58,735 nucleotides of DNA, from contig JAUPKI010000088.1 of NCBI GenBank assembly GCA_030837545.1, positions 1-58,735 of the forward strand, read 5' to 3'. Shown here one piece after another: positions 1-58,735 of the stretch (its first letter is position 1; every line of letters starts with the position of its first letter). The notes under the pieces are model-generated. The model ran no database searches and had not been told where the DNA came from. It saw nothing but the letters and a program-made list of their open reading frames with translations. The DNA comes from Thermodesulfobacteriota bacterium (lineage in GTDB: Bacteria > Desulfobacterota > DSM-4660 > Desulfatiglandales > Desulfatiglandaceae). Position numbers and translations under genes: made by a program.

Positions 1-854
1 CCGATCTGGTTGTATCGGGTGTAATCCACCAGGGAGCGGAGTTCCTTGATGGTGGGGAGACGCCAATCCGTATGGCCCCCGAGGGTCCGGCCCTCGCAAT
101 AGGCGAGGGCCTCTTCCCACGTCATGGTATCGTAGTTTCCCTGGTCGTCCCTCGCCGTATCCTGTTGCCACATGAGCCCGGTGGAGGTGTCGGTCACCGT
201 GCCGTTGCCTTTGTCCACAAAGGTATTGGAGGTTTGTCCGCCACGCACCGCCCGAACGTAATAGAAGTTGGACTTACTGAGCCAGTTGTCGTAGCCATCG
301 TAGAAATAGACACCCCAGGCGCGGTCAGTACTGTAGGCATAGGTAGTAGACGACCAATAACCGGACGACACCGTATTTGGGAAATAGGTGCTATTGATGG
401 TCGGCCCTGGATACGGAATGCTGTCGTCCACCAAGTACGCCAGTTCCTTGATGGTGGGAAGACGCCAGTCGTCGAAGCCGCCGAATTGGGCGCTGTTGAG
501 GGCGTCGAGAAAATCATCCGTGTCCGTCCCCTCTCCGGGCGTGCCGGGGTAGGGGTCGGAAGGGTCGTACCAGGTGTAGGTGTTGTCCGCATCGTGGGGG
601 TTGTCATAATGCGCCACCCCGTCCTTGTCCTTTTTCACCTCCCAGGTGAGCCCGGTCACATTGTCGCGCACAATGGCCCACGAGGTCGCCGACACGGCCA
701 GGGCATTCCCGCTGGAGTCCAGCCTGATGTAGGACAGGAAATTGATGTGTAATTGGCATCCTGCAACGATCCCGCCGCGGCGGGACTTCGAAGCCTCTCC
801 CACAAACAGGCCCGAGACCCGCGTGAGCGGCGTCCTCCCCACTTTTCCCAGCAT
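1..854 (-). CDS. DUF1566 (Lcl_C) domain protein, 3' end cut by window edge
   Basis: Partial; the gene runs off the left end. From the ATG at 854 about 284 codons are open to position 1. Two copies of the DUF1566/Lcl_C module are visible, each with the hallmark DWRLPTIKEL: one about 160 residues in and one near the window edge. Between them lie GYWSSTTYAYSTDRAW and YYVRAVRGG, and the linker TVTDTSTGLMWQQD also fits the family. These domains occur in secreted or surface proteins of unknown role; no enzymatic function is implied. The first 40 or so residues are unlike the family, carry no signal peptide, and are partly encoded by a palindromic repeat at 768-804. Either the start is wrong or the true N terminus was lost. 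The ribosome binding site before 854 is weak, although a promoter-like pair lies just upstream. The open frame on the other strand here has no family resemblance. Confidence 0.75.
   Translation of the reverse strand, partial: MLGKVGRTPLTRVSGLFVGEASKSRRGGIVAGCQLHINFLSYIRLDSSGNALAVSATSWAIVRDNVTGLTWEVKKDKDGVAHYDNPHDADNTYTWYDPSDPYPGTPGEGTDTDDFLDALNSAQFGGFDDWRLPTIKELAYLVDDSIPYPGPTINSTYFPNTVSSGYWSSTTYAYSTDRAWGVYFYDGYDNWLSKSNFYYVRAVRGGQTSNTFVDKGNGTVTDTSTGLMWQQDTARDDQGNYDTMTWEEALAYCEGRTLGGHTDWRLPTIKELRSLVDYTRYNQI
768..804. repeat. Palindromic REP-like element inside the start of the DUF1566 gene
   Basis: It contains the perfect 14-bp palindrome CCCGCCGCGGCGGG followed by ACTTCGAAGCCTCTCCCACA. The right part resembles the element at 3719-3744 (GAAGCCGCTCCCACA). 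Such elements are usually intergenic; here it would encode residues about 17-29 of the annotated protein. Confidence 0.45.
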
Positions 855-901
855 TCGTCCGATTTGAACTGGAAAGGTCAAATGTGGCCTTTGTAACCAG
901 G

Positions 902-931
902 ATTATTTCAAGAATTTCCAAGGGTTGTCAA
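902..931 (-). promoter_or_regulatory. Sigma-70-type promoter for the DUF1566 gene
   Basis: Read leftward, TTGACA (931-926) is followed after 18 bases by AATAAT (907-902), about 48 bases ahead of the ATG at 854. The boxes match the consensus well, but this rests on pattern only. Confidence 0.4.
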
Positions 932-1153
932 GCTATTTCATCGGTTGCAAGGCCGAAGCCCCTTCCCCCGGTCCAGGTCATTTTCCGAGCCGTGCCGTCG
1001 TCCCTGGTCAAGGGGAACATTACCGGATTGTAATCTTCCTGAAGGGTTGATGTAAGGTTCATCCCGTATCATGCCCTCGACCTTGTGAGGAGCCTCTCGA
1101 GAAGGGATTCACCCATGCGAACGTCATCAAGGTTTTATTGCGAAAGGGGCGTT

Positions 1154-1321
1154 ATGTCCAAGAAACAGGTTATGTCAGAAGAGGTCTTTTTGGCCATGCT
1201 CTGTCAGGCCATTGAGGATCTACGGGATAGCGGCATGGATCCGGGCGAGATCTTTGCCGTTGTGGAGGAATGCTTTGGAAACGCCTATGCCCGTAGGTTT
1301 TGCAGAAAACCCACCCAATGA
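1154..1321 (+). CDS. Small protein of unknown function (55 aa)
   Basis: I do not recognise the family. The product is 55 residues, starts MSKKQVMSEEVFLAMLCQAI and has a predicted amphipathic helix followed by the acidic stretch EDLRDSGMDPGEIFAVVEEC. The frame stays open further upstream to 1085, but the ATG at 1154 has an AAGGGG box seven bases before it, so I prefer that start. It lies 45 bases ahead of the next small gene on the same strand and may be cotranscribed with it. Codon use resembles neighbouring genes, which favours real coding over chance. Confidence 0.4.
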   Translation: MSKKQVMSEEVFLAMLCQAIEDLRDSGMDPGEIFAVVEECFGNAYARRFCRKPTQ

Positions 1322-1366
1322 GATGCCCGATTGAACGGATACTCTCAGCCCGAAAAGGAGGATAAA

Positions 1367-1615
1367 ATGCCTGCGTCATATCCATCAGAGAGGAGAAGCA
1401 CCTTGGGCCTCGATCTGGTCCCATGTCCCCGTCAGCCAGGGAATCTTCGTATCACGAGGCATGCCTGCGCCCTTCGCTATCTCCTTTCCAGAAAGACGGA
1501 AGCCGCGGTTCCAACAAACGAGTTTGAAATCGCCCGCAAATCGGGCCTGGAGAGATGCCGATCCTGTCCAATGGGGCGTCTGTACGCAAAGGGCCTAACG
1601 TCTCCAACATTTTGA
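1367..1615 (+). CDS. Small four-cysteine protein, possible metal-binding (82 aa)
   Basis: The ATG at 1367 is preceded by a perfect AGGAGG at optimal spacing, so this start is preferred over one 36 bases earlier. The protein has spaced cysteines: one in LVPCPRQPG, one in RITRHACALRYLL, and a CxxC in GLERCRSCPMGRLYAKG. This pattern is typical of a small zinc- or iron-binding fold; the CRSCxxG ending recalls small zinc-ribbon proteins of deltaproteobacteria. No catalytic motif, signal peptide or membrane segment is seen. It converges with the VWA gene. The function is unknown. Confidence 0.55.
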   Translation: MPASYPSERRSTLGLDLVPCPRQPGNLRITRHACALRYLLSRKTEAAVPTNEFEIARKSGLERCRSCPMGRLYAKGLTSPTF

Positions 1616-1675
1616 AAGCAGGGTGCAGATCATACGAAAGAGGCGCAGGGAGATCCCCCACCGCCCCCGTTGCTC

Positions 1676-3358
1676 TTACAGTTCGATCTCCACCAGGGAG
1701 CCTGCCGGAAGATCAAAGGCATCCACCAGGGTGAGGGTGGTGCTTCCGTGCTCGGTCTGGCGGTAGGTGATCCTGTATCTTCCGGGCTTGAGCGGCATGG
1801 GATCAAAAGACCCCCTCAGGAAGACCGCCTGAATGGGTTTTCCCTTGTCGTCCAGCTCGATAAATTCGATCCGGTAGGGGGGCTTCATTCCGGTCTGGGG
1901 AATGAGTTTGACGCCGGTATTGAGCATAAACTCATTCATCTTTCCCTTCTCCACTGTCACGTTCCCCAGACAGGCATTGGAACTGCCGTGTTCATCCTTT
2001 CGGTAAACAAATCGAAAGGTCCCTGGAGGCACCAATTGGGGGCCAAAGCCCATTTGAAAATGGGCCGCCGGCTCCCCGGTCTCCACATCCTGAAGCTCCC
2101 AGAACCGCAACTCTTTGGAAAGCCAGTCGGCAGGGACTGGATTGAGCGCTGTGGTGAGTTGGGCCTCTGTAACCTTGTCCGGCTCGATGGATACCCTCAG
2201 AAGGGTGAGGGTGGCTGAACCATGTTCGTCCTGCCGCCAGACCAGATCGTACTCGCCTGATGGGACCAGTTGGGTCTCAAGGGGTTCAAAGTGGGCCACG
2301 GTCTTCTTTGTGGAAGGATCTTGAAGCCCCCAGAAGCGAGGCGCTTTCACCCAGGTGGGGGTCGCCGGCCGAATGCCGGTCTTGAGCAAGACCTCCGAGG
2401 TCTTTCCGGATTCCACGGTGATGACCTCTCCCAGAATGACTTCCCCACTGCCGTGCTCGGTCTGCCGCCAGACGAGCTGATATTCCCCGGGGGGCACAAG
2501 CTGATCTTCCATCCCTCGAAATCGGGCTTTCTCTTCACCAGTCTCCGAATCGACGAGCTTCCAGTAATAAGGCGGTTTCAACCAGGGATCGTATTTCAAG
2601 GAGATGGTCCCGGGTCCCTTGGCCTTGATGCGGATGGAGGTGGTTTTCTTGGAAACCTCCTGGGTGATGGGTGCAGGCTTTGGGGCCGCCGCTTCCTTGG
2701 GGACCTCGATTTTTTTCTTTTCGACCACGCTCTCCTTGATCCGATTCAGTGCAGATAGAAGGTCTGTGGCGTTGGAGGTGGAGAAATACTCCCCTCCCCC
2801 TTCCTTCGCAACGCAGGCAAGCTGTTCGGCGGCCTCGCCCTTGACGTCAAAGCCGACCACGTGCATAACAAAATTAATCCCGCTTTCCTTGAGTTTTTTC
2901 ACCACGGCGCAGGGATCCTTGTCGCAGGTCTCAATGCCATCGCTCACGAGGACAATGGTGCTCACGTACTCCGTGCCCTTGATGGCATCCACGGCCATGG
3001 AGATGCTGTCTGAGATGGGCGTTTTACCCTTTGGGTTGATCCTGTTGATCTTGGCGATGGCCTCTTCTTTGTTGAGCGGTCCTATGGGGACAATGACCTC
3101 TATGTCGGAACAATCCCCCTTTTTCCGGTGTCCGTAGACCATCACCCCGCCCTGAATCTCATTCGGGGTATCCTTCAGCAGAGTGGTCATCACTTCCTTG
3201 GCCGCCTGCATCTTGATCTTTCCGCCAACACGGCCCCACATGGATCCAGAACCGTCCAGGATGTAGAAAATGAGCGATGTTTCCGCACAAAGGACGGTAG
3301 CCGGGATACACAGCAACAGCGCCAGGGCCAGCCATATCCTTCTGAGTCGCAATGCCAT
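1676..3358 (-). CDS. Secreted VWA-domain protein with four C-terminal EHGS repeats
   Basis: 560 aa. Residues 1-24 form a signal peptide (basic start, hydrophobic core, ending TVLCA). A von Willebrand factor A domain follows, with a complete metal-ion adhesion site: DGSGS at 35-39, the Thr of GKTPIS near 113 and the Asp of VSDG near 140. Several cysteines (83, 145, 150, 182) could form disulfides outside the cytoplasm. A Lys/Pro/Ala-rich linker (about 210-240) leads into four repeats of about 80 residues. Each contains a variant of W-x-L-x-D...LVPPGEY-x-LVWRQ-x-EHGS and ends in a V-x-GK...L-x-TG unit; EHGS lies at 301-304, 378-381, 456-459 and 537-540. VWA domains bind proteins through Mg2+; the repeats look like beta modules, perhaps carbohydrate- or protein-binding. 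AGGAGG nine bases before the ATG supports the start. The partner is unknown. Confidence 0.85.
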   Translation of the reverse strand: MALRLRRIWLALALLLCIPATVLCAETSLIFYILDGSGSMWGRVGGKIKMQAAKEVMTTLLKDTPNEIQGGVMVYGHRKKGDCSDIEVIVPIGPLNKEEAIAKINRINPKGKTPISDSISMAVDAIKGTEYVSTIVLVSDGIETCDKDPCAVVKKLKESGINFVMHVVGFDVKGEAAEQLACVAKEGGGEYFSTSNATDLLSALNRIKESVVEKKKIEVPKEAAAPKPAPITQEVSKKTTSIRIKAKGPGTISLKYDPWLKPPYYWKLVDSETGEEKARFRGMEDQLVPPGEYQLVWRQTEHGSGEVILGEVITVESGKTSEVLLKTGIRPATPTWVKAPRFWGLQDPSTKKTVAHFEPLETQLVPSGEYDLVWRQDEHGSATLTLLRVSIEPDKVTEAQLTTALNPVPADWLSKELRFWELQDVETGEPAAHFQMGFGPQLVPPGTFRFVYRKDEHGSSNACLGNVTVEKGKMNEFMLNTGVKLIPQTGMKPPYRIEFIELDDKGKPIQAVFLRGSFDPMPLKPGRYRITYRQTEHGSTTLTLVDAFDLPAGSLVEIEL

Positions 3359-3442
3359 GTGTTCATACCTCCTGATTGGGGTGAAAGCCTTTATGGTTGA
3401 ATGGTCTTGTGAAGATTTTGGGGGCGCCCATCCTTTATTTTC

Positions 3443-3471
3443 AGAGTAGCCTTTAACGCCAAATGCGTCAA
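3443..3471 (-). promoter_or_regulatory. Promoter for the VWA gene
   Basis: Leftward TTGACG (3471-3466), 17 bases, TACTCT (3448-3443), about 85 bases ahead of the VWA start codon. Pattern match only. Confidence 0.4.
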
Positions 3472-4012
3472 CAGGAAATCATATCATTTTCGAGGCCCTT
3501 TCCCCGGCGCTGGGGGCTCCGTGATCCGGCGCAGCTCCAGTCCAGGTATTTAGACTGGGGAAGAATCGATTGGCGTATGTTGTTTTCCTGCGCATGGGTC
3601 CTTTTTTCTTGACTCGCCGATCGCGTTTTTCTATAGTCCCTGCCAAACGCTCATGACGAAGGGCTCATCACCCCTGAACATGAAAATCCCCATGAGAGTG
3701 GCGTCCTCGCCAAGACCTATCGCGGCTTGGAAGCCGCTCCCACATGATAACGAGGTTCTTTGCTCATTCGAGTCGTTGGGCTCATACGTGATTCATAGGT
3801 GTATTTTCACGGTAATTTTAAGGGGCCTCGGGTCCCATGCCTTTCGGCTGGCACGAACATAGACCCTTTGAAGCAGGGGCTCATTTGATCCAAGGGTGAG
3901 TGGAAAGAACGGTGGGTTCCGATCAACGTCTCTTTCGGTTTAGGTCGGTTGCATTGCGGGAGCAGATGGAGGGCAGTAGATTGTTTAGATTCTCAATCCT
4001 GGAGGGGGCCTT
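3472..4012. other. Intergenic region between divergent VWA and flavodoxin genes
   Basis: No convincing gene. It holds one palindromic repeat (3719-3744) and, just before the flavodoxin ATG, the ribosome site GGAGGGGG. Short open frames here show no family resemblance or good start. Confidence 0.5.
3719..3744. repeat. Palindromic REP-like element
   Basis: The core CGGCTTGGAAGCCG is a short hairpin and is followed by CTCCCACA. The 3' half resembles 785-804 in the same orientation. Elements of this kind are common between genes in several proteobacteria. Confidence 0.45.
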
Positions 4013-4513
4013 ATGAAGGTATTGGTCGCGTATTTTTCCGAAACAGGAAATACTGAAAAGCTGGCAAAGGCGGTTTTTGAGGCGGTCGAGTCCTCTAAAA
4101 AAGAGACTCTGCCTATTCAAGAGGTGGCCGAGGTCGACGGTTATGACGTTGTTTTTATTGGGTTCCCGGTACACGCCCACAATGTGCCCGGCAAGGTTGA
4201 AGCCTTTGCGAAGAAACTGCCTGAGGGGCAGAAGGTCGCCTATTTCGCGACACACGGATCCATGAGGGGCGGAGAATTGGCGGTTACCGCCTTTTATCAT
4301 GCCCTGAACATTGCCAAGAATGCCGTTATCTTGGGGACTTTCGGCTGCCGTGGGAAGGTGAAGCAGAAAATTATCGACGGTCTCATGGAAAAGCATGAGC
4401 ACCGGGCCTGGGCAGAGGAGGCCCAGAGCGCTGCGGGCCACCCCGATGAGGCCGATCTTGAAGATGCACGGGCTTGGGTCGAGAGGATGATCGTCAAGGC
4501 CCGCGCCCGGTAG
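4013..4513 (+). CDS. Flavodoxin-family protein
   Basis: 166 aa. The N terminus is the classic flavodoxin fold: MKVLVAYFSETGNTEKLAKAV contains the FMN phosphate-binding loop SETGNT at residues 9-14. Later segments DVVFIGFPVHAHNVPGKVEAF and VAYFATHG match the second and third strands and flavin-contacting loops. It is slightly longer than a short-chain flavodoxin, with a charged helical C-terminal extension (about 125-166). It should be a cytoplasmic FMN protein moving one or two electrons at low potential. It converges on the aldehyde:ferredoxin oxidoreductase gene, which could be a redox partner, though they do not share an operon. A GGAGGGGG box precedes the ATG. The physiological partner is not shown by the sequence. 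Confidence 0.85.
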   Translation: MKVLVAYFSETGNTEKLAKAVFEAVESSKKETLPIQEVAEVDGYDVVFIGFPVHAHNVPGKVEAFAKKLPEGQKVAYFATHGSMRGGELAVTAFYHALNIAKNAVILGTFGCRGKVKQKIIDGLMEKHEHRAWAEEAQSAAGHPDEADLEDARAWVERMIVKARAR

Positions 4514-4555
4514 ATTGATCCGTCTTTGTCAGACGACGATCGGGCGCCATCCCCT

Positions 4556-6340
4556 TCACGTTTGATCCTTTGTTTCAGGGGGCGCCCCATCTGTATCCCA
4601 GCCTCTCACCCTGTAATAATCCCTCAGGAGCCGGTCCATCTGCTCCTCGGTGATAATCTTTCCCGTTTCGGGAAGGGCCTCTGTGTAAAAGCGCTTGGGG
4701 AGTCTGTCTCCTTCAGGCGTGAGCCCCTCCCGAATGTTGAAACGCCGGGTCGCGCTGCTGATGGTTGCGGCGATGGATCGCATGTCCTCGACGTTCATAT
4801 CAAGGCCGGTAACCGCTTCGATGATGGTGGACAGCTCCTCCCAGGGATAGAGATCGCGATAAAACCGGCAGATAATCAGGGTATCCATAATGATCAGCCG
4901 GTCTTCCCATTCTGCAAAGAGCGCGGCCTTTCCTTCGATCCCGTCCGGGTCGATGATCCCGGTCAGTTCCGGTTTATAAAAAGTGGCCCTCAGATGGCAG
5001 GCCCCCCGTGGAGAACTGCCGTAGGCAAGCCCCATCCCTTTGAGGACCCGGGGGTCATAGCCCGGCGGTTCCATTCCCTTGACATGGATCGACTGATCTT
5101 CCATGCCCCATTCTCTGGCTGCGGCCATGATCCCCTGTGAAAGGACATCCCCGATTCCCCGCCGGTAGGCCATGTCCCCCAAAAGCCGGGCGATCTGATC
5201 CGGTTCATTATAGTCGATGTCGTAATCGATCCGGCCCTGCCGCGCCGCCTCGATGGCAAAGGCCGTCAGATTCCCTGCGCTGATGGTGTCCATACCCAGA
5301 CGGTCGCAGATGTCATTAAGATAGGCGATCTCCTCGATCCTGTCGACCTCGCAGAGCCCGCCGAAGGCATAGATGGTTTCATATTCCGGACCTTCGATTT
5401 TGAGACCCTCGTGACGACCCTCTTTGACCACCGAGAGCCTCCCGCAGGCAATAAAGCATTTTAGGCATGCGTTAGGGGTCACGTGGAGGCGCTTGTGAAG
5501 TGCATCGGCGTTGATCCTTTCCCTGTGGCCGGCCTCGCCTTTGTGCCAGTAACGGGTTGGAAAGCTCCCCACACGGCTCATGGCGTCCACCATCATGGCC
5601 GTTCCCTTTCTCTTGTAGGCCAGGACGCCCGGATCGTCTCTTGCCTGCCGTCCGAGATCCTTCACATACCTCCTGACACGTTCCGGATCTGCCAGCTCTT
5701 TCTTCCGGTTACCCCAAAAGGCCATGCCTTTGATCTTCTTGGATCCGATCACTGCGCCAACGCCGGTTCGGCCGGCGCTCCGCCAGTAATCGTTTTCAAT
5801 CACTGAAAAGCGCACCCCGTTTTCTCCTGCCGGCCCGATGCAGAGAACCCCGCATTTTTGAGCACCCGGACGGTTCTTTTGGATCCATGCCTTGATCCGA
5901 TCCTCGGTCTCATAGGTATCGAGACCCCACAGGTCACCGGCATCGTGAAAATAGGCCCCCTGATCCGAGATCTCGATCCAGCAGGGGTCGTTGGAGGCCC
6001 CGTGCAGGACCACCGCGTCGAATCCGGTCTTGGCCATATAATCGCCCACAGTCCCGCCTGAATAGGATTCCGAGTAAAAACTGGTCTGGGGAGATTTGGT
6101 GTAAATTCCGTAGCGGCAGGACCCCCATATGGGGGTGCCGCTTGCCGGACCTGTAGCCAATATCAAATGGTTTTCAGGGCCCATTGGATCGACACCGGGA
6201 GGATTGTCCTTCATGAGGAGATAAGTGGCGAGGCCCTTGCCCCCTAAAAACCTTTCATAGACATCATCGGGAACGGAATCTGTCCGGCAATTGCGATGGG
6301 TGAGATCAAGTCTCAGGATCTGGTTGTAAAAGCCTTTCAT
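4556..6340 (-). CDS. Aldehyde:ferredoxin oxidoreductase family, tungstopterin enzyme
   Basis: 594 aa, normal length for the family. Known members oxidise aldehydes (or reduce carboxylic acids) with ferredoxin, using a tungsten-bispyranopterin and a [4Fe-4S] cluster in the cytoplasm. The N-terminal domain has LDLTHRNCRTDSVP and FLGGKGLATYLL; the pterin-binding signature region includes GPASGTPIWGSCRYG and SYSGGTVGDYMAKTGFDAVV. Cluster ligands are visible as CLKCFIAC (Cys 292, 295, 299) plus Cys491 in IICRFYRD. GGGAGG stands eight bases before the ATG. It lies 87 bases downstream of the deoxyhypusine-synthase-like gene on the same strand, so it may be the last gene of the polyamine operon or have its own promoter. 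Substrate cannot be assigned: the family includes formaldehyde, glyceraldehyde-3-phosphate and aromatic aldehyde enzymes. Confidence 0.92.
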   Translation of the reverse strand: MKGFYNQILRLDLTHRNCRTDSVPDDVYERFLGGKGLATYLLMKDNPPGVDPMGPENHLILATGPASGTPIWGSCRYGIYTKSPQTSFYSESYSGGTVGDYMAKTGFDAVVLHGASNDPCWIEISDQGAYFHDAGDLWGLDTYETEDRIKAWIQKNRPGAQKCGVLCIGPAGENGVRFSVIENDYWRSAGRTGVGAVIGSKKIKGMAFWGNRKKELADPERVRRYVKDLGRQARDDPGVLAYKRKGTAMMVDAMSRVGSFPTRYWHKGEAGHRERINADALHKRLHVTPNACLKCFIACGRLSVVKEGRHEGLKIEGPEYETIYAFGGLCEVDRIEEIAYLNDICDRLGMDTISAGNLTAFAIEAARQGRIDYDIDYNEPDQIARLLGDMAYRRGIGDVLSQGIMAAAREWGMEDQSIHVKGMEPPGYDPRVLKGMGLAYGSSPRGACHLRATFYKPELTGIIDPDGIEGKAALFAEWEDRLIIMDTLIICRFYRDLYPWEELSTIIEAVTGLDMNVEDMRSIAATISSATRRFNIREGLTPEGDRLPKRFYTEALPETGKIITEEQMDRLLRDYYRVRGWDTDGAPPETKDQT

Positions 6341-6427
6341 GGCGTCTGCCTCCCTAATAGGGTGACCCGTGGTCAGAACGTCGGGGAAGCGGATCTGGAT
6401 TCGTCAACGGTCGACAGGGATAGAGGA

Positions 6428-7474
6428 TCACGCTTTTGTCGTCGTCTCAGGCATAAAGAGATCGGAGAGCCGGGCGGCATTCCTCTCTTTCCAGGTCCCA
6501 CGGTGGTAAGCGTCGCTGATGAGAAGGGGGAAGGTCAGGGTGGCTTCCCCAAACACCATCTGTTCATATTCCAGGTCGACCTTGCCCCAGGAGCATGCCT
6601 CTTTGAGGGTGGACCCCGAGAGACCGCCGTCCCGTTCGTCTGCAACGGTAAGCTGAATCGCGTATTTGTGGACAGGCTTTTGTTCTCCCAGGATATCGGT
6701 TGCCACCACAACATCCTGGGTGAAGTTCTTGGGGACCCCTCCGCCGATCATCAGGATCCCCGTCTCCTTGGCGGCCAGCTTGATTTCGGTCAGCTCACGA
6801 AAATCACGCACCGAATCGATGGTAACGTGCGTGTTCTTCCTGTGCCACTGGTGATAGACCAGGCCGAACCCGGCAGAGGAATCGGAAAACGCCGGGACAA
6901 AGATGGGGACTCCCTGTTGATAAGCAGACAGGACCACCGACGAGGGGGACTTCAACCCTTCCGCCTCCAGATGCCGGCCCATGGCATGAATGAATTCCCT
7001 CGAAGAATAGGGCCTGGGGGGGAGGGCGTCGGCGATCTTGGCGATGGTCATATCGCAGACCCGCAACTGGTCTTCGTCGATAAACGTGTCGTAGATCCGG
7101 TCAATGGCCAGCTCGCTCAATGTCATGTCGTTGACAAAAGGGCTCCCCCGGTAGTGCCTGAATCCGAGGGCCTCAAAAAAATCCTGATCCACCATGATCG
7201 CCCCGGTGGAGACAATAGCGTCCACCATGCGGTGCTCGATCATGTCCACCACAACTTGTTTGAGACCGGCGCTGAACAGGGACCCTGCGAGCGTCAGGAT
7301 GATCATACAGTCAGGATCTGCCAGCATCCGGCTGTAGATGTCGGCTGCTGTGGCGAGATTCCTTGCCTGGAAGGCCGTCCTGGCATATGCCTTCATGATC
7401 GGTCTTGCATCAAATGCCTTGATATCGATGTGCTCTATGGGGGTTTTCAACAGATCATTCTTATTCATAACCAT
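6428..7474 (-). CDS. Deoxyhypusine-synthase-like protein
   Basis: 348 aa. Deoxyhypusine synthase transfers an aminobutyl group from spermidine to a lysine with NAD; bacterial relatives lack the eIF5A substrate and include homospermidine synthase-type enzymes. Visible motifs are GGGVPKNFTQD (about 244-254), DGGLSGSTLKEACSWGK (about 282-298) and ATLTFPLL (about 311-318). The Lys at 298 in SWGK matches the lysine that forms the enzyme-imine intermediate in the eukaryotic enzyme. AAGGAGA precedes the ATG. It lies 51 bases downstream of the agmatinase-family gene and shares its strand, so it belongs to a polyamine operon. The likely role is polyamine aminobutyl transfer (for example homospermidine-type synthesis), but protein modification cannot be excluded. 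Confidence 0.88.
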   Translation of the reverse strand: MVMNKNDLLKTPIEHIDIKAFDARPIMKAYARTAFQARNLATAADIYSRMLADPDCMIILTLAGSLFSAGLKQVVVDMIEHRMVDAIVSTGAIMVDQDFFEALGFRHYRGSPFVNDMTLSELAIDRIYDTFIDEDQLRVCDMTIAKIADALPPRPYSSREFIHAMGRHLEAEGLKSPSSVVLSAYQQGVPIFVPAFSDSSAGFGLVYHQWHRKNTHVTIDSVRDFRELTEIKLAAKETGILMIGGGVPKNFTQDVVVATDILGEQKPVHKYAIQLTVADERDGGLSGSTLKEACSWGKVDLEYEQMVFGEATLTFPLLISDAYHRGTWKERNAARLSDLFMPETTTKA

Positions 7475-7525
7475 ATCGGTCTCCTTACCAATTTCACATC
7501 ATCCCTACCCCTGAACCTCTGAACG

Positions 7526-8389
7526 CTACCGGCCAAAGATCATGCTCAACATTCGATAGATCAGTTTCGCGGCCAGGAAATCGGGGGCCTTGTTGTGGGG
7601 GTTTGGCAACAGCTCTGTCACATCCATCCCTACCACGTTCTTTTCCCTGATGACCGGCCCCAGCAGATTGAACAGGGTATACCAGTCGAGCCCTCCCGGT
7701 TCCGGTGTCCCGGTGGAGGGCATAATCGATGGATCGAGGACATCCAGGTCAATGGTGATATAGACATGTTGCGTCAGGGCCTTCAGCAGTTTCGGGGCCA
7801 AACCCATGCCCGTAACGATCTCATGGGCAAAGACCATGCGGTCCCGTTTTAGTCCTGCGGACTCGGAGACATCCATGCTTCGAATCCCCACCTGGACATA
7901 GGGACATATGTCGCCGATCCTGGCCATCACACAGGCATGATTGAACCGGCTTCCCTCATAGGATTCCCGCGTATCGCAGTGGGCGTCGAGCTGCAGGACT
8001 GAAAGCCCTGGAAACCTTTCTGCGGCCGCGCGAACCAGCCCCACGGACACCGAATGCTCGCCGCCGATGCCCACCACGAATTTGCGGTCCAATAATATCA
8101 ACCTGGCCTGGTCATAGACAACCGCCACCATCTGCTCTGGATCCGCCGGACAATCAACAGGTTCCATGGTTACGATCCCACGCCTAAAAACCTCGGTGTC
8201 CGTCTCGATGTCGTACAGCTCCATATGGGCAGAGGCATCAATCACGGCCTGAGGACCGAGGTCTGCGCCCTTCATCCAGGTGGAGGTAGCATCATAGGGG
8301 ATGGGCAGTACCGCAACCGTCGCGGTGTCATAACGGCAAAAATCATCATCCAGCGCTCCAAAGGCGCCAGGGTTTATGACGGATGTCAT
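7526..8389 (-). CDS. speB: Agmatinase/ureohydrolase family protein
   Basis: 287 aa. Family members cleave agmatine, or aminopropylagmatine in alternative pathways, to urea plus the polyamine, using two Mn2+. The metal ligands are visible: GGEHS at 109-113, DAHCD at 135-139 and DLDVLDP at 214-220. The C-terminal segment VVGMDVTELLPNPH is also characteristic. It sits nine bases downstream of the S-adenosylmethionine decarboxylase stop, so the two are one transcription unit, and the deoxyhypusine-synthase-like gene follows. Context points to polyamine synthesis, not arginine catabolism. No arginine decarboxylase or aminopropyltransferase is in the window, so the exact substrate (agmatine or N1-aminopropylagmatine) is open. 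Confidence 0.9.
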   Translation of the reverse strand: MTSVINPGAFGALDDDFCRYDTATVAVLPIPYDATSTWMKGADLGPQAVIDASAHMELYDIETDTEVFRRGIVTMEPVDCPADPEQMVAVVYDQARLILLDRKFVVGIGGEHSVSVGLVRAAAERFPGLSVLQLDAHCDTRESYEGSRFNHACVMARIGDICPYVQVGIRSMDVSESAGLKRDRMVFAHEIVTGMGLAPKLLKALTQHVYITIDLDVLDPSIMPSTGTPEPGGLDWYTLFNLLGPVIREKNVVGMDVTELLPNPHNKAPDFLAAKLIYRMLSMIFGR

Positions 8390-8398
8390 GAGGAACGA

Positions 8399-8800
8399 TC
8401 AGGCCGCCCGTTTATAGGCCACAGGAAACTGTTCACCCCGTTCGTATGTATACACCGAAGGGGATTTCGATTGAAAGAATCTGACGATATGGTCTTTGGC
8501 CCTTTCCACATCAAAGGGCTTACACGAGAACAGATCGACAAATGCGAAATTCTTGTGAGGGTAGGTGTGGAGAGAAATATGGCTTTCTGCGATGATGGTG
8601 ACGCCGGTGATCCCGGCATCCTCAGGCACCTGCCCGCTGTATCTGAATACATATGGCTGGGTTATCTTGGTCATGCCTATCTCTTCGGGCAGATCATTCA
8701 AGAGATTAAAGCAGGCATCGAGGTCATTCAGGATCTCCGGGTTGCACTCACCCAGATCCAGCATCAAGTGGGGGCCGTATCCGTATATTGTCCGGTTCAT
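8399..8800 (-). CDS. speH: S-adenosylmethionine decarboxylase proenzyme (SpeH type)
   Basis: 133 aa from the ATG at 8800, chosen because AAGGAGG lies just upstream; the open frame continues 29 codons further but without a ribosome site. The enzyme decarboxylates SAM to supply the aminopropyl donor for spermidine. It is made as a proenzyme that cuts itself before a serine, which becomes the pyruvoyl cofactor. The site is clear: AESHISLHTYPHK, with Glu72-Ser73 as the processing bond and the catalytic His in HTYP. FAFVDLFSC supplies the conserved active-site Cys. It is the first gene of a leftward operon with the ureohydrolase and the deoxyhypusine-synthase-like gene. A strong promoter lies about 135 bases upstream. 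Confidence 0.93.
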   Translation of the reverse strand: MNRTIYGYGPHLMLDLGECNPEILNDLDACFNLLNDLPEEIGMTKITQPYVFRYSGQVPEDAGITGVTIIAESHISLHTYPHKNFAFVDLFSCKPFDVERAKDHIVRFFQSKSPSVYTYERGEQFPVAYKRAA

Positions 8801-8935
8801 TTTGCATAAATCCTCCTTAGCTGTATACGTTTCACCATCTTTATGGGGTTGCGTTGATGAATCGTCTAAACCATTCACTTTTGGCAACCCGCGTCCTCAT
8901 ACCATGCATACTGTCTTTCAAAAAATTGAAGAGGC

Positions 8936-8964
8936 TATTTAATTGAATTTTGTCGGCATGTCAA
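8936..8964 (-). promoter_or_regulatory. Promoter of the polyamine operon
   Basis: Leftward TTGACA (8964-8959), exactly 17 bases, TAAATA (8941-8936). This leaves a 5' leader of about 130 bases before speH. I recognise no riboswitch in the leader. Confidence 0.55.
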
Positions 8965-9219
8965 GCCATTTCTAAAAAATTCTACCTGAGTATGCACGGA
9001 TATCCAGTGGGCACAGGTTATCGCAATCATTGATGGCTGCCGAGTAAGCCGACAAATCATACGAAATCATCCAGTTAGCCATCTTTCCGTCGCCGTCTGT
9101 TGATGTGACATCTATTATTCATATCATTTCAACATATTACCTTGTTAAGAAGGGAAGTTGTGCAGGAAATACAACATGATAGGGGTTGCTGGATCAAACT
9201 CCACGCCCACCAAATTCTA

Positions 9220-9248
9220 TTGACAAGACTGCGCTATCTTGATAGAAA
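9220..9248 (+). promoter_or_regulatory. Promoter-like pair ahead of tRNA-like element
   Basis: TTGACA at 9220-9225, 17 bases, TAGAAA at 9243-9248. It would start transcription some 10-18 bases before the tRNA-like sequence. Confidence 0.4.
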
Positions 9249-9265
9249 ACCTCGCTTCATAATAA

Positions 9266-9334
9266 TGCCCGCAGCTCACTTGGATAGAGTGAGGGAATAA
9301 GAACCGCAGCACAGATTCGAGTCCCGCGGGGCCA
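9266..9334 (+). pseudogene. tRNA-like sequence, probably a decayed tRNA gene
   Basis: It has a tRNA-like D-arm (GCTC, loop ACTTGGATA, GAGT), a perfect T-loop TTCGAGT at 9316-9322 and an encoded terminal CCA (9332-9334). The acceptor ends pair at five of seven positions. The anticodon stem is broken, the T-stem does not pair, and about three bases are missing between the anticodon and T arms. The anticodon position would read AAG, but this is unreliable. It is most likely a degenerate tRNA behind a still-recognisable promoter, and I doubt that it is functional. Confidence 0.35.
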
Positions 9335-9683
9335 ACCGCTTCGAACGTAACGGCCTGCGGGATTGATTCTGGCAATCGGGCTCATTCCAGGTCTTGCAGA
9401 TGATGCCCCCAAGGCCGATGTCTGGGCCATATCGGCGATGAATGCCTCGTTCAGAACGACGAAAATGGGGCGGCCCTGGAGACCTTCAAGCGAGAAAAGT
9501 GGAGGTCTTCGGCATTGTGAAAGGGGCGGGAGGCAGACAGATCGTCGCCGTCAAAGGAATGCAGCCTCGTTAAGGACATCATGCAGCAGAAAGAACGGAA
9601 ACGGGCGAAGCGTCCCTTAGCGCCCCCAGGCCTTTTGCACCTCCTGTTTTTTACATCCAACGCCAGCCTACTGTTTATTTGCC

Positions 9684-9911
9684 ATGAAAGATAAGACCCT
9701 TGTATGTATTCAGTGTGGAAGCCCATTTGTCTTCAGTTCGGCGGAACAGACGCGTTTTCTGGCCCTGGACTTTGCCAGCCCGAGACGATGCCCGGAATGC
9801 AGGAAAAAGAAGGCAAAAAGCATCGAGGACAAAGAAAAGTGGGACAAGGAAGACAGGAAAAGACGGATGCTCCGGCGCAAACGACATGCCATTTATGATG
9901 ATGATGAGTGA
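9684..9911 (+). CDS. Small zinc-ribbon protein
   Basis: 75 aa. Two CxxC pairs form a zinc ribbon: LVCIQCGSPFVFSSAEQ (residues about 8-11) and RRCPECRKKKAKS (about 36-39). This matches a widespread family of probable zinc-binding proteins whose usual form is 'CxDCGxxFxFTxGEQ...PKRCPxCR'. The C-terminal half is very basic and then ends in DDDE, suggesting nucleic-acid or ribosome contact. It stands alone upstream of glycogen phosphorylase. The ribosome site before the ATG is weak. Its cellular role is not established. Confidence 0.75.
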   Translation: MKDKTLVCIQCGSPFVFSSAEQTRFLALDFASPRRCPECRKKKAKSIEDKEKWDKEDRKRRMLRRKRHAIYDDDE

Positions 9912-10144
9912 ATAGCGGTTTGAGGTTCACCAAGAGGCGCCAGGGACGCTCTGCGTCCCTTCGGCCCTGGTTATGGTTCATCCGGCGTTGGACGTTCCCA
10001 GTAAACGGGATTGGAGGTCCACTCTTTTGCCAGTTGTGCGGTTGTCGCCTGGAGGTTGGGTAGAGCGAAAGCCAAAACCGCTCTGTGCACCATAGAACAG
10101 AAGGAGAGAGGCTTCGACGGGCTCCTTCATGGAGGAGGTAAGGT

Positions 10145-12604
10145 ATGGCTTGTAAGAAAAATGACATAGAAAAATCGGGGAAGCGTCCATTGGGGGAGGC
10201 CTGTCTTGCGGCCCTCCATTTTGCCATCGGCCGGGAGGTCGACAGCGCCAGTTTCTATAACAAGTACCAGAGCATCGCCATCGCCGTACGTACGCGTCTC
10301 ATGGACCGCTGGTTGGAGACAGAGAAGCGGTACTGCGAGACCGACGTCAAACGGGTCTACTACCTCTCCCTCGAGTTCCTGATGGGGAGGACCCTTCAAA
10401 ATGCGATCCTGAACCTGGACATGGAGGAGGAGGCGAGGGAGGCGATGCGCGAACTGGGCATGGTCCTGGAGGATGTCTATGAGGCGGAACATGATGCAGG
10501 TCTCGGCAACGGCGGTCTGGGAAGGCTGGCCGCCTGCTTCCTTGATTCCATGGCCACGCTCAATATCCCGGCCAAGGGCTATGGCATCCGTTATGAGTAC
10601 GGGATCTTCAATCAACTGATAGATAACGGGTATCAGGTGGAAAAACCGGATTACTGGCTGTTCCGGGGCAATCCCTGGGAGACCCCTCGTGTCGAAAGGA
10701 TGCAGCGGGTCCGTTACCGTGGACGTACGCGGCCCTACATGGATGAAGCAGGCAGATACCGGGTCGACTGGATTGAGACGGACGACGTCTTTGCCCTTCC
10801 CCATGAGATCCCCATCCCCGGTTACCACACGGAGACCGTCAATCTGCTGACGTTGTGGTCTGTCAGGGCTGGCGATGAATTCAATCTCGAGTATTTCAAC
10901 GACGGCGATTACCTGAAGGCCGTGGAACAGCAAACGGCGAGTGAGAATATATCCAAGGTACTCTATCCCAACGACAATATCATGGCTGGCAAGGAACTCC
11001 GCCTGAAGCAGGAGTACTTTTTTGCCTCGGCATCTCTCCAGGAGATTCTCGATAATTACCTCCACGATCACCAAGACCTTGCCCGCATCCCCGACCGAGT
11101 AGCGATCCAGTTGAATGACACCCATCCTGCCATTGCGATCCCCGAGATGATGCACCTCCTCGTGGACAGGCACTCACTGACATGGGAGGCGGCGTGGGCC
11201 ATTACCACACGGACGTTCGCCTACACGAATCACACCCTTCTTCCCGAGGCCCTGGAAACCTGGGAAGTCGCGCTCCTGGAACGGCTGCTGCCGAGACACA
11301 TGGAGATCATCTACGAAATCAATCGTCGTTTCATGATGGAGGTCTCGGCGGCATTTCCCCATGATGGGGAGATCGCATCCCGTCTTTCCATCATCCAGGA
11401 AGGTTCTCCCAGGAGGGTCCGCATGGCCCATCTGGCCGTCGTGGGCAGCCATTCCGTAAATGGCGTGGCCGCCTTGCACACCCGCCTTCTCAAGGCGTCT
11501 CTCCTGGCCGATTTCAACCGGCTGTGGCCCGGCAAATTCAACAACAAGACCAACGGCGTTACCCAGAGGCGCTGGTTGAGACAGGCCAACCCGGCCCTTT
11601 CCCGGCTGATTTCCGATACGATCGGCGATGAATGGGTCACGAACCTGAATGCCCTGGAGAGGCTGCTCGAAAAGGTTGAGGACAAAGGATTTCAGGACGA
11701 CTGGCATGCGGCCAAGGAGATGAACAAGATGGTCCTCGCCCATGGAATTGAGGAGAAACTTGGCATTGAGATCGATTCTGCCAGCATGTTCGATGTGCAG
11801 GTCAAGCGGATCCACGAATACAAGCGCCAGTTATTGAACGTGCTTGGGGTGGCGGCCCGCTACTTCCGCATCAAATCCAATCCCCGCGGCGAATGGGTGG
11901 GCCGCACCGTGATGATCGGAGGCAAGGCCGCGCCCGGTTATGCCATGGCCAAGCTGATTATCAAGCTGATCAATGATGTGGGGAAGGTGATTAACACGGA
12001 CCCGGATACCAGCGGCCTTCTGAAGCTCATCTTCATGCCCAACTACGGGGTTTCGATGGCGGAACGGATCTTTCCGGCAAGCGAACTTTCCGAACAGATA
12101 TCGACTGCGGGCATGGAGGCCTCAGGCACCGGCAATATGAAATTCGCCCTGAACGGGGCGCTGACCATCGGCACCCTGGACGGCGCCAACATTGAGATAA
12201 AGGATGCCGTGGGTGAAGAAAATATTTTTATCTTCGGATTGAACGACCGGGAAGTCGCGGAAAAAAAGAGGAGGGGTTACACCCCTTGGGACGCGTATCA
12301 TGAGGATCCGGAGTTGAGAGGGGTCCTGGAGGCCATTCGCGACGGGTTTTTCTCGCCCGATGATTCCGGGCGGTTCAGACCCATCTTCGATTCTCTTCTG
12401 CACAAGGGGGATCCCTACATGCTGCTGGCTGATTTTTCCTCGTATATGGCGTGCCAGGACCGTGTGGACGCTTGCTATCGCGACGCGGTGGAATGGACCC
12501 GCAAGTCAATCCGAAATGTGGCTAAAATGGGCTATTTCTCGAGTGACCGCACCGTTCGGGAATACGCGGCAGACATATGGAATGTGCGTCCGGTGGAACC
12601 ATAG
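10145..12604 (+). CDS. glgP: Glycogen/alpha-glucan phosphorylase
   Basis: 819 aa, full length. The enzyme releases glucose-1-phosphate from alpha-1,4-glucan ends using phosphate and pyridoxal phosphate. N-terminal motifs YYLSLEFLMGRTLQNA and GLGNGGLGRLAACFLDSMA, the central NDTHPAIAIPEMMHLL, and IHEYKRQLLN are all classic. The PLP-binding lysine is in EASGTGNMKFALNGALTIG at residue 666, followed by GTLDGANIEI. The start is supported by GGAGGAGGTAAGG directly upstream. It appears monocistronic, with no other glycogen gene nearby, and converges on groEL across a strong hairpin. Confidence 0.97.
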   Translation: MACKKNDIEKSGKRPLGEACLAALHFAIGREVDSASFYNKYQSIAIAVRTRLMDRWLETEKRYCETDVKRVYYLSLEFLMGRTLQNAILNLDMEEEAREAMRELGMVLEDVYEAEHDAGLGNGGLGRLAACFLDSMATLNIPAKGYGIRYEYGIFNQLIDNGYQVEKPDYWLFRGNPWETPRVERMQRVRYRGRTRPYMDEAGRYRVDWIETDDVFALPHEIPIPGYHTETVNLLTLWSVRAGDEFNLEYFNDGDYLKAVEQQTASENISKVLYPNDNIMAGKELRLKQEYFFASASLQEILDNYLHDHQDLARIPDRVAIQLNDTHPAIAIPEMMHLLVDRHSLTWEAAWAITTRTFAYTNHTLLPEALETWEVALLERLLPRHMEIIYEINRRFMMEVSAAFPHDGEIASRLSIIQEGSPRRVRMAHLAVVGSHSVNGVAALHTRLLKASLLADFNRLWPGKFNNKTNGVTQRRWLRQANPALSRLISDTIGDEWVTNLNALERLLEKVEDKGFQDDWHAAKEMNKMVLAHGIEEKLGIEIDSASMFDVQVKRIHEYKRQLLNVLGVAARYFRIKSNPRGEWVGRTVMIGGKAAPGYAMAKLIIKLINDVGKVINTDPDTSGLLKLIFMPNYGVSMAERIFPASELSEQISTAGMEASGTGNMKFALNGALTIGTLDGANIEIKDAVGEENIFIFGLNDREVAEKKRRGYTPWDAYHEDPELRGVLEAIRDGFFSPDDSGRFRPIFDSLLHKGDPYMLLADFSSYMACQDRVDACYRDAVEWTRKSIRNVAKMGYFSSDRTVREYAADIWNVRPVEP

Positions 12605-12688
12605 GACAGAATGCTGGAAATTCGATGGACGGATGACTGGATGAAGAGGATGATAGGGACGTTTTCAGTCTTGGTCCGTAGGGTAGCT

Positions 12689-12719
12689 CCCCCGAGCCCC
12701 TGATTCAGGGGCTCGGGGG
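12689..12719. terminator. GC-rich hairpin between convergent glgP and groEL
   Basis: CCCCCGAGCCCC, a seven-base turn (TGATTCA) and GGGGCTCGGGGG form a 12-bp perfect stem, extendable inward. It lies between two converging genes, so it could stop transcription from both sides. No T-tract follows in either direction, so factor-independent termination is uncertain. Confidence 0.5.
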
Positions 12720-12733
12720 GGGGGAGATGATTC

Positions 12734-14353
12734 TCAGTACATATCCTCGGGGGGCATGGCCGGGGCCGGGGACTTCTTCTTCGGCTTCTCGGCGACCATG
12801 GCCTCGGTGGTCATGAGCAGGCCGGCCACAGAGGCTGCATTTTGAAGGGCAAAACGGGTTACCTTGGTGGGGTCTATGATTCCCGCCTTCATCAGGTCTT
12901 CATATTCACCGGTCTCCGCATTGAAACCGAAATTGCCTTTGCTTTCCTTGACCTTGTTTACGACCACGGACCCCTCAAACCCGGCATTATTGGCAATCTG
13001 CCGTACAGGCTCTTCAAGTGCCCGTTTGATGAGATTGACGCCCATCTGGGCCTCACCGGGGAGTTCGGTCTTCTCCAGGGCCTTGAGACAACGGAGATAG
13101 GCCACGCCTCCCCCTGCAACAATGCCTTCTTCCACGGCCGCCCGGGTGGCGTTCAATGCGTCTTCAACCCGGTCCTTCTTTTCCTTCATCTCGATCTCGG
13201 TGGCTGCACCCACGTTGATGACGGCTACGCCGCCGATGAGCTTGGCCAGGCGCTCCTGCAGCTTTTCCCGGTCGTAGTCGCTGGTGGTCTCCTCGATCTG
13301 GGCCCGGATCTGCTTGACGCGGCCTTCCAGTGCAGCCCGAGTGCCTTTCCCGTCCACGATGGTGGTGTTGTCCTTGTCCACGGTGATGCGCTTGGCGCCC
13401 CCCAGATCGTTGAGGGTGATATTCTCAAGCTTTATCCCTAAATCTTCACTGATCACCTGGCCGCCGGTCAGGACCGCCATATCCTCCAACATGGCCTTTC
13501 GCCGATCGCCGAAACCAGGGGCCTTAACCGCCACGCACTTAAGCGTTCCGCGAAGCCGGTTGACAACCAGGGTGGCAAGGGCCTCTCCCTCTACGTCCTC
13601 AGCGATGATCAACAGCGGTTTCCCCATCTTGGCGATCTGCTCGAGGATGGGGACCAGGTCTTTCATGCTGCTGATCTTCTTCTCGTTCAGCAGGATGTAG
13701 GGATCTTCCAGGTGGGCCTCCATCTTTTCCGCGTTGGTAACAAAATATGGAGACAGATACCCGCGGTCGAACTGCATCCCTTCCACGATATCGAGAGACG
13801 TCTCCATACCCTTGGCCTCTTCAACCGTGATGACGCCCTCCTTCCCTACCTTTTCCATGGCCTCCGCAATCACCTCGCCGATGGCCTTATCGTTGTTGGC
13901 GGAAATGGTGCCGACCTGGGAGATTTCCTTCTTCTCCTTGGTAGGATTGGAAATCTTTTTCAGCTCCGCAACCACCACCTCGACGGCCTTGTCAATCCCC
14001 CGCTTGACGGCCATGGGATTGGACCCTGCCGCCACCAGCTTCGCACCTTCCCGGAAAATGGCCTGGGCCAGGATGGTCGCTGTGGTGGTGCCGTCCCCGG
14101 CGACGTCCGAGGTCTTGGAGGCGACTTCCTTCACCATCTGGGCGCCCATGTTTTCAAACTTATCTTCCAGTTCGATTTCCTTGGCCACCGTCACTCCGTC
14201 CTTTGTGGATTTCGGAGACCCCCAAGACTTCTCTATAAGGACGTTGCGTCCCTTGGGGCCCAGCGTCAGCTTGACCGCATTGGCCAGGGTATCGACGCCC
14301 TTCATCATCTTTTCTCTTGCCTTTTCACTGTACCTAATCTCTTTTGCACTCAT
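12734..14353 (-). CDS. groEL: Chaperonin GroEL
   Basis: 539 aa. Forms the double-ring ATP-dependent folding chamber with GroES. The equatorial ATP site has [18 protein letters not shown] and the signature [14 protein letters not shown]; the apical hinge segments and GGGVAYLR (about 413) are intact. The C terminus ends [15 protein letters not shown] in place of the Gly-Gly-Met repeats of the E. coli protein, a normal variation. It lies 22 bases downstream of groES in one operon. Confidence 0.98.
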
Positions 14354-14375
14354 GGTTCAAATTCCTCCTCCAGGG

Positions 14376-14663
14376 CTATTCCACGATACCCAGGATATCG
14401 TCTTCCCTCATGATAAGATGCTCTACTCCATCGATTTTGATCTCATTACCGGCATACTTCCCGAACAAAATCCTGTCGTTCCTTTTTACGGCCATCGGGA
14501 TACGATCGCCCTTTTCGTTGACCTTTCCCGGGCCTACCGCGATTACCTTCCCCTCCTGTGGCTTTTCCTTTGCCGTGTCGGGGATGATAATGCCGCCCTT
14601 TGTCTTTTCATTCTCACTGATTCTGAGTACCAACACCCTGTCGTTCAACGGTTTGATCTTCAT
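14376..14663 (-). CDS. groES: Co-chaperonin GroES
   Basis: 95 aa, full length. It caps the GroEL ring. [15 protein letters not shown], the mobile-loop region [20 protein letters not shown] (about 17-36), [11 protein letters not shown] and the C-terminal [13 protein letters not shown] match the family. A strong AAAAGGAGG box precedes the ATG. First gene of the groES-groEL operon. Confidence 0.98.
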
Positions 14664-14813
14664 GAATGACTACCTCCTTTTCCTGATTCTTTTAAAAAAA
14701 TTGGGAACAGGTCTTCTGACGTTGCCGTCATATGACCGCAGACATCCCCCAAAAAAATTACTCAAAAGATTAACACCTTGAAATTATTAAATTAATTAAA
14801 ACATTACCCTACA

Positions 14814-14841
14814 AAGTTAAGTACCCGTGACCAATTGTCAA
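14814..14841 (-). promoter_or_regulatory. Promoter of groES-groEL
   Basis: Leftward TTGACA (14841-14836), 16 bases, TAACTT (14819-14814), about 150 bases ahead of groES in an AT-rich leader. I looked for and did not find a CIRCE inverted repeat (TTAGCACTC/GAGTGCTAA), so HrcA control is not indicated. Confidence 0.4.
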
Positions 14842-14977
14842 GACTGTCTCGGGATTTTAGAATCGCTCATCTTGCCTTTTCAGGGTCAGGGGAGCGACGG
14901 ATACGCGCGGAATAGAATGGTTCAAGGTCGCATCAGCGGTGGGGAATTGTTCACCGGCAGGAAATAACGCATTGAAA

Positions 14978-15071
14978 TGGCGGAGAGAGAGGGATTCGAA
15001 CCCTCGGTAGAGGTTGACCCCCTACACTCGCTTAGCAGGCGAGCGCCTTCAGCCGACTCGGCCATCTCTCC
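14978..15071 (-). tRNA. tRNA-Ser (anticodon GCT)
   Basis: Read leftward: acceptor GGAGAGA pairs with TCTCTCC, discriminator G and encoded CCA at the 3' end. The D-arm begins GCCGAG, the anticodon stem-loop CTCGCCTGCTAAGCGAG places GCT at 34-36, a long variable arm is present as in class II tRNAs, and the T-loop is TTCGAAT. It should read AGC/AGU serine codons. Confidence 0.97.
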
Positions 15072-15345
15072 GCAGCATTATCTATGATTTTCTACAATTG
15101 TTTTCCTTATATGACATCTGACAACATTTTGCAAGGATTCATTGAGACAATCGGCTTCTTTTCATGGACAAATAGGAAATGGCCGCAAAAAGGCGTAAGA
15201 TTCACAAGAGACAGAAGGATATGCATTGACACGCAGAGCATGGGAACGGAGAAAACGGTGCTTTAAAAACGCCGGCCCTTGTGATAGGTTGCTCCGGTAA
15301 AGGAAGGTAGAGGAGGCAGCCGCGGCGGTGGAGAAGGAACGAGAC

Positions 15346-16596
15346 ATGTTTGAATGCAGCGAGACCGAGGCCTTCGGCCTGAGATGGCTGGTCCTGATCG
15401 GTCGCATCGACGCCATGAGCGCCGGAGAGATTGGCCGGAAACTGGCTGCCCTTCTGACGGCCGGGGAGCGGATTATCGGTGCGGACCTGGACGGGGTCAA
15501 TTATATCAGCAGCGCGGGAATACGCGTCTTTTTGTCTGCCCAGAAAAAGCTCATGCGTGTGAACGGCCAAATTGTCCTGGCCCACGTCCGGCCGGATGTC
15601 CTCGATGTGCTGAAGATGGGCGGCCTTGACACGGTCTTTCGCATTGCCGCAACCCGGGAGGATGCCGCCCGCCCGCTTCAGGGGGAAGCAAAAGACCTGG
15701 AACCGGTTTCAAAGGTCATCAACGGCATCCGCTTCACCTGGCTTAAGAAAGAGGGGCGTCCCGGCTTCCTGACCCTGATAGGGGGCCAGAAGCGGCTGAT
15801 TCATGCCGCCTATGAAGCCGAAGATGTGGTCACCATCCCGTCTTCTGACATGAAATTCGGCCTGGGCCTGGGGAGCCTGGGTCAGGAATGGGATCACTTC
15901 AAGGGACTTTTCGGCGAGGCCATGGTCGTTGACCACCATCTCTTTTTTTATCCCGCCGTAAAGAATCCGGCAGTGGACTTCATGCTCTGGTCAAGAGGAA
16001 ATCCTCCTCTGCCATATCGGTTCCTGAACGGTCTTTCGTTCGGCGGCGCCTATCAGTATGTGGCCTCCTTTGATGGAGAGGACCGGTCGGTTTCCCTGGA
16101 CAGCCTGATCAAGGCCCTTTTCCAGATTTCAGACGCCCCCCTGCTGGGGATCGTCCTCTTAGGGGAGAGCCGGGGGACCTGGGGGATGCACCTCAAGCGC
16201 GTTCCCGTGAAAGGTCTTTGGCCGGGGCCGGAGCCAGATATCTTCAGCCCCGCCCGTATTCATGACTGGGTGGATCTGCCGGTTGAGCCGGGTTTTGCCT
16301 ATCATACGGTGGTGGCTGCAGGCATTGGCGTCAGGGAGAGGGCGCTTGCGCCCCTGTCAGTGAAGACCTCCTTACCGGAGGGGCAGGATTTCCATGTGCA
16401 CGCGGGCATATTCGGCAAGGGTCTCTTCAGCACGGATCCAGCCGGTTTTGAAGAGGAGGTCAAGCGGATAGTATCCGAGTTCGAGGTCTTGAGGATTCAG
16501 CATCTCATGGGGCGGAGCCTTTTTAGGAGCGGTGTGGTGGGCGTGGTGGAGATTAGAGAAGGAGAGACCCGTGGAACTCTGGATCGGCGCCCTTAA
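15346..16596 (+). CDS. STAS-domain protein with an unrecognised C-terminal domain
   Basis: 416 aa from the ATG at 15346 (AAGGA seven bases upstream); an in-frame GTG at 15328 is an alternative start. Residues 1-105 are a STAS domain: LVLIGRIDAMSAGEI, then GADLDGVNYISSAGIRVFLS, which carries the serine position that is phosphorylated in anti-sigma-factor antagonists, then VNGQIVLAHVRPDVLDVLKMGG. The remaining 300 residues contain conserved-looking patches (VVDHHLFFYP, NGLSFGGAYQYVASF, LLGIVLLGESRGTWG, DFHVHAGIFG) that I cannot assign. No membrane segment is seen. It overlaps the next gene, an ABC permease fusion, by 26 bases, so it is probably a dedicated regulator of that transporter. STAS subunits acting on ABC ATPases are known (MlaB with MlaF), but a direct interaction here is inference. 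Confidence 0.8.
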   Translation: MFECSETEAFGLRWLVLIGRIDAMSAGEIGRKLAALLTAGERIIGADLDGVNYISSAGIRVFLSAQKKLMRVNGQIVLAHVRPDVLDVLKMGGLDTVFRIAATREDAARPLQGEAKDLEPVSKVINGIRFTWLKKEGRPGFLTLIGGQKRLIHAAYEAEDVVTIPSSDMKFGLGLGSLGQEWDHFKGLFGEAMVVDHHLFFYPAVKNPAVDFMLWSRGNPPLPYRFLNGLSFGGAYQYVASFDGEDRSVSLDSLIKALFQISDAPLLGIVLLGESRGTWGMHLKRVPVKGLWPGPEPDIFSPARIHDWVDLPVEPGFAYHTVVAAGIGVRERALAPLSVKTSLPEGQDFHVHAGIFGKGLFSTDPAGFEEEVKRIVSEFEVLRIQHLMGRSLFRSGVVGVVEIREGETRGTLDRRP

Positions 16597-19500
16597 CCTC
16601 GGGTTTCTGTACAGCTTCATGACCATGGGGGTGTTCATCACCTTCCGCGTTCATGATTTTCCGGATATCACGGTGGACGGGAGCTTCACCACCGGCGCCG
16701 CCACAGCGGCAGTTCTGATGATGGCGGGGGTAAACCCGTTTGTGGCCCTCCTCGCGGCATTTGGGGCCGGGGCCGCGGCAGGGAGTGTCACCGCCCTGAT
16801 CCATACCCGTCTCAACATCAACGGTCTGTTGGCCGGAATCCTGGTCATGACCGGTCTTTATTCCATCAATCTTCACATCATGGGCCGGTCCAACATCCCC
16901 CTCCTTAACCAGACCACCCTCTTTACCTATCTCGATAGGGTCAATCCCGGGCTCCACACGGAGGTGTGGATCACTCTCGCTCTTCTGGCGATCATGGGGC
17001 TCTTCTGGTGCCTCATGTCCCTCTTTTTCAGGACCGATATGGGGATCGCCATGCGGGTGACCGGCAACAACCCGGCCATGGCCGCTGCGGCCGGTGTCCA
17101 TGTGGGCCGCATGACCGTGCTCGGGGTGGCCCTGGCAAACGGCCTGGTGGGGGTATCCGGCGGTCTCATCGCCCAGTATCAGGGGTTTGCCGATATCGGC
17201 ATGGGGATCGGAACCATTGTGATCGGGCTGGCCGCGGTGATTATCGGCGAGTCTGTCCTGAGGATGCGCTCCATGGTCGCCATTGTCCTGAGCGTGATCC
17301 TGGGCTCGGTGATCTTTAGACTGATGATCGCTGTGGCCCTCTATGTGGGCATGAATCCCATTGACCTGAAGCTCCTGACAGCGGCCTTTGTCCTGGTTAC
17401 GCTCATTGTCTCAAAAAGGATTGGGGCCGGCCGCAAGGTGAGAGTCCCTCTGCTCGCACGCTTTTCAAGAATCCTGACAGGGAGGCGAATCACCCTTGCC
17501 CTGGCGGGGATCGGGGCCGTGCTCCTCGGGCTTGGGGTTTTGAAGAGCCATGAGCAGAAACCCTCGGGTCTTTCAAAGGGATGCAAGATCGGAGTCGTCC
17601 AGGTGGCGGATCATGGGCTCTTGAACATCACCCGGGACAGCTTCGTAGAAGAGATGAAGCGCCTGGGCTACAGGGAAGGCGACACCGTCTCGATCATGTG
17701 TGAGAACGCCAACGGCGACCTCCCGACGGTCAATACCATCCTGGATAAGTTCTTGCAGGAGGGTGTAAAGATCGTGATCCCCATCTCCACGGCATGCACC
17801 CAGGCCGCCATCAACAAGGTGAAGGACCGACCCGTGGTGTTCGCCACCGTGGCAAACCCCTTTGTCATCGGGGCCGGCAACTCGGAAACAGACCATCTTC
17901 CCAATGTGACCGGCGTCTACGGGTGGACCCCCATGGACAGGACACTGGAAATCGTGCGCAGGCTCGTTCCGGGCAAACTCACCATCGGGAGCATATGGGA
18001 CCCTGCCCACGCCAATTCCGTGTTCAATGTGGAGAATCTGAAGACTGCCGCGGCCGCATACCAGGACGTGACGTTCGAGGGCGCCACCATCACCGGCTCA
18101 TCCGAGGTCTACGATGCGGCCCGTTCCCTGGTGAACAAAGGGATCGACGCCTTTGTCCTAAGCCCTGACAACATCGTCTACTCGGCCTTTGAATCGGTGG
18201 TCAAGGCGGCCCGATCTAAGAAAATCCCCATATTCATGAGCGACGTGGAGCGGTTGCAGGACGGGGCCCTGGCCACCCTCGGCTATGACTACAGCATCAG
18301 CGGGATCCAGGCGGCCCGTCTAACGGACCGGATCCTGAAAGGGGAGGACCCCGCAAAAATCCCCTTTGAACGCTACCGCAAGGTCACCTTTGGTCTGAAC
18401 CTGAATGCGGCAAAGGAACTGAAGATCGCCATCCCGGACGACCTCCTGACCCAGGCTACCCAGGTATATGGCGACCAGAGACCGGGGCATAAAAGGAGGT
18501 CCCGCATCGGCGTGGTCCAGTTCGCCCTGGAGCCTAATGTGGAACTCTGCAAGGAGGGGATCCTCAAGGCCCTAACAGACAACGGGTATGTGGATGGAGA
18601 AAATATAGAGATCGTCTACAAAAACGCCCAGGCCGACTTCTCCATGATCAATGCCATTATCCAGGATTTTATTCGGCGGAAGGTGGATATCATCGTCCCC
18701 CTGTCCACGCCCTGCGTTCAGGCGGCCGTTCAACTGGGAGGGAAGGCACCCGGCACCAAGGTGGTATTTACCTACATCTACGACCCTTACCGGATCGGCG
18801 CGGCCCAGTCCCCGGACGACCATCTCCCCAATATGACCGGCGTCAGTTGCCCGCCGCCTATAGAAGAGATGCTCGCTCTCATCAAGGAGATGTTCCCTGA
18901 CAGGAAGAAGGTCGGCATCGTCTGGAACAGCTCCGAGGCCAATTCCGAGGCGACCCTGTTCAAGATAAGGCCGTATTCATTGAAAATCGGCCTTCAGATC
19001 ATCGAGGCCACTGTGACAGGTCCAGGAGAGGTGCTGGACGCCTCCCGGTCTCTGATTGTCAAGGGGGCGCAGGTCTTTTTGAATGGAGGCGACAATACCC
19101 TGAATGTCAGTTTTGACAGTTTTGCCAAGGTGGCGGACGAGAACGGAATTCCTCTGTTCTCGGTGGATTCCGAACTGATCGATAAGTCCTTGGTCGCCTT
19201 TGGACCCGATTACTACCAGACCGGTTATGACGGGGGAACCTATCTGGCCCGTGTCCTGAACGGTGAAAGCACGGCAGACCTTCCCATCTATGCCACAGAA
19301 AAGACCTCTTTTGTTATTAATGGCGATACGGCCGCGAGGCACGGATTCAAGATCGACAAAGAGATCTTGAAACGGGCAGACAAGGTCATCGGGCAACAGG
19401 AGGAGTCCTCCCATTCGGTCGGGAAACCGGAAAAGCGAATCGCCCTCTTTATGTTCAGCGATAACGAGGCCCTAACAGAAACGGCCCGGGGGGTCCGGGA

Positions 19501-20329
19501 TCAACTGGAAAAGAGCGGTATCCTCAAGGCGCACAACATGATCGTGGACCAGAAGAGCGCCCAGAACGAGTTTTACCTGGCCCAGTCCATTGCCCAGGAT
19601 ATTGTGCGGCAGGATTACGGCTTGGTCATTACCCTCTCCACCCCCATCCTGCAGATCATGGCCCGGGCCAATCAAACCACCCCGCATGTCTTTGGGGCGG
19701 TGACTGATCCTTATCATACCGGCGTTGCCACAGGTCCGCTCGATCATCCGCCCAACCTCACCGGCGTGGCCACCAGCGAGCCGGTTGAGACCACCATCCA
19801 GGCCATGCGGGAGGTCCTCCCCGATGCAAGGCGCATCGGCATGATCTGGAACCCGGCCGAGGCCTGTTCCGAGGTGTGCACCCTCAAGGCCCGAAAGGCG
19901 GCAGCGGCTCATGGATTTGAACTGATCGAATCCACCGTCAGCGGCCCTGCCGAGATCCACGACGCGCTCCGGTCGCTCTTGAGCCGGGAGATCGATATCT
20001 TTTACACCTCGGGGGACAACACGGTGGCATCGGTCCAGAAAACCATTATCCAGATCCTGAGGAAAGAGAAGATCCCCTGCTTCACCAATATTCTCTCTGA
20101 TGTGGAATCCGGCGCACTGGTATCCATCGGCGCTGATTTCTATGAGGTGGGGCAGGAAATCGCGCGGTTGGCAGCCCGGGTCATCGCCGGTGAGAGCCCA
20201 CAGGATATCCAGATCGAGGACTTTAGACCTGAGAAGATATGGGTCAATGCCGACATCGCAGAGGAATACGGCATCCGGTTCCCCCAGGACTTCCTAAACC
20301 GGGCCGAACGGGTCATTAGAACGCCATGA
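16571..20329 (+). CDS. Fused ABC permease with three tandem substrate-binding domains
   Basis: 1252 aa from a GTG at 16571 with GGAGAG directly upstream. Residues 1 to about 290 are a TrpY/COG4120-type ABC permease: LNLGFLYSFMTMGVFITFRV, DITVDGSFTTGAA, the cytoplasmic loop RVTGNNPAMAAAAGVHVG and GIGTIVIGLAAVIIGESV. An extra hydrophobic helix at about 306-324 precedes three complete PF04392-type substrate-binding domains: about 336-635 (IGVVQVADH), 643-940 (IGVVQFALE) and 955-1250 (IALFMFSDN). Each repeats a TGV motif (LPNVTGV, LPNMTGV, PPNLTGV) and a WDPAHANS-like motif (WNSSEANS, WNPAEACS). Normally the binding protein is a separate lipoprotein. Related three-gene systems transport tryptophan or tyrosine in Firmicutes. 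The ATPase gene follows with an ATGA overlap. The ligand is unknown. Confidence 0.93.
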   Translation: MELWIGALNLGFLYSFMTMGVFITFRVHDFPDITVDGSFTTGAATAAVLMMAGVNPFVALLAAFGAGAAAGSVTALIHTRLNINGLLAGILVMTGLYSINLHIMGRSNIPLLNQTTLFTYLDRVNPGLHTEVWITLALLAIMGLFWCLMSLFFRTDMGIAMRVTGNNPAMAAAAGVHVGRMTVLGVALANGLVGVSGGLIAQYQGFADIGMGIGTIVIGLAAVIIGESVLRMRSMVAIVLSVILGSVIFRLMIAVALYVGMNPIDLKLLTAAFVLVTLIVSKRIGAGRKVRVPLLARFSRILTGRRITLALAGIGAVLLGLGVLKSHEQKPSGLSKGCKIGVVQVADHGLLNITRDSFVEEMKRLGYREGDTVSIMCENANGDLPTVNTILDKFLQEGVKIVIPISTACTQAAINKVKDRPVVFATVANPFVIGAGNSETDHLPNVTGVYGWTPMDRTLEIVRRLVPGKLTIGSIWDPAHANSVFNVENLKTAAAAYQDVTFEGATITGSSEVYDAARSLVNKGIDAFVLSPDNIVYSAFESVVKAARSKKIPIFMSDVERLQDGALATLGYDYSISGIQAARLTDRILKGEDPAKIPFERYRKVTFGLNLNAAKELKIAIPDDLLTQATQVYGDQRPGHKRRSRIGVVQFALEPNVELCKEGILKALTDNGYVDGENIEIVYKNAQADFSMINAIIQDFIRRKVDIIVPLSTPCVQAAVQLGGKAPGTKVVFTYIYDPYRIGAAQSPDDHLPNMTGVSCPPPIEEMLALIKEMFPDRKKVGIVWNSSEANSEATLFKIRPYSLKIGLQIIEATVTGPGEVLDASRSLIVKGAQVFLNGGDNTLNVSFDSFAKVADENGIPLFSVDSELIDKSLVAFGPDYYQTGYDGGTYLARVLNGESTADLPIYATEKTSFVINGDTAARHGFKIDKEILKRADKVIGQQEESSHSVGKPEKRIALFMFSDNEALTETARGVRDQLEKSGILKAHNMIVDQKSAQNEFYLAQSIAQDIVRQDYGLVITLSTPILQIMARANQTTPHVFGAVTDPYHTGVATGPLDHPPNLTGVATSEPVETTIQAMREVLPDARRIGMIWNPAEACSEVCTLKARKAAAAHGFELIESTVSGPAEIHDALRSLLSREIDIFYTSGDNTVASVQKTIIQILRKEKIPCFTNILSDVESGALVSIGADFYEVGQEIARLAARVIAGESPQDIQIEDFRPEKIWVNADIAEEYGIRFPQDFLNRAERVIRTP

Positions 20330-21156
20330 TACAGATTACGGATTTTCACAAGAGATTTAATGCCGGGACCATCAATGAGGTCTATGCCCTGAAGGGGATC
20401 GACCTTCACGTGCACACAGGCGATTTCATCACCATCATCGGCACCAACGGGTCGGGCAAGTCCACGCTCCTCAATGCGGTAGCCGGCGCATTTCTGCCGG
20501 ACGTGGGCGCCATCGCGATCGCCGGAAAAGACGTCACTTTCGAGAGGGATTTTGAGAGGGCCAGATATATCTCCCGGGTCTTCCAGAACCCCTACACCGG
20601 TACGGCCCCCGGCATGACCATCGCCGAAAACCTGCTGATGGCCAACCTGAGAGGGAGGGCGCATTACCCGCGGATCAGCCTCAACAAGAAGCTCATGACC
20701 CAATTTGAAAAAGAGGTCTCCCTGCTGGAGATGCAGTTGGAGACGCGTCTGGACGACGTGATTGGGACCCTGTCAGGGGGGCAGCGGCAGGCCCTGACCC
20801 TCCTCATGGCCGTGATTCGCCAACCCAAGGTCCTCCTGTTGGACGAGCATACCGCTGCCCTGGATCCCAAATCAAGCGCCCAGGTCATTTCATTGACCCG
20901 GCGGTTCATCGAGCAGGGGCAACTGACCACCCTCATGGTGACCCACAGCATGCAGCAGGCCCTTCAACTGGGGACCCGCACCGTGATGATGCACCAGGGA
21001 CGCATCATTGAAGACATCTCAGAGCGAGAAAAGCCAGGCCTGACCGTGGATGATCTCTTAGACAAATTCGCCGAACTGCGCAAGCGCGAGAAGCTAACCG
21101 ACGACATTGTGGAGCAGTTGCGGCGGGAATACCTCATAAGTAATGATTATTGTTGA
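20326..21156 (+). CDS. ABC transporter ATPase (TrpZ/COG1101 type)
   Basis: 276 aa. Walker A GTNGSGKST (about 39-47), signature LSGGQRQALTLLMA, Walker B VLLLDEHTAALD and the switch His in TLMVTHSMQQAL are all present, so it should hydrolyse ATP. The Q-loop region QNPYTGTAPGMTIAENLLMANLR resembles ATPases paired with COG4120 permeases. The usual LDEPT is LDEHT, seen in this subfamily. The ATG overlaps the stop of the permease fusion by four bases (ATGA), so translation is coupled. It energises the fused transporter. Confidence 0.94.
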   Translation: MIQITDFHKRFNAGTINEVYALKGIDLHVHTGDFITIIGTNGSGKSTLLNAVAGAFLPDVGAIAIAGKDVTFERDFERARYISRVFQNPYTGTAPGMTIAENLLMANLRGRAHYPRISLNKKLMTQFEKEVSLLEMQLETRLDDVIGTLSGGQRQALTLLMAVIRQPKVLLLDEHTAALDPKSSAQVISLTRRFIEQGQLTTLMVTHSMQQALQLGTRTVMMHQGRIIEDISEREKPGLTVDDLLDKFAELRKREKLTDDIVEQLRREYLISNDYC

Positions 21157-21229
21157 TTGTCGATTGATGATTGCAGTGAGCAACGGCCCAACGACTCAAA
21201 CCTCTGAAGAACTGAATGACATGTGAACT

Positions 21230-22138
21230 TCAGAAGGCCTCGTACCTTTCGAGCTCCCTTTCAACCGCTTCTATCTCCTCTTCAAGTGCCTCGATGGCCA
21301 AGATCTGATGGGACCTGACAGAATGGGCCGGAAGTGCCGCTTCACGGTCTTTGAGATCTGAACGGAGTTTCTCAAGCCTTCTCATCAGCTTTTCCTTTTC
21401 CCCTTGAAGTTCCATTTCCGCCCTCCTCACTTCTTCAACAAAGCGTTTTACCTTCTGAAAGTCCTTTTGAAACCGGACCGGGTCCCCGGTATCCACCATT
21501 TGGTTGGTCTGGGTGCAGCTATCGGCCCCCGCGGGACGGACCTCCGTGACGGCGTCATAGACGTTTTCCGGAGACAGCCCCCCTGCCAGAATGACGGGAA
21601 GCCGGCTCTCGCGTACCAGGGCCCGGGCCATTTCCCGGTCGGCCAACTCACCGGTAATCCCGATGTATCCCTCCTCTGGGGCATTGCTTACCCAGGTGTC
21701 GATCAGGAAGATATCGCTGGAATCGTGCAGCATGCGGGCGATCTCGAGGGAGGGAAAGTCTGGCGCCGCGGCCTCTCTGGGAACGGGAATGGACCGGATG
21801 ATCCCCACGTCGTGGAATTCCTTTTTCAACTCTGACTGAAATTGGACGAATTTTTCCACGTCTACCAAGTTGCCTTCGTCATCCGTGAGGCTGTCGCAGA
21901 AATGGATGAAATCCGGCTGATAATAATCAATCACCCGGCTTGTTGCATCGCTGTCGTGAAAGAGCGGGATCAGACTGCTTTTCACGCCTGAGCCCTGGGA
22001 CAGACGGACTGTTTCCCTGAGCAGCGGGACGCGCCACTGGTCCAGGCTCAGGATCACGCTTCCGATATGGTTGACGCCCAGTTCAATACACGTTTCCGCC
22101 TCCTGCGGCGTCTGGATCTCGTATATTTGAATGATCAT
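21230..22138 (-). CDS. TrpF-like (phosphoribosylanthranilate isomerase fold) protein with coiled-coil tail
   Basis: 302 aa from the ATG at 22138 (AGGAG just upstream). Residues 1 to about 220 follow the TrpF (beta-alpha)8 barrel: LPVILAGGLSPENVYDAV at about 180-197 and VRPAGADS are near-canonical phosphate-binding strands, and the Asp in IFLIDTW (about 147) matches the general-acid Asp. The catalytic Cys of strand 1 (KICGIT in true TrpF) is replaced: IIQIYEIQT has Tyr6 at that place. A charged helical tail (about 232-300, LRSDLKDRE, ALEEEIEAVERELERYE) should form a coiled coil, which TrpF lacks. It is probably not the pathway enzyme. It converges on the transporter above, whose relatives carry tryptophan; a link is speculative. 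Confidence 0.75.
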   Translation of the reverse strand: MIIQIYEIQTPQEAETCIELGVNHIGSVILSLDQWRVPLLRETVRLSQGSGVKSSLIPLFHDSDATSRVIDYYQPDFIHFCDSLTDDEGNLVDVEKFVQFQSELKKEFHDVGIIRSIPVPREAAAPDFPSLEIARMLHDSSDIFLIDTWVSNAPEEGYIGITGELADREMARALVRESRLPVILAGGLSPENVYDAVTEVRPAGADSCTQTNQMVDTGDPVRFQKDFQKVKRFVEEVRRAEMELQGEKEKLMRRLEKLRSDLKDREAALPAHSVRSHQILAIEALEEEIEAVERELERYEAF

Positions 22139-22467
22139 GTGTCTCCTCATCTCAAGGCCTTTTGATATCTCTCACCCGCTCCGCTTGAGCTCACAGGGAT
22201 CACAGAGATAGACCTTAACAGGAATTCATCCTCACGTTTTCAGAGGACCGGTATCGGTAGGGTTAATGGCTGTGTCAAGATGGCTCAAAACAGAGGACCT
22301 GCTCTTATCTTTCAGGGTCATTGTCAAAAGGTGAAGTGGCTGATAGAGACTCCCTTTTCTGAAGGGAAGTGTAGAAGAAACGGACTTGGGGATCAAGAAA
22401 AAATCGGATTGCCTATTCTGACGGTCAACGGGCAGCAGCTATGGATTGCTCGAAGCCAGAATATTCC
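22139..22467. other. Intergenic region, no gene seen
   Basis: It lies between the divergent TrpF-like gene and the TetR gene. A 63-codon open frame at 22280 has no ribosome site or family resemblance, and I see no structured RNA. Confidence 0.5.
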
Positions 22468-22532
22468 TTGACAGGGTGATGAACAACCTTATATTATGAC
22501 GCGCGATTCATTTTTTGTAATGCTGCGTCATA
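22468..22532 (+). promoter_or_regulatory. Promoter and palindromic operator of the TetR-efflux locus
   Basis: TTGACA at 22468-22473, 18 bases, TATTAT at 22492-22497. The perfect 8-bp inverted repeat TATGACGC (22495-22502) and GCGTCATA (22525-22532) overlaps the -10 box and the start region. This is the expected position for autorepression by the TetR protein encoded 48 bases downstream. Confidence 0.55.
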
Positions 22533-22579
22533 TTCACAAACGAGGCAAGGATATCTTGCGGCCCTGGGAGAGTCAACCC

Positions 22580-23203
22580 ATGAAGAACGAGAAGCCTTCA
22601 AGGCGGCAAAGAGAAAAACTGCGGCAGCGCCAGGAGATGCTTGCGGCAGCCCTTGATCTTTTTGCGGAAAAGGGGTACCACAACGTCTCCATGCACGAGA
22701 TCGCTGAAAAGGCCGAGTTCGCCATTGGAACGCTCTACACGGTCTTCCAGAATAAGGAGGATCTCTATAAGGCCCTGGTCCTGGAGGAGTGCGACAGCTT
22801 TGAAGCGGCTTTGGTGCAGGCCATCGAGACGCCGGAAGACGAGATTGAAAAACTCAGAAATTATGTCCGGGTAAAGGGCGACAGGTTTCGCAGCAATCTT
22901 CCATTTATCCGCCTTTTTCTGGCCGAGAGCAAGGGGGCGAGTTTCAATATCCGGGCCGGACTGGATGAGGCCCTGCGGAAACGATACTACGCCTTCCTTG
23001 AAAGACTTGCTTTGATTTTTGAGAATGGCATCAAAAACAGACGGATCAGGAAAATCGCTCCCCCCTATCATCTGGCCGTCGCCCTCGACAGCGTCGTGGA
23101 TGCCTTTCTCCTTCTGTGGCTCGAAGCGCCCGAGCGCCATCCCTACCCGGAAGACCCTGACGCTATTCTGGATATTTTTTTCAAGGGACTGTTGGATCGG
23201 TAA
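22580..23203 (+). CDS. TetR/AcrR-family transcriptional regulator
   Basis: 207 aa from the ATG at 22580 (GGGAGA upstream); the frame is open further up, but that stretch contains the operator. The N-terminal helix-turn-helix is typical: AALDLFAEKGYHNVSMHEIAEKAEFAIGTLYTVFQNKEDLYKAL (shown in parts: FAEKGYHNVSMHEIA, then GTLYTVFQNKEDL). The C-terminal ligand-binding domain is helical. It is followed on the same strand by an RND adaptor and pump, so it probably represses the pump and is released by a pump substrate. The palindrome at 22495-22532 is a likely binding site. Confidence 0.92.
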   Translation: MKNEKPSRRQREKLRQRQEMLAAALDLFAEKGYHNVSMHEIAEKAEFAIGTLYTVFQNKEDLYKALVLEECDSFEAALVQAIETPEDEIEKLRNYVRVKGDRFRSNLPFIRLFLAESKGASFNIRAGLDEALRKRYYAFLERLALIFENGIKNRRIRKIAPPYHLAVALDSVVDAFLLLWLEAPERHPYPEDPDAILDIFFKGLLDR

Positions 23204-23364
23204 TCTGGAGCTGGATACTGGATGGTGGATGAGTGGAGACGGGAATGGGACCTTTTCTGCCTGCTGAACCCTTGGCCCCAGACACTGGATATTCGTTTCA
23301 GGCCGTAATCCTGATGCCTTGCGCCTTGCGCCTAACGCCTTCAGCTATTTTTAGGAGGTCTTTG

Positions 23365-24579
23365 ATGCGACTGAAGAAAAACGGCACGAAATTCTTGGAC
23401 TGGATGATGGCAGCGGCGGTTCTGGCGGGTTTCATCCTGCAGGCCGGGTGCGAAGACGGACACAGTCAGCAGCCCGCGGCGCCCCCTGTCCCCGAGGTGG
23501 CGGTCGTAACAGTCTCTACCCAGGCTGTCCTGCTCACCACCGAATTGCCGGGCCGCACCAGCGCCTACCGCATCGCGGAAATCCGTCCCCAGGTCAGCGG
23601 TCTCATCCAGAAACGTCTCTTTACGGAGGGGGCCGAGGTCAAGGCAGGCGACGTACTCTATCAGATCGATCCCGCTCCCTTTCAGGCGGCCCTCGACAAT
23701 GCAAACGCCTCCCTTGCCAAGGCCGAGGCCAATCTCCCCGCGATCCGTTCCAAGGCCGATCGCTACCGGAAATTAATGGCCTCCAACGCGGTCAGTCAGC
23801 AGGACTATGACGAGCGGGCCGCCGCCCTCGGGCAGGCCGAGGCGGAAGTTGACTACTGGAAGGCATCGGTAAAAACCGCCCGCATCAATCTGGGCTATAC
23901 CCGCATCGTGGCGCCCATCTCCGGCCGCATCGGCCGATCCAATGTGACGGATGGGGCACTGGCAACGGCCTATCAACCCCAGGAACTGACGACCATCCAA
24001 CAGATAGACCCCATTTACGTGGATGTGGCCCAGTCCACCACTGAACTCCAACGATTAAAGCGGAGCCTGGATGCCGGCCGCCTGAAACAGAGCGGAGAGG
24101 ACCGCAAGAAGGTCAACCTCATCCTGCAGGACGGCACGCCGTATCCATTGGAAGGGGCCCTTCAGTTCCGCGACGTCACGGTAGATCCGACAACCGGGTC
24201 CGTTATCCTGCGGGCTATCTTTCCCAATCCAAAGTCTGTCCTCCTGCCGGGCATGTTCGTTCGGGCCGTGGTCCAGGAGGGGATCGCCGACAAGGCCATC
24301 CTGGCGCCTCAGCAGGGGGTGAGCCGCAACCCGAAGGGAGAACCGATCGCCCTGATCGTCGATGAGAACGGAACGGTTCAGCAGCGCAGGCTGACTCTCG
24401 AGCGCGCCATCGGGGACCACTGGTTGGTCACATCGGGCCTTTCGGGGGGAGAACGTCTGATTGTGGAGGGCATGCTCAAGGTCCGACCGGGCATCACCGT
24501 GAAGGTTGTTCCCTTTGAGAGCGGCAAGGCCGAGCCAAAGGGGGGGCAGCCAACCGGAACGAGGGCGGAAACGAAGTAA
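23365..24579 (+). CDS. RND efflux periplasmic adaptor (AcrA/MexA family)
   Basis: 404 aa from the ATG at 23365, which has TTAGGAGG at good spacing; the longer frame upstream has no such site. The N terminus is a lipoprotein signal (VLAGFILQAGC, Cys at about 29), anchoring it to the inner membrane. The family signature TTELPGRTSAYRIAEIRPQVSG, the helical hairpin (NANASLAKAEANLPAIRSKA), the lipoyl/barrel return INLGYTRIVAPISGRIGRS and LLPGMFVRA are visible. It bridges the RND pump to an outer-membrane channel. The pump gene follows 12 bases later. Confidence 0.95.
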   Translation: MRLKKNGTKFLDWMMAAAVLAGFILQAGCEDGHSQQPAAPPVPEVAVVTVSTQAVLLTTELPGRTSAYRIAEIRPQVSGLIQKRLFTEGAEVKAGDVLYQIDPAPFQAALDNANASLAKAEANLPAIRSKADRYRKLMASNAVSQQDYDERAAALGQAEAEVDYWKASVKTARINLGYTRIVAPISGRIGRSNVTDGALATAYQPQELTTIQQIDPIYVDVAQSTTELQRLKRSLDAGRLKQSGEDRKKVNLILQDGTPYPLEGALQFRDVTVDPTTGSVILRAIFPNPKSVLLPGMFVRAVVQEGIADKAILAPQQGVSRNPKGEPIALIVDENGTVQQRRLTLERAIGDHWLVTSGLSGGERLIVEGMLKVRPGITVKVVPFESGKAEPKGGQPTGTRAETK

Positions 24580-24591
24580 CGGAGGGGTCTG

Positions 24592-27500
24592 ATGCTGTCG
24601 AAATTCTTCCTGGAACGTCCGGTCTTTGCCTGGGTCATCGCCATCATCATGATGCTGGCCGGAGGCCTGGCCATCTATAACATGCCCGTCTCCCAGTATC
24701 CGCCCATCGCCCCGCCCTCCATCGCCATCGATGCCTTCTATCCCGGGGCCTCGGCCGAGACCGTGGAAGACAGCGTGATCCAGATCATCGAACAGAAGAT
24801 GACCGGGTTCGACAAGCTCCTGTACATGACCGCCACCAGCGACGGCTCCGGCGCCGGGAGGATCGAACTGACCTTTGCCCCCGGCACCGATCCGGACCTG
24901 GCCTGGTCCCAGGTGCAAAACAAGCTGCAGCTCGCCATGGCCAGTCTCCCCGACGTCATCCAGCGTCAGGGCGTCAAGGTGAGCAAGTCCACCCGCAACT
25001 GGCTGATCATCGTTGGTCTGATCTCGGAAGACGGGAGCATGAATGGCAATGACCTCAGAGACTATGCGCAATCCAACATCGAGAAGGTCCTGGCCCGTGT
25101 GCCGGGCGTGGGCGAGGTGGAAAGCTTTGGCGGTCAGTACGCCATGCGGGTCTGGCTGAATCCGGACAAGCTGACCAATTACAAGCTGACGATAGATGAT
25201 GTCATCGCCGCGCTTCGCGCCTACAATGTGGAGATCTCCGCCGGCCAGTTCGGCGGGGCGCCGGCGGTCGAGGGGCAACGGTTGAACGCCTCTATTATTG
25301 TTCAGAACCTGCTCAAGACCCCGGAGGAGTTCGCCGGCATCCCACTCCGCATCAACCCCGACGGCTCCATTGTGCGCGTTCGGGATGTGGGATGGACCGA
25401 GCTGGGCACCGAACGCTACGATGTGGAGGGGCTCTTCAACGGCAAACCCAGCGCGGCCCTGGCGGTCCGGCAGGCCGCGGGCGCCAACGCCCTGGATACC
25501 GCCGATGCCATCCGGGCCAAGATGACCGAGCTGTCCCAGTACTTTCCGCCCGGGGTGAAGGTCATCTATCCCTTTGACACCACGCCCTTCGTAAAGGTGG
25601 CCATCAACGAGGTGGTCAAGACCCTCCTTGAGGCGGTCCTGCTGGTCTTTCTGGTCATGTTCTTATTCCTGGGAAACTTCCGGGCCACCCTGATCCCGAC
25701 CATTGCCGTGCCCGTGGTGATCCTGGGGACCTTTGCCGTACTCAACCTCTTTGGGTTTTCCATCAACATGCTCACCATGTTCGCCATGGTGCTGGCCATC
25801 GGTTTGCTGGTGGACGACGCCATCGTGGTGGTGGAAAACGTGGAGCGGATCATGAGCGAGGAGGGTCTCTCGCCCAGGGAGGCCACCCGAAAGTCCATGG
25901 AACAGATCACCAGCGCCCTGATCGGCATCGGACTGGTGCTGGCTGCGGTGTTCGGCCCCATGGCCTTCTTCGGCGGTTCCACCGGCGTTATCTACCGCCA
26001 GTTCTCCGTGACCGTCATCTCCGCCATGCTCCTCTCGGTCCTGGTGGCCCTGATCCTGACCCCGGTGCTGTGCGCCTCGCTCCTCAGGCCCGCGGTCAGC
26101 CGCCAAGAGAAAGCCAAGACCGGTCTCGCCCCATTCAGATGGTTTTTCCGGGGATTCAACCGCATGTTCAACTGGACCCGGGATCGTTACCAGGGGCTGG
26201 TCGCGCGGATCGTAGGCCGCAAGGTCCGCTACCTGGTCATCTACGTGCTGATCGCGGCGGGCCTCGGATTCCTGTTTCATCGAATGCCCACTGCCTATCT
26301 CCCGGATGAGGACCAGGGCATTCTGTTTATTCAGGCGATGCTCCCATCGGGTTCGACCCTGGAACAGAGCATGCAGGTGCTGGACGAGGTCCGTGCCTAT
26401 TTCGAGGAAGATGAACGAGAGGCGGTGTTATCCGTCATGACCATGGCCGGCAGAAGCTTTGGCGGCGGCGGGCAAAACGCCGGCCTCGGTTTTGTCCGGC
26501 TCAAGGACTGGGAACTTCGCGACCGACCGGATCTGAAGGTCAAGGCGATCGCAGGACGTGCCATGGCGCGGTTTGCAAAAATCAGAAATGCCAGGGTCTT
26601 TGCCTTTGCGCCGCCCTCGGTCACCGAGTTGGGCACCTCGGTCGGGTTCGACTTTCAATTACAGGATCGCGGCGGGCTGGGGCATGAAAAACTCATGGAG
26701 GCCCGCAACCAGTTGCTCGGCATGGCCGCCAAGGATGACCGAATGATTCGGGTCCGTCCCAACGGCATGGAGGATGTGGCCCAATACCGCATCGACGTGG
26801 ACTGGGAAAAGGCCGGGGCCCTGGGCGTTCCGATCAGTTCGATTCACAATGCGATCACAACGGCCTTTGGCGGCGCCTATGTTAATGACTTCATCCAGGG
26901 GGGCCGGGTCAAGCGGGTCTACGTCCAGGCCGACGCCCCCTATCGGATGCTTCCCAGCGACCTGGAACACCTTTACGTGCGAAACAATACCGGAGGCATG
27001 ACGCCGTTTACCTCATTTGCCTCAGGCCATTGGGCCTACGGGTCCCCGCGGCTGGAACGATTCAACGCCTTCCCCTCCATGAACATCCTGGGCGAGGCGG
27101 CCCAGGGCCGGAGCACCGGAGAAGCGATGCAGGCCATGGAAGAGATCGTAGCCAAGCTGCCCGAGGGGATCGGCTTCGACTGGAGCGGCATCTCCTATCA
27201 GGAGCGGATGGCCACGAAACAGACGGGGCTCCTCTACGCCTTTTCCATGATCGTCATTTTCCTATGTCTGGCGGCCCTTTATGAAAACTGGACGGTTCCC
27301 ATCTCTGTCATGCTCGCCCTCCCCCTCGGGGTCATCGGCGGCATAGCGGCCTCGATGCTGCGGGGATTTCCCAACGATGTCTACTTTCAGATCGGGCTCC
27401 TCACCGTGCTGGGGCTGACCACTAAAAACGCGATTTTGATTGTTCAGTTCGCCATGGCCAAGGTAAAGGAGGGCGCGGGGCTGGTGGAGGCGACCCTTGA

Positions 27501-27762
27501 GGGCGCGAAGCTGAGGCTGCGGCCCATCGTCATGACCTCCCTGGCCTTCGGTTTCGGGGTCCTGCCGCTGGCCTTGGCCACCGGGGCCGGCGCGGGGGCC
27601 CAGACCGCCATCGGCACCGGCGTCCTGGGTGGGATGATCACCTCGACATTTCTGGCGATCTTTTTCATCCCCCTCTTCTACGTGGTGGTGGTTCGTCTCT
27701 TTGCAAAGAAGAAAGTCAGCCGAACAGAAGCGCCTGTTTCGGATGCCTCGAATCTTCCGTAA
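24592..27762 (+). CDS. RND multidrug efflux pump, HAE1 family (AcrB/MexB-like)
   Basis: 1056 aa, full length for a trimeric inner-membrane RND pump with 12 membrane helices and two large periplasmic loops. Proton-relay residues are present: the Asp pair in AIGLLVDDAIVVVENVERIM (TM4) and the Lys in GLTTKNAILIVQFA (TM10). FFLERPVFAWVIAIIMMLAGG at the N terminus and the GPMAFFGGSTGVIYRQFSVT loop are standard. GGAGGGG precedes the ATG. It forms an operon with the adaptor; no TolC/OprM-type channel gene is in the window, so the channel must come from elsewhere. Confidence 0.97.
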   Translation: MLSKFFLERPVFAWVIAIIMMLAGGLAIYNMPVSQYPPIAPPSIAIDAFYPGASAETVEDSVIQIIEQKMTGFDKLLYMTATSDGSGAGRIELTFAPGTDPDLAWSQVQNKLQLAMASLPDVIQRQGVKVSKSTRNWLIIVGLISEDGSMNGNDLRDYAQSNIEKVLARVPGVGEVESFGGQYAMRVWLNPDKLTNYKLTIDDVIAALRAYNVEISAGQFGGAPAVEGQRLNASIIVQNLLKTPEEFAGIPLRINPDGSIVRVRDVGWTELGTERYDVEGLFNGKPSAALAVRQAAGANALDTADAIRAKMTELSQYFPPGVKVIYPFDTTPFVKVAINEVVKTLLEAVLLVFLVMFLFLGNFRATLIPTIAVPVVILGTFAVLNLFGFSINMLTMFAMVLAIGLLVDDAIVVVENVERIMSEEGLSPREATRKSMEQITSALIGIGLVLAAVFGPMAFFGGSTGVIYRQFSVTVISAMLLSVLVALILTPVLCASLLRPAVSRQEKAKTGLAPFRWFFRGFNRMFNWTRDRYQGLVARIVGRKVRYLVIYVLIAAGLGFLFHRMPTAYLPDEDQGILFIQAMLPSGSTLEQSMQVLDEVRAYFEEDEREAVLSVMTMAGRSFGGGGQNAGLGFVRLKDWELRDRPDLKVKAIAGRAMARFAKIRNARVFAFAPPSVTELGTSVGFDFQLQDRGGLGHEKLMEARNQLLGMAAKDDRMIRVRPNGMEDVAQYRIDVDWEKAGALGVPISSIHNAITTAFGGAYVNDFIQGGRVKRVYVQADAPYRMLPSDLEHLYVRNNTGGMTPFTSFASGHWAYGSPRLERFNAFPSMNILGEAAQGRSTGEAMQAMEEIVAKLPEGIGFDWSGISYQERMATKQTGLLYAFSMIVIFLCLAALYENWTVPISVMLALPLGVIGGIAASMLRGFPNDVYFQIGLLTVLGLTTKNAILIVQFAMAKVKEGAGLVEATLEGAKLRLRPIVMTSLAFGFGVLPLALATGAGAGAQTAIGTGVLGGMITSTFLAIFFIPLFYVVVVRLFAKKKVSRTEAPVSDASNLP

Positions 27763-27895
27763 AGATGATCCCTACGTTGAGGTCAGGACCAAGGCCCTGG
27801 GATAGAGAAGCCGACATCAAAACCGAGACAGGGAAAAGAGTTGAGACATGCCTACAGGTCCCACTGAATTGGCTATTGACAATCAATTATTGGGC

Positions 27896-27924
27896 TTGCT
27901 TTTGCAATGGCAATGCGCTATAAA
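27896..27924 (+). promoter_or_regulatory. Promoter of the Gly-Pro lipoprotein gene
   Basis: TTGCTT at 27896-27901, 17 bases, TATAAA at 27919-27924, about 30 bases ahead of the start codon. Confidence 0.45.
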
Positions 27925-27954
27925 TACGTCATTAACTTCAGGAGGAAATCGAAT

Positions 27955-28842
27955 ATGAAACGCTTATTCTTTTCCAGAACGCCCCTTCTGGCGGCGTGCC
28001 TGCTCATAGCCGGCTGCGGAACCCCCGGCTCGTATCAGCAATCGTACTCCACAACGGGCGCCATCATCGGCGCCGGCGCCGGCACCCTTATCGGCGGCCC
28101 GCATGGTTGGCCCGTGCAGGGCGCGGTGGCCGGCGCGCTGATCGGCGGCGCGGCGGGCGCGGCAGCCGGAGCAGATGTGGATCAAAAAGTAGCGGCCAAT
28201 GCCCAGAACCAGGCCTATCTCCAAGCCCAGGCCGAGGCCGCCGCCAACCCGCCGGTCAGTAAATGGGACGTGATCTCCATGTCCAAGGCCAGGGTCAGCG
28301 ACGATGTGATCGTCAACAAAATTCAAGCCGCCAGCTATGTGCAGCCTCTGACCGCCCAGGACCTAATCGAACTCAAGAATGAAGGCGTTTCGGACCGGGT
28401 GACCAACGCCATGATCACCAAGGCCCAGACCCAGTCCAACACCGCCTTTCCCGCGTCCACAACAAACACGACTGTCGTCGGACCAGCACCGGCCACCGTG
28501 ACCACCTACTACGATGTGGACCCGGCTCCTTATTATGCCTGGAACTTTTCTTTCGGTTGGGGGCTGCCCTGGCCGTATTATTACGGGCAAAGCTGGCCGT
28601 ATTATTATGGGCCACGCTGGCCGTATTATTACGGGCCGCGCCCACCAGGCCCCTGGTTTGGACCAGGTCCAGGCCCAGGTCCGTGGTTTCGCCCAGGACC
28701 AGGTCCGGGCCCAGGTCCGTGGTTTCGCCCAGGACCAGGTCCGGGTCCGGGTCCAAGACCAGGTCCGGGCCCAGGTCCGGGTCCAAGACCAGGTCCGGGT
28801 CCGGGTCCCGGTCCGGGACCACATCCCGGTCCGCCGCGGTAA
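27955..28842 (+). CDS. Glycine-zipper lipoprotein with Gly-Pro-rich C-terminal tail
   Basis: 295 aa from the ATG at 27955, preceded by AGGAGG. The signal ends in the lipobox LLIAGC, so it is a lipoprotein. A glycine-zipper segment (GAIIGAGAGTLIGG...GAVAGALIGGAAGAAAG, about 37-75) resembles outer-membrane 17-kDa-antigen-like proteins and may insert in or span the membrane. A soluble middle part (SKARVSDDVIVNKIQAA...DLIELKNEGVSDRVTNAMI) follows a pattern seen in many such lipoproteins. The tail has three WPYYYG units and then about 65 residues of almost pure Gly-Pro with Trp-Phe and Arg insertions. Long antisense frames over the tail are artefacts of the repeat. The role is probably envelope structure; the function is unproven. 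Confidence 0.8.
   Translation: MKRLFFSRTPLLAACLLIAGCGTPGSYQQSYSTTGAIIGAGAGTLIGGPHGWPVQGAVAGALIGGAAGAAAGADVDQKVAANAQNQAYLQAQAEAAANPPVSKWDVISMSKARVSDDVIVNKIQAASYVQPLTAQDLIELKNEGVSDRVTNAMITKAQTQSNTAFPASTTNTTVVGPAPATVTTYYDVDPAPYYAWNFSFGWGLPWPYYYGQSWPYYYGPRWPYYYGPRPPGPWFGPGPGPGPWFRPGPGPGPGPWFRPGPGPGPGPRPGPGPGPGPRPGPGPGPGPGPHPGPPR
28571..28835. repeat. Tandem repeats encoding WPYYYG and Gly-Pro tail
   Basis: Three copies of a 24-bp unit (TGGCCGTATTATTA...) at about 28571-28640 are followed by many imperfect copies of CCAGGTCCGGG-type units to 28835, including a duplicated block ending in TGGTTTCGCCCA. Such arrays expand and contract by slippage. Confidence 0.8.
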
Positions 28843-29069
28843 TGAACCGGCAACAACTCCACCGAAATATTCCTGCGCCTGAGTAAGGTATGCAGTTTTG
28901 TAATGAAGCCTACGGGAGCGCAGGGATCAGAACAAGAGGGGCTTGAGCTTCGGATTTGACGGCAGCGATGATGTCGGGGAGGATAGAGGGTTTTGTCCCG
29001 TTTTTTGGTCTGATTCTGAGCAAAAAACTGGATGGAAGCTTTCGTGCAACCCATTGATTTGATTTTAAA

Positions 29070-29144
29070 TGGTGGGCGGTACAGGATTTGAACCTGCGAC
29101 TTCCACCGTGTGAGGATGGCACTCTCCCGCTGAGTTAACCGCCC
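29070..29144 (-). tRNA. tRNA-Val (anticodon CAC)
   Basis: Read leftward: acceptor GGGCGGT pairs with ACCGCCC, discriminator A and encoded CCA. D-arm ACTCAGCGGGAGAGT, anticodon stem-loop CCATCCTCACACGGTGG with CAC at 34-36, and T-loop TTCAAAT. It reads GUG. Confidence 0.97.
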
Positions 29145-29220
29145 GACTGCCGTTGCTGATCTCAGCGATCAGAACGGAATATACTTTATAATATCCATAC
29201 GCGTCTGTAAACAAAAAAAA

Positions 29221-30027
29221 TCAGATCATTCCCACCAGCCTTTTCGTGCCTCTCACCTCATCAGCCGTCAGGTGCCGGTATCTGCCGATCTTCAGATCTC
29301 CCAACTGAAGATTCCCGAATGAAATCCGCATCAGATGCACCACCCGGAACCCGGTCGCCTCCACCATGAGCCGCACCTGGCGGGACATTCCCCTGGTGAT
29401 GGTCATTCGGAGAATGCTCTGGCGTTCGTTGCGCAGGATCAGTTGGGTCTTTGACGGTCCGCTCTCCCCATCCTCCAGCAGGAGGCCTTTTGTCAGTTTC
29501 GACAACGCCAGGTCGGTGATCCGCCCTGCGACGGTGATCTTATAGGTGCGCGGGACATGGTATCGCGGATGGGTGAGCCGGTGGGCCCAGTCTCCATCAT
29601 TAGTAAGGAGGAGGAGACCCAGGGTGTCAAAATCGAGGCGGCCCACCGGGTAGACCCTCTGGGGGAGATTCTTCACAAGGTCGGTGACGAGAGGCCTGCC
29701 TGCCGGGTCTTTGAGGGCGCAGATATACCCGAAAGGCTTGTTGAGGATCAGATAAACCCTTTCAGACGGGGCGGGGATTTCACGGCCGTCCACACCGATG
29801 CTGTCCACGCCCCAGACTGCCAAGGTCCCCAGGGTCTTCACCTGTTCGCCATTAACCGTTACCCGGCCTGAAAGGATCATATCGTCGGCCTTCCGCCGCG
29901 AGGCGAGCCCGGCAGACGATACTATTCGGTTAAGCCGTTGGGCCTTCCCTGTCCTTGGGGAACGGAAGACCTTGTTCCTCAGGCCCGGATCGGGTCTCGT
30001 TTTCTTTGGATCTTTCAACCTGTCCAT
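29221..30027 (-). CDS. rluB: 23S rRNA pseudouridine synthase, RsuA/RluB family
   Basis: 268 aa from the ATG at 30027 (GGAAG upstream, short spacing). An N-terminal S4 RNA-binding domain (RLNRIVSSAGLASRRKADDMI, GRVTVNGE) is followed by the catalytic domain with LNKPFGYICALKDP, VYPVGRLDFDTLGLLLLTNDG (catalytic Asp in RLDFDT) and GMSRQVRLMVEATGF. The enzyme isomerises a uridine in rRNA. The 5' end overlaps scpB by 98 bases, so the true start could be later. Genes scpA-scpB-rluB in this order are a conserved cluster. Confidence 0.9.
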   Translation of the reverse strand: MDRLKDPKKTRPDPGLRNKVFRSPRTGKAQRLNRIVSSAGLASRRKADDMILSGRVTVNGEQVKTLGTLAVWGVDSIGVDGREIPAPSERVYLILNKPFGYICALKDPAGRPLVTDLVKNLPQRVYPVGRLDFDTLGLLLLTNDGDWAHRLTHPRYHVPRTYKITVAGRITDLALSKLTKGLLLEDGESGPSKTQLILRNERQSILRMTITRGMSRQVRLMVEATGFRVVHLMRISFGNLQLGDLKIGRYRHLTADEVRGTKRLVGMI

Positions 30028-30595
30028 CCTCTTCCGGCAGATGTACAGCCGCCTCGTCGCCGGACCCAAAATCCTTCAGCTCTTTCAGTTTTGGTAGGGA
30101 TTCCAGATCCTTGAGGTCAAATACCTCCAGAAATTTCTTGGTGGTTCCATAGATCAGCGGCCTGCCGGGAATCGTCTTCCGTCCCATGATCCGGATCAGG
30201 TCCTTTTCGAGGAGCGTCCTCAGGATTCCCCCGGCATCCACGCCCCTGAACTGTTCGATCTCCTGACGGATGATCGGCTGTTTGTAGGCGATAATGGCCA
30301 GGGTCTCCAGTGCTGCCCGGGATAACCGTGAAGGCGAACTTCTAAGCATCCTGAGGACATAGGGGGCGTATGCCGATCGGGTCCGTATCTGGTAGCCTTC
30401 GGCCACTTCCTTCAGACAAAAGCTTCTCTCCATGGCGTCATAGGTTGTCTGCAGGCCCGTCAGCGCAGCCCTGATGTCGGGGGCCGGGACGTCCGGGAGG
30501 CACCTGTGGATCTCCTGCACGCTCAAGGGCTTGCTCGATGCGAACAGGAGGGCCTCGATAATCAGTTCAAGCGGTTTCTCCATGATTGGAACCAT
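29930..30595 (-). CDS. scpB: Segregation and condensation protein B
   Basis: 221 aa. ScpB binds ScpA and the SMC ATPase in the chromosome condensin complex. LELIIEALLFASSKPLSVQEIHRCL and the winged-helix segments ALETLAIIAYKQPIIRQEIEQFRGV and LLEKDLIRIMGRK are the family core. The C-terminal 60 residues are charged and low-complexity. ATG at 30595 lies seven bases after scpA; an ATG four codons later is an equal alternative. Confidence 0.95.
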   Translation of the reverse strand: MVPIMEKPLELIIEALLFASSKPLSVQEIHRCLPDVPAPDIRAALTGLQTTYDAMERSFCLKEVAEGYQIRTRSAYAPYVLRMLRSSPSRLSRAALETLAIIAYKQPIIRQEIEQFRGVDAGGILRTLLEKDLIRIMGRKTIPGRPLIYGTTKKFLEVFDLKDLESLPKLKELKDFGSGDEAAVHLPEEDGQVERSKENETRSGPEEQGLPFPKDREGPTA

Positions 30596-30602
30596 TCTCG
30601 AC

Positions 30603-31358
30603 TCAGAGGGTCAGGTCTTCACCGAGTTCCTCTGTCCCATCGACTTCAAAATTTGCGACCAGGCGGATGTCGCTCGTATGGCAAGACGCCTGAAATACCT
30701 TGACAACACCGATGTGAACCAGCTCCAAAAGCGCCAAAAAGGTGACAATGAATTCAGGCACCTCCCGGTCTTCACTGAAGATCTCGTCAAAGAGCATTTC
30801 CTTCCTCTCCTTCAAAAGCGATAGAATAAGCCTGGCCTTCTCCTTTATGGACCATCTTTCGTGTCTGAACGTCAACATCATGGCCCCGGACTGACTTTTC
30901 TCGATGATCCGCCTGAATGCGTCGATCAACTGAAACAAGCTGATATCCAGACTGGGTCCCTCGGTTTCCGGTTCGGCATCATACCAGGAGACATCCTGTC
31001 TGGGAAAGACGTCTCTCCCCAGGATCTCCCGCTCCGAAAATTCCTGTGCCACTTCCTTGATGCGCATGTACTCCAGGAGCGGTCGTGTAATCTCATTGCG
31101 CGGGTCCTCTTCTTCTCCCTCTTCATCGGAACAGGGAAGGAGCATCTTCGACTTGATATGGACCAGGGTAGAGGCCATGACCAGAAAGTCGCCGGCAACG
31201 CTCATGTTGAGGGCCTTCATCATCTCCAGGTATGCCAGGTACTGTTCGGTGATGGTGGAGATGGGGATGTCGAAGATATCCACCTCATTCTTGTGAATCA
31301 GATGGAGCAGGAGGTCCAGCGGCCCTTCAAATATCTCCAATTTGACTTCGTAGTCCAT
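30603..31358 (-). CDS. scpA: Segregation and condensation protein A
   Basis: 251 aa. The kleisin subunit of the SMC-ScpAB complex. The N-terminal YEVKLEIFEGPLDLLLHLIHKNEVDIFDIPI is diagnostic; a middle region with MASTLVHIKSKMLLP and a C-terminal winged helix (VTFLALLELVHIGVVKVFQ) follow. First gene of the scpA-scpB-rluB set; its start has a weak ribosome site. It is separated from trpS by a 145-base gap of simple repeats. Confidence 0.96.
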   Translation of the reverse strand: MDYEVKLEIFEGPLDLLLHLIHKNEVDIFDIPISTITEQYLAYLEMMKALNMSVAGDFLVMASTLVHIKSKMLLPCSDEEGEEEDPRNEITRPLLEYMRIKEVAQEFSEREILGRDVFPRQDVSWYDAEPETEGPSLDISLFQLIDAFRRIIEKSQSGAMMLTFRHERWSIKEKARLILSLLKERKEMLFDEIFSEDREVPEFIVTFLALLELVHIGVVKVFQASCHTSDIRLVANFEVDGTEELGEDLTL

Positions 31359-31503
31359 TCATAAGTGCCTAAAGTGACTAAAGTGTGAAGTGTGAAGTTA
31401 AAAGTTCAAATCGGAATTTTCTATTTTTTATCACGCCAAGGCGTGATTAGGCATTCCAAACTCGTAACTTCAAACTTACAGAAATCAGTATCCAGCAACC
31501 AGC

Positions 31504-32487
31504 CTAAACCTTCACCGCCTCCCTGACCTCAGCCATGGTGTTCCGGGCAATGGCACGGGATGTTGTATTACCTTCCGCCATGATTTCTTTGACCCTCTCC
31601 ATATTCGATGCCAGTTCCCTTCTCTTGGCGCGAATCGGTTCAAGCCCCTGTTTCAGGCTGGCGGCCATCATCCGTTTGCATGCCACGCACCCGATCTTGG
31701 CCGATGGACAGTCGTTGCGAATAGCCTCTATGGTTTCCAGTTTTGAGTAGATTTCGTGGAACGAGAAGACATTGCATATGGTCGGATCGCCGGGGTCAGA
31801 TTTTCTGGCACGCTGAGGGTCCGTAATCATCTGCGATACCTTGGCATCGATCTCTTCGTCGCTGTCTGTCAGAAATATGGCGTTGCCGTAGCTCTTGCTC
31901 ATCTTGCGCCGGTCCATCCCTAAGATCTTGGATGTGGGGGTCAGTAGGACCTCGGGGACAGGGAATACCTCGCCATAGAGGTGATTGAAACGGCGGGCAA
32001 TTTCCCTCGTCAGCTCAACGTGGGGCGCCTGGTCCTCGCCCACAGGGACCCCATTGGCCTTATACATGAGGATATCGGCCGCCTGAAGCACCGGATAGCC
32101 TAAAAAGCCATAGGTATACACATCCTTCTGTCTCAGTTCGGTGAGCTGTTCCTTGTATGTCGGGTTCCGCTCCAGCCAGGGAAGCGGGGTGAACATGGAA
32201 AAAATGAGGTAAAGCTCTGCGTGCTCCTTGATCTCGGACTGGATAAAAAAAGTGGAAACCTCCGGATCAAGCCCGACGGATATCCAGTCAATGATGATGT
32301 CATACGTGCTCTGCCGAATGATATCGGGGTGCGCATATTCGCTGGTGAGGGCGTGCCAGTCCGCGATAAAATAAAAACATCGGTACTGCTCCTGGAGGTT
32401 TTTCCAGTTCAGGAGAGCGCCATGCAGATGTCCGAGATGCATTTTTCCGGTGGGCCTCATGCCGCTTAAAATGGTCCCTTTATTCAT
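31504..32487 (-). CDS. trpS: Tryptophanyl-tRNA synthetase
   Basis: 327 aa from the ATG at 32487 (AAAGAGA upstream). Class I signature sequences are seen: MHLGH (HIGH type) in TGKMHLGHLHGAL and KMSKSYGN in the C-terminal half, with GEDQAPHVELTREIARRFN binding tryptophan/tRNA. The C-terminal IGCVACKRMMAASLKQGLEPIRAKRREL is typical. Start overlaps the end of the upstream DHH-CBS gene by eight bases, indicating coupling. Confidence 0.96.
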   Translation of the reverse strand: MNKGTILSGMRPTGKMHLGHLHGALLNWKNLQEQYRCFYFIADWHALTSEYAHPDIIRQSTYDIIIDWISVGLDPEVSTFFIQSEIKEHAELYLIFSMFTPLPWLERNPTYKEQLTELRQKDVYTYGFLGYPVLQAADILMYKANGVPVGEDQAPHVELTREIARRFNHLYGEVFPVPEVLLTPTSKILGMDRRKMSKSYGNAIFLTDSDEEIDAKVSQMITDPQRARKSDPGDPTICNVFSFHEIYSKLETIEAIRNDCPSAKIGCVACKRMMAASLKQGLEPIRAKRRELASNMERVKEIMAEGNTTSRAIARNTMAEVREAVKV

Positions 32488-35179
32488 GTGATCTCTTTTC
32501 CCTTCCATGCAAAAGATCGCCGAACCTGTCCCTCACAAAACGGATTTCGTCGTCCCTTGTCTTTGTTAAATGGTTTAACCTCGCTTCCAACAGCCTGTCA
32601 AAGATTTCCTTAAAAATGGGCCCTGACTTCAGACCCATCTCCAACAGGTCTTTTCCGTCTATCAAGGTCTTTATCCCCTTCAATCGGGTGAAATAAAATG
32701 AAATGAGCCGCTTCATCTTTTCGTTTCTGGCCTTTGCCATCAGATAGAGCAAGGTCTCCGTATCATATGGCAGCAGCAAGGTGTAGAGCTGAGAATTGGT
32801 CCCATCAAACTTGAAGAGCGCATCTAAAAGTCTTTCCCCCGCTTCCCTCACGTGCAGCGCCTTCTGACGGATGCCCATCTCCCTGGTGAGGCGGTTGAAT
32901 AGGGCGGCATCGAGGTGGCTGGCGATGCCGTACCAGTAGACTTTCCACGGCTCAAGCGGTTCTTCCAGATAGAGGAGGCGATACCAGACGATCACCTCCC
33001 TGATCTCTTCCAGAAGATCTTGGAGTTGCTGAGTGAGTTGGATGTCTGGAGAGATGAATTTCAACATCTGCAATTCGTTCGTCCTGTTGATGGTCCGAAG
33101 GGGGTCGGGCTCCTTCAGGATCAGCTTGAACTCCGCAAGAATCCGGTGGGACGCGATGCCATCCATCCAGTCCATCTTGACGGCATTCTTGAGAAGGGAA
33201 AGAGTCAATTTCCCGATCTTAAAACCAAATCGCTGTTCAAACCTGACGGCACGAAGCATGCGGGTCGGATCTTCTACAAAGCTCAGGTTGTGGAGAACCC
33301 GCAGGACCTTTTCCTTGATGTCTTTCTGCGCCCCGAAATAGTCGATAAGGGTCCCGTAATGCTTCTGGTTCAATTTGATGGCAAGGGTGTTGACCGTGAA
33401 ATCTCGGCGATACAGATCCAGCTTCAGGGAACTGGTCTCCACGATCGGGGGGGCGCCCGGGGCCTCGTAATATTCGATCCTGGCCGTGGCTACGTCCACC
33501 TTAAAACCGTCCGGAAAAATCAGCACCGCAGTCCCGAATTTTCGGTGGCTTCTGAGCCGCGCATCGTGATATCGGGCGAATTCTCGGGCAAACTCGATGC
33601 CGTCGCCCTCAATGACGATGTCCACATCCAGATTTTCGTGCTTCAGAAAAATATCCCTGACCAACCCCCCCACGAGATAGGCATTATATCCCAGCGTGTC
33701 AGCGGTCTTGCCAAAATCCTTGAGGAGTTCAACGAGATGTTTCGGCAGCCGATCCACTATGATCCCGGCCATGTTCTTCTTCCTGACCAGAGAGGCGTTC
33801 TTCTTGGCGTCATACACGAACTCGGGGGTCTCGGAATTTCCCAACAGAATCGTGAGGAGATCGGTCCGGGTGATGACGCCTAACGCCTTCCCATTTTCCA
33901 CGACCGGGAGGATTCGGAGTCTCCCCCGAATGATCAGGTCCTGGATTTCCTTCAGGGACGCATCCGGCCTGACGGTTGAGAACTCGATGTTCATGTATTC
34001 CTGTACACGAAGGTCCCCAAGCCCGAAAAAAACCGCTTTTTCAACGACCTGCCGCGTAATGTACCCCTGAAGGAGTTCATCGTTCACCACCAGAAGGACG
34101 TTGATATTGTACCGGGTCATCAATTCTGCCGCCCGCTTCACCGTCTCGGCGGCGCCGATCTGTATGACCGGGGAAGACATCATGTCAACGGCCTTTCTAA
34201 CAGGGTTGATACGGGCGTTGAGAAGGGCATTCAGGGATCTTTCCACCTGGATCAGGGTCTGATTTTTGATGGTAGCCGATGCCGCCTGCGGATGTCCGCC
34301 CCCTCCAAACGCCCGGGCGATCTCCGCAGCGTTCACTTCATCGATTCGGCTGCGGGCCACGAGATAAATCCGATCGTCCATCTGGGCCAGGGCGAAGACT
34401 ACGTTCAGATTCTCCATCTCCATGTATCGATGCACAAGAACGGCAAACTCCGCGATGTATACATCGGTGATCACCTTGGTAATGGTCACCTCCACCCCAT
34501 GGATGACACGGCTCGCAGCGGATCGCGTCAGGTCGTTCAAGAGCCACAGATGCTCTATCGTCAATTCTCGAGTGAGCATGTCCGAAATAACGTTATGGTC
34601 GGCCCCCTGCCGGGCCAGCCAGGCCGCGGCCTCGTAATCTTCGTCGGTTGTGGAGGAAAAGGTGAACGATCCGGTGTCTTCATGGATGCCAGCGCACATG
34701 ATGGTGGCCTCGTCAGGGGTTACCGGGATCTCCTTCTCTTGAAGAAGGCGCGTCAGGATAGCCGTGGCCGATCCTGTCCTGCGGATGACCTCCACGTCCC
34801 CGCGGACATCCTCTGAGGAATCGGGATGATGATCGTAGATGTGAATTTCAACGTCCTTACGGCCAGCCAGTTGGGCGAATTTCCCGATGCGGCTCTTCTG
34901 CCGCGTATCGACCAGGATGAGGCGCTTGATATGATCCAGATCGACCTGTTTTACCTTGGCGAAGTTGAAGAGGTAGGAAACGGAATTAATGAAGAAATTG
35001 CGGAGGTTTTTTTCCTGTGAACCCGGGAACACGAGCGTGGCCTCGGGGTAAAGCTTGCTGGCGGCTAACATGGAGGAGAGGGCGTCGAAGTCGGCGTTGA
35101 TATGGGTGGTGATAACCTCTTCATGAATCTCCCGAGGTCCCGTTTTATCCCTGTCTTGATTTTTCTCGCTTTCTCCCAT
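32480..35179 (-). CDS. DHH-CBS-nucleotidyltransferase fusion (tRNA CCA/A-adding type)
   Basis: 899 aa. Three modules: a DHH phosphoesterase (about 15-330: THINADFDALSSML, DTRQKSR, IYDHHPDS, GIHEDTGSF, and DHHA1 GGGGHPQAAS), two CBS domains (about 345-465: MMSSPVIQIGAAETVKRAAELM and YMNIEFSTVRPDASLKEIQ), and a class II nucleotidyltransferase (about 490-750: AYLVGGLVRDIFL with the metal-binding DVDIVIEG, then RRDFTVNTLAIKL). The last module adds CCA or A to RNA 3' ends; DHH enzymes cleave nucleotides or nanoRNA; CBS domains sense adenine nucleotides. This architecture is known in deltaproteobacteria and relatives. It probably joins RNA end repair with nucleotide sensing. Upstream of and coupled to trpS. 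Confidence 0.92.
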   Translation of the reverse strand: MGESEKNQDRDKTGPREIHEEVITTHINADFDALSSMLAASKLYPEATLVFPGSQEKNLRNFFINSVSYLFNFAKVKQVDLDHIKRLILVDTRQKSRIGKFAQLAGRKDVEIHIYDHHPDSSEDVRGDVEVIRRTGSATAILTRLLQEKEIPVTPDEATIMCAGIHEDTGSFTFSSTTDEDYEAAAWLARQGADHNVISDMLTRELTIEHLWLLNDLTRSAASRVIHGVEVTITKVITDVYIAEFAVLVHRYMEMENLNVVFALAQMDDRIYLVARSRIDEVNAAEIARAFGGGGHPQAASATIKNQTLIQVERSLNALLNARINPVRKAVDMMSSPVIQIGAAETVKRAAELMTRYNINVLLVVNDELLQGYITRQVVEKAVFFGLGDLRVQEYMNIEFSTVRPDASLKEIQDLIIRGRLRILPVVENGKALGVITRTDLLTILLGNSETPEFVYDAKKNASLVRKKNMAGIIVDRLPKHLVELLKDFGKTADTLGYNAYLVGGLVRDIFLKHENLDVDIVIEGDGIEFAREFARYHDARLRSHRKFGTAVLIFPDGFKVDVATARIEYYEAPGAPPIVETSSLKLDLYRRDFTVNTLAIKLNQKHYGTLIDYFGAQKDIKEKVLRVLHNLSFVEDPTRMLRAVRFEQRFGFKIGKLTLSLLKNAVKMDWMDGIASHRILAEFKLILKEPDPLRTINRTNELQMLKFISPDIQLTQQLQDLLEEIREVIVWYRLLYLEEPLEPWKVYWYGIASHLDAALFNRLTREMGIRQKALHVREAGERLLDALFKFDGTNSQLYTLLLPYDTETLLYLMAKARNEKMKRLISFYFTRLKGIKTLIDGKDLLEMGLKSGPIFKEIFDRLLEARLNHLTKTRDDEIRFVRDRFGDLLHGREKRSHE

Positions 35180-35326
35180 GAGACGAACATATCATATATG
35201 ACGGGAATCGTCATCCCTCTCGTGTGAAGCTTCAGATTCAGAGGTTCAAGGTTCAAAGGCTTCCCTACCCTTCACAGCCATTTTCCCGGTTCGTCAATGA
35301 CCCTTCATGAATCATCCACTAAAACC

Positions 35327-35692
35327 TCAAAGCCCCTTGAGCCTCTCTTCGTTTTCTTGCCTTTTCTTGCAGTTGATGCAGAGGGTGGTCACAGGGCGCG
35401 CCCTGAGCCTTTCGTCGGAAATATCCTCGCCGCATTCTTCGCAGATGCCAAAGGTCCCCTGCTCGAGTCTGTCCAGGGCCTCCTTGATTTTTGAGATGAG
35501 CTTCCGCTCCCGGTCTCGAATACGGAGGGTAAAATTTCTTTCCGATTCCAGCGTCGCCCTGTCTGTAGGGTCGGGAAAGGTCTCGCCGTGGTCCGTCATG
35601 CCGACGACAGTCTTGTTGGCCTCCTCTAAGAGGGCATTCAGCTTCTCGTTCAGCAAGGATCTGAAATACTCCTGATTTTTTTTAGTTAGCAT
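35327..35692 (-). CDS. DksA/TraR-family zinc-finger regulator
   Basis: 121 aa from the ATG at 35692, which has GGAG at good spacing; another ATG four codons up lacks it. A coiled-coil N-terminal part leads into the four-Cys zinc finger GICEECGEDISDERLRARP...TLCINCKKRQ. DksA-type proteins enter the RNA polymerase secondary channel with ppGpp. The tip has DPTDRATLESE, which partly matches the DxxDxA tip of true DksA. It is shorter than E. coli DksA (151 aa) but typical for deltaproteobacterial forms. Confidence 0.9.
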   Translation of the reverse strand: MLTKKNQEYFRSLLNEKLNALLEEANKTVVGMTDHGETFPDPTDRATLESERNFTLRIRDRERKLISKIKEALDRLEQGTFGICEECGEDISDERLRARPVTTLCINCKKRQENEERLKGL

Positions 35693-35809
35693 CGGTATCT
35701 CCATTCAAAAAAATAAGACATCGCTTTTTAACACCCTTTCCAACTTCTGTAAAGCGAGAAACATGCCAATGGACCTTGAGTGAGCTGCGGACTGAACTCC
35801 CTGTGGCGT

Positions 35810-36931
35810 CTATTTGGCCATTTTTTTCCAGAAACCTTTGGGCTTTTTCTTCTTGTCAGACAACGAAAGTTTCTCCGTCTCTGCAAATGCCGTCAATAGC
35901 TCTCTTTGGCGCTCAGTCATCTTTTGCGGTATCTTTACAATGAGCTTGATGTATAGATCGCCCCTTTTACGATACCCCTTCAGACTGATCATCCCCTTGC
36001 CCGGCACCCGGATGACCTCGCCCGGCTGGATGCCCTCAGGGATTGCCAGTTCGTAACCCTCCTTTTCGCCCAACACAGGGATGGTCAAGGTATCGCCCAA
36101 TGAGGCCTGTACAAAAGAGATAGGGACCTGACAGATGAGATTGTCTTCTTCCCGTGTGAAAAACGCATGCTCTCTGACATGGATGACCACGAAAAGATCA
36201 CCCGGAGGCCCCCCGTATTCCCCGGCCTCCCCTTCCGCTCTCAACCGCAATTGCGAGCCAGTGTCTACGCCAGCAGGGATCTTGACATGAAGGCTTTTTT
36301 CGGCACTGACCTTCCCCCCGCCCCTGCAGTTAGGGCATGGGTCGGTGATGATCTGTCCCTGCCCGTGGCAGGTGGGGCAGGTGGTGCTGACCTGAAAGAA
36401 TCCCTGGGACTGGATCACCTGCCCCCTTCCTTGGCATGTGGTGCAGGTCCTGGGCTGGCTGCCCGGGGCCGCGCCTGACCCGTCACAGGTGCTGCATGTC
36501 TCCAATCGATGAAAGGTGATCTCTTCTTCCTTTCCGGCGAAGGCCTCTTCAAGGGTCAGCTCCATATCGTAACGCAGGCTTCTTCCCTGCCTGGCCCGGG
36601 TCCTTCCCCCCCTGCCGCCAAAGCCGAAAAACCCCTCGAAGATATCCCCAAAACTTGAGAAGATATCGTCAAATCCGCTGAAGCCTCGGAAACCAGTGCC
36701 CTCCAGGCCTTCATGACCAAACCGATCGTAGATCTGTCGTTTTTGAGGATCTCTCAGGACCTCGTAGGCCTCGGCCGCTTCTTTGAATTTTTCCTCAGCA
36801 TCCTTATCGCCGGGATTTCTGTCGGGGTGATATTTCAGGGCCAGCTTCCGGTAGGATTTCTTGATCTCTTCATCCCCGCAATCCCTGGAGACGCTCAGGA
36901 CCTCATAGTAGTCTCTCTTGTAGGCGGTCAC
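35810..36931 (-). CDS. dnaJ: Chaperone DnaJ
   Basis: 373 aa. J domain with the HPD motif ([10 protein letters not shown]), a Gly/Phe-rich linker ([26 protein letters not shown]) and four zinc motifs: [34 protein letters not shown]-terminal substrate-binding domain follows. It stimulates the DnaK ATPase and holds unfolded clients. The ATG overlaps the omega-subunit stop by four bases, linking it to rpoZ; no dnaK or grpE is adjacent, so it may be a second copy of the family. Confidence 0.96.
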
Positions 36932-37296
36932 TTCTCTTCAACTGCCTCTTTGCTCTCATCCATTTCCAACTCCAGGACGTCCATTGCCTCTTCGCTCTCA
37001 TCCAGTGCCGATTCCGGAAAATCCTCTATGCTGTCACTCAAAAACCCTTCATCGAGGGCCGAAACCGGCTCGCTTTCCGGCAGGGCCTTAACCCGCTCAT
37101 ATGCGTGTCCTTTCCCGGCCTGAAAGACATCTCCTGCGGCGATTTCTCGGAGCGCCACCACAATATCCTTGTTTTTGCATACCACCGTAGGTTCTGCGCC
37201 CTTCTTCAATTGACGTACCCGTTTAGCCGCAAGGTGAATGAGTTGGAAACGGTTATCCACTCGGTCCAGGCAGTCTTCTACTGTAATTCGTGCCAT
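36928..37296 (-). CDS. rpoZ: RNA polymerase omega subunit
   Basis: 122 aa. The conserved core [30 protein letters not shown] and [11 protein letters not shown] is clear. A highly acidic extension (from about residue 65, rich in ESE/DES) is longer than usual. It stabilises the beta' subunit and is needed for the ppGpp response. Strong AGGAGAAAG ribosome site. ATGA overlap with dnaJ. Confidence 0.95.
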
Positions 37297-37480
37297 GACT
37301 TTCTCCTCTCCCCTTTATTTAGAGGCTTGGAAGTTGTCCTGATAGATGTTACCCATTAAAAATAAACTTTGTAATGTAAGGCTTCTTATGGTAAATGTAA
37401 AGCGCAAATTGGTTCCGAAGATATCTTTAGGAGGAAGATCTGTCTCCCAACCCGCCATCACAAGGAGATGATTTCCCATC

Positions 37481-39010
37481 ATGTTAGCCAAGGTCCTCAG
37501 CAGCGCCGTTATCGGAATTGATGCCTATCTGGTAGAGGTCGAGGTGGATATCTCCCAGGGACTCCCTTCATTTTCCACGGTGGGCCTGCCGGAAGGGGCG
37601 GTGAGGGAGAGCAAGGAACGGGTCAAGGCCGCAGTCAAAAACTCCGGCTATCACTTCCCCTCGGACCGGATCACGGTCAACCTCGCGCCCGCAGACATCC
37701 GAAAAGAGGGATCGGCATTTGACCTCCCCATGGCCCTCGGCATCCTGGTGGCTACAGGGTTGGTGAACAGGGACTCCTGTTCAGACTATATGTTCTTGGG
37801 GGAATTGGCCCTGGACGGCCTCATCCGGCCTGTCAGGGGGGTCCTCCCCATGGCCATTGCCGCAAGAGATCAGGGGCTTAAGGGGATTTTTCTCCCTGTG
37901 GAAAACGCCCCTGAGGCGGCCGTGGTGGAAAGGATCGATATCTTCCCAGTCACTGCCCTGGCCCAGGTGATCGGCGCCCTGAGAGGGATCAGCAGGATTG
38001 AACCGTTCACTGTGGACATCGACCAGCTCTTTCAGGCCCAGACATCCGACGTGGATTTCGTTGATGTCCGCGGCCAGGAGAACGCCAAAAGGGCCGTGGA
38101 AATCTCGGCGGCGGGCGGGCATAATCTCATTATGATCGGTCCGCCTGGATCAGGCAAGACCATGCTGGCCAAACGTCTGCCTACGATACTTCCGGTCCTC
38201 AGTTTTGAGGAATCTCTCGAAACGTCCAAGATCTATAGCGTCATGGGGTTGATGCCCAAGGATCACGGATTAATTACCATCCGTCCCTTCCGGTCGCCCC
38301 ACCACACCATCTCGGATGCCGGGCTGATCGGCGGGGGGCAAAACCCCAAGCCCGGCGAGGTCAGCCTGGCACACAACGGCGTCCTCTTCTTAGATGAACT
38401 CCCGGAGTTCAGGAGAAATGTCCTGGAGGTCCTGAGGCAGCCCATGGAAGATGGGCTGGTGACCATTTCCCGTGCCGCCACCACGGTGGCCTATCCGGCT
38501 GAGTTCATGCTGGTCGCTGCCATGAACCCCTGTCCCTGCGGATTTCTGGGGGACCCGAAGCGGGAGTGCACCTGCTCTACGTTGCAGATCCAGCGGTACC
38601 GGGCCAAGATATCCGGGCCCCTGCTGGATCGGATCGATCTCCACTTAGAGGTCCCGGCCGTGCCCTACAAAGATCTTTCAGGGATCTCTGAGGGGGCTGC
38701 ATCCGGAGAGATCCTGAAACGGGTCATGGCTGCCCGAAAGGTCCAGGAAGGGAGGCTGGCCCGTACGAAAATCTTCACCAATGCCCGGATGACCAGTCGT
38801 CACATCAAGCAGTTCTGCGTGATGGACTCCGAATCCAGCTCCCTCATGGAAAGGGCCATGGAGCGTTTCGGCCTGAGCGCCAGGGCCCACGCCCGCATCC
38901 TCAAGATCGCCCGGACCATCGCCGATCTGGAGGCCAGCCCCGACATCCGGCCCCCCCACGTGGCAGAGGCCATTCAATACCGAACCCTGGATCGGAAGAT
39001 GTTGAGATAA
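37481..39010 (+). CDS. comM: YifB/ComM-family Mg-chelatase-like AAA+ ATPase
   Basis: 509 aa. N-terminal LAKVLSSAVIGIDAYLVEVE and the ribosomal S5-like fold GLPSFSTVGLPEGAVRESKERV precede a MoxR/Mg-chelatase AAA+ core: Walker A GPPGSGKTML (about 223-232), Walker B LFLDELPEF, and the C-terminal MNPCPCGFLGDPKRECTC cysteine-rich segment. In Vibrio the homologue drives branch migration of integrating DNA during natural transformation. AAGGAGATG precedes the ATG. Divergent from rpoZ. Confidence 0.95.
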   Translation: MLAKVLSSAVIGIDAYLVEVEVDISQGLPSFSTVGLPEGAVRESKERVKAAVKNSGYHFPSDRITVNLAPADIRKEGSAFDLPMALGILVATGLVNRDSCSDYMFLGELALDGLIRPVRGVLPMAIAARDQGLKGIFLPVENAPEAAVVERIDIFPVTALAQVIGALRGISRIEPFTVDIDQLFQAQTSDVDFVDVRGQENAKRAVEISAAGGHNLIMIGPPGSGKTMLAKRLPTILPVLSFEESLETSKIYSVMGLMPKDHGLITIRPFRSPHHTISDAGLIGGGQNPKPGEVSLAHNGVLFLDELPEFRRNVLEVLRQPMEDGLVTISRAATTVAYPAEFMLVAAMNPCPCGFLGDPKRECTCSTLQIQRYRAKISGPLLDRIDLHLEVPAVPYKDLSGISEGAASGEILKRVMAARKVQEGRLARTKIFTNARMTSRHIKQFCVMDSESSSLMERAMERFGLSARAHARILKIARTIADLEASPDIRPPHVAEAIQYRTLDRKMLR

Positions 39011-39121
39011 CAAGCGTCCTTTGCTTCAGAAATATTAGCCAGGATCATTGCCTACACCTCCTTGCAGTGAGTCTGACCAGACCAGAAAGCCAATGAGAAT
39101 TCATTGCTGTCCGATCTGCGC

Positions 39122-40009
39122 CTATTGCGTACGGATGGCATGGACCCTTGAAGCGAATCCTGCCGTCACGTCCGAACCGCCTGGTGCGGGCTTGAAATTG
39201 AAGGAGAGCTGTTCCCGACTCCGCTTTATGCCCTCCATCCAGCTCAGCGCATCGCTGTCTGACGAGAATATCCGTATCAGCTCGAATCGGTTTTGGCGGT
39301 TAAGGTAGTCAGGCCAGATGCGGTCCATTTCTTCACGTGTGAGTTCCGATCCTTTGATGATGTTTGAGAGTAGTCCCCTTCTATGTTTGAGTTCGGTTTC
39401 TGACCGCGCCAGTCCGATAAACTGTCGGCAGATATTTGAGGGTATCCTTTTACCGGTCTTTGATGTGTATGTACATATGGCTTGCATCACCTTATCCGCG
39501 TTGAAATGGCGCAACATAAACATAATGAGACTGTTCCGCGTCAAAGGGGCATCCAGCCAAAGGGCGAAGGCGATATCTTCGGGTGAAACAAGTCTCGCTA
39601 ACTGATCTCCCTGTCTCCAGAGCAGGTCCCATACAAGGATTTTGACACGTTCAACCCTCTCCATCCTCCCTGCAGTAAGGAGTCTTTTCACCATCTCTTC
39701 AGGAAGCCGGTGTCTTGGCCTCTCTCGGGGATATCTCTGGTCAAAGAAGAGGTAACAGATGCGGGAAACACGCATGTCGTTTTGGAGTAAAATCTCAATG
39801 AAGTTTTCCAGAAACGGCTTTTTCCTTGACGCGAGGTTTAAAAACTCTCCTGTCTTGAGGCTATTCAAAAACCTCAGTAACCGCATCCCCTTACAGGTCA
39901 GAATCTTATCCGAGGCATCGTTCAGGATAGCAATTATCTCCCTGGAAGCCTCTTCGGACAAACCTGCCTGGGTAATCACCGTTTCAATATCAGCATAAAG
40001 GCCATTCAT
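39122..40009 (-). CDS. Unrecognised 295-aa protein, last gene of the AAA/DUF1257 operon
   Basis: I do not recognise the family. The sequence is mostly helical and basic: ASREIIAILNDASDKIL, RLLRFLNSLKTGEFLNLASRKKPFL, a segment rich in Arg (FFDQRYPRERPRHRLPEEMV) and SNIIKGSELTREEMDRIWPDYL. No signal peptide, membrane segment or catalytic motif is apparent. It starts 18 bases downstream of the DUF2997 gene and shares strand and spacing with the whole operon, so it probably works with the AAA+ ATPase, perhaps as an adaptor or substrate-recognition subunit. That role is inference from position only. Confidence 0.7.
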   Translation of the reverse strand: MNGLYADIETVITQAGLSEEASREIIAILNDASDKILTCKGMRLLRFLNSLKTGEFLNLASRKKPFLENFIEILLQNDMRVSRICYLFFDQRYPRERPRHRLPEEMVKRLLTAGRMERVERVKILVWDLLWRQGDQLARLVSPEDIAFALWLDAPLTRNSLIMFMLRHFNADKVMQAICTYTSKTGKRIPSNICRQFIGLARSETELKHRRGLLSNIIKGSELTREEMDRIWPDYLNRQNRFELIRIFSSDSDALSWMEGIKRSREQLSFNFKPAPGGSDVTAGFASRVHAIRTQ

Positions 40010-40027
40010 TTGCCGACGACTTCCTTT

Positions 40028-40237
40028 TCAGGCCGTCATATTGCCGCTTGTGATTCTGTTTCTAAGGGTGACGTTCTGGGACTTATAGAAATCACCCGTC
40101 CTTTGACACTCACATACCTCCCCCATTTCTTTTTCAAGAAACGCTGTAATCGACAGGCATTGGGAGCCTCTGATGCCCTCTACCTCCAGTCTCACCTTTC
40201 CATCCCTTTCCACGACAACCTTGATCCGTGTATCCAT
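40028..40237 (-). CDS. DUF2997-family small protein
   Basis: 69 aa. MDTRIKVVVERDGKVRLEVEG followed by IRGSQCLSITAFLEKEMGEV matches the DUF2997 pattern (two strands, the G-x-x-C-L motif and an amphipathic helix). Members usually sit beside DUF1257 and Ycf46-like AAA genes, as here. The conserved Cys of GSQC is present; a second Cys pair, CEC, follows. Function is unknown. It lies 11 bases downstream of the DUF1257 gene. Confidence 0.8.
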   Translation of the reverse strand: MDTRIKVVVERDGKVRLEVEGIRGSQCLSITAFLEKEMGEVCECQRTGDFYKSQNVTLRNRITSGNMTA

Positions 40238-40248
40238 CTTATCTCTCC

Positions 40249-40632
40249 TTATGCCACCTTGCGAAGAACCATCTCGATCTGACCATTCTGGTTCGTATGG
40301 TTCGTGATAATCGAATAGCCCCGTGATCTGGCGAACTTCATTACCTTTTCCTGTGAATACGTCTGGAAGATGTCATGGACAAGCTGATGCTGCTTCTTCT
40401 GGTTTCCATTCCAGTCTGAAATGATTTCATACGGGTCGAGATCGGACCCTGAACGTCTAAACCCTATTGCCTGACCGCTGTTTGTTGCAAGGATCTCTAC
40501 GTTCTTTCGATCCCGTCCGTACCCCCCTGAAACCATGCCCCCCTCTTTCACATGGTAACCCAATTTCAAGAGGGTCTTTCTCAAGACCTGACCGTCCTTC
40601 AGTTGGGTCTTTATCTTTGTGATATGCGACAT
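40249..40632 (-). CDS. DUF1257 (Ycf35-like) protein
   Basis: 127 aa from the ATG at 40632 (AAGGGAAAG upstream); the frame is open much further but those codons overlap the AAA gene. MSHITKIKTQLKDGQVLRKTLLKLGY opens as in plastid and cyanobacterial Ycf35. Later YEIISDWNGNQKKQHQLVHDIFQTYS and the closing QNGQIEMVLRKVA are also family-like. Its first codons overlap the AAA+ gene by 22 bases, indicating coupled synthesis. Function is unproven; proximity suggests a partner or substrate of the ATPase. Confidence 0.85.
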   Translation of the reverse strand: MSHITKIKTQLKDGQVLRKTLLKLGYHVKEGGMVSGGYGRDRKNVEILATNSGQAIGFRRSGSDLDPYEIISDWNGNQKKQHQLVHDIFQTYSQEKVMKFARSRGYSIITNHTNQNGQIEMVLRKVA

Positions 40633-42146
40633 GTCTTTCCCTTCACCTTTCGAGTTGAATGCTCCGGATATGAGGCAAGACGTGTCCGCGAAAGACACCA
40701 TTCCCGCATCCCGGATATCTGTTCCCCCATGGTTTTCGCTAATGGGATGAGCCCCTTGATGGCCCTTAAGAGGTGCAGTTCGGTTGGCCCTGACTCCGGA
40801 CAATCGTAAAGGGTTTCGATGACGGCCTGTTCCATCTCCGCACCGCTGAAGGCCGCGGTCATATCCAGCAACGCATCGGTCACATTTATGCCGGCATCTA
40901 TTCCGTATCTTTTGAAGAGAACATCGAAGACGGCCTTACGCTCTTCCCTGTTGGGCAGATCGATCAGAAAGACGGCATCAAACCGTCCGGCCCGCATGAT
41001 TTCCATGGGCAGCCCGTGGATGCTGTTTGTGGTGGCGCACACAAACACCCCCTCCCTCTCAGACTGGAGGAAATCCAGAAAGAGGCCCAGTACCCTGGAT
41101 AGGACCCCGCCGTCCGATGCGCTGTTGAATCCGCCTGGGAAGAATTTCTCGAATTCCTCAACCCAGAGGATGCAGGGGGACAGGACCTGTATGGTTTCCA
41201 CGGCTGTCAGGAGATTCTCTTCGGTCTGTCCCACAAGGGATGAAAAGAGACGGGAAGTCGCCAGTTTCACAAGATGGATCCCCCACGACCCGGCCAGAGC
41301 AGACACCACGAACGATTTGCCGCAGCCCGGCGGTCCTGTCAGCAGGACCCCCTTCGGTGTTGGAAGCGGCTTACGTCGTCCGCTATGGTTGTTCCCGTGA
41401 ATAAATCTGCCTCTCTTGATCAGCCAGTCCTTCAAAACGCCCATCCCACCCACATGGTCCAGGTTCGTATCAGGCCTGCACAATTCGATAAGCCCTCTTG
41501 CACGCTCATGAAGAAGCGCTGCCTTCTCTTGTTCAATAAAGGAGAGATTCAGTTTCCTGTGATGGACCAGACTGAGAGAGAGGAGATTTTCGCACTCAAG
41601 GGAAGTCAGCCCCTTGAGCGCCCCCGCCAGTTTTTCCGAATCTTCTTCGGGGAGGTCTTTATCGCAGGCATTCAGGATAGAGCGGATATCGCCCGCGCCC
41701 AGGGCAGGCTCATTGATCCGGGGGATGTCGGAAATGATCTCAGGCAGAGGGAGATAGGGTCTTCCCATCAGCACGACCGTGTAACCGTGCCGGCCGCGGT
41801 CGTTGATGAGACGGAGTTTGGTAAGGAGAAGCGGGTCTCTGTTTTCTATGAGAATGTCGAAGTATTCGAGAAGAAAGATCTTCCTCTCGGAGGTAAGCGA
41901 CCTCCGGTTGACGTCGAGGATTCGGTTCAGCATCTCGATGGGATCGATATCGCCATTCTTCACCGTGCCCCCGTCCGGTCGCCAGATGCCTTGCGACATA
42001 TTGTAGCCATAGACGTCTCCTGAAAATTTCCCGGTTATTTCAACACACTTGCTCACCATCCACCTGTGGTTGTGCGTGCCGAGGTAGAACAGGCTGCACA
42101 GCGAGGCAAACAGCGATTCAATGCGTCTTTCATCATCCATGGTCAT
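40611..42146 (-). CDS. Ycf46-like AAA+ ATPase
   Basis: 511 aa. The first 230 residues are a helical domain typical of Ycf46-type proteins (DIDPIEMLNRILDVNRR, VVLMGRPYLPLPEI). The AAA+ core has Walker A GPPGCGKS at 271-278, Walker B ILWVEEFEK at about 326-334 (Glu-Glu in the usual Asp-Glu position), sensor 1 ATTN at 371-374 and the arginine-finger region RAGRFD at 385-390. It should form an ATP-driven ring that remodels proteins. The start ATG follows the stop of a 42-aa gene with no gap. Its 3' end overlaps the DUF1257 start. No membrane segment is seen. The atypical Walker B Asp may lower or alter ATPase activity. Confidence 0.9.
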   Translation of the reverse strand: MTMDDERRIESLFASLCSLFYLGTHNHRWMVSKCVEITGKFSGDVYGYNMSQGIWRPDGGTVKNGDIDPIEMLNRILDVNRRSLTSERKIFLLEYFDILIENRDPLLLTKLRLINDRGRHGYTVVLMGRPYLPLPEIISDIPRINEPALGAGDIRSILNACDKDLPEEDSEKLAGALKGLTSLECENLLSLSLVHHRKLNLSFIEQEKAALLHERARGLIELCRPDTNLDHVGGMGVLKDWLIKRGRFIHGNNHSGRRKPLPTPKGVLLTGPPGCGKSFVVSALAGSWGIHLVKLATSRLFSSLVGQTEENLLTAVETIQVLSPCILWVEEFEKFFPGGFNSASDGGVLSRVLGLFLDFLQSEREGVFVCATTNSIHGLPMEIMRAGRFDAVFLIDLPNREERKAVFDVLFKRYGIDAGINVTDALLDMTAAFSGAEMEQAVIETLYDCPESGPTELHLLRAIKGLIPLAKTMGEQISGMREWCLSRTRLASYPEHSTRKVKGKTCRISQR

Positions 42147-42275
42147 CTACCCGCACGGCCTTGGCTCGGGAAATTCAGGCTTGCCCATCTCCTCGGCGAT
42201 TTCCTGAATCGTTTCATCGTTCCATGAAATCATCGCCGTATCATGTTCGATCCATATTTCGATATCATGTTCCAT
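42147..42275 (-). CDS. Small acidic protein in the AAA operon (42 aa)
   Basis: Too short for routine calling but well supported. The ATG at 42275 follows AAAGGG, the frame is open for 42 codons, and its TAG is directly followed by the ATG of the AAA+ gene. The product (MEHDIEIWIEHD, then ISWNDETIQEIAEEMGKPEF) is strongly acidic and ends in a Pro-rich PEPRPCG. It may be a leader for coupled translation, or a small adaptor for the ATPase. No family recognised. Confidence 0.6.
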   Translation of the reverse strand: MEHDIEIWIEHDTAMISWNDETIQEIAEEMGKPEFPEPRPCG

Positions 42276-42354
42276 CGCCCTTTCCCCTGCTCAATTTCCC
42301 TCTTGTTCGATTACACAGAACACAGCCGGCAAAAAAATATAGGCAAAAACGATG

Positions 42355-43053
42355 TCAGCAGATTGTAGGGGATTCCCGCCATCCGACCGGTGCATCCGTC
42401 CGGTTGATCAAGAGACCCAGTTCCTGCAGTCTGATGATCATGGCATGCATGGAAACATTTGTAAATCCGCCCGCTTCACACACCATGGCTGCGATACGGG
42501 CCCAGTTTTCAACGCAGGGATCAACAAACAGACTTGGCGGACCAATGGCGCTTTTCATGTTGTGCAGTACAAGGGCATCCCTTGCGAAGGCTTCGTGAAA
42601 TGCGCTGACGACCTCTTTCTGCGGCATCAGGAGGCACCCGGCAAAATAATCGGCCTGCCATTCGATACGCTCTCTGGCGTTCCCTGTGCGGCATACAATG
42701 ACGTCCCCATTCGAGGCCTGTCTCATCGCGGCCTGGGCATAGCGCCGATGCAGAACCCAGTGGCCGACCTCATGGGCGCAGGTGAAGATCAACCGGCCCT
42801 CGGGGCCCTGTTCCAGCAGCCGCTCGTTGATGCAGATCAGCCTTGCCCCCACATAGGTGGCCCCGAGAACACCCTTCGAGCCCAATATCGTTTCCAGATC
42901 CTCAAAGGAAAGCGTGAGTCCGAGCGATCTTTCAATGATATCCTCTACCGGCACCGGAGGCGCGACCGGATACCCGGCCACGGCCTCGTAATCCGCAATA
43001 AGCCCTGAAGCCGCTTTGGCGATCTTTTCCTTTACGAGCCACGGAACCTTCAT
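42355..43053 (-). CDS. ImmA/IrrE-family metallopeptidase
   Basis: 232 aa. The zinc-protease signature HEVGH is in IFTCAHEVGHWVLHRR (about residue 95), with the downstream EWQADYFAGCLLMP as third-ligand region. Such proteases cleave partner XRE repressors in response to DNA damage or other stress (ImmA-ImmR of ICEBs1, IrrE-DdrO). The ATG overlaps the repressor stop by four bases, so the pair is coupled. It is followed by the AAA+/DUF1257/DUF2997 operon, which it presumably derepresses. Confidence 0.92.
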   Translation of the reverse strand: MKVPWLVKEKIAKAASGLIADYEAVAGYPVAPPVPVEDIIERSLGLTLSFEDLETILGSKGVLGATYVGARLICINERLLEQGPEGRLIFTCAHEVGHWVLHRRYAQAAMRQASNGDVIVCRTGNARERIEWQADYFAGCLLMPQKEVVSAFHEAFARDALVLHNMKSAIGPPSLFVDPCVENWARIAAMVCEAGGFTNVSMHAMIIRLQELGLLINRTDAPVGWRESPTIC

Positions 43054-43415
43054 TTTTTGCCGTCCCCCTTTCCCAGCTTGGCAATATCGGCCAATTGTGA
43101 AAGTCTGACCCAGTCGTCTTCTTCGTAGCCCCTGTCTTTGGCGGTCCTCAAAAAATCAGCAACCTCGGGCTGTTGCGCCACATATTCCGACAACTCGGGA
43201 TCGACCTTTCGGGCAGCCATCAACAGCCTCTGTTTGTCCACCTTTAGGGCCCGGGCAAGACGCACAATCACATCCTCTGAGGGAGGGGCTGCCCGACCAT
43301 TTTCAACATCGCTCAAGTACCCGGGCGATGTGTTGATCAGACGGGCCAGCTCCCTGAGCCCCACGCCCAAATCCAGCCTAAGATCCCTCAGTATGTCGCC
43401 AAATCCCTTTTCCAT
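43050..43415 (-). CDS. XRE-family HTH repressor
   Basis: 121 aa from the ATG at 43415 (AAAGGA at good spacing). The helix-turn-helix is clear: GLRELARLINTSPGYLSDVENGRAAPPSEDVIVRLARAL (in parts, LARLINTSPGYLSDVENG is the DNA-binding unit). A short C-terminal region follows, probably the cleavage and dimerisation part. The gene is first in the operon and overlaps the protease by four bases. A perfect inverted repeat on the -10 box upstream is the likely operator. Confidence 0.93.
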   Translation of the reverse strand: MEKGFGDILRDLRLDLGVGLRELARLINTSPGYLSDVENGRAAPPSEDVIVRLARALKVDKQRLLMAARKVDPELSEYVAQQPEVADFLRTAKDRGYEEDDWVRLSQLADIAKLGKGDGKK

Positions 43416-43436
43416 ATAATCCTTTCGCAACAAATA

Positions 43437-43471
43437 GTGTTCTATATAGTCGAACACACCTGGCGTGTCAA
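43437..43471 (-). promoter_or_regulatory. Promoter with overlapping palindromic operator of the XRE-protease-AAA operon
   Basis: Leftward TTGACA (43471-43466), exactly 17 bases, TATATA (43448-43443): a near-ideal sigma-70 promoter. A perfect inverted repeat GTGTTC (43457-43452 leftward) and GAACAC (43442-43437), nine bases apart, brackets the -10 box. Repressor binding there would shut the promoter. Confidence 0.65.
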
Positions 43472-43659
43472 GAGGAATTTCTGGAAAAATGCTATCCGAG
43501 ATTCGGCTCTGCTCAACAAAAAAATCCTAATCTCGCATTTTCATTTTCACCGGCAACAATCGAGGGGCAGTACGCTTGTTAGGGAGGATTAGACGAGGCC
43601 CTACGCCTCCAAAAGCAGGCTCTGCAAGAGGTCCTGCATGTCTCTTCGGCCGTCTGCAA

Positions 43660-44110
43660 TCACCCGCACATATGCGGCGTTGCCCAATACCCGGTGATCA
43701 TGCGGTAATCGGTTGATGGGGTCGGGCTCCAAGGAAACGAAAGATTGATTCCTATCCAATGAGGGGGTCCGCGCAGATTTCTCTCCTCATCTCTGGTGAA
43801 AAAAAGAGTTGGGCCGCGTCCCTGAAGAAATCCGTGACTGGGTACACAGTGGATCTTGTCCTCATAATAGGGCTCAGCGCCGGCGTAAAGAAGGAACGCC
43901 CCGGCATCGGGGTAATCCTTGAGGAATGCTTTGAGTCCGGCAACATCCCCCTCCCTGACCCGACTTGCCCCAGTCACCTCAATCCCGAAGAATGCCTTCT
44001 CGCCATAAACGGGACGTGCGGCACACCTCAATTGCAAAACGAGAATGGCTGGCGCTCACTTCTCTCAGTTGCCGTGAGAACGCGTTTTCGATCAAGAATC
44101 ACTCGAAGCG
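43660..44110 (-). pseudogene. Remnant of a DUF4143-type AAA protein
   Basis: In one frame GIEVTGASRVREGDVAGLKAF followed by LKDYPDAGAFLLYAGAE matches the C-terminal nuclease-like segment of DUF4143 ATPases. A second frame just upstream (LIENAFSRQLREVSASHSRF) matches the preceding part. No intact start or ATPase domain is present and the frames are interrupted, so this is a decayed fragment. It marks a region between the repressor operon and the ubiE-like gene where DNA has been lost. Confidence 0.45.
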
Positions 44111-44233
44111 GTCACAGGATGGGTGGGGCATCGCGAAACCCGTCCGTGCGATCGTCATCTGAATGTGAATGTATCCCCTTTCAATTTCAAGGCTTTACAT
44201 TACTCCATCGGATGTGCAATAGTCCCTTTCATC

Positions 44234-44983
44234 ATGGGGGAAAAATATCAATTAACGAATGGGGTCCGGGATGTGGACCGGATCGATATGGTCAAAGACA
44301 TATTTTCCACAATCATGGGGAAATATGATTTCTTGAACCATGTCCTGAGCCTGAGGCGGGACATTGCCTGGCGCCGGTTTACGGTAAAACAGATGCGGTT
44401 TTTCAGGACCCGGCGGTTTCTGGATGTGGCTACTGGCACCTGTGATCTAGCCATCGAGGCCGCTATGCGACATCCCGGCATCCACGTGACAGGCCTTGAT
44501 TTTGTAGCCGCGATGCTCAACCAAGGGAGAAGGAAAGTTGTAAATGGGGGCCTCTCCCAAAAGATAGATCTCATACAGGGCGATGCCCTTCACCTCCCGT
44601 TTCCACCGGACACCTTTGACGCCCTCGGAATGGCATTCGGCATACGGAATATCCCCGACAAATTAAACGCGCTGAACGAGGTGAGGCGGGTTGTGGCGCC
44701 GGGAGGGCAGGTCCTGATCCTGGAGCTGTCGCTCCCTCAGAGCGGATGGTTCCGGCGCTTTTATGATCTGTATCTGAACAGACTCCTCCCCGGCATCGCC
44801 GGGGCCTTTTCCCCCAACCCCAAAGCCTATCAGTATCTGGCGGACTCAGTCATGAACTTTCCATCGGTCGCGGCCTTTGCCGGGATCATGCAGCGTGCCG
44901 GGTGGGTGGACGTCCGGGCCTATGCCTTGACCCTCGGGATATGCCGTCTCTTTGCGGGCCGCAAACCCGAAAGGAGGTGTTAA
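44234..44983 (+). CDS. ubiE: UbiE/MenG-type methyltransferase
   Basis: 249 aa from the ATG at 44234; a later ATG at 44288 is possible because neither has a strong ribosome site. Family: SAM-dependent C-methylation of demethylmenaquinone (or 2-octaprenyl-benzoquinol). Visible motifs: FSTIMGKYDFLNHVLSLRRD, the SAM-binding FLDVATGTCDLAIEA, ALGMAFGIRNIPDK and GGQVLILELSLPQ. The position beside anaerobic acyl-CoA genes fits menaquinone synthesis, but I cannot separate this from other small methyltransferases of the group. Confidence 0.88.
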   Translation: MGEKYQLTNGVRDVDRIDMVKDIFSTIMGKYDFLNHVLSLRRDIAWRRFTVKQMRFFRTRRFLDVATGTCDLAIEAAMRHPGIHVTGLDFVAAMLNQGRRKVVNGGLSQKIDLIQGDALHLPFPPDTFDALGMAFGIRNIPDKLNALNEVRRVVAPGGQVLILELSLPQSGWFRRFYDLYLNRLLPGIAGAFSPNPKAYQYLADSVMNFPSVAAFAGIMQRAGWVDVRAYALTLGICRLFAGRKPERRC

Positions 44984-44991
44984 CAGGTCTC

Positions 44992-45771
44992 ATGGATTAC
45001 GAAACCATTCAATACGAGACAGTGGAAGCGGGCATCGGCGTGTTGTCTCTGAACCGTCCCCGCAGGTATAACGCCGTCAACCCACAAATGGCGGAAGAGT
45101 TGGAGGTTTTTTGGAGAGAGCGGCGTTATGACCTTGACACCCACGTCATTGTCTTGCGGGGGAATGGGGACAAAAATTTTTGCGCCGGGCTCGACATGAA
45201 GGCGGTCATGAAGCGGATGCCTGAGATGGATACGGATCGATTTTACCGGTTTCAGGCCCGTTTGGCGCGTATCACCCTGGCCATGCGCCAGGCCCCCCAG
45301 CCCATTGTCTGCGCGGTCCATGGCGCGGCCGTGGGCCTGGGCTTCAGCTTCGCCCTCGCATCCGATATACGGGTGATCGGCACGGAGGCCCGTTTCTGCG
45401 CCGCCTTCATCAATATCGGGCTGGGCGGGGCCGATATGGCATGCAGCTACTTCCTCCCCCGCCTCATCGGGGCCGGCAGGGCATATGAGTTCATGTTGAC
45501 CGGCGATTTCATGTCAGCCGAGGAGGCGGCCTCTCTCGGTTTGGTTAGCCGATTGGTCGACCGGGACCGACTCATGGAGACGGCTTTGGATCTGGCCCGC
45601 ACCCTGAACAGCAAGAACCCCATGGGCCTTCGCCTGACCAAGGAGGCGATCAATATGAATATGGACGCCGGCGGCATGGAGCAGGCCCTCAATTTAGAGG
45701 ACCGAAACCAGACCCTTCTCGCCCTGCGGGCTAAACTCGGGGAAGGGGAAAAAACGACTCGGTATTTTTGA
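44992..45771 (+). CDS. Enoyl-CoA hydratase/isomerase family (crotonase)
   Basis: 259 aa. The crotonase fold is clear: oxyanion segments FCAGLDMKAV and VHGAAVGLGFSFALASDI, and the signature FINIGLGGADMACSYFLPR. Ordinary hydratases have a catalytic Glu in P-E-x ahead of GAGG; here that place is Phe, while an Asp occurs in GGADMAC, a variant seen in other crotonases with isomerase or related activity. GGAGG lies about 14 bases before the ATG, which is rather far. It follows ubiE by eight bases. The acyl-CoA substrate is unknown. Confidence 0.85.
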   Translation: MDYETIQYETVEAGIGVLSLNRPRRYNAVNPQMAEELEVFWRERRYDLDTHVIVLRGNGDKNFCAGLDMKAVMKRMPEMDTDRFYRFQARLARITLAMRQAPQPIVCAVHGAAVGLGFSFALASDIRVIGTEARFCAAFINIGLGGADMACSYFLPRLIGAGRAYEFMLTGDFMSAEEAASLGLVSRLVDRDRLMETALDLARTLNSKNPMGLRLTKEAINMNMDAGGMEQALNLEDRNQTLLALRAKLGEGEKTTRYF

Positions 45772-45815
45772 TGATGTGCCCCAAGCTTGCGCATATAGCG
45801 AACAGACGTCTTCGT

Positions 45816-45850
45816 TGTTCTTCCCTCTGTGTTCTCTGTGTCTCTGTGTG
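45816..45850. repeat. Simple CTCTGTGT-type repeat
   Basis: CCTCTGTGTTCTCTGTGTC is followed by TCTGTGTGAG, a phrase-like repeat in a 198-base gap with no gene. Similar stutter sequences lie between other genes in this window. Confidence 0.6.
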
Positions 45851-45969
45851 AGAATTCTTGTAAGCGTTCACAGGTTCCGGCTTAAATCCCGCTGCAGCGG
45901 GAAACCTTTGAACCCATAACAGTTACGAATTCTTTTAGTTCCGGCCGGGTCGGGGAAACAAGCCAGGCT

Positions 45970-47382
45970 TTAAGTCTGCATGCTTAACCGGTGAAGGGCC
46001 GAGAGGGCGCGAATGGCCTTTTCCGGAGATGGAAAGATAACCACACGCTTATCTTCCAGCGACTGCAGGGTCTCGTGCCTTCCGGGTTCCATGCCGGCAA
46101 GCCACAGGGCGATCGGTTTTCCGGCGGCAGCTGAGTTGCCAAACACCTCTAAGAGTTCTTTGGGAAAAAGAAACGCCATGGGGTGGAGCTGGATTGCCAG
46201 TGCATCCACGTGGGGATCATGAATCGCTGCTTCCAAAATGACCCGGTATACCTGGTTGGGATGATGAAACTGCACGGTAAGGCCGAGGTCCCAGGGATTG
46301 GCCGAGACATCCCAGGGGGGAAAGACAGACCGCAGCCTCTCCACGGTGGCCGGAACCACCTTGGCCAGTTCAAGGCCTTCCGCCTCGCACAGGTCGGTCG
46401 TGATGACCCCTTCGCCGCCCGGGAAGGTAGCAAGAAATATTCGGTTCCCCTTCATGAGCACCGGACCAAAGCGCTCTAAAGCACGGGTCAGATCGAAGAA
46501 TTCCTCCAGGGTGTTTGCCCGCAAGGCCCCACACTGCCTCATGGCGCTGTCAAACACCCGATCGTTTCCCCGGACCATGGCCCCCGTGTGAGATGCAGCA
46601 GCCTTTGCGCCGGCTTGGGTCCGACCTGATTTGAGGACCACAACCCGTTTGTTATGGGTGCCGGCTTCCCGGATCAGCCTCAAGAACTCCCTTCCGTCTC
46701 CCGCAATGCTCTCAAGATGAATACCGATCACATGGGTCTCCGGGTCCTTCACCAGATAACCCAGGGCATCCACCTCGGTGATGTCCATTTTGTTGCCGAG
46801 GTCAATGAGCTTATTGAGGTGCAGATTGAAGTCTGTCAGGAGCCAGATGAACCTGGGTTCATAGAGGCCCGATTGAAAAATCAGGGAAAGCCCGCCGCGC
46901 TTGATAGCGCTTAAGGGGTGAAAGCTGATGCAGAAATTGGCCGGCACATTGATAGGGCTCAGGGCATTAGGACCGATGGCCCGGATACCGTGATCCTTTA
47001 CGATCTGTAGCATCTCCTCCTGGGCCCTTTTCCCCTTTTCCCCGGCCTCGGAAAACCCGCCCGCAATGATAGTAACCCGCCGAATCCCCTTTTGGACGCA
47101 GTCTCTGAGTATGCCCGGGGCCAGGGCGTGGGACACCCCGATCACCGCCAGATCCACGGGTTCATCGATATCCTTGACGCTGGAGTAGGCCCGAAGCCCC
47201 ATGATCTCCTTTTCCTTCGGGTTAACAGGAAAAATCTTGCCCTTAAAGCCAAGGTGGACCAGATTGGCGACCAGGTAGTAGTTGATCCCCGCAGGATTAT
47301 TGGAGGCGCCCACGACAGCTACGCTTTCAGGCTCTAAAAACCTGGCAAGGAAATGTTCATTTGTATTTTTCATAGCATTCAT
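45970..47382 (-). CDS. CoA-binding/succinyl-CoA-ligase-type protein (ADP-forming acyl-CoA synthetase alpha-like)
   Basis: 470 aa. A CoA-binding domain (VAVVGASNNPAGINYYLVANL and FPVNPKEKEIMG, about 15-70) is followed by two ligase-type domains. The phospho-accepting His is in AAASHTGAMVRG (about 265), and GGEGVITTDLCEAEGLELA is a later conserved part. Full enzymes carry an ATP-grasp beta part; it is absent here, so a separate beta subunit would be needed. Known systems make ATP from acyl-CoA and ADP in anaerobes. The substrate is unknown. Confidence 0.85.
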   Translation of the reverse strand: MNAMKNTNEHFLARFLEPESVAVVGASNNPAGINYYLVANLVHLGFKGKIFPVNPKEKEIMGLRAYSSVKDIDEPVDLAVIGVSHALAPGILRDCVQKGIRRVTIIAGGFSEAGEKGKRAQEEMLQIVKDHGIRAIGPNALSPINVPANFCISFHPLSAIKRGGLSLIFQSGLYEPRFIWLLTDFNLHLNKLIDLGNKMDITEVDALGYLVKDPETHVIGIHLESIAGDGREFLRLIREAGTHNKRVVVLKSGRTQAGAKAAASHTGAMVRGNDRVFDSAMRQCGALRANTLEEFFDLTRALERFGPVLMKGNRIFLATFPGGEGVITTDLCEAEGLELAKVVPATVERLRSVFPPWDVSANPWDLGLTVQFHHPNQVYRVILEAAIHDPHVDALAIQLHPMAFLFPKELLEVFGNSAAAGKPIALWLAGMEPGRHETLQSLEDKRVVIFPSPEKAIRALSALHRLSMQT

Positions 47383-47432
47383 TCATCCATCTTATCAGAC
47401 AATAACCCATCTGATGGGTTGCGTGTTGTTTT

Positions 47433-48086
47433 CTAAAATTGCCCCACAGAAAATGCCAGGAGAAACTGCCCTCCATAGTAAAGGGGAAGGCCAATCAACC
47501 GATTCAAGGCCTCCATTTTTACGAACCGGTCCCGTGCCACGAATATGTCCGAAACATAGAAACAGCAAGCCCCTGCAAAAACCATGATCCGGCCATCCCA
47601 GGCGAGACGGGCATCTCCCCATATGGACCAGGCCCCCGAAACCATGACAGTAATGACGACAATGTAGGCCAGGACCGGTCCGTTCATGCGTCCGAGGCGG
47701 GGTCTGAGCCAGAAATATACCCACCCGCTAACGATAAGCACGACGAGGGTTCCCCACCAGGTCCATGCCCCTGTATCCGCCGTCATGAAAAAGGCGACAC
47801 TGTAAAAGATATGCCCGACCAGGAAGGAAACCAGCCCGAGACGGAACATCCTGTCCTGGGGCAGGGCGAGAGATACGTCTCCTCCCAGGCAGAACAACAG
47901 TCCGATCAGCACGAAATAATAATAGCCAGGCATCGGATGGGGCTGGACCAGGGCCGTGACGACAAACAGCGCTGAAAGAGCTGCCTTTGCGGGCACGAGG
48001 CCTCTTCGGTCTTCTCTGCATTCATAGTAGAGGAGAATGGGAAGGAGGATCGCGGCTAAGACAATGATCGCAATATGAAGCATCAT
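47433..48086 (-). CDS. YhhN/TMEM86-family membrane protein
   Basis: 217 aa with about eight hydrophobic segments. LIGLLFCLGGDVSLALPQ, FLVGHIFYSVAFFM and GACCFYVSDIFVARDRF are the hallmark loops of the YhhN family, whose mammalian member TMEM86B is a lysoplasmalogenase. Plasmalogens occur in anaerobes, so ether-lipid turnover is plausible. GAGGTG precedes the ATG. It lies head-to-head with the thiD leader. Confidence 0.85.
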   Translation of the reverse strand: MMLHIAIIVLAAILLPILLYYECREDRRGLVPAKAALSALFVVTALVQPHPMPGYYYFVLIGLLFCLGGDVSLALPQDRMFRLGLVSFLVGHIFYSVAFFMTADTGAWTWWGTLVVLIVSGWVYFWLRPRLGRMNGPVLAYIVVITVMVSGAWSIWGDARLAWDGRIMVFAGACCFYVSDIFVARDRFVKMEALNRLIGLPLYYGGQFLLAFSVGQF

Positions 48087-48301
48087 GGCATTTCACCTCG
48101 TTGCTGATTGGTCGTTATGGGTTGCTTTCAGCTTTGAGCTTGCCCCTTGCGCTATGCCCTATGCACAACCCGGATGCCTCAGGACCCTATACAACAGGTT
48201 CATGGGTATGGCAATGCAAAATATGTCCAGGTCTGGACCTCCCTTCCCACTGATGCGTGATCGGGATGTTCATTGACATTTCAAAATGGGGGAACTATGT
48301 T

Positions 48302-48397
48302 GAAGGTGTCGCTGGGGGTGGTTTAACTGAGAGCTGGATTGTCATCCTGCAACCCTTAGAACCTGAACTGGGTAATGCCAGCGGAGGAAAGCGGCGC
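48302..48397 (+). promoter_or_regulatory. TPP riboswitch (THI element) ahead of thiD
   Basis: Conserved aptamer parts are in order: GGGGGTGG, CTGAGA at 48327-48332, ACCCTTAGAACCTGAACTGG, and GGTAATGCCAGCGGAGG. The 3' part, bases 48383-48397 (GGAGGAAAGCGGCGC), can pair with 48441-48454 (GCGCCGCTTTCTCC) with a single bulge. That pairing would block the terminator downstream when TPP is absent; TPP binding frees the terminator. Confidence 0.9.
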
Positions 48398-48440
48398 GAT
48401 TCTGGGATTGGGTCTCGGATGGTTGGGCATTGGCCCTTTG

Positions 48441-48476
48441 GCGCCGCTTTCTCCCTGTGAAGGAAGCGGTTTTTTT
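48441..48476 (+). terminator. TPP-controlled intrinsic terminator
   Basis: CCGCTTTC, a loop and GGAAGCGG form a stem, followed by TTTTTTT at 48470-48476. It is the off-switch of the thiD riboswitch; its 5' arm is the same sequence used by the antiterminator. Confidence 0.88.
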
Positions 48477-48590
48477 GTGGCATTTGGCAGGGACCGTGGC
48501 GCTGCACCTGACCTGTCCCAGCCTTGATAGAGCTTAAATAAGGGAGGGCGCATGGCGGGCGGCATGGGCGCTGAAACCTGACCGGGACAC

Positions 48591-49403
48591 ATGATAAAAC
48601 GGATATTGACCATAGCCGGTTCCGATTCCGGGGGCGGCGCTGGAATCCAGGCGGATCTCAAGACCATCACCGTGCTGAGCAGTTATGGCATGAGCGCCAT
48701 AACCGCGCTCACAGCTCAAAACACCATGGGAGTGCAGGCTATTTATCCGGTGCCCGCCGATTTCGTCGCATTGCAGATGGAATCGGTTCTTTCCGACATT
48801 GGCGCGGATGCAGCAAAGACAGGGATGCTTGCCACCCCGGAGATCGTTCTGGCGGTGTCCGAGCAGTTGAGACGGTTCAAGGTGGAACGTCTGGTGGTTG
48901 ACCCGGTCATGGTGTCAAAAAGCGGACATCAACTCCTCTCCGATGCGGCACGGGTTGCCATAAAGGACGTCCTGCTCCCTCTGGCCCATGTGGTCACCCC
49001 CAATCTCCCGGAGGCATCGGAGCTCTGCGGATTTCCCGTTCAGGACCTGGAGGCCATGAAAGCGGCGGCCAGGGCCATTCACAGGCTGGGACCTCGATTC
49101 GTGCTGGTCAAGGGGGGACACATGGAGGGAGATGCAGTGGATGTGCTCTTTGACGGAGATGATTTTCAGATATTCGAGACCCGTCGTCTGAGCAACCGGA
49201 ACACCCATGGAACAGGCTGCACCTTTTCGGCTGCCCTGGCCACGCTGCTGGGCCAGGGCCTGCCGACGCCCAAGGCAGTGGAGGGGGCCAAGGCGTTCAT
49301 TACACGGGCCATTTCCCTGGGCTTGAGCCTGGGCTCCGGGCACGGCCCTACAAACCCCTATGCCCACGTGCTTCACTCTATGGAGCGGGAGAGGGTGCGT
49401 TGA
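48591..49403 (+). CDS. thiD: Hydroxymethylpyrimidine/phosphomethylpyrimidine kinase
   Basis: 270 aa. Phosphorylates HMP twice for thiamine synthesis. MIKRILTIAGSDSGGGAGIQADLKT is the ribokinase-like substrate loop; KTGML, VVDPVMVSKSG and the catalytic anion-hole GTGCTFSAALAT are present. The TPP riboswitch upstream confirms its role and shows end-product control. It stands alone; no other thi gene is nearby. Confidence 0.97.
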   Translation: MIKRILTIAGSDSGGGAGIQADLKTITVLSSYGMSAITALTAQNTMGVQAIYPVPADFVALQMESVLSDIGADAAKTGMLATPEIVLAVSEQLRRFKVERLVVDPVMVSKSGHQLLSDAARVAIKDVLLPLAHVVTPNLPEASELCGFPVQDLEAMKAAARAIHRLGPRFVLVKGGHMEGDAVDVLFDGDDFQIFETRRLSNRNTHGTGCTFSAALATLLGQGLPTPKAVEGAKAFITRAISLGLSLGSGHGPTNPYAHVLHSMERERVR

Positions 49404-49551
49404 GAACTGCAATCCGTATTTCAAAGGCTGTCCGGTAAGTCGGTGGGAGATCTGATCCCGTGAATTCGGAATACATAAAATGCATAAGAACTCTACAGTC
49501 CAAAGTTCTCTTAAGGTGTTGATATTATTAGATCCAAAAATTCAACGACGT

Positions 49552-49612
49552 CATTCCGGAGGAAGCCGGAATCCAGTCTGTTTCTGGATGCCGGATCGAG
49601 TCCGGCATGACG
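49552..49612. repeat. Dispersed palindromic repeat, copy 1
   Basis: One hairpin (ATTCCGGAGGAAGCCGGAAT) is followed by arms TGGATGCCGGATC (49585-49597) and GTCCGGCATGACG (49600-49612). Just upstream, AGTCCAAAGTTCTCT (49497-49511) also recurs at 58634-58648. The 247-base gap between thiD and the next gene otherwise holds nothing I can identify. Confidence 0.75.
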
Positions 49613-49650
49613 AAAATGTCAATTGTATTACGAACAGTTAATAACAAGAG

Positions 49651-50748
49651 CTACCGCGCCAGCCCGAACGCCTCCATGACCTGATCGTGCAGAACAGGCC
49701 GGAAGGCCCGAATCTTCTCGTTCTTCCGTGTCGGGTGTATCCGGTTGGTCAGTAGAATGACGATAACATCCTGCTTCAGGTCCATCCAGAGGGATGTACC
49801 GGTAAATCCAAGATGGCCCACGCTCGTCTTCGAAAAATAGCTTCCGGCGCTGGAATTCGCTGGAGATGGCGTGTCCCACCCCAAGGCCCAGGTGCTTCCC
49901 TTAACAATATCCTGCCGTGTGAAAAAAGCCCGGACGGTCTCCGCTTTGAGATAGTCGCTTCTCTCCCCGCGCCAGTGCCGTCTCAGGAGATCCGCAAGGG
50001 CATAGACCTCTGCTGCTGTCCCAAACAATCCAGCATGTCCGGAATATCCCCCGAGGACATAGGCGTTTTCGTCATGCACGGCGCCCTGAATGATCCGTTT
50101 TCGCCACGGACAGTCTTCTGTGGCCGCAAAACGGTCCAGAGTGAAGCGGCCGGGAAGCATGGCGCTGAAAAGGCCTATGTCTTTGAGTGACAGGGGGGCA
50201 TAAAATTCCTGTTCCAGAAACCGGGACAGGTCCATCCCGACCGTTTCTTCAATGATCCACTCCAGCAACATGAACCCGAGGTCGCTGTAGAGGACGTTTT
50301 TACTGGGCGCATATGCAAGGGAAAGGGTCAGCAATTGGTTTCTTAGCGCGGCCTTTCGGTCTTTTGGGGCCACCTGATCCAGCTCGAGATAAAATGGCAT
50401 CCAGTCTGCCAACCCGGCGGAATGGGTCAACAGGAGGCGCGGAGTGATCCCTCTCTTATCTTCCGGCACGGCATGGGAAAAGAGCGTCTGAAGCGGTCTG
50501 TCCAACTCGATCCTTCCGGAATCCACCAGCTTCATCATGGCCAGGGTGGTGCCCAGGGGTTTGGTCAGGGAGGCCAGGTCGAACAGGGTCTCCTTTTCCA
50601 TGGGAAGCGGATGGGGTACGAGGGTGCGCTTCCCGACGGCCTCAAAAAGACGTACCACACCTCCCTGGGCCGCCAGAAGCGCCACCCCCGGGTAGACCCC
50701 TTCCGCTACGCCCTTATTCAGCAATGCTCCTACGCGGTGTTGAATCAT
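49651..50748 (-). CDS. Serine hydrolase, class C beta-lactamase/EstB family
   Basis: 365 aa. The nucleophile motif SLTK in FDLASLTKPLG (about residue 62), the Tyr motif YSDLGFMLLEWIIEE (about 155), and HLGFTGTSLWMD near the C terminus (in the place of KTG) are visible. No signal peptide is seen, so it is likely cytoplasmic, and an esterase, amidase or peptidase is as likely as a beta-lactamase. It stands alone. Confidence 0.88.
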   Translation of the reverse strand: MIQHRVGALLNKGVAEGVYPGVALLAAQGGVVRLFEAVGKRTLVPHPLPMEKETLFDLASLTKPLGTTLAMMKLVDSGRIELDRPLQTLFSHAVPEDKRGITPRLLLTHSAGLADWMPFYLELDQVAPKDRKAALRNQLLTLSLAYAPSKNVLYSDLGFMLLEWIIEETVGMDLSRFLEQEFYAPLSLKDIGLFSAMLPGRFTLDRFAATEDCPWRKRIIQGAVHDENAYVLGGYSGHAGLFGTAAEVYALADLLRRHWRGERSDYLKAETVRAFFTRQDIVKGSTWALGWDTPSPANSSAGSYFSKTSVGHLGFTGTSLWMDLKQDVIVILLTNRIHPTRKNEKIRAFRPVLHDQVMEAFGLAR

Positions 50749-51253
50749 TATCCATCTGCTCTCATGCCATGTTTCTTTTCTAAAGATTGAATCTCTTGCT
50801 CTTCCTAATCCTCTAATATCTTACCACTCAAATCATCTTTTGTCAGCAGATCTATACGGTGAAGCCTGAATGGTTGCGGAGAAGAATGGGGATATATTTG
50901 GGCAATTTGATTCATGAAGCGTTGAAGAACAATCTTGCCTTCGCGGACCAACTGAAAGCCAAACCATCGGATATTCGGCCGCCTGACACGATCCAGGGGA
51001 TCATGGCGGGCAGACTTGACAGCGAACTGCGGATACTGTAGTAACATGGTACCCAGCTTTGTGTTCTCGAAATCCACAGAGAGAGGATGGATTCGCCAGG
51101 AACCTCCAACATGTGAATTGGGATTTCTCTTGAAACGACAGCGTTGCATAAAAAGAGCAGGCTATGGGGTATCGGCATCTGAGGAGGGAATCGATAGGCT
51201 GGCAGGGATCAGCAGATCTCAACGTCAACAGACTCCATGGAGAGAAAGGCTGA
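50749..51253. other. Gap with no convincing gene
   Basis: A 114-codon leftward frame (50805-51149) and a 60-codon rightward frame (50859-51041) overlap here. Neither has a recognisable family or a good ribosome site. It may be a decayed gene. Confidence 0.4.
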
Positions 51254-52396
51254 ATGACAATGTATTTTAATGAAGAGCATCATGCGTTAAGGGATATGGT
51301 CAAGAAGTTTGTGGACAAGGAAATCAATCCGAACGTCGATGAATGGGAGGAGAAGACCGTTCCTCTTCACGAGTTATTTAAGAAGATGGGCAACCTGGGT
51401 CTTTTGGGCATCACCTACGATCAGAAGTACGGGGGACAAGGACTTGACTACTGGTTTGATCTGGTATTCCTGGAAGAACTTGGGCACATCAATGCAGGGG
51501 GCGTGCCCATGGCCATTGCCGTTCACACGCATATGGCCACGCCTGCCATCCATGAGTACGGCAGCGAGTATCTCAAGGAAACCTATCTCAAGCCAGCCAT
51601 CGCAGGCGATATGGTTTCGGCCATTGGCGTAACCGAGCCGGCCGCCGGATCCGACGTGGCCGGTTTGAAGACCAAGGCCATAAGAGATGGGAATTCGTAT
51701 GTCATCAACGGGTCGAAGCTCTTTATTACCAACGGTTGTCAGGCCGATTTCGTGACCCTTTTAGCCAGGACTGACGATAGACCCGGGTTCCATTCTTTTG
51801 GTCTTTTCATCGTCCCCACGGACTTGCCCGGATTTGTCGTCAGCAGGAAACTGGATAAACTGGGTATGAGGTGCAGCGACACGGCGGAGCTTTTTTTTGA
51901 CGACCTGAGGGTGCCTGCAGAAAATCTCATCGGTGAAGCGGGCGAAGGCTTTATTATCCAGATGAAGCAGTTCCAGTATGAACGGTTTTGCACCCTGCCT
52001 GGAACATACATCAGTGCCAGGGACACCATCAACATGACGATCAATTATATCAGTCAGCGCATGGCCTTCGGCAAACCCTTGATCAAGAACCAGGTCCTGA
52101 GGCACAGGCTTGTGGACTGGATCACCGAGATCGAGTGCCTGAAACACCTGACCTACCATATTGTCAGGATGAAAATGGAGGGGTTTGATGCGACCCGGGA
52201 GATATCCATGGGGAAGCTCCTGGCCGGTGAACTGAGTTTCAAGGTCGCCAACGGTTGCCTTCAGATGTTCGGCGGGATGGGTTACATGAATGAATCCTTG
52301 ATTTCCAGGAACTTCAGGGACTCACGCCTTCTCTCCATCGGCGGCGGGGCCGACGAAGTCATGAAGGAAGTCATTGCCAGGCTGGAGGGTTTTTGA
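51254..52396 (+). CDS. Acyl-CoA dehydrogenase
   Basis: 380 aa, full length. FAD-dependent alpha,beta-dehydrogenation of an acyl-CoA. VTEPAAGSDVAGLKT (FAD/substrate site), INGSKLFITNG, RMAFGKPLIKNQVLRH and QMFGGMGYMNE all match. Start: GAAAGG before the ATG. It lies upstream of a Liv-type transporter and acyl-CoA synthetase operon on the same strand, so it may act on the same acids. Chain length is not shown. Confidence 0.94.
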   Translation: MTMYFNEEHHALRDMVKKFVDKEINPNVDEWEEKTVPLHELFKKMGNLGLLGITYDQKYGGQGLDYWFDLVFLEELGHINAGGVPMAIAVHTHMATPAIHEYGSEYLKETYLKPAIAGDMVSAIGVTEPAAGSDVAGLKTKAIRDGNSYVINGSKLFITNGCQADFVTLLARTDDRPGFHSFGLFIVPTDLPGFVVSRKLDKLGMRCSDTAELFFDDLRVPAENLIGEAGEGFIIQMKQFQYERFCTLPGTYISARDTINMTINYISQRMAFGKPLIKNQVLRHRLVDWITEIECLKHLTYHIVRMKMEGFDATREISMGKLLAGELSFKVANGCLQMFGGMGYMNESLISRNFRDSRLLSIGGGADEVMKEVIARLEGF

Positions 52397-52408
52397 GGAA
52401 TTATTTCC

Positions 52409-52437
52409 TTGACAATGGAAACCGGTTTTTTTAAGTT
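52409..52437 (+). promoter_or_regulatory. Promoter of the Liv-type operon
   Basis: TTGACA at 52409-52414, 17 bases, TAAGTT at 52432-52437, some 310 bases ahead of the binding-protein gene. The rest of the 359-base gap shows no gene or clear leader element. Confidence 0.4.
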
Positions 52438-52755
52438 TACCTAATTTATCAATATCCGGGGGTGTCAACTGCCGTAACCCCGCCTGCCTCGTCAGTCAGA
52501 TATCGCTCTCTGCACTCCGGGCAGGCCTGAATTCCTGAAAGGAGTTTACCCATCAGGGTGTTATCCTCGCGTCAACAAACCCGCACCGCTCTCATGGATG
52601 CCCACCGAATGGCTTCTTCGGACGAGGGCTTCCTTCAATGTCAGGACAGACTTTAATCTAAGGAGGTGACGAAGAAAAACGCTAAATAGTCGGCCTTTCA
52701 TCTACTAACCGTGGGGGTCCACCCGTTGTAGCCCCCGCCGAGAGAAGGAGGCGTC

Positions 52756-54054
52756 ATGAAGCAGAGAGCATTTTTTGTTTTGGTATGTGTCCTGTCCCTT
52801 TTTTTACTTTTCAGCGGTCCCCTTTCAGCAAAAGAGATCAAGACCCTTTCCCAGTTCCCCATGAGCGGCCCGGTGGGTTCCCTGCCGGAATTTGGCTGGG
52901 GGTTCATTGACGGGATGAACTGGGTGAACAACGAGGGCGGCGGAGTCAACGGCAAAAAGATCAAATGGTTCCTGGAAGATTTTCGCTATGACCCCACTGT
53001 GGAGGTCGCAACCTTCAACAAGTATTGTGCAGAACACACCCCGGACGAATTCCTGATGGCGACCGGATACATCACCGGAGGCCTCAAGCCCCTGATTGAC
53101 AAGGTGAATAAAGAGGAGAAGATTCCCTGGCTGGATGGCTCCTATTCCACAGAGATCTTCGGGGACGATGGAGGACCGTCAAAATACCCCTATTACTATT
53201 CTCTGGGCGCCACCTATGGCGCACAGCTCAAGATCCTCCTGAAGTGGATCAAGGAAAACGACAAAGGAAAGGGAAACCCTAAAGTCGCCCTCGTTTACAG
53301 CCCCACGGCCTGGGGAAGAGACGGGATCCCTGAGGCCAAGGCATACGCCAAGAAAAAAGGGATCGATATCGTCGCGGAAATCGAGTATCCCTACAGCGCC
53401 ACATCCGCTACGAGCGAGTGCATGGAGATCCGGAAGGCCAAGGCGCAATATGTGATCTACCATGGGTATTCCGGCGCATCGGGCTGCACCGCCATCTTTT
53501 TCAAGACCGCCAAACAGGTTCTCAAAGACGTCCAGCTCACGGGGACCCATTACACCACCGGAAGGATGCCGATCCTGGTCTGTCAGGACGCCTATGACGG
53601 GTATGTCGGGGTCGCCACACGTCCCTTTGTAGATGCGGTGCCGCGAGCCAAGACACCCATGGACAACCCGATGGTGAAGATGGCCCACGAATTCGCAAAG
53701 AAAAACCGTTCGAGTGAATATCAGAAGGGCATTCAAGAAAAGGATGCCATCAAGGACATGTTCCTTTATATGGAGGGTCTGACCTATGCCCTCATGCTCC
53801 AGAAAGTTCTGACCGATGCCGACAAAGCCGGGGATCTCAGCCGTGAAGGGGTCAAGAAGGCCCTCGACAAAATGGTCTGGGATTTTAACGGCATGTTCGG
53901 CGGCAAGAAATTTTCTTACAAATCCCATACCATACCCATGCTCCAGATCTTCAAGGCAAAGGTCAACATGGTGGATGTTGAGGGAAAGAAGGTCCCCACA
54001 GGGGCGGTCGTTCCCATCACCGACTGGATCAATGTAGATGAGGTCAAGTGGTAG
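52756..54054 (+). CDS. ABC substrate-binding protein, Leu/Ile/Val (Peripla_BP_6) type
   Basis: 432 aa. A signal peptide (residues 1-25, FFVLVCVLSLFLLFSGPLSA) sends it to the periplasm. MSGPVGSLPEFGWGFIDGMNWVNNEGGGVNGKKIKW is the usual opening. It captures the transported compound. Close relatives in deltaproteobacteria are associated with branched-chain amino acids or aromatic and fatty acids; the acyl-CoA synthetase in the same operon favours an acid. GGAGG precedes the ATG. Confidence 0.93.
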   Translation: MKQRAFFVLVCVLSLFLLFSGPLSAKEIKTLSQFPMSGPVGSLPEFGWGFIDGMNWVNNEGGGVNGKKIKWFLEDFRYDPTVEVATFNKYCAEHTPDEFLMATGYITGGLKPLIDKVNKEEKIPWLDGSYSTEIFGDDGGPSKYPYYYSLGATYGAQLKILLKWIKENDKGKGNPKVALVYSPTAWGRDGIPEAKAYAKKKGIDIVAEIEYPYSATSATSECMEIRKAKAQYVIYHGYSGASGCTAIFFKTAKQVLKDVQLTGTHYTTGRMPILVCQDAYDGYVGVATRPFVDAVPRAKTPMDNPMVKMAHEFAKKNRSSEYQKGIQEKDAIKDMFLYMEGLTYALMLQKVLTDADKAGDLSREGVKKALDKMVWDFNGMFGGKKFSYKSHTIPMLQIFKAKVNMVDVEGKKVPTGAVVPITDWINVDEVKW

Positions 54055-54177
54055 ATCGGTTGGCAGGGTCCATGCGGGGGGAATCCTCCCCCCGCCCACC
54101 GGGCCTCCAGGTCGATGAACTGACGGAGGCCCGCGGAGCTGTGTGGACGACAACATCCCATTTCCCTGGAGGTCGAT

Positions 54178-55062
54178 ATGGTGGATTTTACTCAGGCCTT
54201 GGGCGCGGGAACTCTGGTGGGTCTGGTTTACGCCCTGCTGGGTCTCTCTATTGTCATCATCTACCGGGCCTCCGAGGCATTCAACTTTGCCATCGGTGAA
54301 TTCCTCGTCATCGGTTCCTTTCTCTTCTATATTTTTTTCTTTGATCTTCGCATCCCCCTCCTCGTTGCGCTCCCCTTGGGCCTGCTCGCCGCCGGCCTGG
54401 TGGGCGCCCTGGTAGAACGGTTCGCCATCAAACCCCTTCTCGGGAGGTCCCCCCTCTCCATGACCATCATCACCCTGGGACTCGGTTTCTTTCTGAGGGG
54501 ATGCGTTCAGCTTATCTTCGGTTCACATAGCTACTCCTTCTTTCTCGAACTCCCTGATATCACTCAGGAGTTTGGCGATCTTCTCTTTCTTTCGGATCCC
54601 ATCTGGGCAGGTATCCTCTCATTATCCACATTCGGTTTGATCCTCTTTCTCCTGTTTCGGACCCGCTGGGGGCTTGCTATTCGGGCAACGTCCGAAAACC
54701 AGGCCAAGGCCATGGCCTTCGGCATTGACGCCCGGTTTATCCTGCTGATCGTGTGGGCCATCAGTTCGGCCTGCATCGCAGTTGCCGGCATCATGATCTC
54801 CAACTTCGGGGCCCTCTCCTCCATGTCGTCCATTGTCGGTCTCAGGGCCATTCCTGTGGTGCTGATCGGGGGGATGGACAGCATCGTCGGCGCCCTGGTC
54901 GGGGGTATCATCGTGGGCGTCTGTGAGTCTTTAGCCGGCGCCTATATCGAACCGATGGGGCTGGTCGGCTTCAAGGAAGTGGCCCCCTACCTGCTGTTGC
55001 TGATCGTGCTCCTGATCCGGCCTTACGGCCTGTTCGGGCAAATCAGGATTGAGAGGGTTTGA
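54178..55062 (+). CDS. livH: Branched-chain-type ABC permease (LivH)
   Basis: 294 aa with about eight membrane helices. LGLSIVIIYRASEAFNFAIGEFLVIG, the cytoplasmic EAA-like loop RATSENQAKAMAFGIDARF and IPVVLIGGMDSIVGALVGGIIVG are family hallmarks. TGGAGG precedes the ATG. The LivM partner that completes the channel is not in the window. Confidence 0.94.
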   Translation: MVDFTQALGAGTLVGLVYALLGLSIVIIYRASEAFNFAIGEFLVIGSFLFYIFFFDLRIPLLVALPLGLLAAGLVGALVERFAIKPLLGRSPLSMTIITLGLGFFLRGCVQLIFGSHSYSFFLELPDITQEFGDLLFLSDPIWAGILSLSTFGLILFLLFRTRWGLAIRATSENQAKAMAFGIDARFILLIVWAISSACIAVAGIMISNFGALSSMSSIVGLRAIPVVLIGGMDSIVGALVGGIIVGVCESLAGAYIEPMGLVGFKEVAPYLLLLIVLLIRPYGLFGQIRIERV

Positions 55063-55065
55063 GCG

Positions 55066-55851
55066 ATGCTCAGCATAGAAAACCTGAGGGTGGTATATCA
55101 CGATGTCATCTCCGTGTTAAACGGGATTTCCCTGACCTTGAACGAAAAAGAGATCCTGATCATTATCGGCGCCAATGGCGCCGGAAAGACCACCCTTCTC
55201 CGATCCGTGGCCGGCATGATCGATTTTTATGACGGCAGCATTATTGACGGTGATATCAAAATGAACGGAGCGTCCATCAAAGGACTCGATGCCACCGACA
55301 TCATGAAGCGATTCGGGCTTACCTATGTGATCGAGGATCGCCCGGTCTTTTGGTACCTCACGATCGAGGAGAACCTGGGCGCAGCCTCCTTCTCCCGGTG
55401 GGATAAACAGGTGAAAGCCGATATCGAGGGGATTTACAGCCTCTTTCCCGTGCTTGAAAAACTGAGACACCGTAAGGCGGGATATGCCTCGGGCGGCGAA
55501 CAGCAGATGCTGGCCATCGGGATGGCCCTCATGACAAGGCCGAAAATACTGCTCCTTGACGAGCCTTCACTGGGTCTGGCGCCGCTGATCACCGAGGAGC
55601 TTTTCAGCACCATCGAGGGGCTCAACCAGTCCGGAATCACGATTGTGCTGGTGGAACAGAATGCCCATGCCGCCCTCGACATCGGGACCCGTGGATACGT
55701 GATGGAAACAGGTCGCATCGTCCTTGACGGGAGTTCCCGGGAACTCCTTGAAAACGAGGATGTGCGCGAGTTCTACCTGGGATCGGGCAAACGGGAACGA
55801 AAGAGCTACAAAGACGCCAAGAGGTACAAGAGACGGAAACGATGGCTGTGA
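55066..55851 (+). CDS. livF: ABC ATPase, LivF type
   Basis: 261 aa. Walker A GANGAGKTTLL, signature ASGGEQQMLAIGMAL and Walker B ILLLDEPSLGLAP are intact, and the switch His is replaced by Gln in LVEQN, as usual for LivF. Starts three bases after LivH stops. The basic tail (KRERKSYKDAKRYKRRKRW) is longer than usual. Confidence 0.94.
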   Translation: MLSIENLRVVYHDVISVLNGISLTLNEKEILIIIGANGAGKTTLLRSVAGMIDFYDGSIIDGDIKMNGASIKGLDATDIMKRFGLTYVIEDRPVFWYLTIEENLGAASFSRWDKQVKADIEGIYSLFPVLEKLRHRKAGYASGGEQQMLAIGMALMTRPKILLLDEPSLGLAPLITEELFSTIEGLNQSGITIVLVEQNAHAALDIGTRGYVMETGRIVLDGSSRELLENEDVREFYLGSGKRERKSYKDAKRYKRRKRWL

Positions 55852-56654
55852 CAGAGGCGGAAAGCGACAACCTGCTGAGCATAAAGGGCCTGCGGTTGGC
55901 CTTCGGGGGCGTTCAGGTCTTGACCGGCATCAGTCTTTCGGTCAGGCGGGGAGAGATATTCTCCATTATCGGGCCCAATGGGGCGGGCAAGACCAGCCTG
56001 CTCAACTGCATCAACATGCACTACCGTCCCCAGAGCGGGGGGATTCTGTTTGACGGGATTGAACTGAACCGGCTCAAGCCACATGCCGTGGCGTCCTTGG
56101 GCGTGGCCCGGACCTTTCAGAAGGTGGAACTCTTCCAGGGGATGACCGTTCTCGACAACATCAAGCTGGGTCGGCATTTCCTGATGAGGTTTTCCATTCT
56201 GGGTAGCTTTTTACGCCTTCCAACTATCGCCCGCGATGAACTGAGGCACCGGGCCGAGATCGAGGAGGAAATTATCGATTTTATGGGCCTCTCCAGCTTC
56301 CGCTATTCGCCGGTAGGCATCCTTCCGTTAGGGGTCCGCAAAAGGGTCGATATGGCCCGCGCCCTGGCCATGAAGCCAAAGCTGCTGTTGCTGGATGAGA
56401 TCATGTCGGGCATGGCCGTGGAGGAAAAGGAGGATATCGCAAGCTATATTCTGGATGTGCATCGGGACCTGGGCGTCACCATCGTCTGGATCGAGCACGA
56501 CCTGGCCGCTGTCATGGACCTGTCCGACCGCGTATGTGTCCTCAATTTCGGAACCAAGATCGCCGAGGGCACACCCGAGGAGGTCCAGGAAGATCCAAAG
56601 GTCATCGAGGCCTATCTTGGGAGACAAAAGGAGAGGCAGTCGCGTCATGCTTGA
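55842..56654 (+). CDS. livG: ABC ATPase, LivG type
   Basis: 270 aa. Walker A GPNGAGKTSLL and Walker B LLLLDEIMSGM (with Glu for catalysis) are present, with IVWIEHDLAAVMDLSDRV carrying the switch His. The signature reads LPLGVRKRVDMARAL; a Leu-Pro-Leu-Gly in the LSGG/LAYG position is a departure from the family. It overlaps LivF by ten bases and the next gene by eight. Confidence 0.92.
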   Translation: MAVTEAESDNLLSIKGLRLAFGGVQVLTGISLSVRRGEIFSIIGPNGAGKTSLLNCINMHYRPQSGGILFDGIELNRLKPHAVASLGVARTFQKVELFQGMTVLDNIKLGRHFLMRFSILGSFLRLPTIARDELRHRAEIEEEIIDFMGLSSFRYSPVGILPLGVRKRVDMARALAMKPKLLLLDEIMSGMAVEEKEDIASYILDVHRDLGVTIVWIEHDLAAVMDLSDRVCVLNFGTKIAEGTPEEVQEDPKVIEAYLGRQKERQSRHA

Positions 56655-58548
56655 GGATACACTGATCGGTCTCATTGTCAGAAACGCTGAAGAGATGCCG
56701 GACGAGGTGGCCATACGGGAGAAGAGGTACGGGGTCTGGAGCCCCATGACATGGAGACAGTTCAGCGACAAGGTCCAGGCCTTTGCCCTGGGTCTGAAGG
56801 CGCTCGGTTTCAAGACCGGCGACAACCTGGCCATTATCGGAGACAACAAACCGGAATGGATTGTCGCCGAATTTGGATGCATGGCCGCAGGAGGGCTCCC
56901 CACCGGCGCGTACCCCGACAGTATGGCCGAGGAGATGGCGTACCTGATCCTGTATGCCGACGCCAGGTTCCTGGTGGTTCGAGATCAGGAACAGGTGGAT
57001 AAGATCCTTGCCATCTGGGAAGGGGTTCGGAAAACAGTGGAAAAGGTCATCGTCTGGGATTCGAGGGGGATGAGCCACTATTATGACAAGCACCCTTTTC
57101 TGGAGCGCTTTGAAGCGATCATTGCGACCGGGGCAAAAGAGGCCTTGCACCATGAGGATTATCTCGTCAAAACCGCACAGGCCATCGACCCCTTAGAGCC
57201 TGCCATGATGCTCACGACCTCTGGGACAACGGCCAAGCCCAAGCTTTCCATGTTGAGCCATCAGAATCTCATCGAGGCCTCCAAAAGCTACGGACAGATG
57301 GTGGAGATGCGGCGGGGGGACGAACTCCTTTCGGCCGCCCCGCTCCCCTGGATCGGCGAGCAGTTATATAATGTGATCCGGTTCTTGATGGTGGGCGCCC
57401 ATTACAACTTCCCGGAAGAGACCGAAACCCTTAGAAAGGACCTGCTGGAGCTTCAGCCCTACTATTTCGGCGGGACCCCGATCGTGTGGGAGTTCATCGT
57501 ATCGACGATCCAGGCGGCCATGGACAACGCGGATCTGGTCAAACGGTATTTCTATAACACCGCCATCCGGAAGGCCCTCAAGTGCACCGAGGCCGAGCTG
57601 GCTGGGAAAGAACCGGGCCAGTGGAACCGGTTCCTTTACCGGGTCTTCGATTTTCTCGTGCTTCGGCCCCTCAAGAACAAGATGGGACTCGGACGGGTAC
57701 GGATGGCTGTCACCGGCGGCGGCGCCATTTCTCCAGAAATATTCAAATACTTCAAGGCCTTGGGGCTGGATCTCCGGCAGGTGTTCGGCCAGTCGGAGTG
57801 CTCCGGCATTGCGACCACCCACCGGGCCGACGATGTGAGACCCGAAACGGTCGGGGTGCCGATTCCGGGCGTCGAGGTCAAGCTGTCGGAGGAAGGCGAG
57901 ATCCTTGTCCGCGGAAAGAACACCCACCTGGGGTATTACAAGAACGAGGCCGCTACCAAGGCAGGCTATACAGAAGATGGTTTCCTCAAAACCGGCGATG
58001 CCGGATATTTCGGGGAGGACGGGCACCTCTATGTCTTCGACCGGGCCAAGGACATCATGACCCTCGCGGACAACACCCGATTCGCGCCGCAGGACATCGA
58101 GACCCGCCTGAAATTCAGCGCCTACATCCACGAGGCCATGGTCTGCGGAGACAAGCGGCCCGACGTCTCGGCGATCGTGAGCATCGATCTGGAAAACGTG
58201 GGGAACTGGGCCAAGAAGCGCGGCATCTCCTTCACCACCTTCCAGGACCTGTCTCAGCGGCCTGAGGTCTATGAACTGGTGCGGAGCGAGATTGAAAGGA
58301 TCTGCATGCGGTTTCCGGAAAATATTCGCATCAAGCGGTTCGCCATTCTCCTCAAAGAACTTCATCCGGACGACGGCGAACTGACGCGAACCAGGAAGGT
58401 CAGGAGGGCCTTTGTCAACGAGAGGTACCATGACCTGATCGAAGACTTCTATCAGGCTAAGAAAGCCCATAACCTGGACATAGAGATACGATATGAGGAT
58501 GGACGGGCTTCGAGTTTCCGGGGGACGGTAGCCATTATGGGCGTATAG
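56647..58548 (+). CDS. Long-chain acyl-CoA synthetase (AMP-binding)
   Basis: 633 aa from the ATG at 56647 (AGGAGAGG upstream), overlapping the LivG stop. The P-loop TTSGTTAKPKLSMLSHQN (about 192), the adenylate motif FGQSECSGIATTHR and the domain hinge LKTGDAGYFGEDGHLYVFDRAKD are visible. It resembles FadD15-type ligases. Its place in the transporter operon suggests uptake is coupled to thioester formation. Confidence 0.95.
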   Translation: MLEDTLIGLIVRNAEEMPDEVAIREKRYGVWSPMTWRQFSDKVQAFALGLKALGFKTGDNLAIIGDNKPEWIVAEFGCMAAGGLPTGAYPDSMAEEMAYLILYADARFLVVRDQEQVDKILAIWEGVRKTVEKVIVWDSRGMSHYYDKHPFLERFEAIIATGAKEALHHEDYLVKTAQAIDPLEPAMMLTTSGTTAKPKLSMLSHQNLIEASKSYGQMVEMRRGDELLSAAPLPWIGEQLYNVIRFLMVGAHYNFPEETETLRKDLLELQPYYFGGTPIVWEFIVSTIQAAMDNADLVKRYFYNTAIRKALKCTEAELAGKEPGQWNRFLYRVFDFLVLRPLKNKMGLGRVRMAVTGGGAISPEIFKYFKALGLDLRQVFGQSECSGIATTHRADDVRPETVGVPIPGVEVKLSEEGEILVRGKNTHLGYYKNEAATKAGYTEDGFLKTGDAGYFGEDGHLYVFDRAKDIMTLADNTRFAPQDIETRLKFSAYIHEAMVCGDKRPDVSAIVSIDLENVGNWAKKRGISFTTFQDLSQRPEVYELVRSEIERICMRFPENIRIKRFAILLKELHPDDGELTRTRKVRRAFVNERYHDLIEDFYQAKKAHNLDIEIRYEDGRASSFRGTVAIMGV

Positions 58549-58549
58549 C

Positions 58550-58604
58550 GTGTGGAGGTCGGAATGTGGAGTGTGGAGTTGGGAGTGTGGAGTTGGAGGT
58601 TTTT
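58550..58604. repeat. Short GTGGAG-type stutter repeat
   Basis: Imperfect repeats of GTGTGGAGTTGGGA run directly after the acyl-CoA synthetase stop. Similar simple sequences follow several genes in the window. Confidence 0.65.
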
Positions 58605-58633
58605 ATCAGAATCGTTCATTTTCTTAACTTGAG

Positions 58634-58735
58634 AGTCCAAAGTTCTCTCGTCATGCCGGACCCCGTATCGGGTACGGGGCAGGCCCGATCCGGCATCCAG
58701 AGCAGTTAACCTATCGAAATAATAATGGATTCCGG
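58634..58735. repeat. Dispersed palindromic repeat, copy 2, at the window edge
   Basis: It starts with AGTCCAAAGTTCTCT, identical to 49497-49511, then has the same arms as copy 1 in the opposite order: CGTCATGCCGGAC (58649-58661) and GATCCGGCATCCA (58687-58699). Between them sits an extra hairpin CCCCGTATCGGGTACGGGG. The last bases (ATGGATTCCGG) look like the start of a further unit. Confidence 0.75.

Follow-up and report, generated by a model that had tools for sequence, protein, structure and literature searches.

One to three binding domains fused in tandem to an ABC permease and encoded beside an unusual STAS protein

Is a single polypeptide that joins the permease of an ABC importer to three of its binding domains an accident of one assembly or a genuine kind of transporter, and what might it serve for? 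The question is raised by a stretch of 58,735 nucleotides from a Thermodesulfobacteriota genome (contig JAUPKI010000088.1; "the window" in what follows). A sequence-only reading of this DNA had reported one uninterrupted frame running from a permease through an additional membrane helix into three binding domains. We confirmed this: the fused gene (16571..20329, plus strand) is open from a GTG at 16571 to a TGA at 20327-20329, and positions 16571-20326 encode 1252 aa. An alternative GTG upstream, at 16532, would give a product of 1265 aa. The GTG at 16571 lies inside the 3' end of the preceding gene (15346-16596), whose product we call STAS-X.

The first 286 residues (16571..17428, plus strand) form a COG4120/TrpY-type permease domain: BPD_transp_2 (PF02653) matches at full length over residues 7-276 with 74.6 bits (cut-off 26.8), and the helices are seen in the AF2 model. 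The extra transmembrane helix was found where it had been announced, at residues 305-327 (17483..17551, plus strand), by hydropathy and by AF2; it brings the chain outside and is found in 70 of the 71 fused loci. In the window protein it is preceded by a positively charged segment, which argues that the binding-domain tail is placed outside. Three domains follow on the plus strand: domain 1, of class A (17576..18478), domain 2, of class B (18491..19405), and domain 3, of class C (19421..20326). PF04392 matches the fused protein in three stretches (522.5 bits over the whole protein), and the domains scored singly reach 199, 166 and 169 bits, each above the curated cut-off of 25.9; all three are complete, as had been claimed. 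Searched singly against solved binding proteins, they gave best E values of 8e-40, 1e-41 and 8e-45, each of them matching 3lkv (with Phe bound), 6hni (CD0873, with Tyr) and 3lft (SP1069, with Trp; ligands from PMC6816091). The motifs attributed to each domain were only partly recovered: TGV is present in all three, while the second motif is DPAHANS, NSSEANS and NPAEACS in turn and matches NxxxANS exactly in the middle domain only.

In the AF2 model of residues 1-640, the helices of the permease are followed by a positive loop predicted with little confidence, the extra helix (here residues 305-326), a flexible linker and domain A. This domain superposes with Z 38-40 on 3lkv, 3lft and 6hni, all of them binders of the TrpXYZ/CD0873 type (for 3lkv, Z 40.1 and rmsd 1.4 A); the model of the permease with domain A, with a pTM of 0.51, gave no reliable docking pose. 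The gene of the cognate ABC ATPase (276 aa, 20326..21156, plus strand; PF00005, 98.4 bits) follows immediately, its start overlapping the stop of the fused gene in the ATGA at 20326-20329. The earlier suggestion that the receptors feed one channel would fit both this architecture and the coupled ATPase gene. Just past the ATPase gene, a frame on the minus strand (21230-22150) has a match to PF00697 (phosphoribosylanthranilate isomerase, 29.4 bits) and a charged C-terminal stretch; no clustered counterpart of its protein was seen beside the relatives.

One may ask whether the frame results from an assembly or sequencing join of separate genes, the window genome being in 456 contigs. However, independent assemblies of other phyla share the three-domain frame, the order of the classes and the anchor helix. 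Frames of 1250-1271 aa with three domains are present in other genomes and phyla, among them that of L036 (CP070825.1), which comes from a chromosome record of 4.4 Mb. Since the design recurs in many phyla, we concluded that the fusion is real and not an assembly accident, the probability of a join being negligible.

The sequence-only reading had taken the protein for an odd single case. This was wrong: the fused proteins are a clade whose members carry one to three binding domains each. We gathered relatives by a search with the permease, and found the fusion in records of Deltaproteobacteria/Thermodesulfobacteriota, Myxococcota, Aminicenantes, KSB1, Omnitrophota, Bacteroidota and Ignavibacteriota, as well as Calditrichota, Planctomycetota, Acidobacteriota, Nitrospirota, Cloacimonadota, Delongbacteria and one Chromatiaceae genome. 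The clade spans at least ten phyla; organism names are those of the records, which are mostly metagenome-assembled, and single placements may for this reason be binning errors. The fusion occurs only sporadically: of 395 Bacteroidota genomes drawn, 4 carry it, and of 395 in the window's own phylum, 13 besides the window; in the window's order it is present in 4 of 85 genomes, with three, one, two and one domains. A plasmid search gave nearly exclusively matches below 60% identity, which among the matches listed were short stretches (separate-gene relatives); one plasmid record matches at 60-80% identity.

The operon of STAS-X, permease with one to three binding domains, and ATPase recurs across many phyla; most loci keep the STAS-X gene upstream of the fused one, and the ATPase gene is present in nearly every complete operon. 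This is a real and widespread kind of probable importer, with tandem fused receptors and an unusual, hitherto unlabelled regulatory partner. In a tree of 116 permeases, all the fused ones stand on one side of a single branch (SH-aLRT 98). The next branches are unfused permeases, of which L022, L023, L105, L125 and L087 adjoin a STAS-X gene. As these nearest unfused relatives retain STAS-X, the partnership with the STAS protein probably predates the fusion. The locus L087:2-6241 (Cloacimonadota) has STAS-X, an unfused permease and the ATPase, then two separate binding-protein genes, an arrangement which plausibly resembles the state before fusion. On the stem of the fused clade, two unfused permeases of Chlorobiota (L088, L091) adjoin an ATPase-matching frame of about 780 aa, an unusual length.

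In a tree of the domains, those that are fused form three groups, A, B and C, with supports of 93, 94 (100 without one long branch) and 99; the deepest forks of this tree are weak (33) and its drawn root is arbitrary. HMMs of the three classes tell every full-length fused domain apart with a margin of at least about 180 bits. Class A usually comes first, B is second in most triples, and C is third in triples and second in most pairs. In 50 complete fused frames from the genome collection (L038 and L072 were recounted by hand, separate genes having been mixed in) we counted 18 AC, 12 A, 10 ABC, 4 AB, 2 C and one each of B, BC, ACC and BCC; a few fused frames, for example in L051 and L080, are interrupted by frameshifts. 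All seven subsets of A, B and C thus occur, the window being A-B-C, and no frame departs from this order. The isolate Desulfoferrobacter suflitae DRH4 (L060) has class A alone. The window's sister (L007/L032), with a permease 85% identical, carries class B only; its domain shares 74% identity with domain 2 of the window and is attached directly after the anchor helix. Because every subset occurs in a constant order, the simplest reading of the pattern is an ancestral A-B-C triple followed by repeated in-frame losses; recombination between relatives may also have played a part. The two triples in which class C is doubled (ACC and BCC; L036:5998-9798 and L037:5983-9780) also show duplication or replacement. 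The idea that the sister genome L032 had lost its ATPase was dropped: an ATPase of 69% identity lies near a contig edge elsewhere in this genome.

The ligand residues of TrpX are T108, A127, T129, D152, N233 and Q273 (S. suis TrpX numbering; PMC9382623), which correspond to positions 114, 133, 135, 158, 239 and 279 of CD0873. Of 45 separate binding proteins, 98% have Asp at the position of TrpX Asp152 (CD0873 158); in the fused domains this position is Gly in 100% of class A, Cys in 94% of class B and Thr in 97% of class C, the window having Gly451 (17921-17923), Cys760 (18848-18850) and Thr1068 (19772-19774). The prevailing pairs at positions 133 and 135 are T/A for class A, Y/Y for class B and A/T for class C. 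No class carries the aromatic-binder residue set of TrpX: D152 is replaced everywhere, and A127 and T129 are changed in A and B. T114 (TrpX T108) is retained in all classes and TrpX N233 mostly so. In CD0873 the hydroxyl of tyrosine is read by position 263; at this site classes A and B have Asp and class C mostly Thr or Ser, with Ile in the window's C. Tyr279 is retained, with Phe in the window's class C.

The absence of Asp158 speaks against binding of an ordinary aromatic amino acid in the usual pose, and, judging from these residues, the ligands are probably other than plain aromatic amino acids. A plain tryptophan importer was rejected: the score of the whole protein against NF041285 (NCBIfam TrpX), 539.5 bits, is a sum over three repeats, and the single domains, at 185, 174 and 184 bits, miss this model, which asks for more than 390. 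Since class-specific residues are fixed at ligand positions, it is likely that A, B and C would bind three different ligands. The proposal of three different tethered receptors is borne out by their 29-32% mutual identity, their separate groups across phyla and their differing ligand positions. One could suppose instead that all three bind the same ligand, tethered copies only raising its local concentration: family and fold are common to the three domains, the T114 and Tyr279 positions are common to the classes, and the ACC and BCC triples carry two domains of one class. Mean identity, however, is 51-59% within classes against 28-32% between them, and together with the fixed class-specific residues at ligand positions this makes such a dose effect improbable. 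The loss of the Asp152 equivalent in all classes could also mean that at least one class no longer binds a ligand and acts as a spacer or docking inhibitor. We hold this to be very improbable: each class keeps its own replacement residues strictly from phylum to phylum, a sign of selection for a new ligand.

The most telling gene, that of the upstream STAS protein, lies outside the region to which the sequence-only reading had drawn attention. STAS-X (416 aa, 15346..16596, plus strand) was characterised with Pfam/NCBIfam, AF2 and fold search. Its STAS domain (aa 1-113, 15346-15684, plus strand) matches TIGR00377 with 58.4 bits (cut-off 53.45); the AF2 model has a pLDDT of 92, and fold search relates the STAS fold to SpoIIAA with Z 18.1. 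Ser55 and Ser56 are both invariant in 47 relatives, and Ser56 (15511..15513, plus strand), which we take to be the equivalent of the SpoIIAA and RsbV phosphosite, is a candidate phosphosite. The last 280 residues have no Pfam match at E 5, no NCBIfam family and no PDB sequence match at E 10. In the predicted model, residues 140-414 match the acetolactate decarboxylase (ALDC) 6j92_B with Z 18.6 and rmsd 2.7 A (205/209 residues), and the tail also matches the zinc protein 1xcr (Z 15.4, rmsd 4.4 A). The modelled tail (aa 140-416, 15763-16593, plus strand) is thus of acetolactate-decarboxylase-like fold; a SpoIIE-like fold had been considered, and fold search gave ALDC and PTD012 instead. His350-x-His352 (16393..16401, plus strand) and His386 (16501-16503, plus strand) are invariant in the 47 relatives, which suggests a candidate metal site. 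Any enzyme activity of this domain would be hypothetical.

Of 42 fused loci of at least 8 kb, 13 have genes for RsbW, SpoIIE or short STAS proteins nearby, against none of 23 unfused controls (Fisher p 0.0024). This excess is to be taken as a lead and falls short of proof, since phylogeny confounds it: related Bacteroidota account for 9 of the 13 positives, and most controls are Actinomycetota. In L036, genes for a short STAS protein, RsbW (HATPase_c_2), an NMT1-type binding protein, a Cache-HAMP-SpoIIE phosphatase, STAS-X, the fused permease and the ATPase follow one another in one direction, and in Bacteroidota loci a response-regulator-SpoIIE gene immediately precedes STAS-X. L040 has an RsbW gene too. 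Beside the fused importer genes, an RsbW-type kinase is joined to a GNAT-like acetyltransferase domain at L032:2282-3667, L033:3059-4588 and L063:3223-4749. The window has no RsbW/SpoIIE kinase or phosphatase gene near the importer operon, and candidate STAS/RsbW pairs are found on other contigs of its genome (C131 and C315). No T-box or other riboswitch was detected near the operon at Rfam gathering scores.

What would such a system do? We hold with good confidence that the fused system would work as an importer. It would be an ABC importer of the TrpXYZ lineage in which three binding proteins of different specificity are fused in a row to the permease. With the permease working as a dimer, six tethered domains, two of each class, would surround each importer and take turns in docking on one channel, transport being driven by the downstream ATPase; the three kinds of receptor would compete for this channel in the manner of the two present in GlnPQ (PMC8025302). 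STAS-X would be a cytoplasmic subunit gating the ATPase or the permease, as MlaB does for MlaFEDB (PMC7367683), with Ser56 phosphorylated by RsbW-type kinases and dephosphorylated by SpoIIE-type phosphatases. We infer transport, ligands, dimer, docking and gating alike. That tethered receptors share one channel gated by STAS-X seems to us reasonably probable; phospho-gating by STAS-X, proposed by analogy, is possible, at somewhat less than even chances. The fullest version, a mix-and-match family (A, B and C in set order, any of which may be lost) in which a STAS subunit bearing an ALDC-fold metal domain and controlled by phosphorylation switches the common channel, can be put forward only tentatively; if it is true, a partner switch acts here on an ABC importer instead of a sigma factor.

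The protein might also be more of a receptor than an importer: domains loaded with ligand would dock on the permease, and STAS-X would read the change of conformation and set an RsbW/sigma-factor switch. STAS-X accompanies the fused gene in a conserved manner and probably predates the fusion, and genes for RsbW, short STAS and Cache-SpoIIE proteins lie beside it in several phyla. Yet nearly every complete operon keeps the ATPase gene, and most loci, the window included, are without RsbW nearby; we consider this alternative unlikely.

The shared-channel importer can be compared with several known systems. With the TrpXYZ/CD0873-type aromatic amino acid importers (COG2984-COG4120-COG1101) it shares the families of permease, binding protein and ATPase, but there the binding proteins are separate lipoproteins, whereas here one to three are fused, Asp152 is replaced in all classes and a STAS-X gene is added. 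OpuA, for which we know of no STAS gene, offers another comparison. Its binding domain is likewise tethered to the permease (PMC11065425), but the families are different and each chain has one domain. In GlnPQ, too, different tandem binding domains on one permease chain compete for docking (PMC8025302), and here as there at least two binding domains are covalently linked to the transmembrane domain; those of GlnP belong to another binding-protein family, are two in number and precede the transmembrane domain, whereas here up to three follow it. Three receptors per chain, with natural relatives carrying every subset, make a good test of competition for one channel.

As for the STAS protein, MlaB is likewise encoded with an ABC transporter, MlaFEDB, of a different family; it binds the ATPase, and its STAS phosphosite is occupied by Thr (PMC7367683). 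MlaB is a minimal STAS protein without a known kinase, whereas STAS-X has a SpoIIAA-like STAS domain, the invariant Ser56 and a 280-aa ALDC-like domain. The MlaFB paper leaves open whether phosphorylation controls the STAS subunits of ABC transporters (PMC7367683); this becomes directly testable here, because a STAS gene with an invariant candidate phosphosite co-occurs in some genomes with kinase and phosphatase genes. The SpoIIAA/RsbV switches (RsbW kinase, SpoIIE phosphatase) share with STAS-X the STAS fold and the phosphosite serine and, in some genomes, nearby kinase and phosphatase genes; they differ in that STAS-X is fused to an ALDC-like domain and sits in an ABC importer operon. In a literature search we found no paper on PF02653-PF04392 fusions, on STAS with acetolactate decarboxylase, or on three fused binding domains, of which there may be earlier mention for other importer families.

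Some further genes near these operons can be recorded. In L047 (3-4709) a frame of 1569 aa with 15 PKD repeats lies directly upstream of STAS-X, and similar long frames occur in L038 and L046. Elsewhere in the window, genes of the deoxyhypusine-synthase family, the arginase family and S-adenosylmethionine decarboxylase stand in a row (6428-8887, minus strand) and form a polyamine cluster, and a TetR regulator gene is followed by an AcrA/AcrB-type efflux pair (22496-27762, plus strand).
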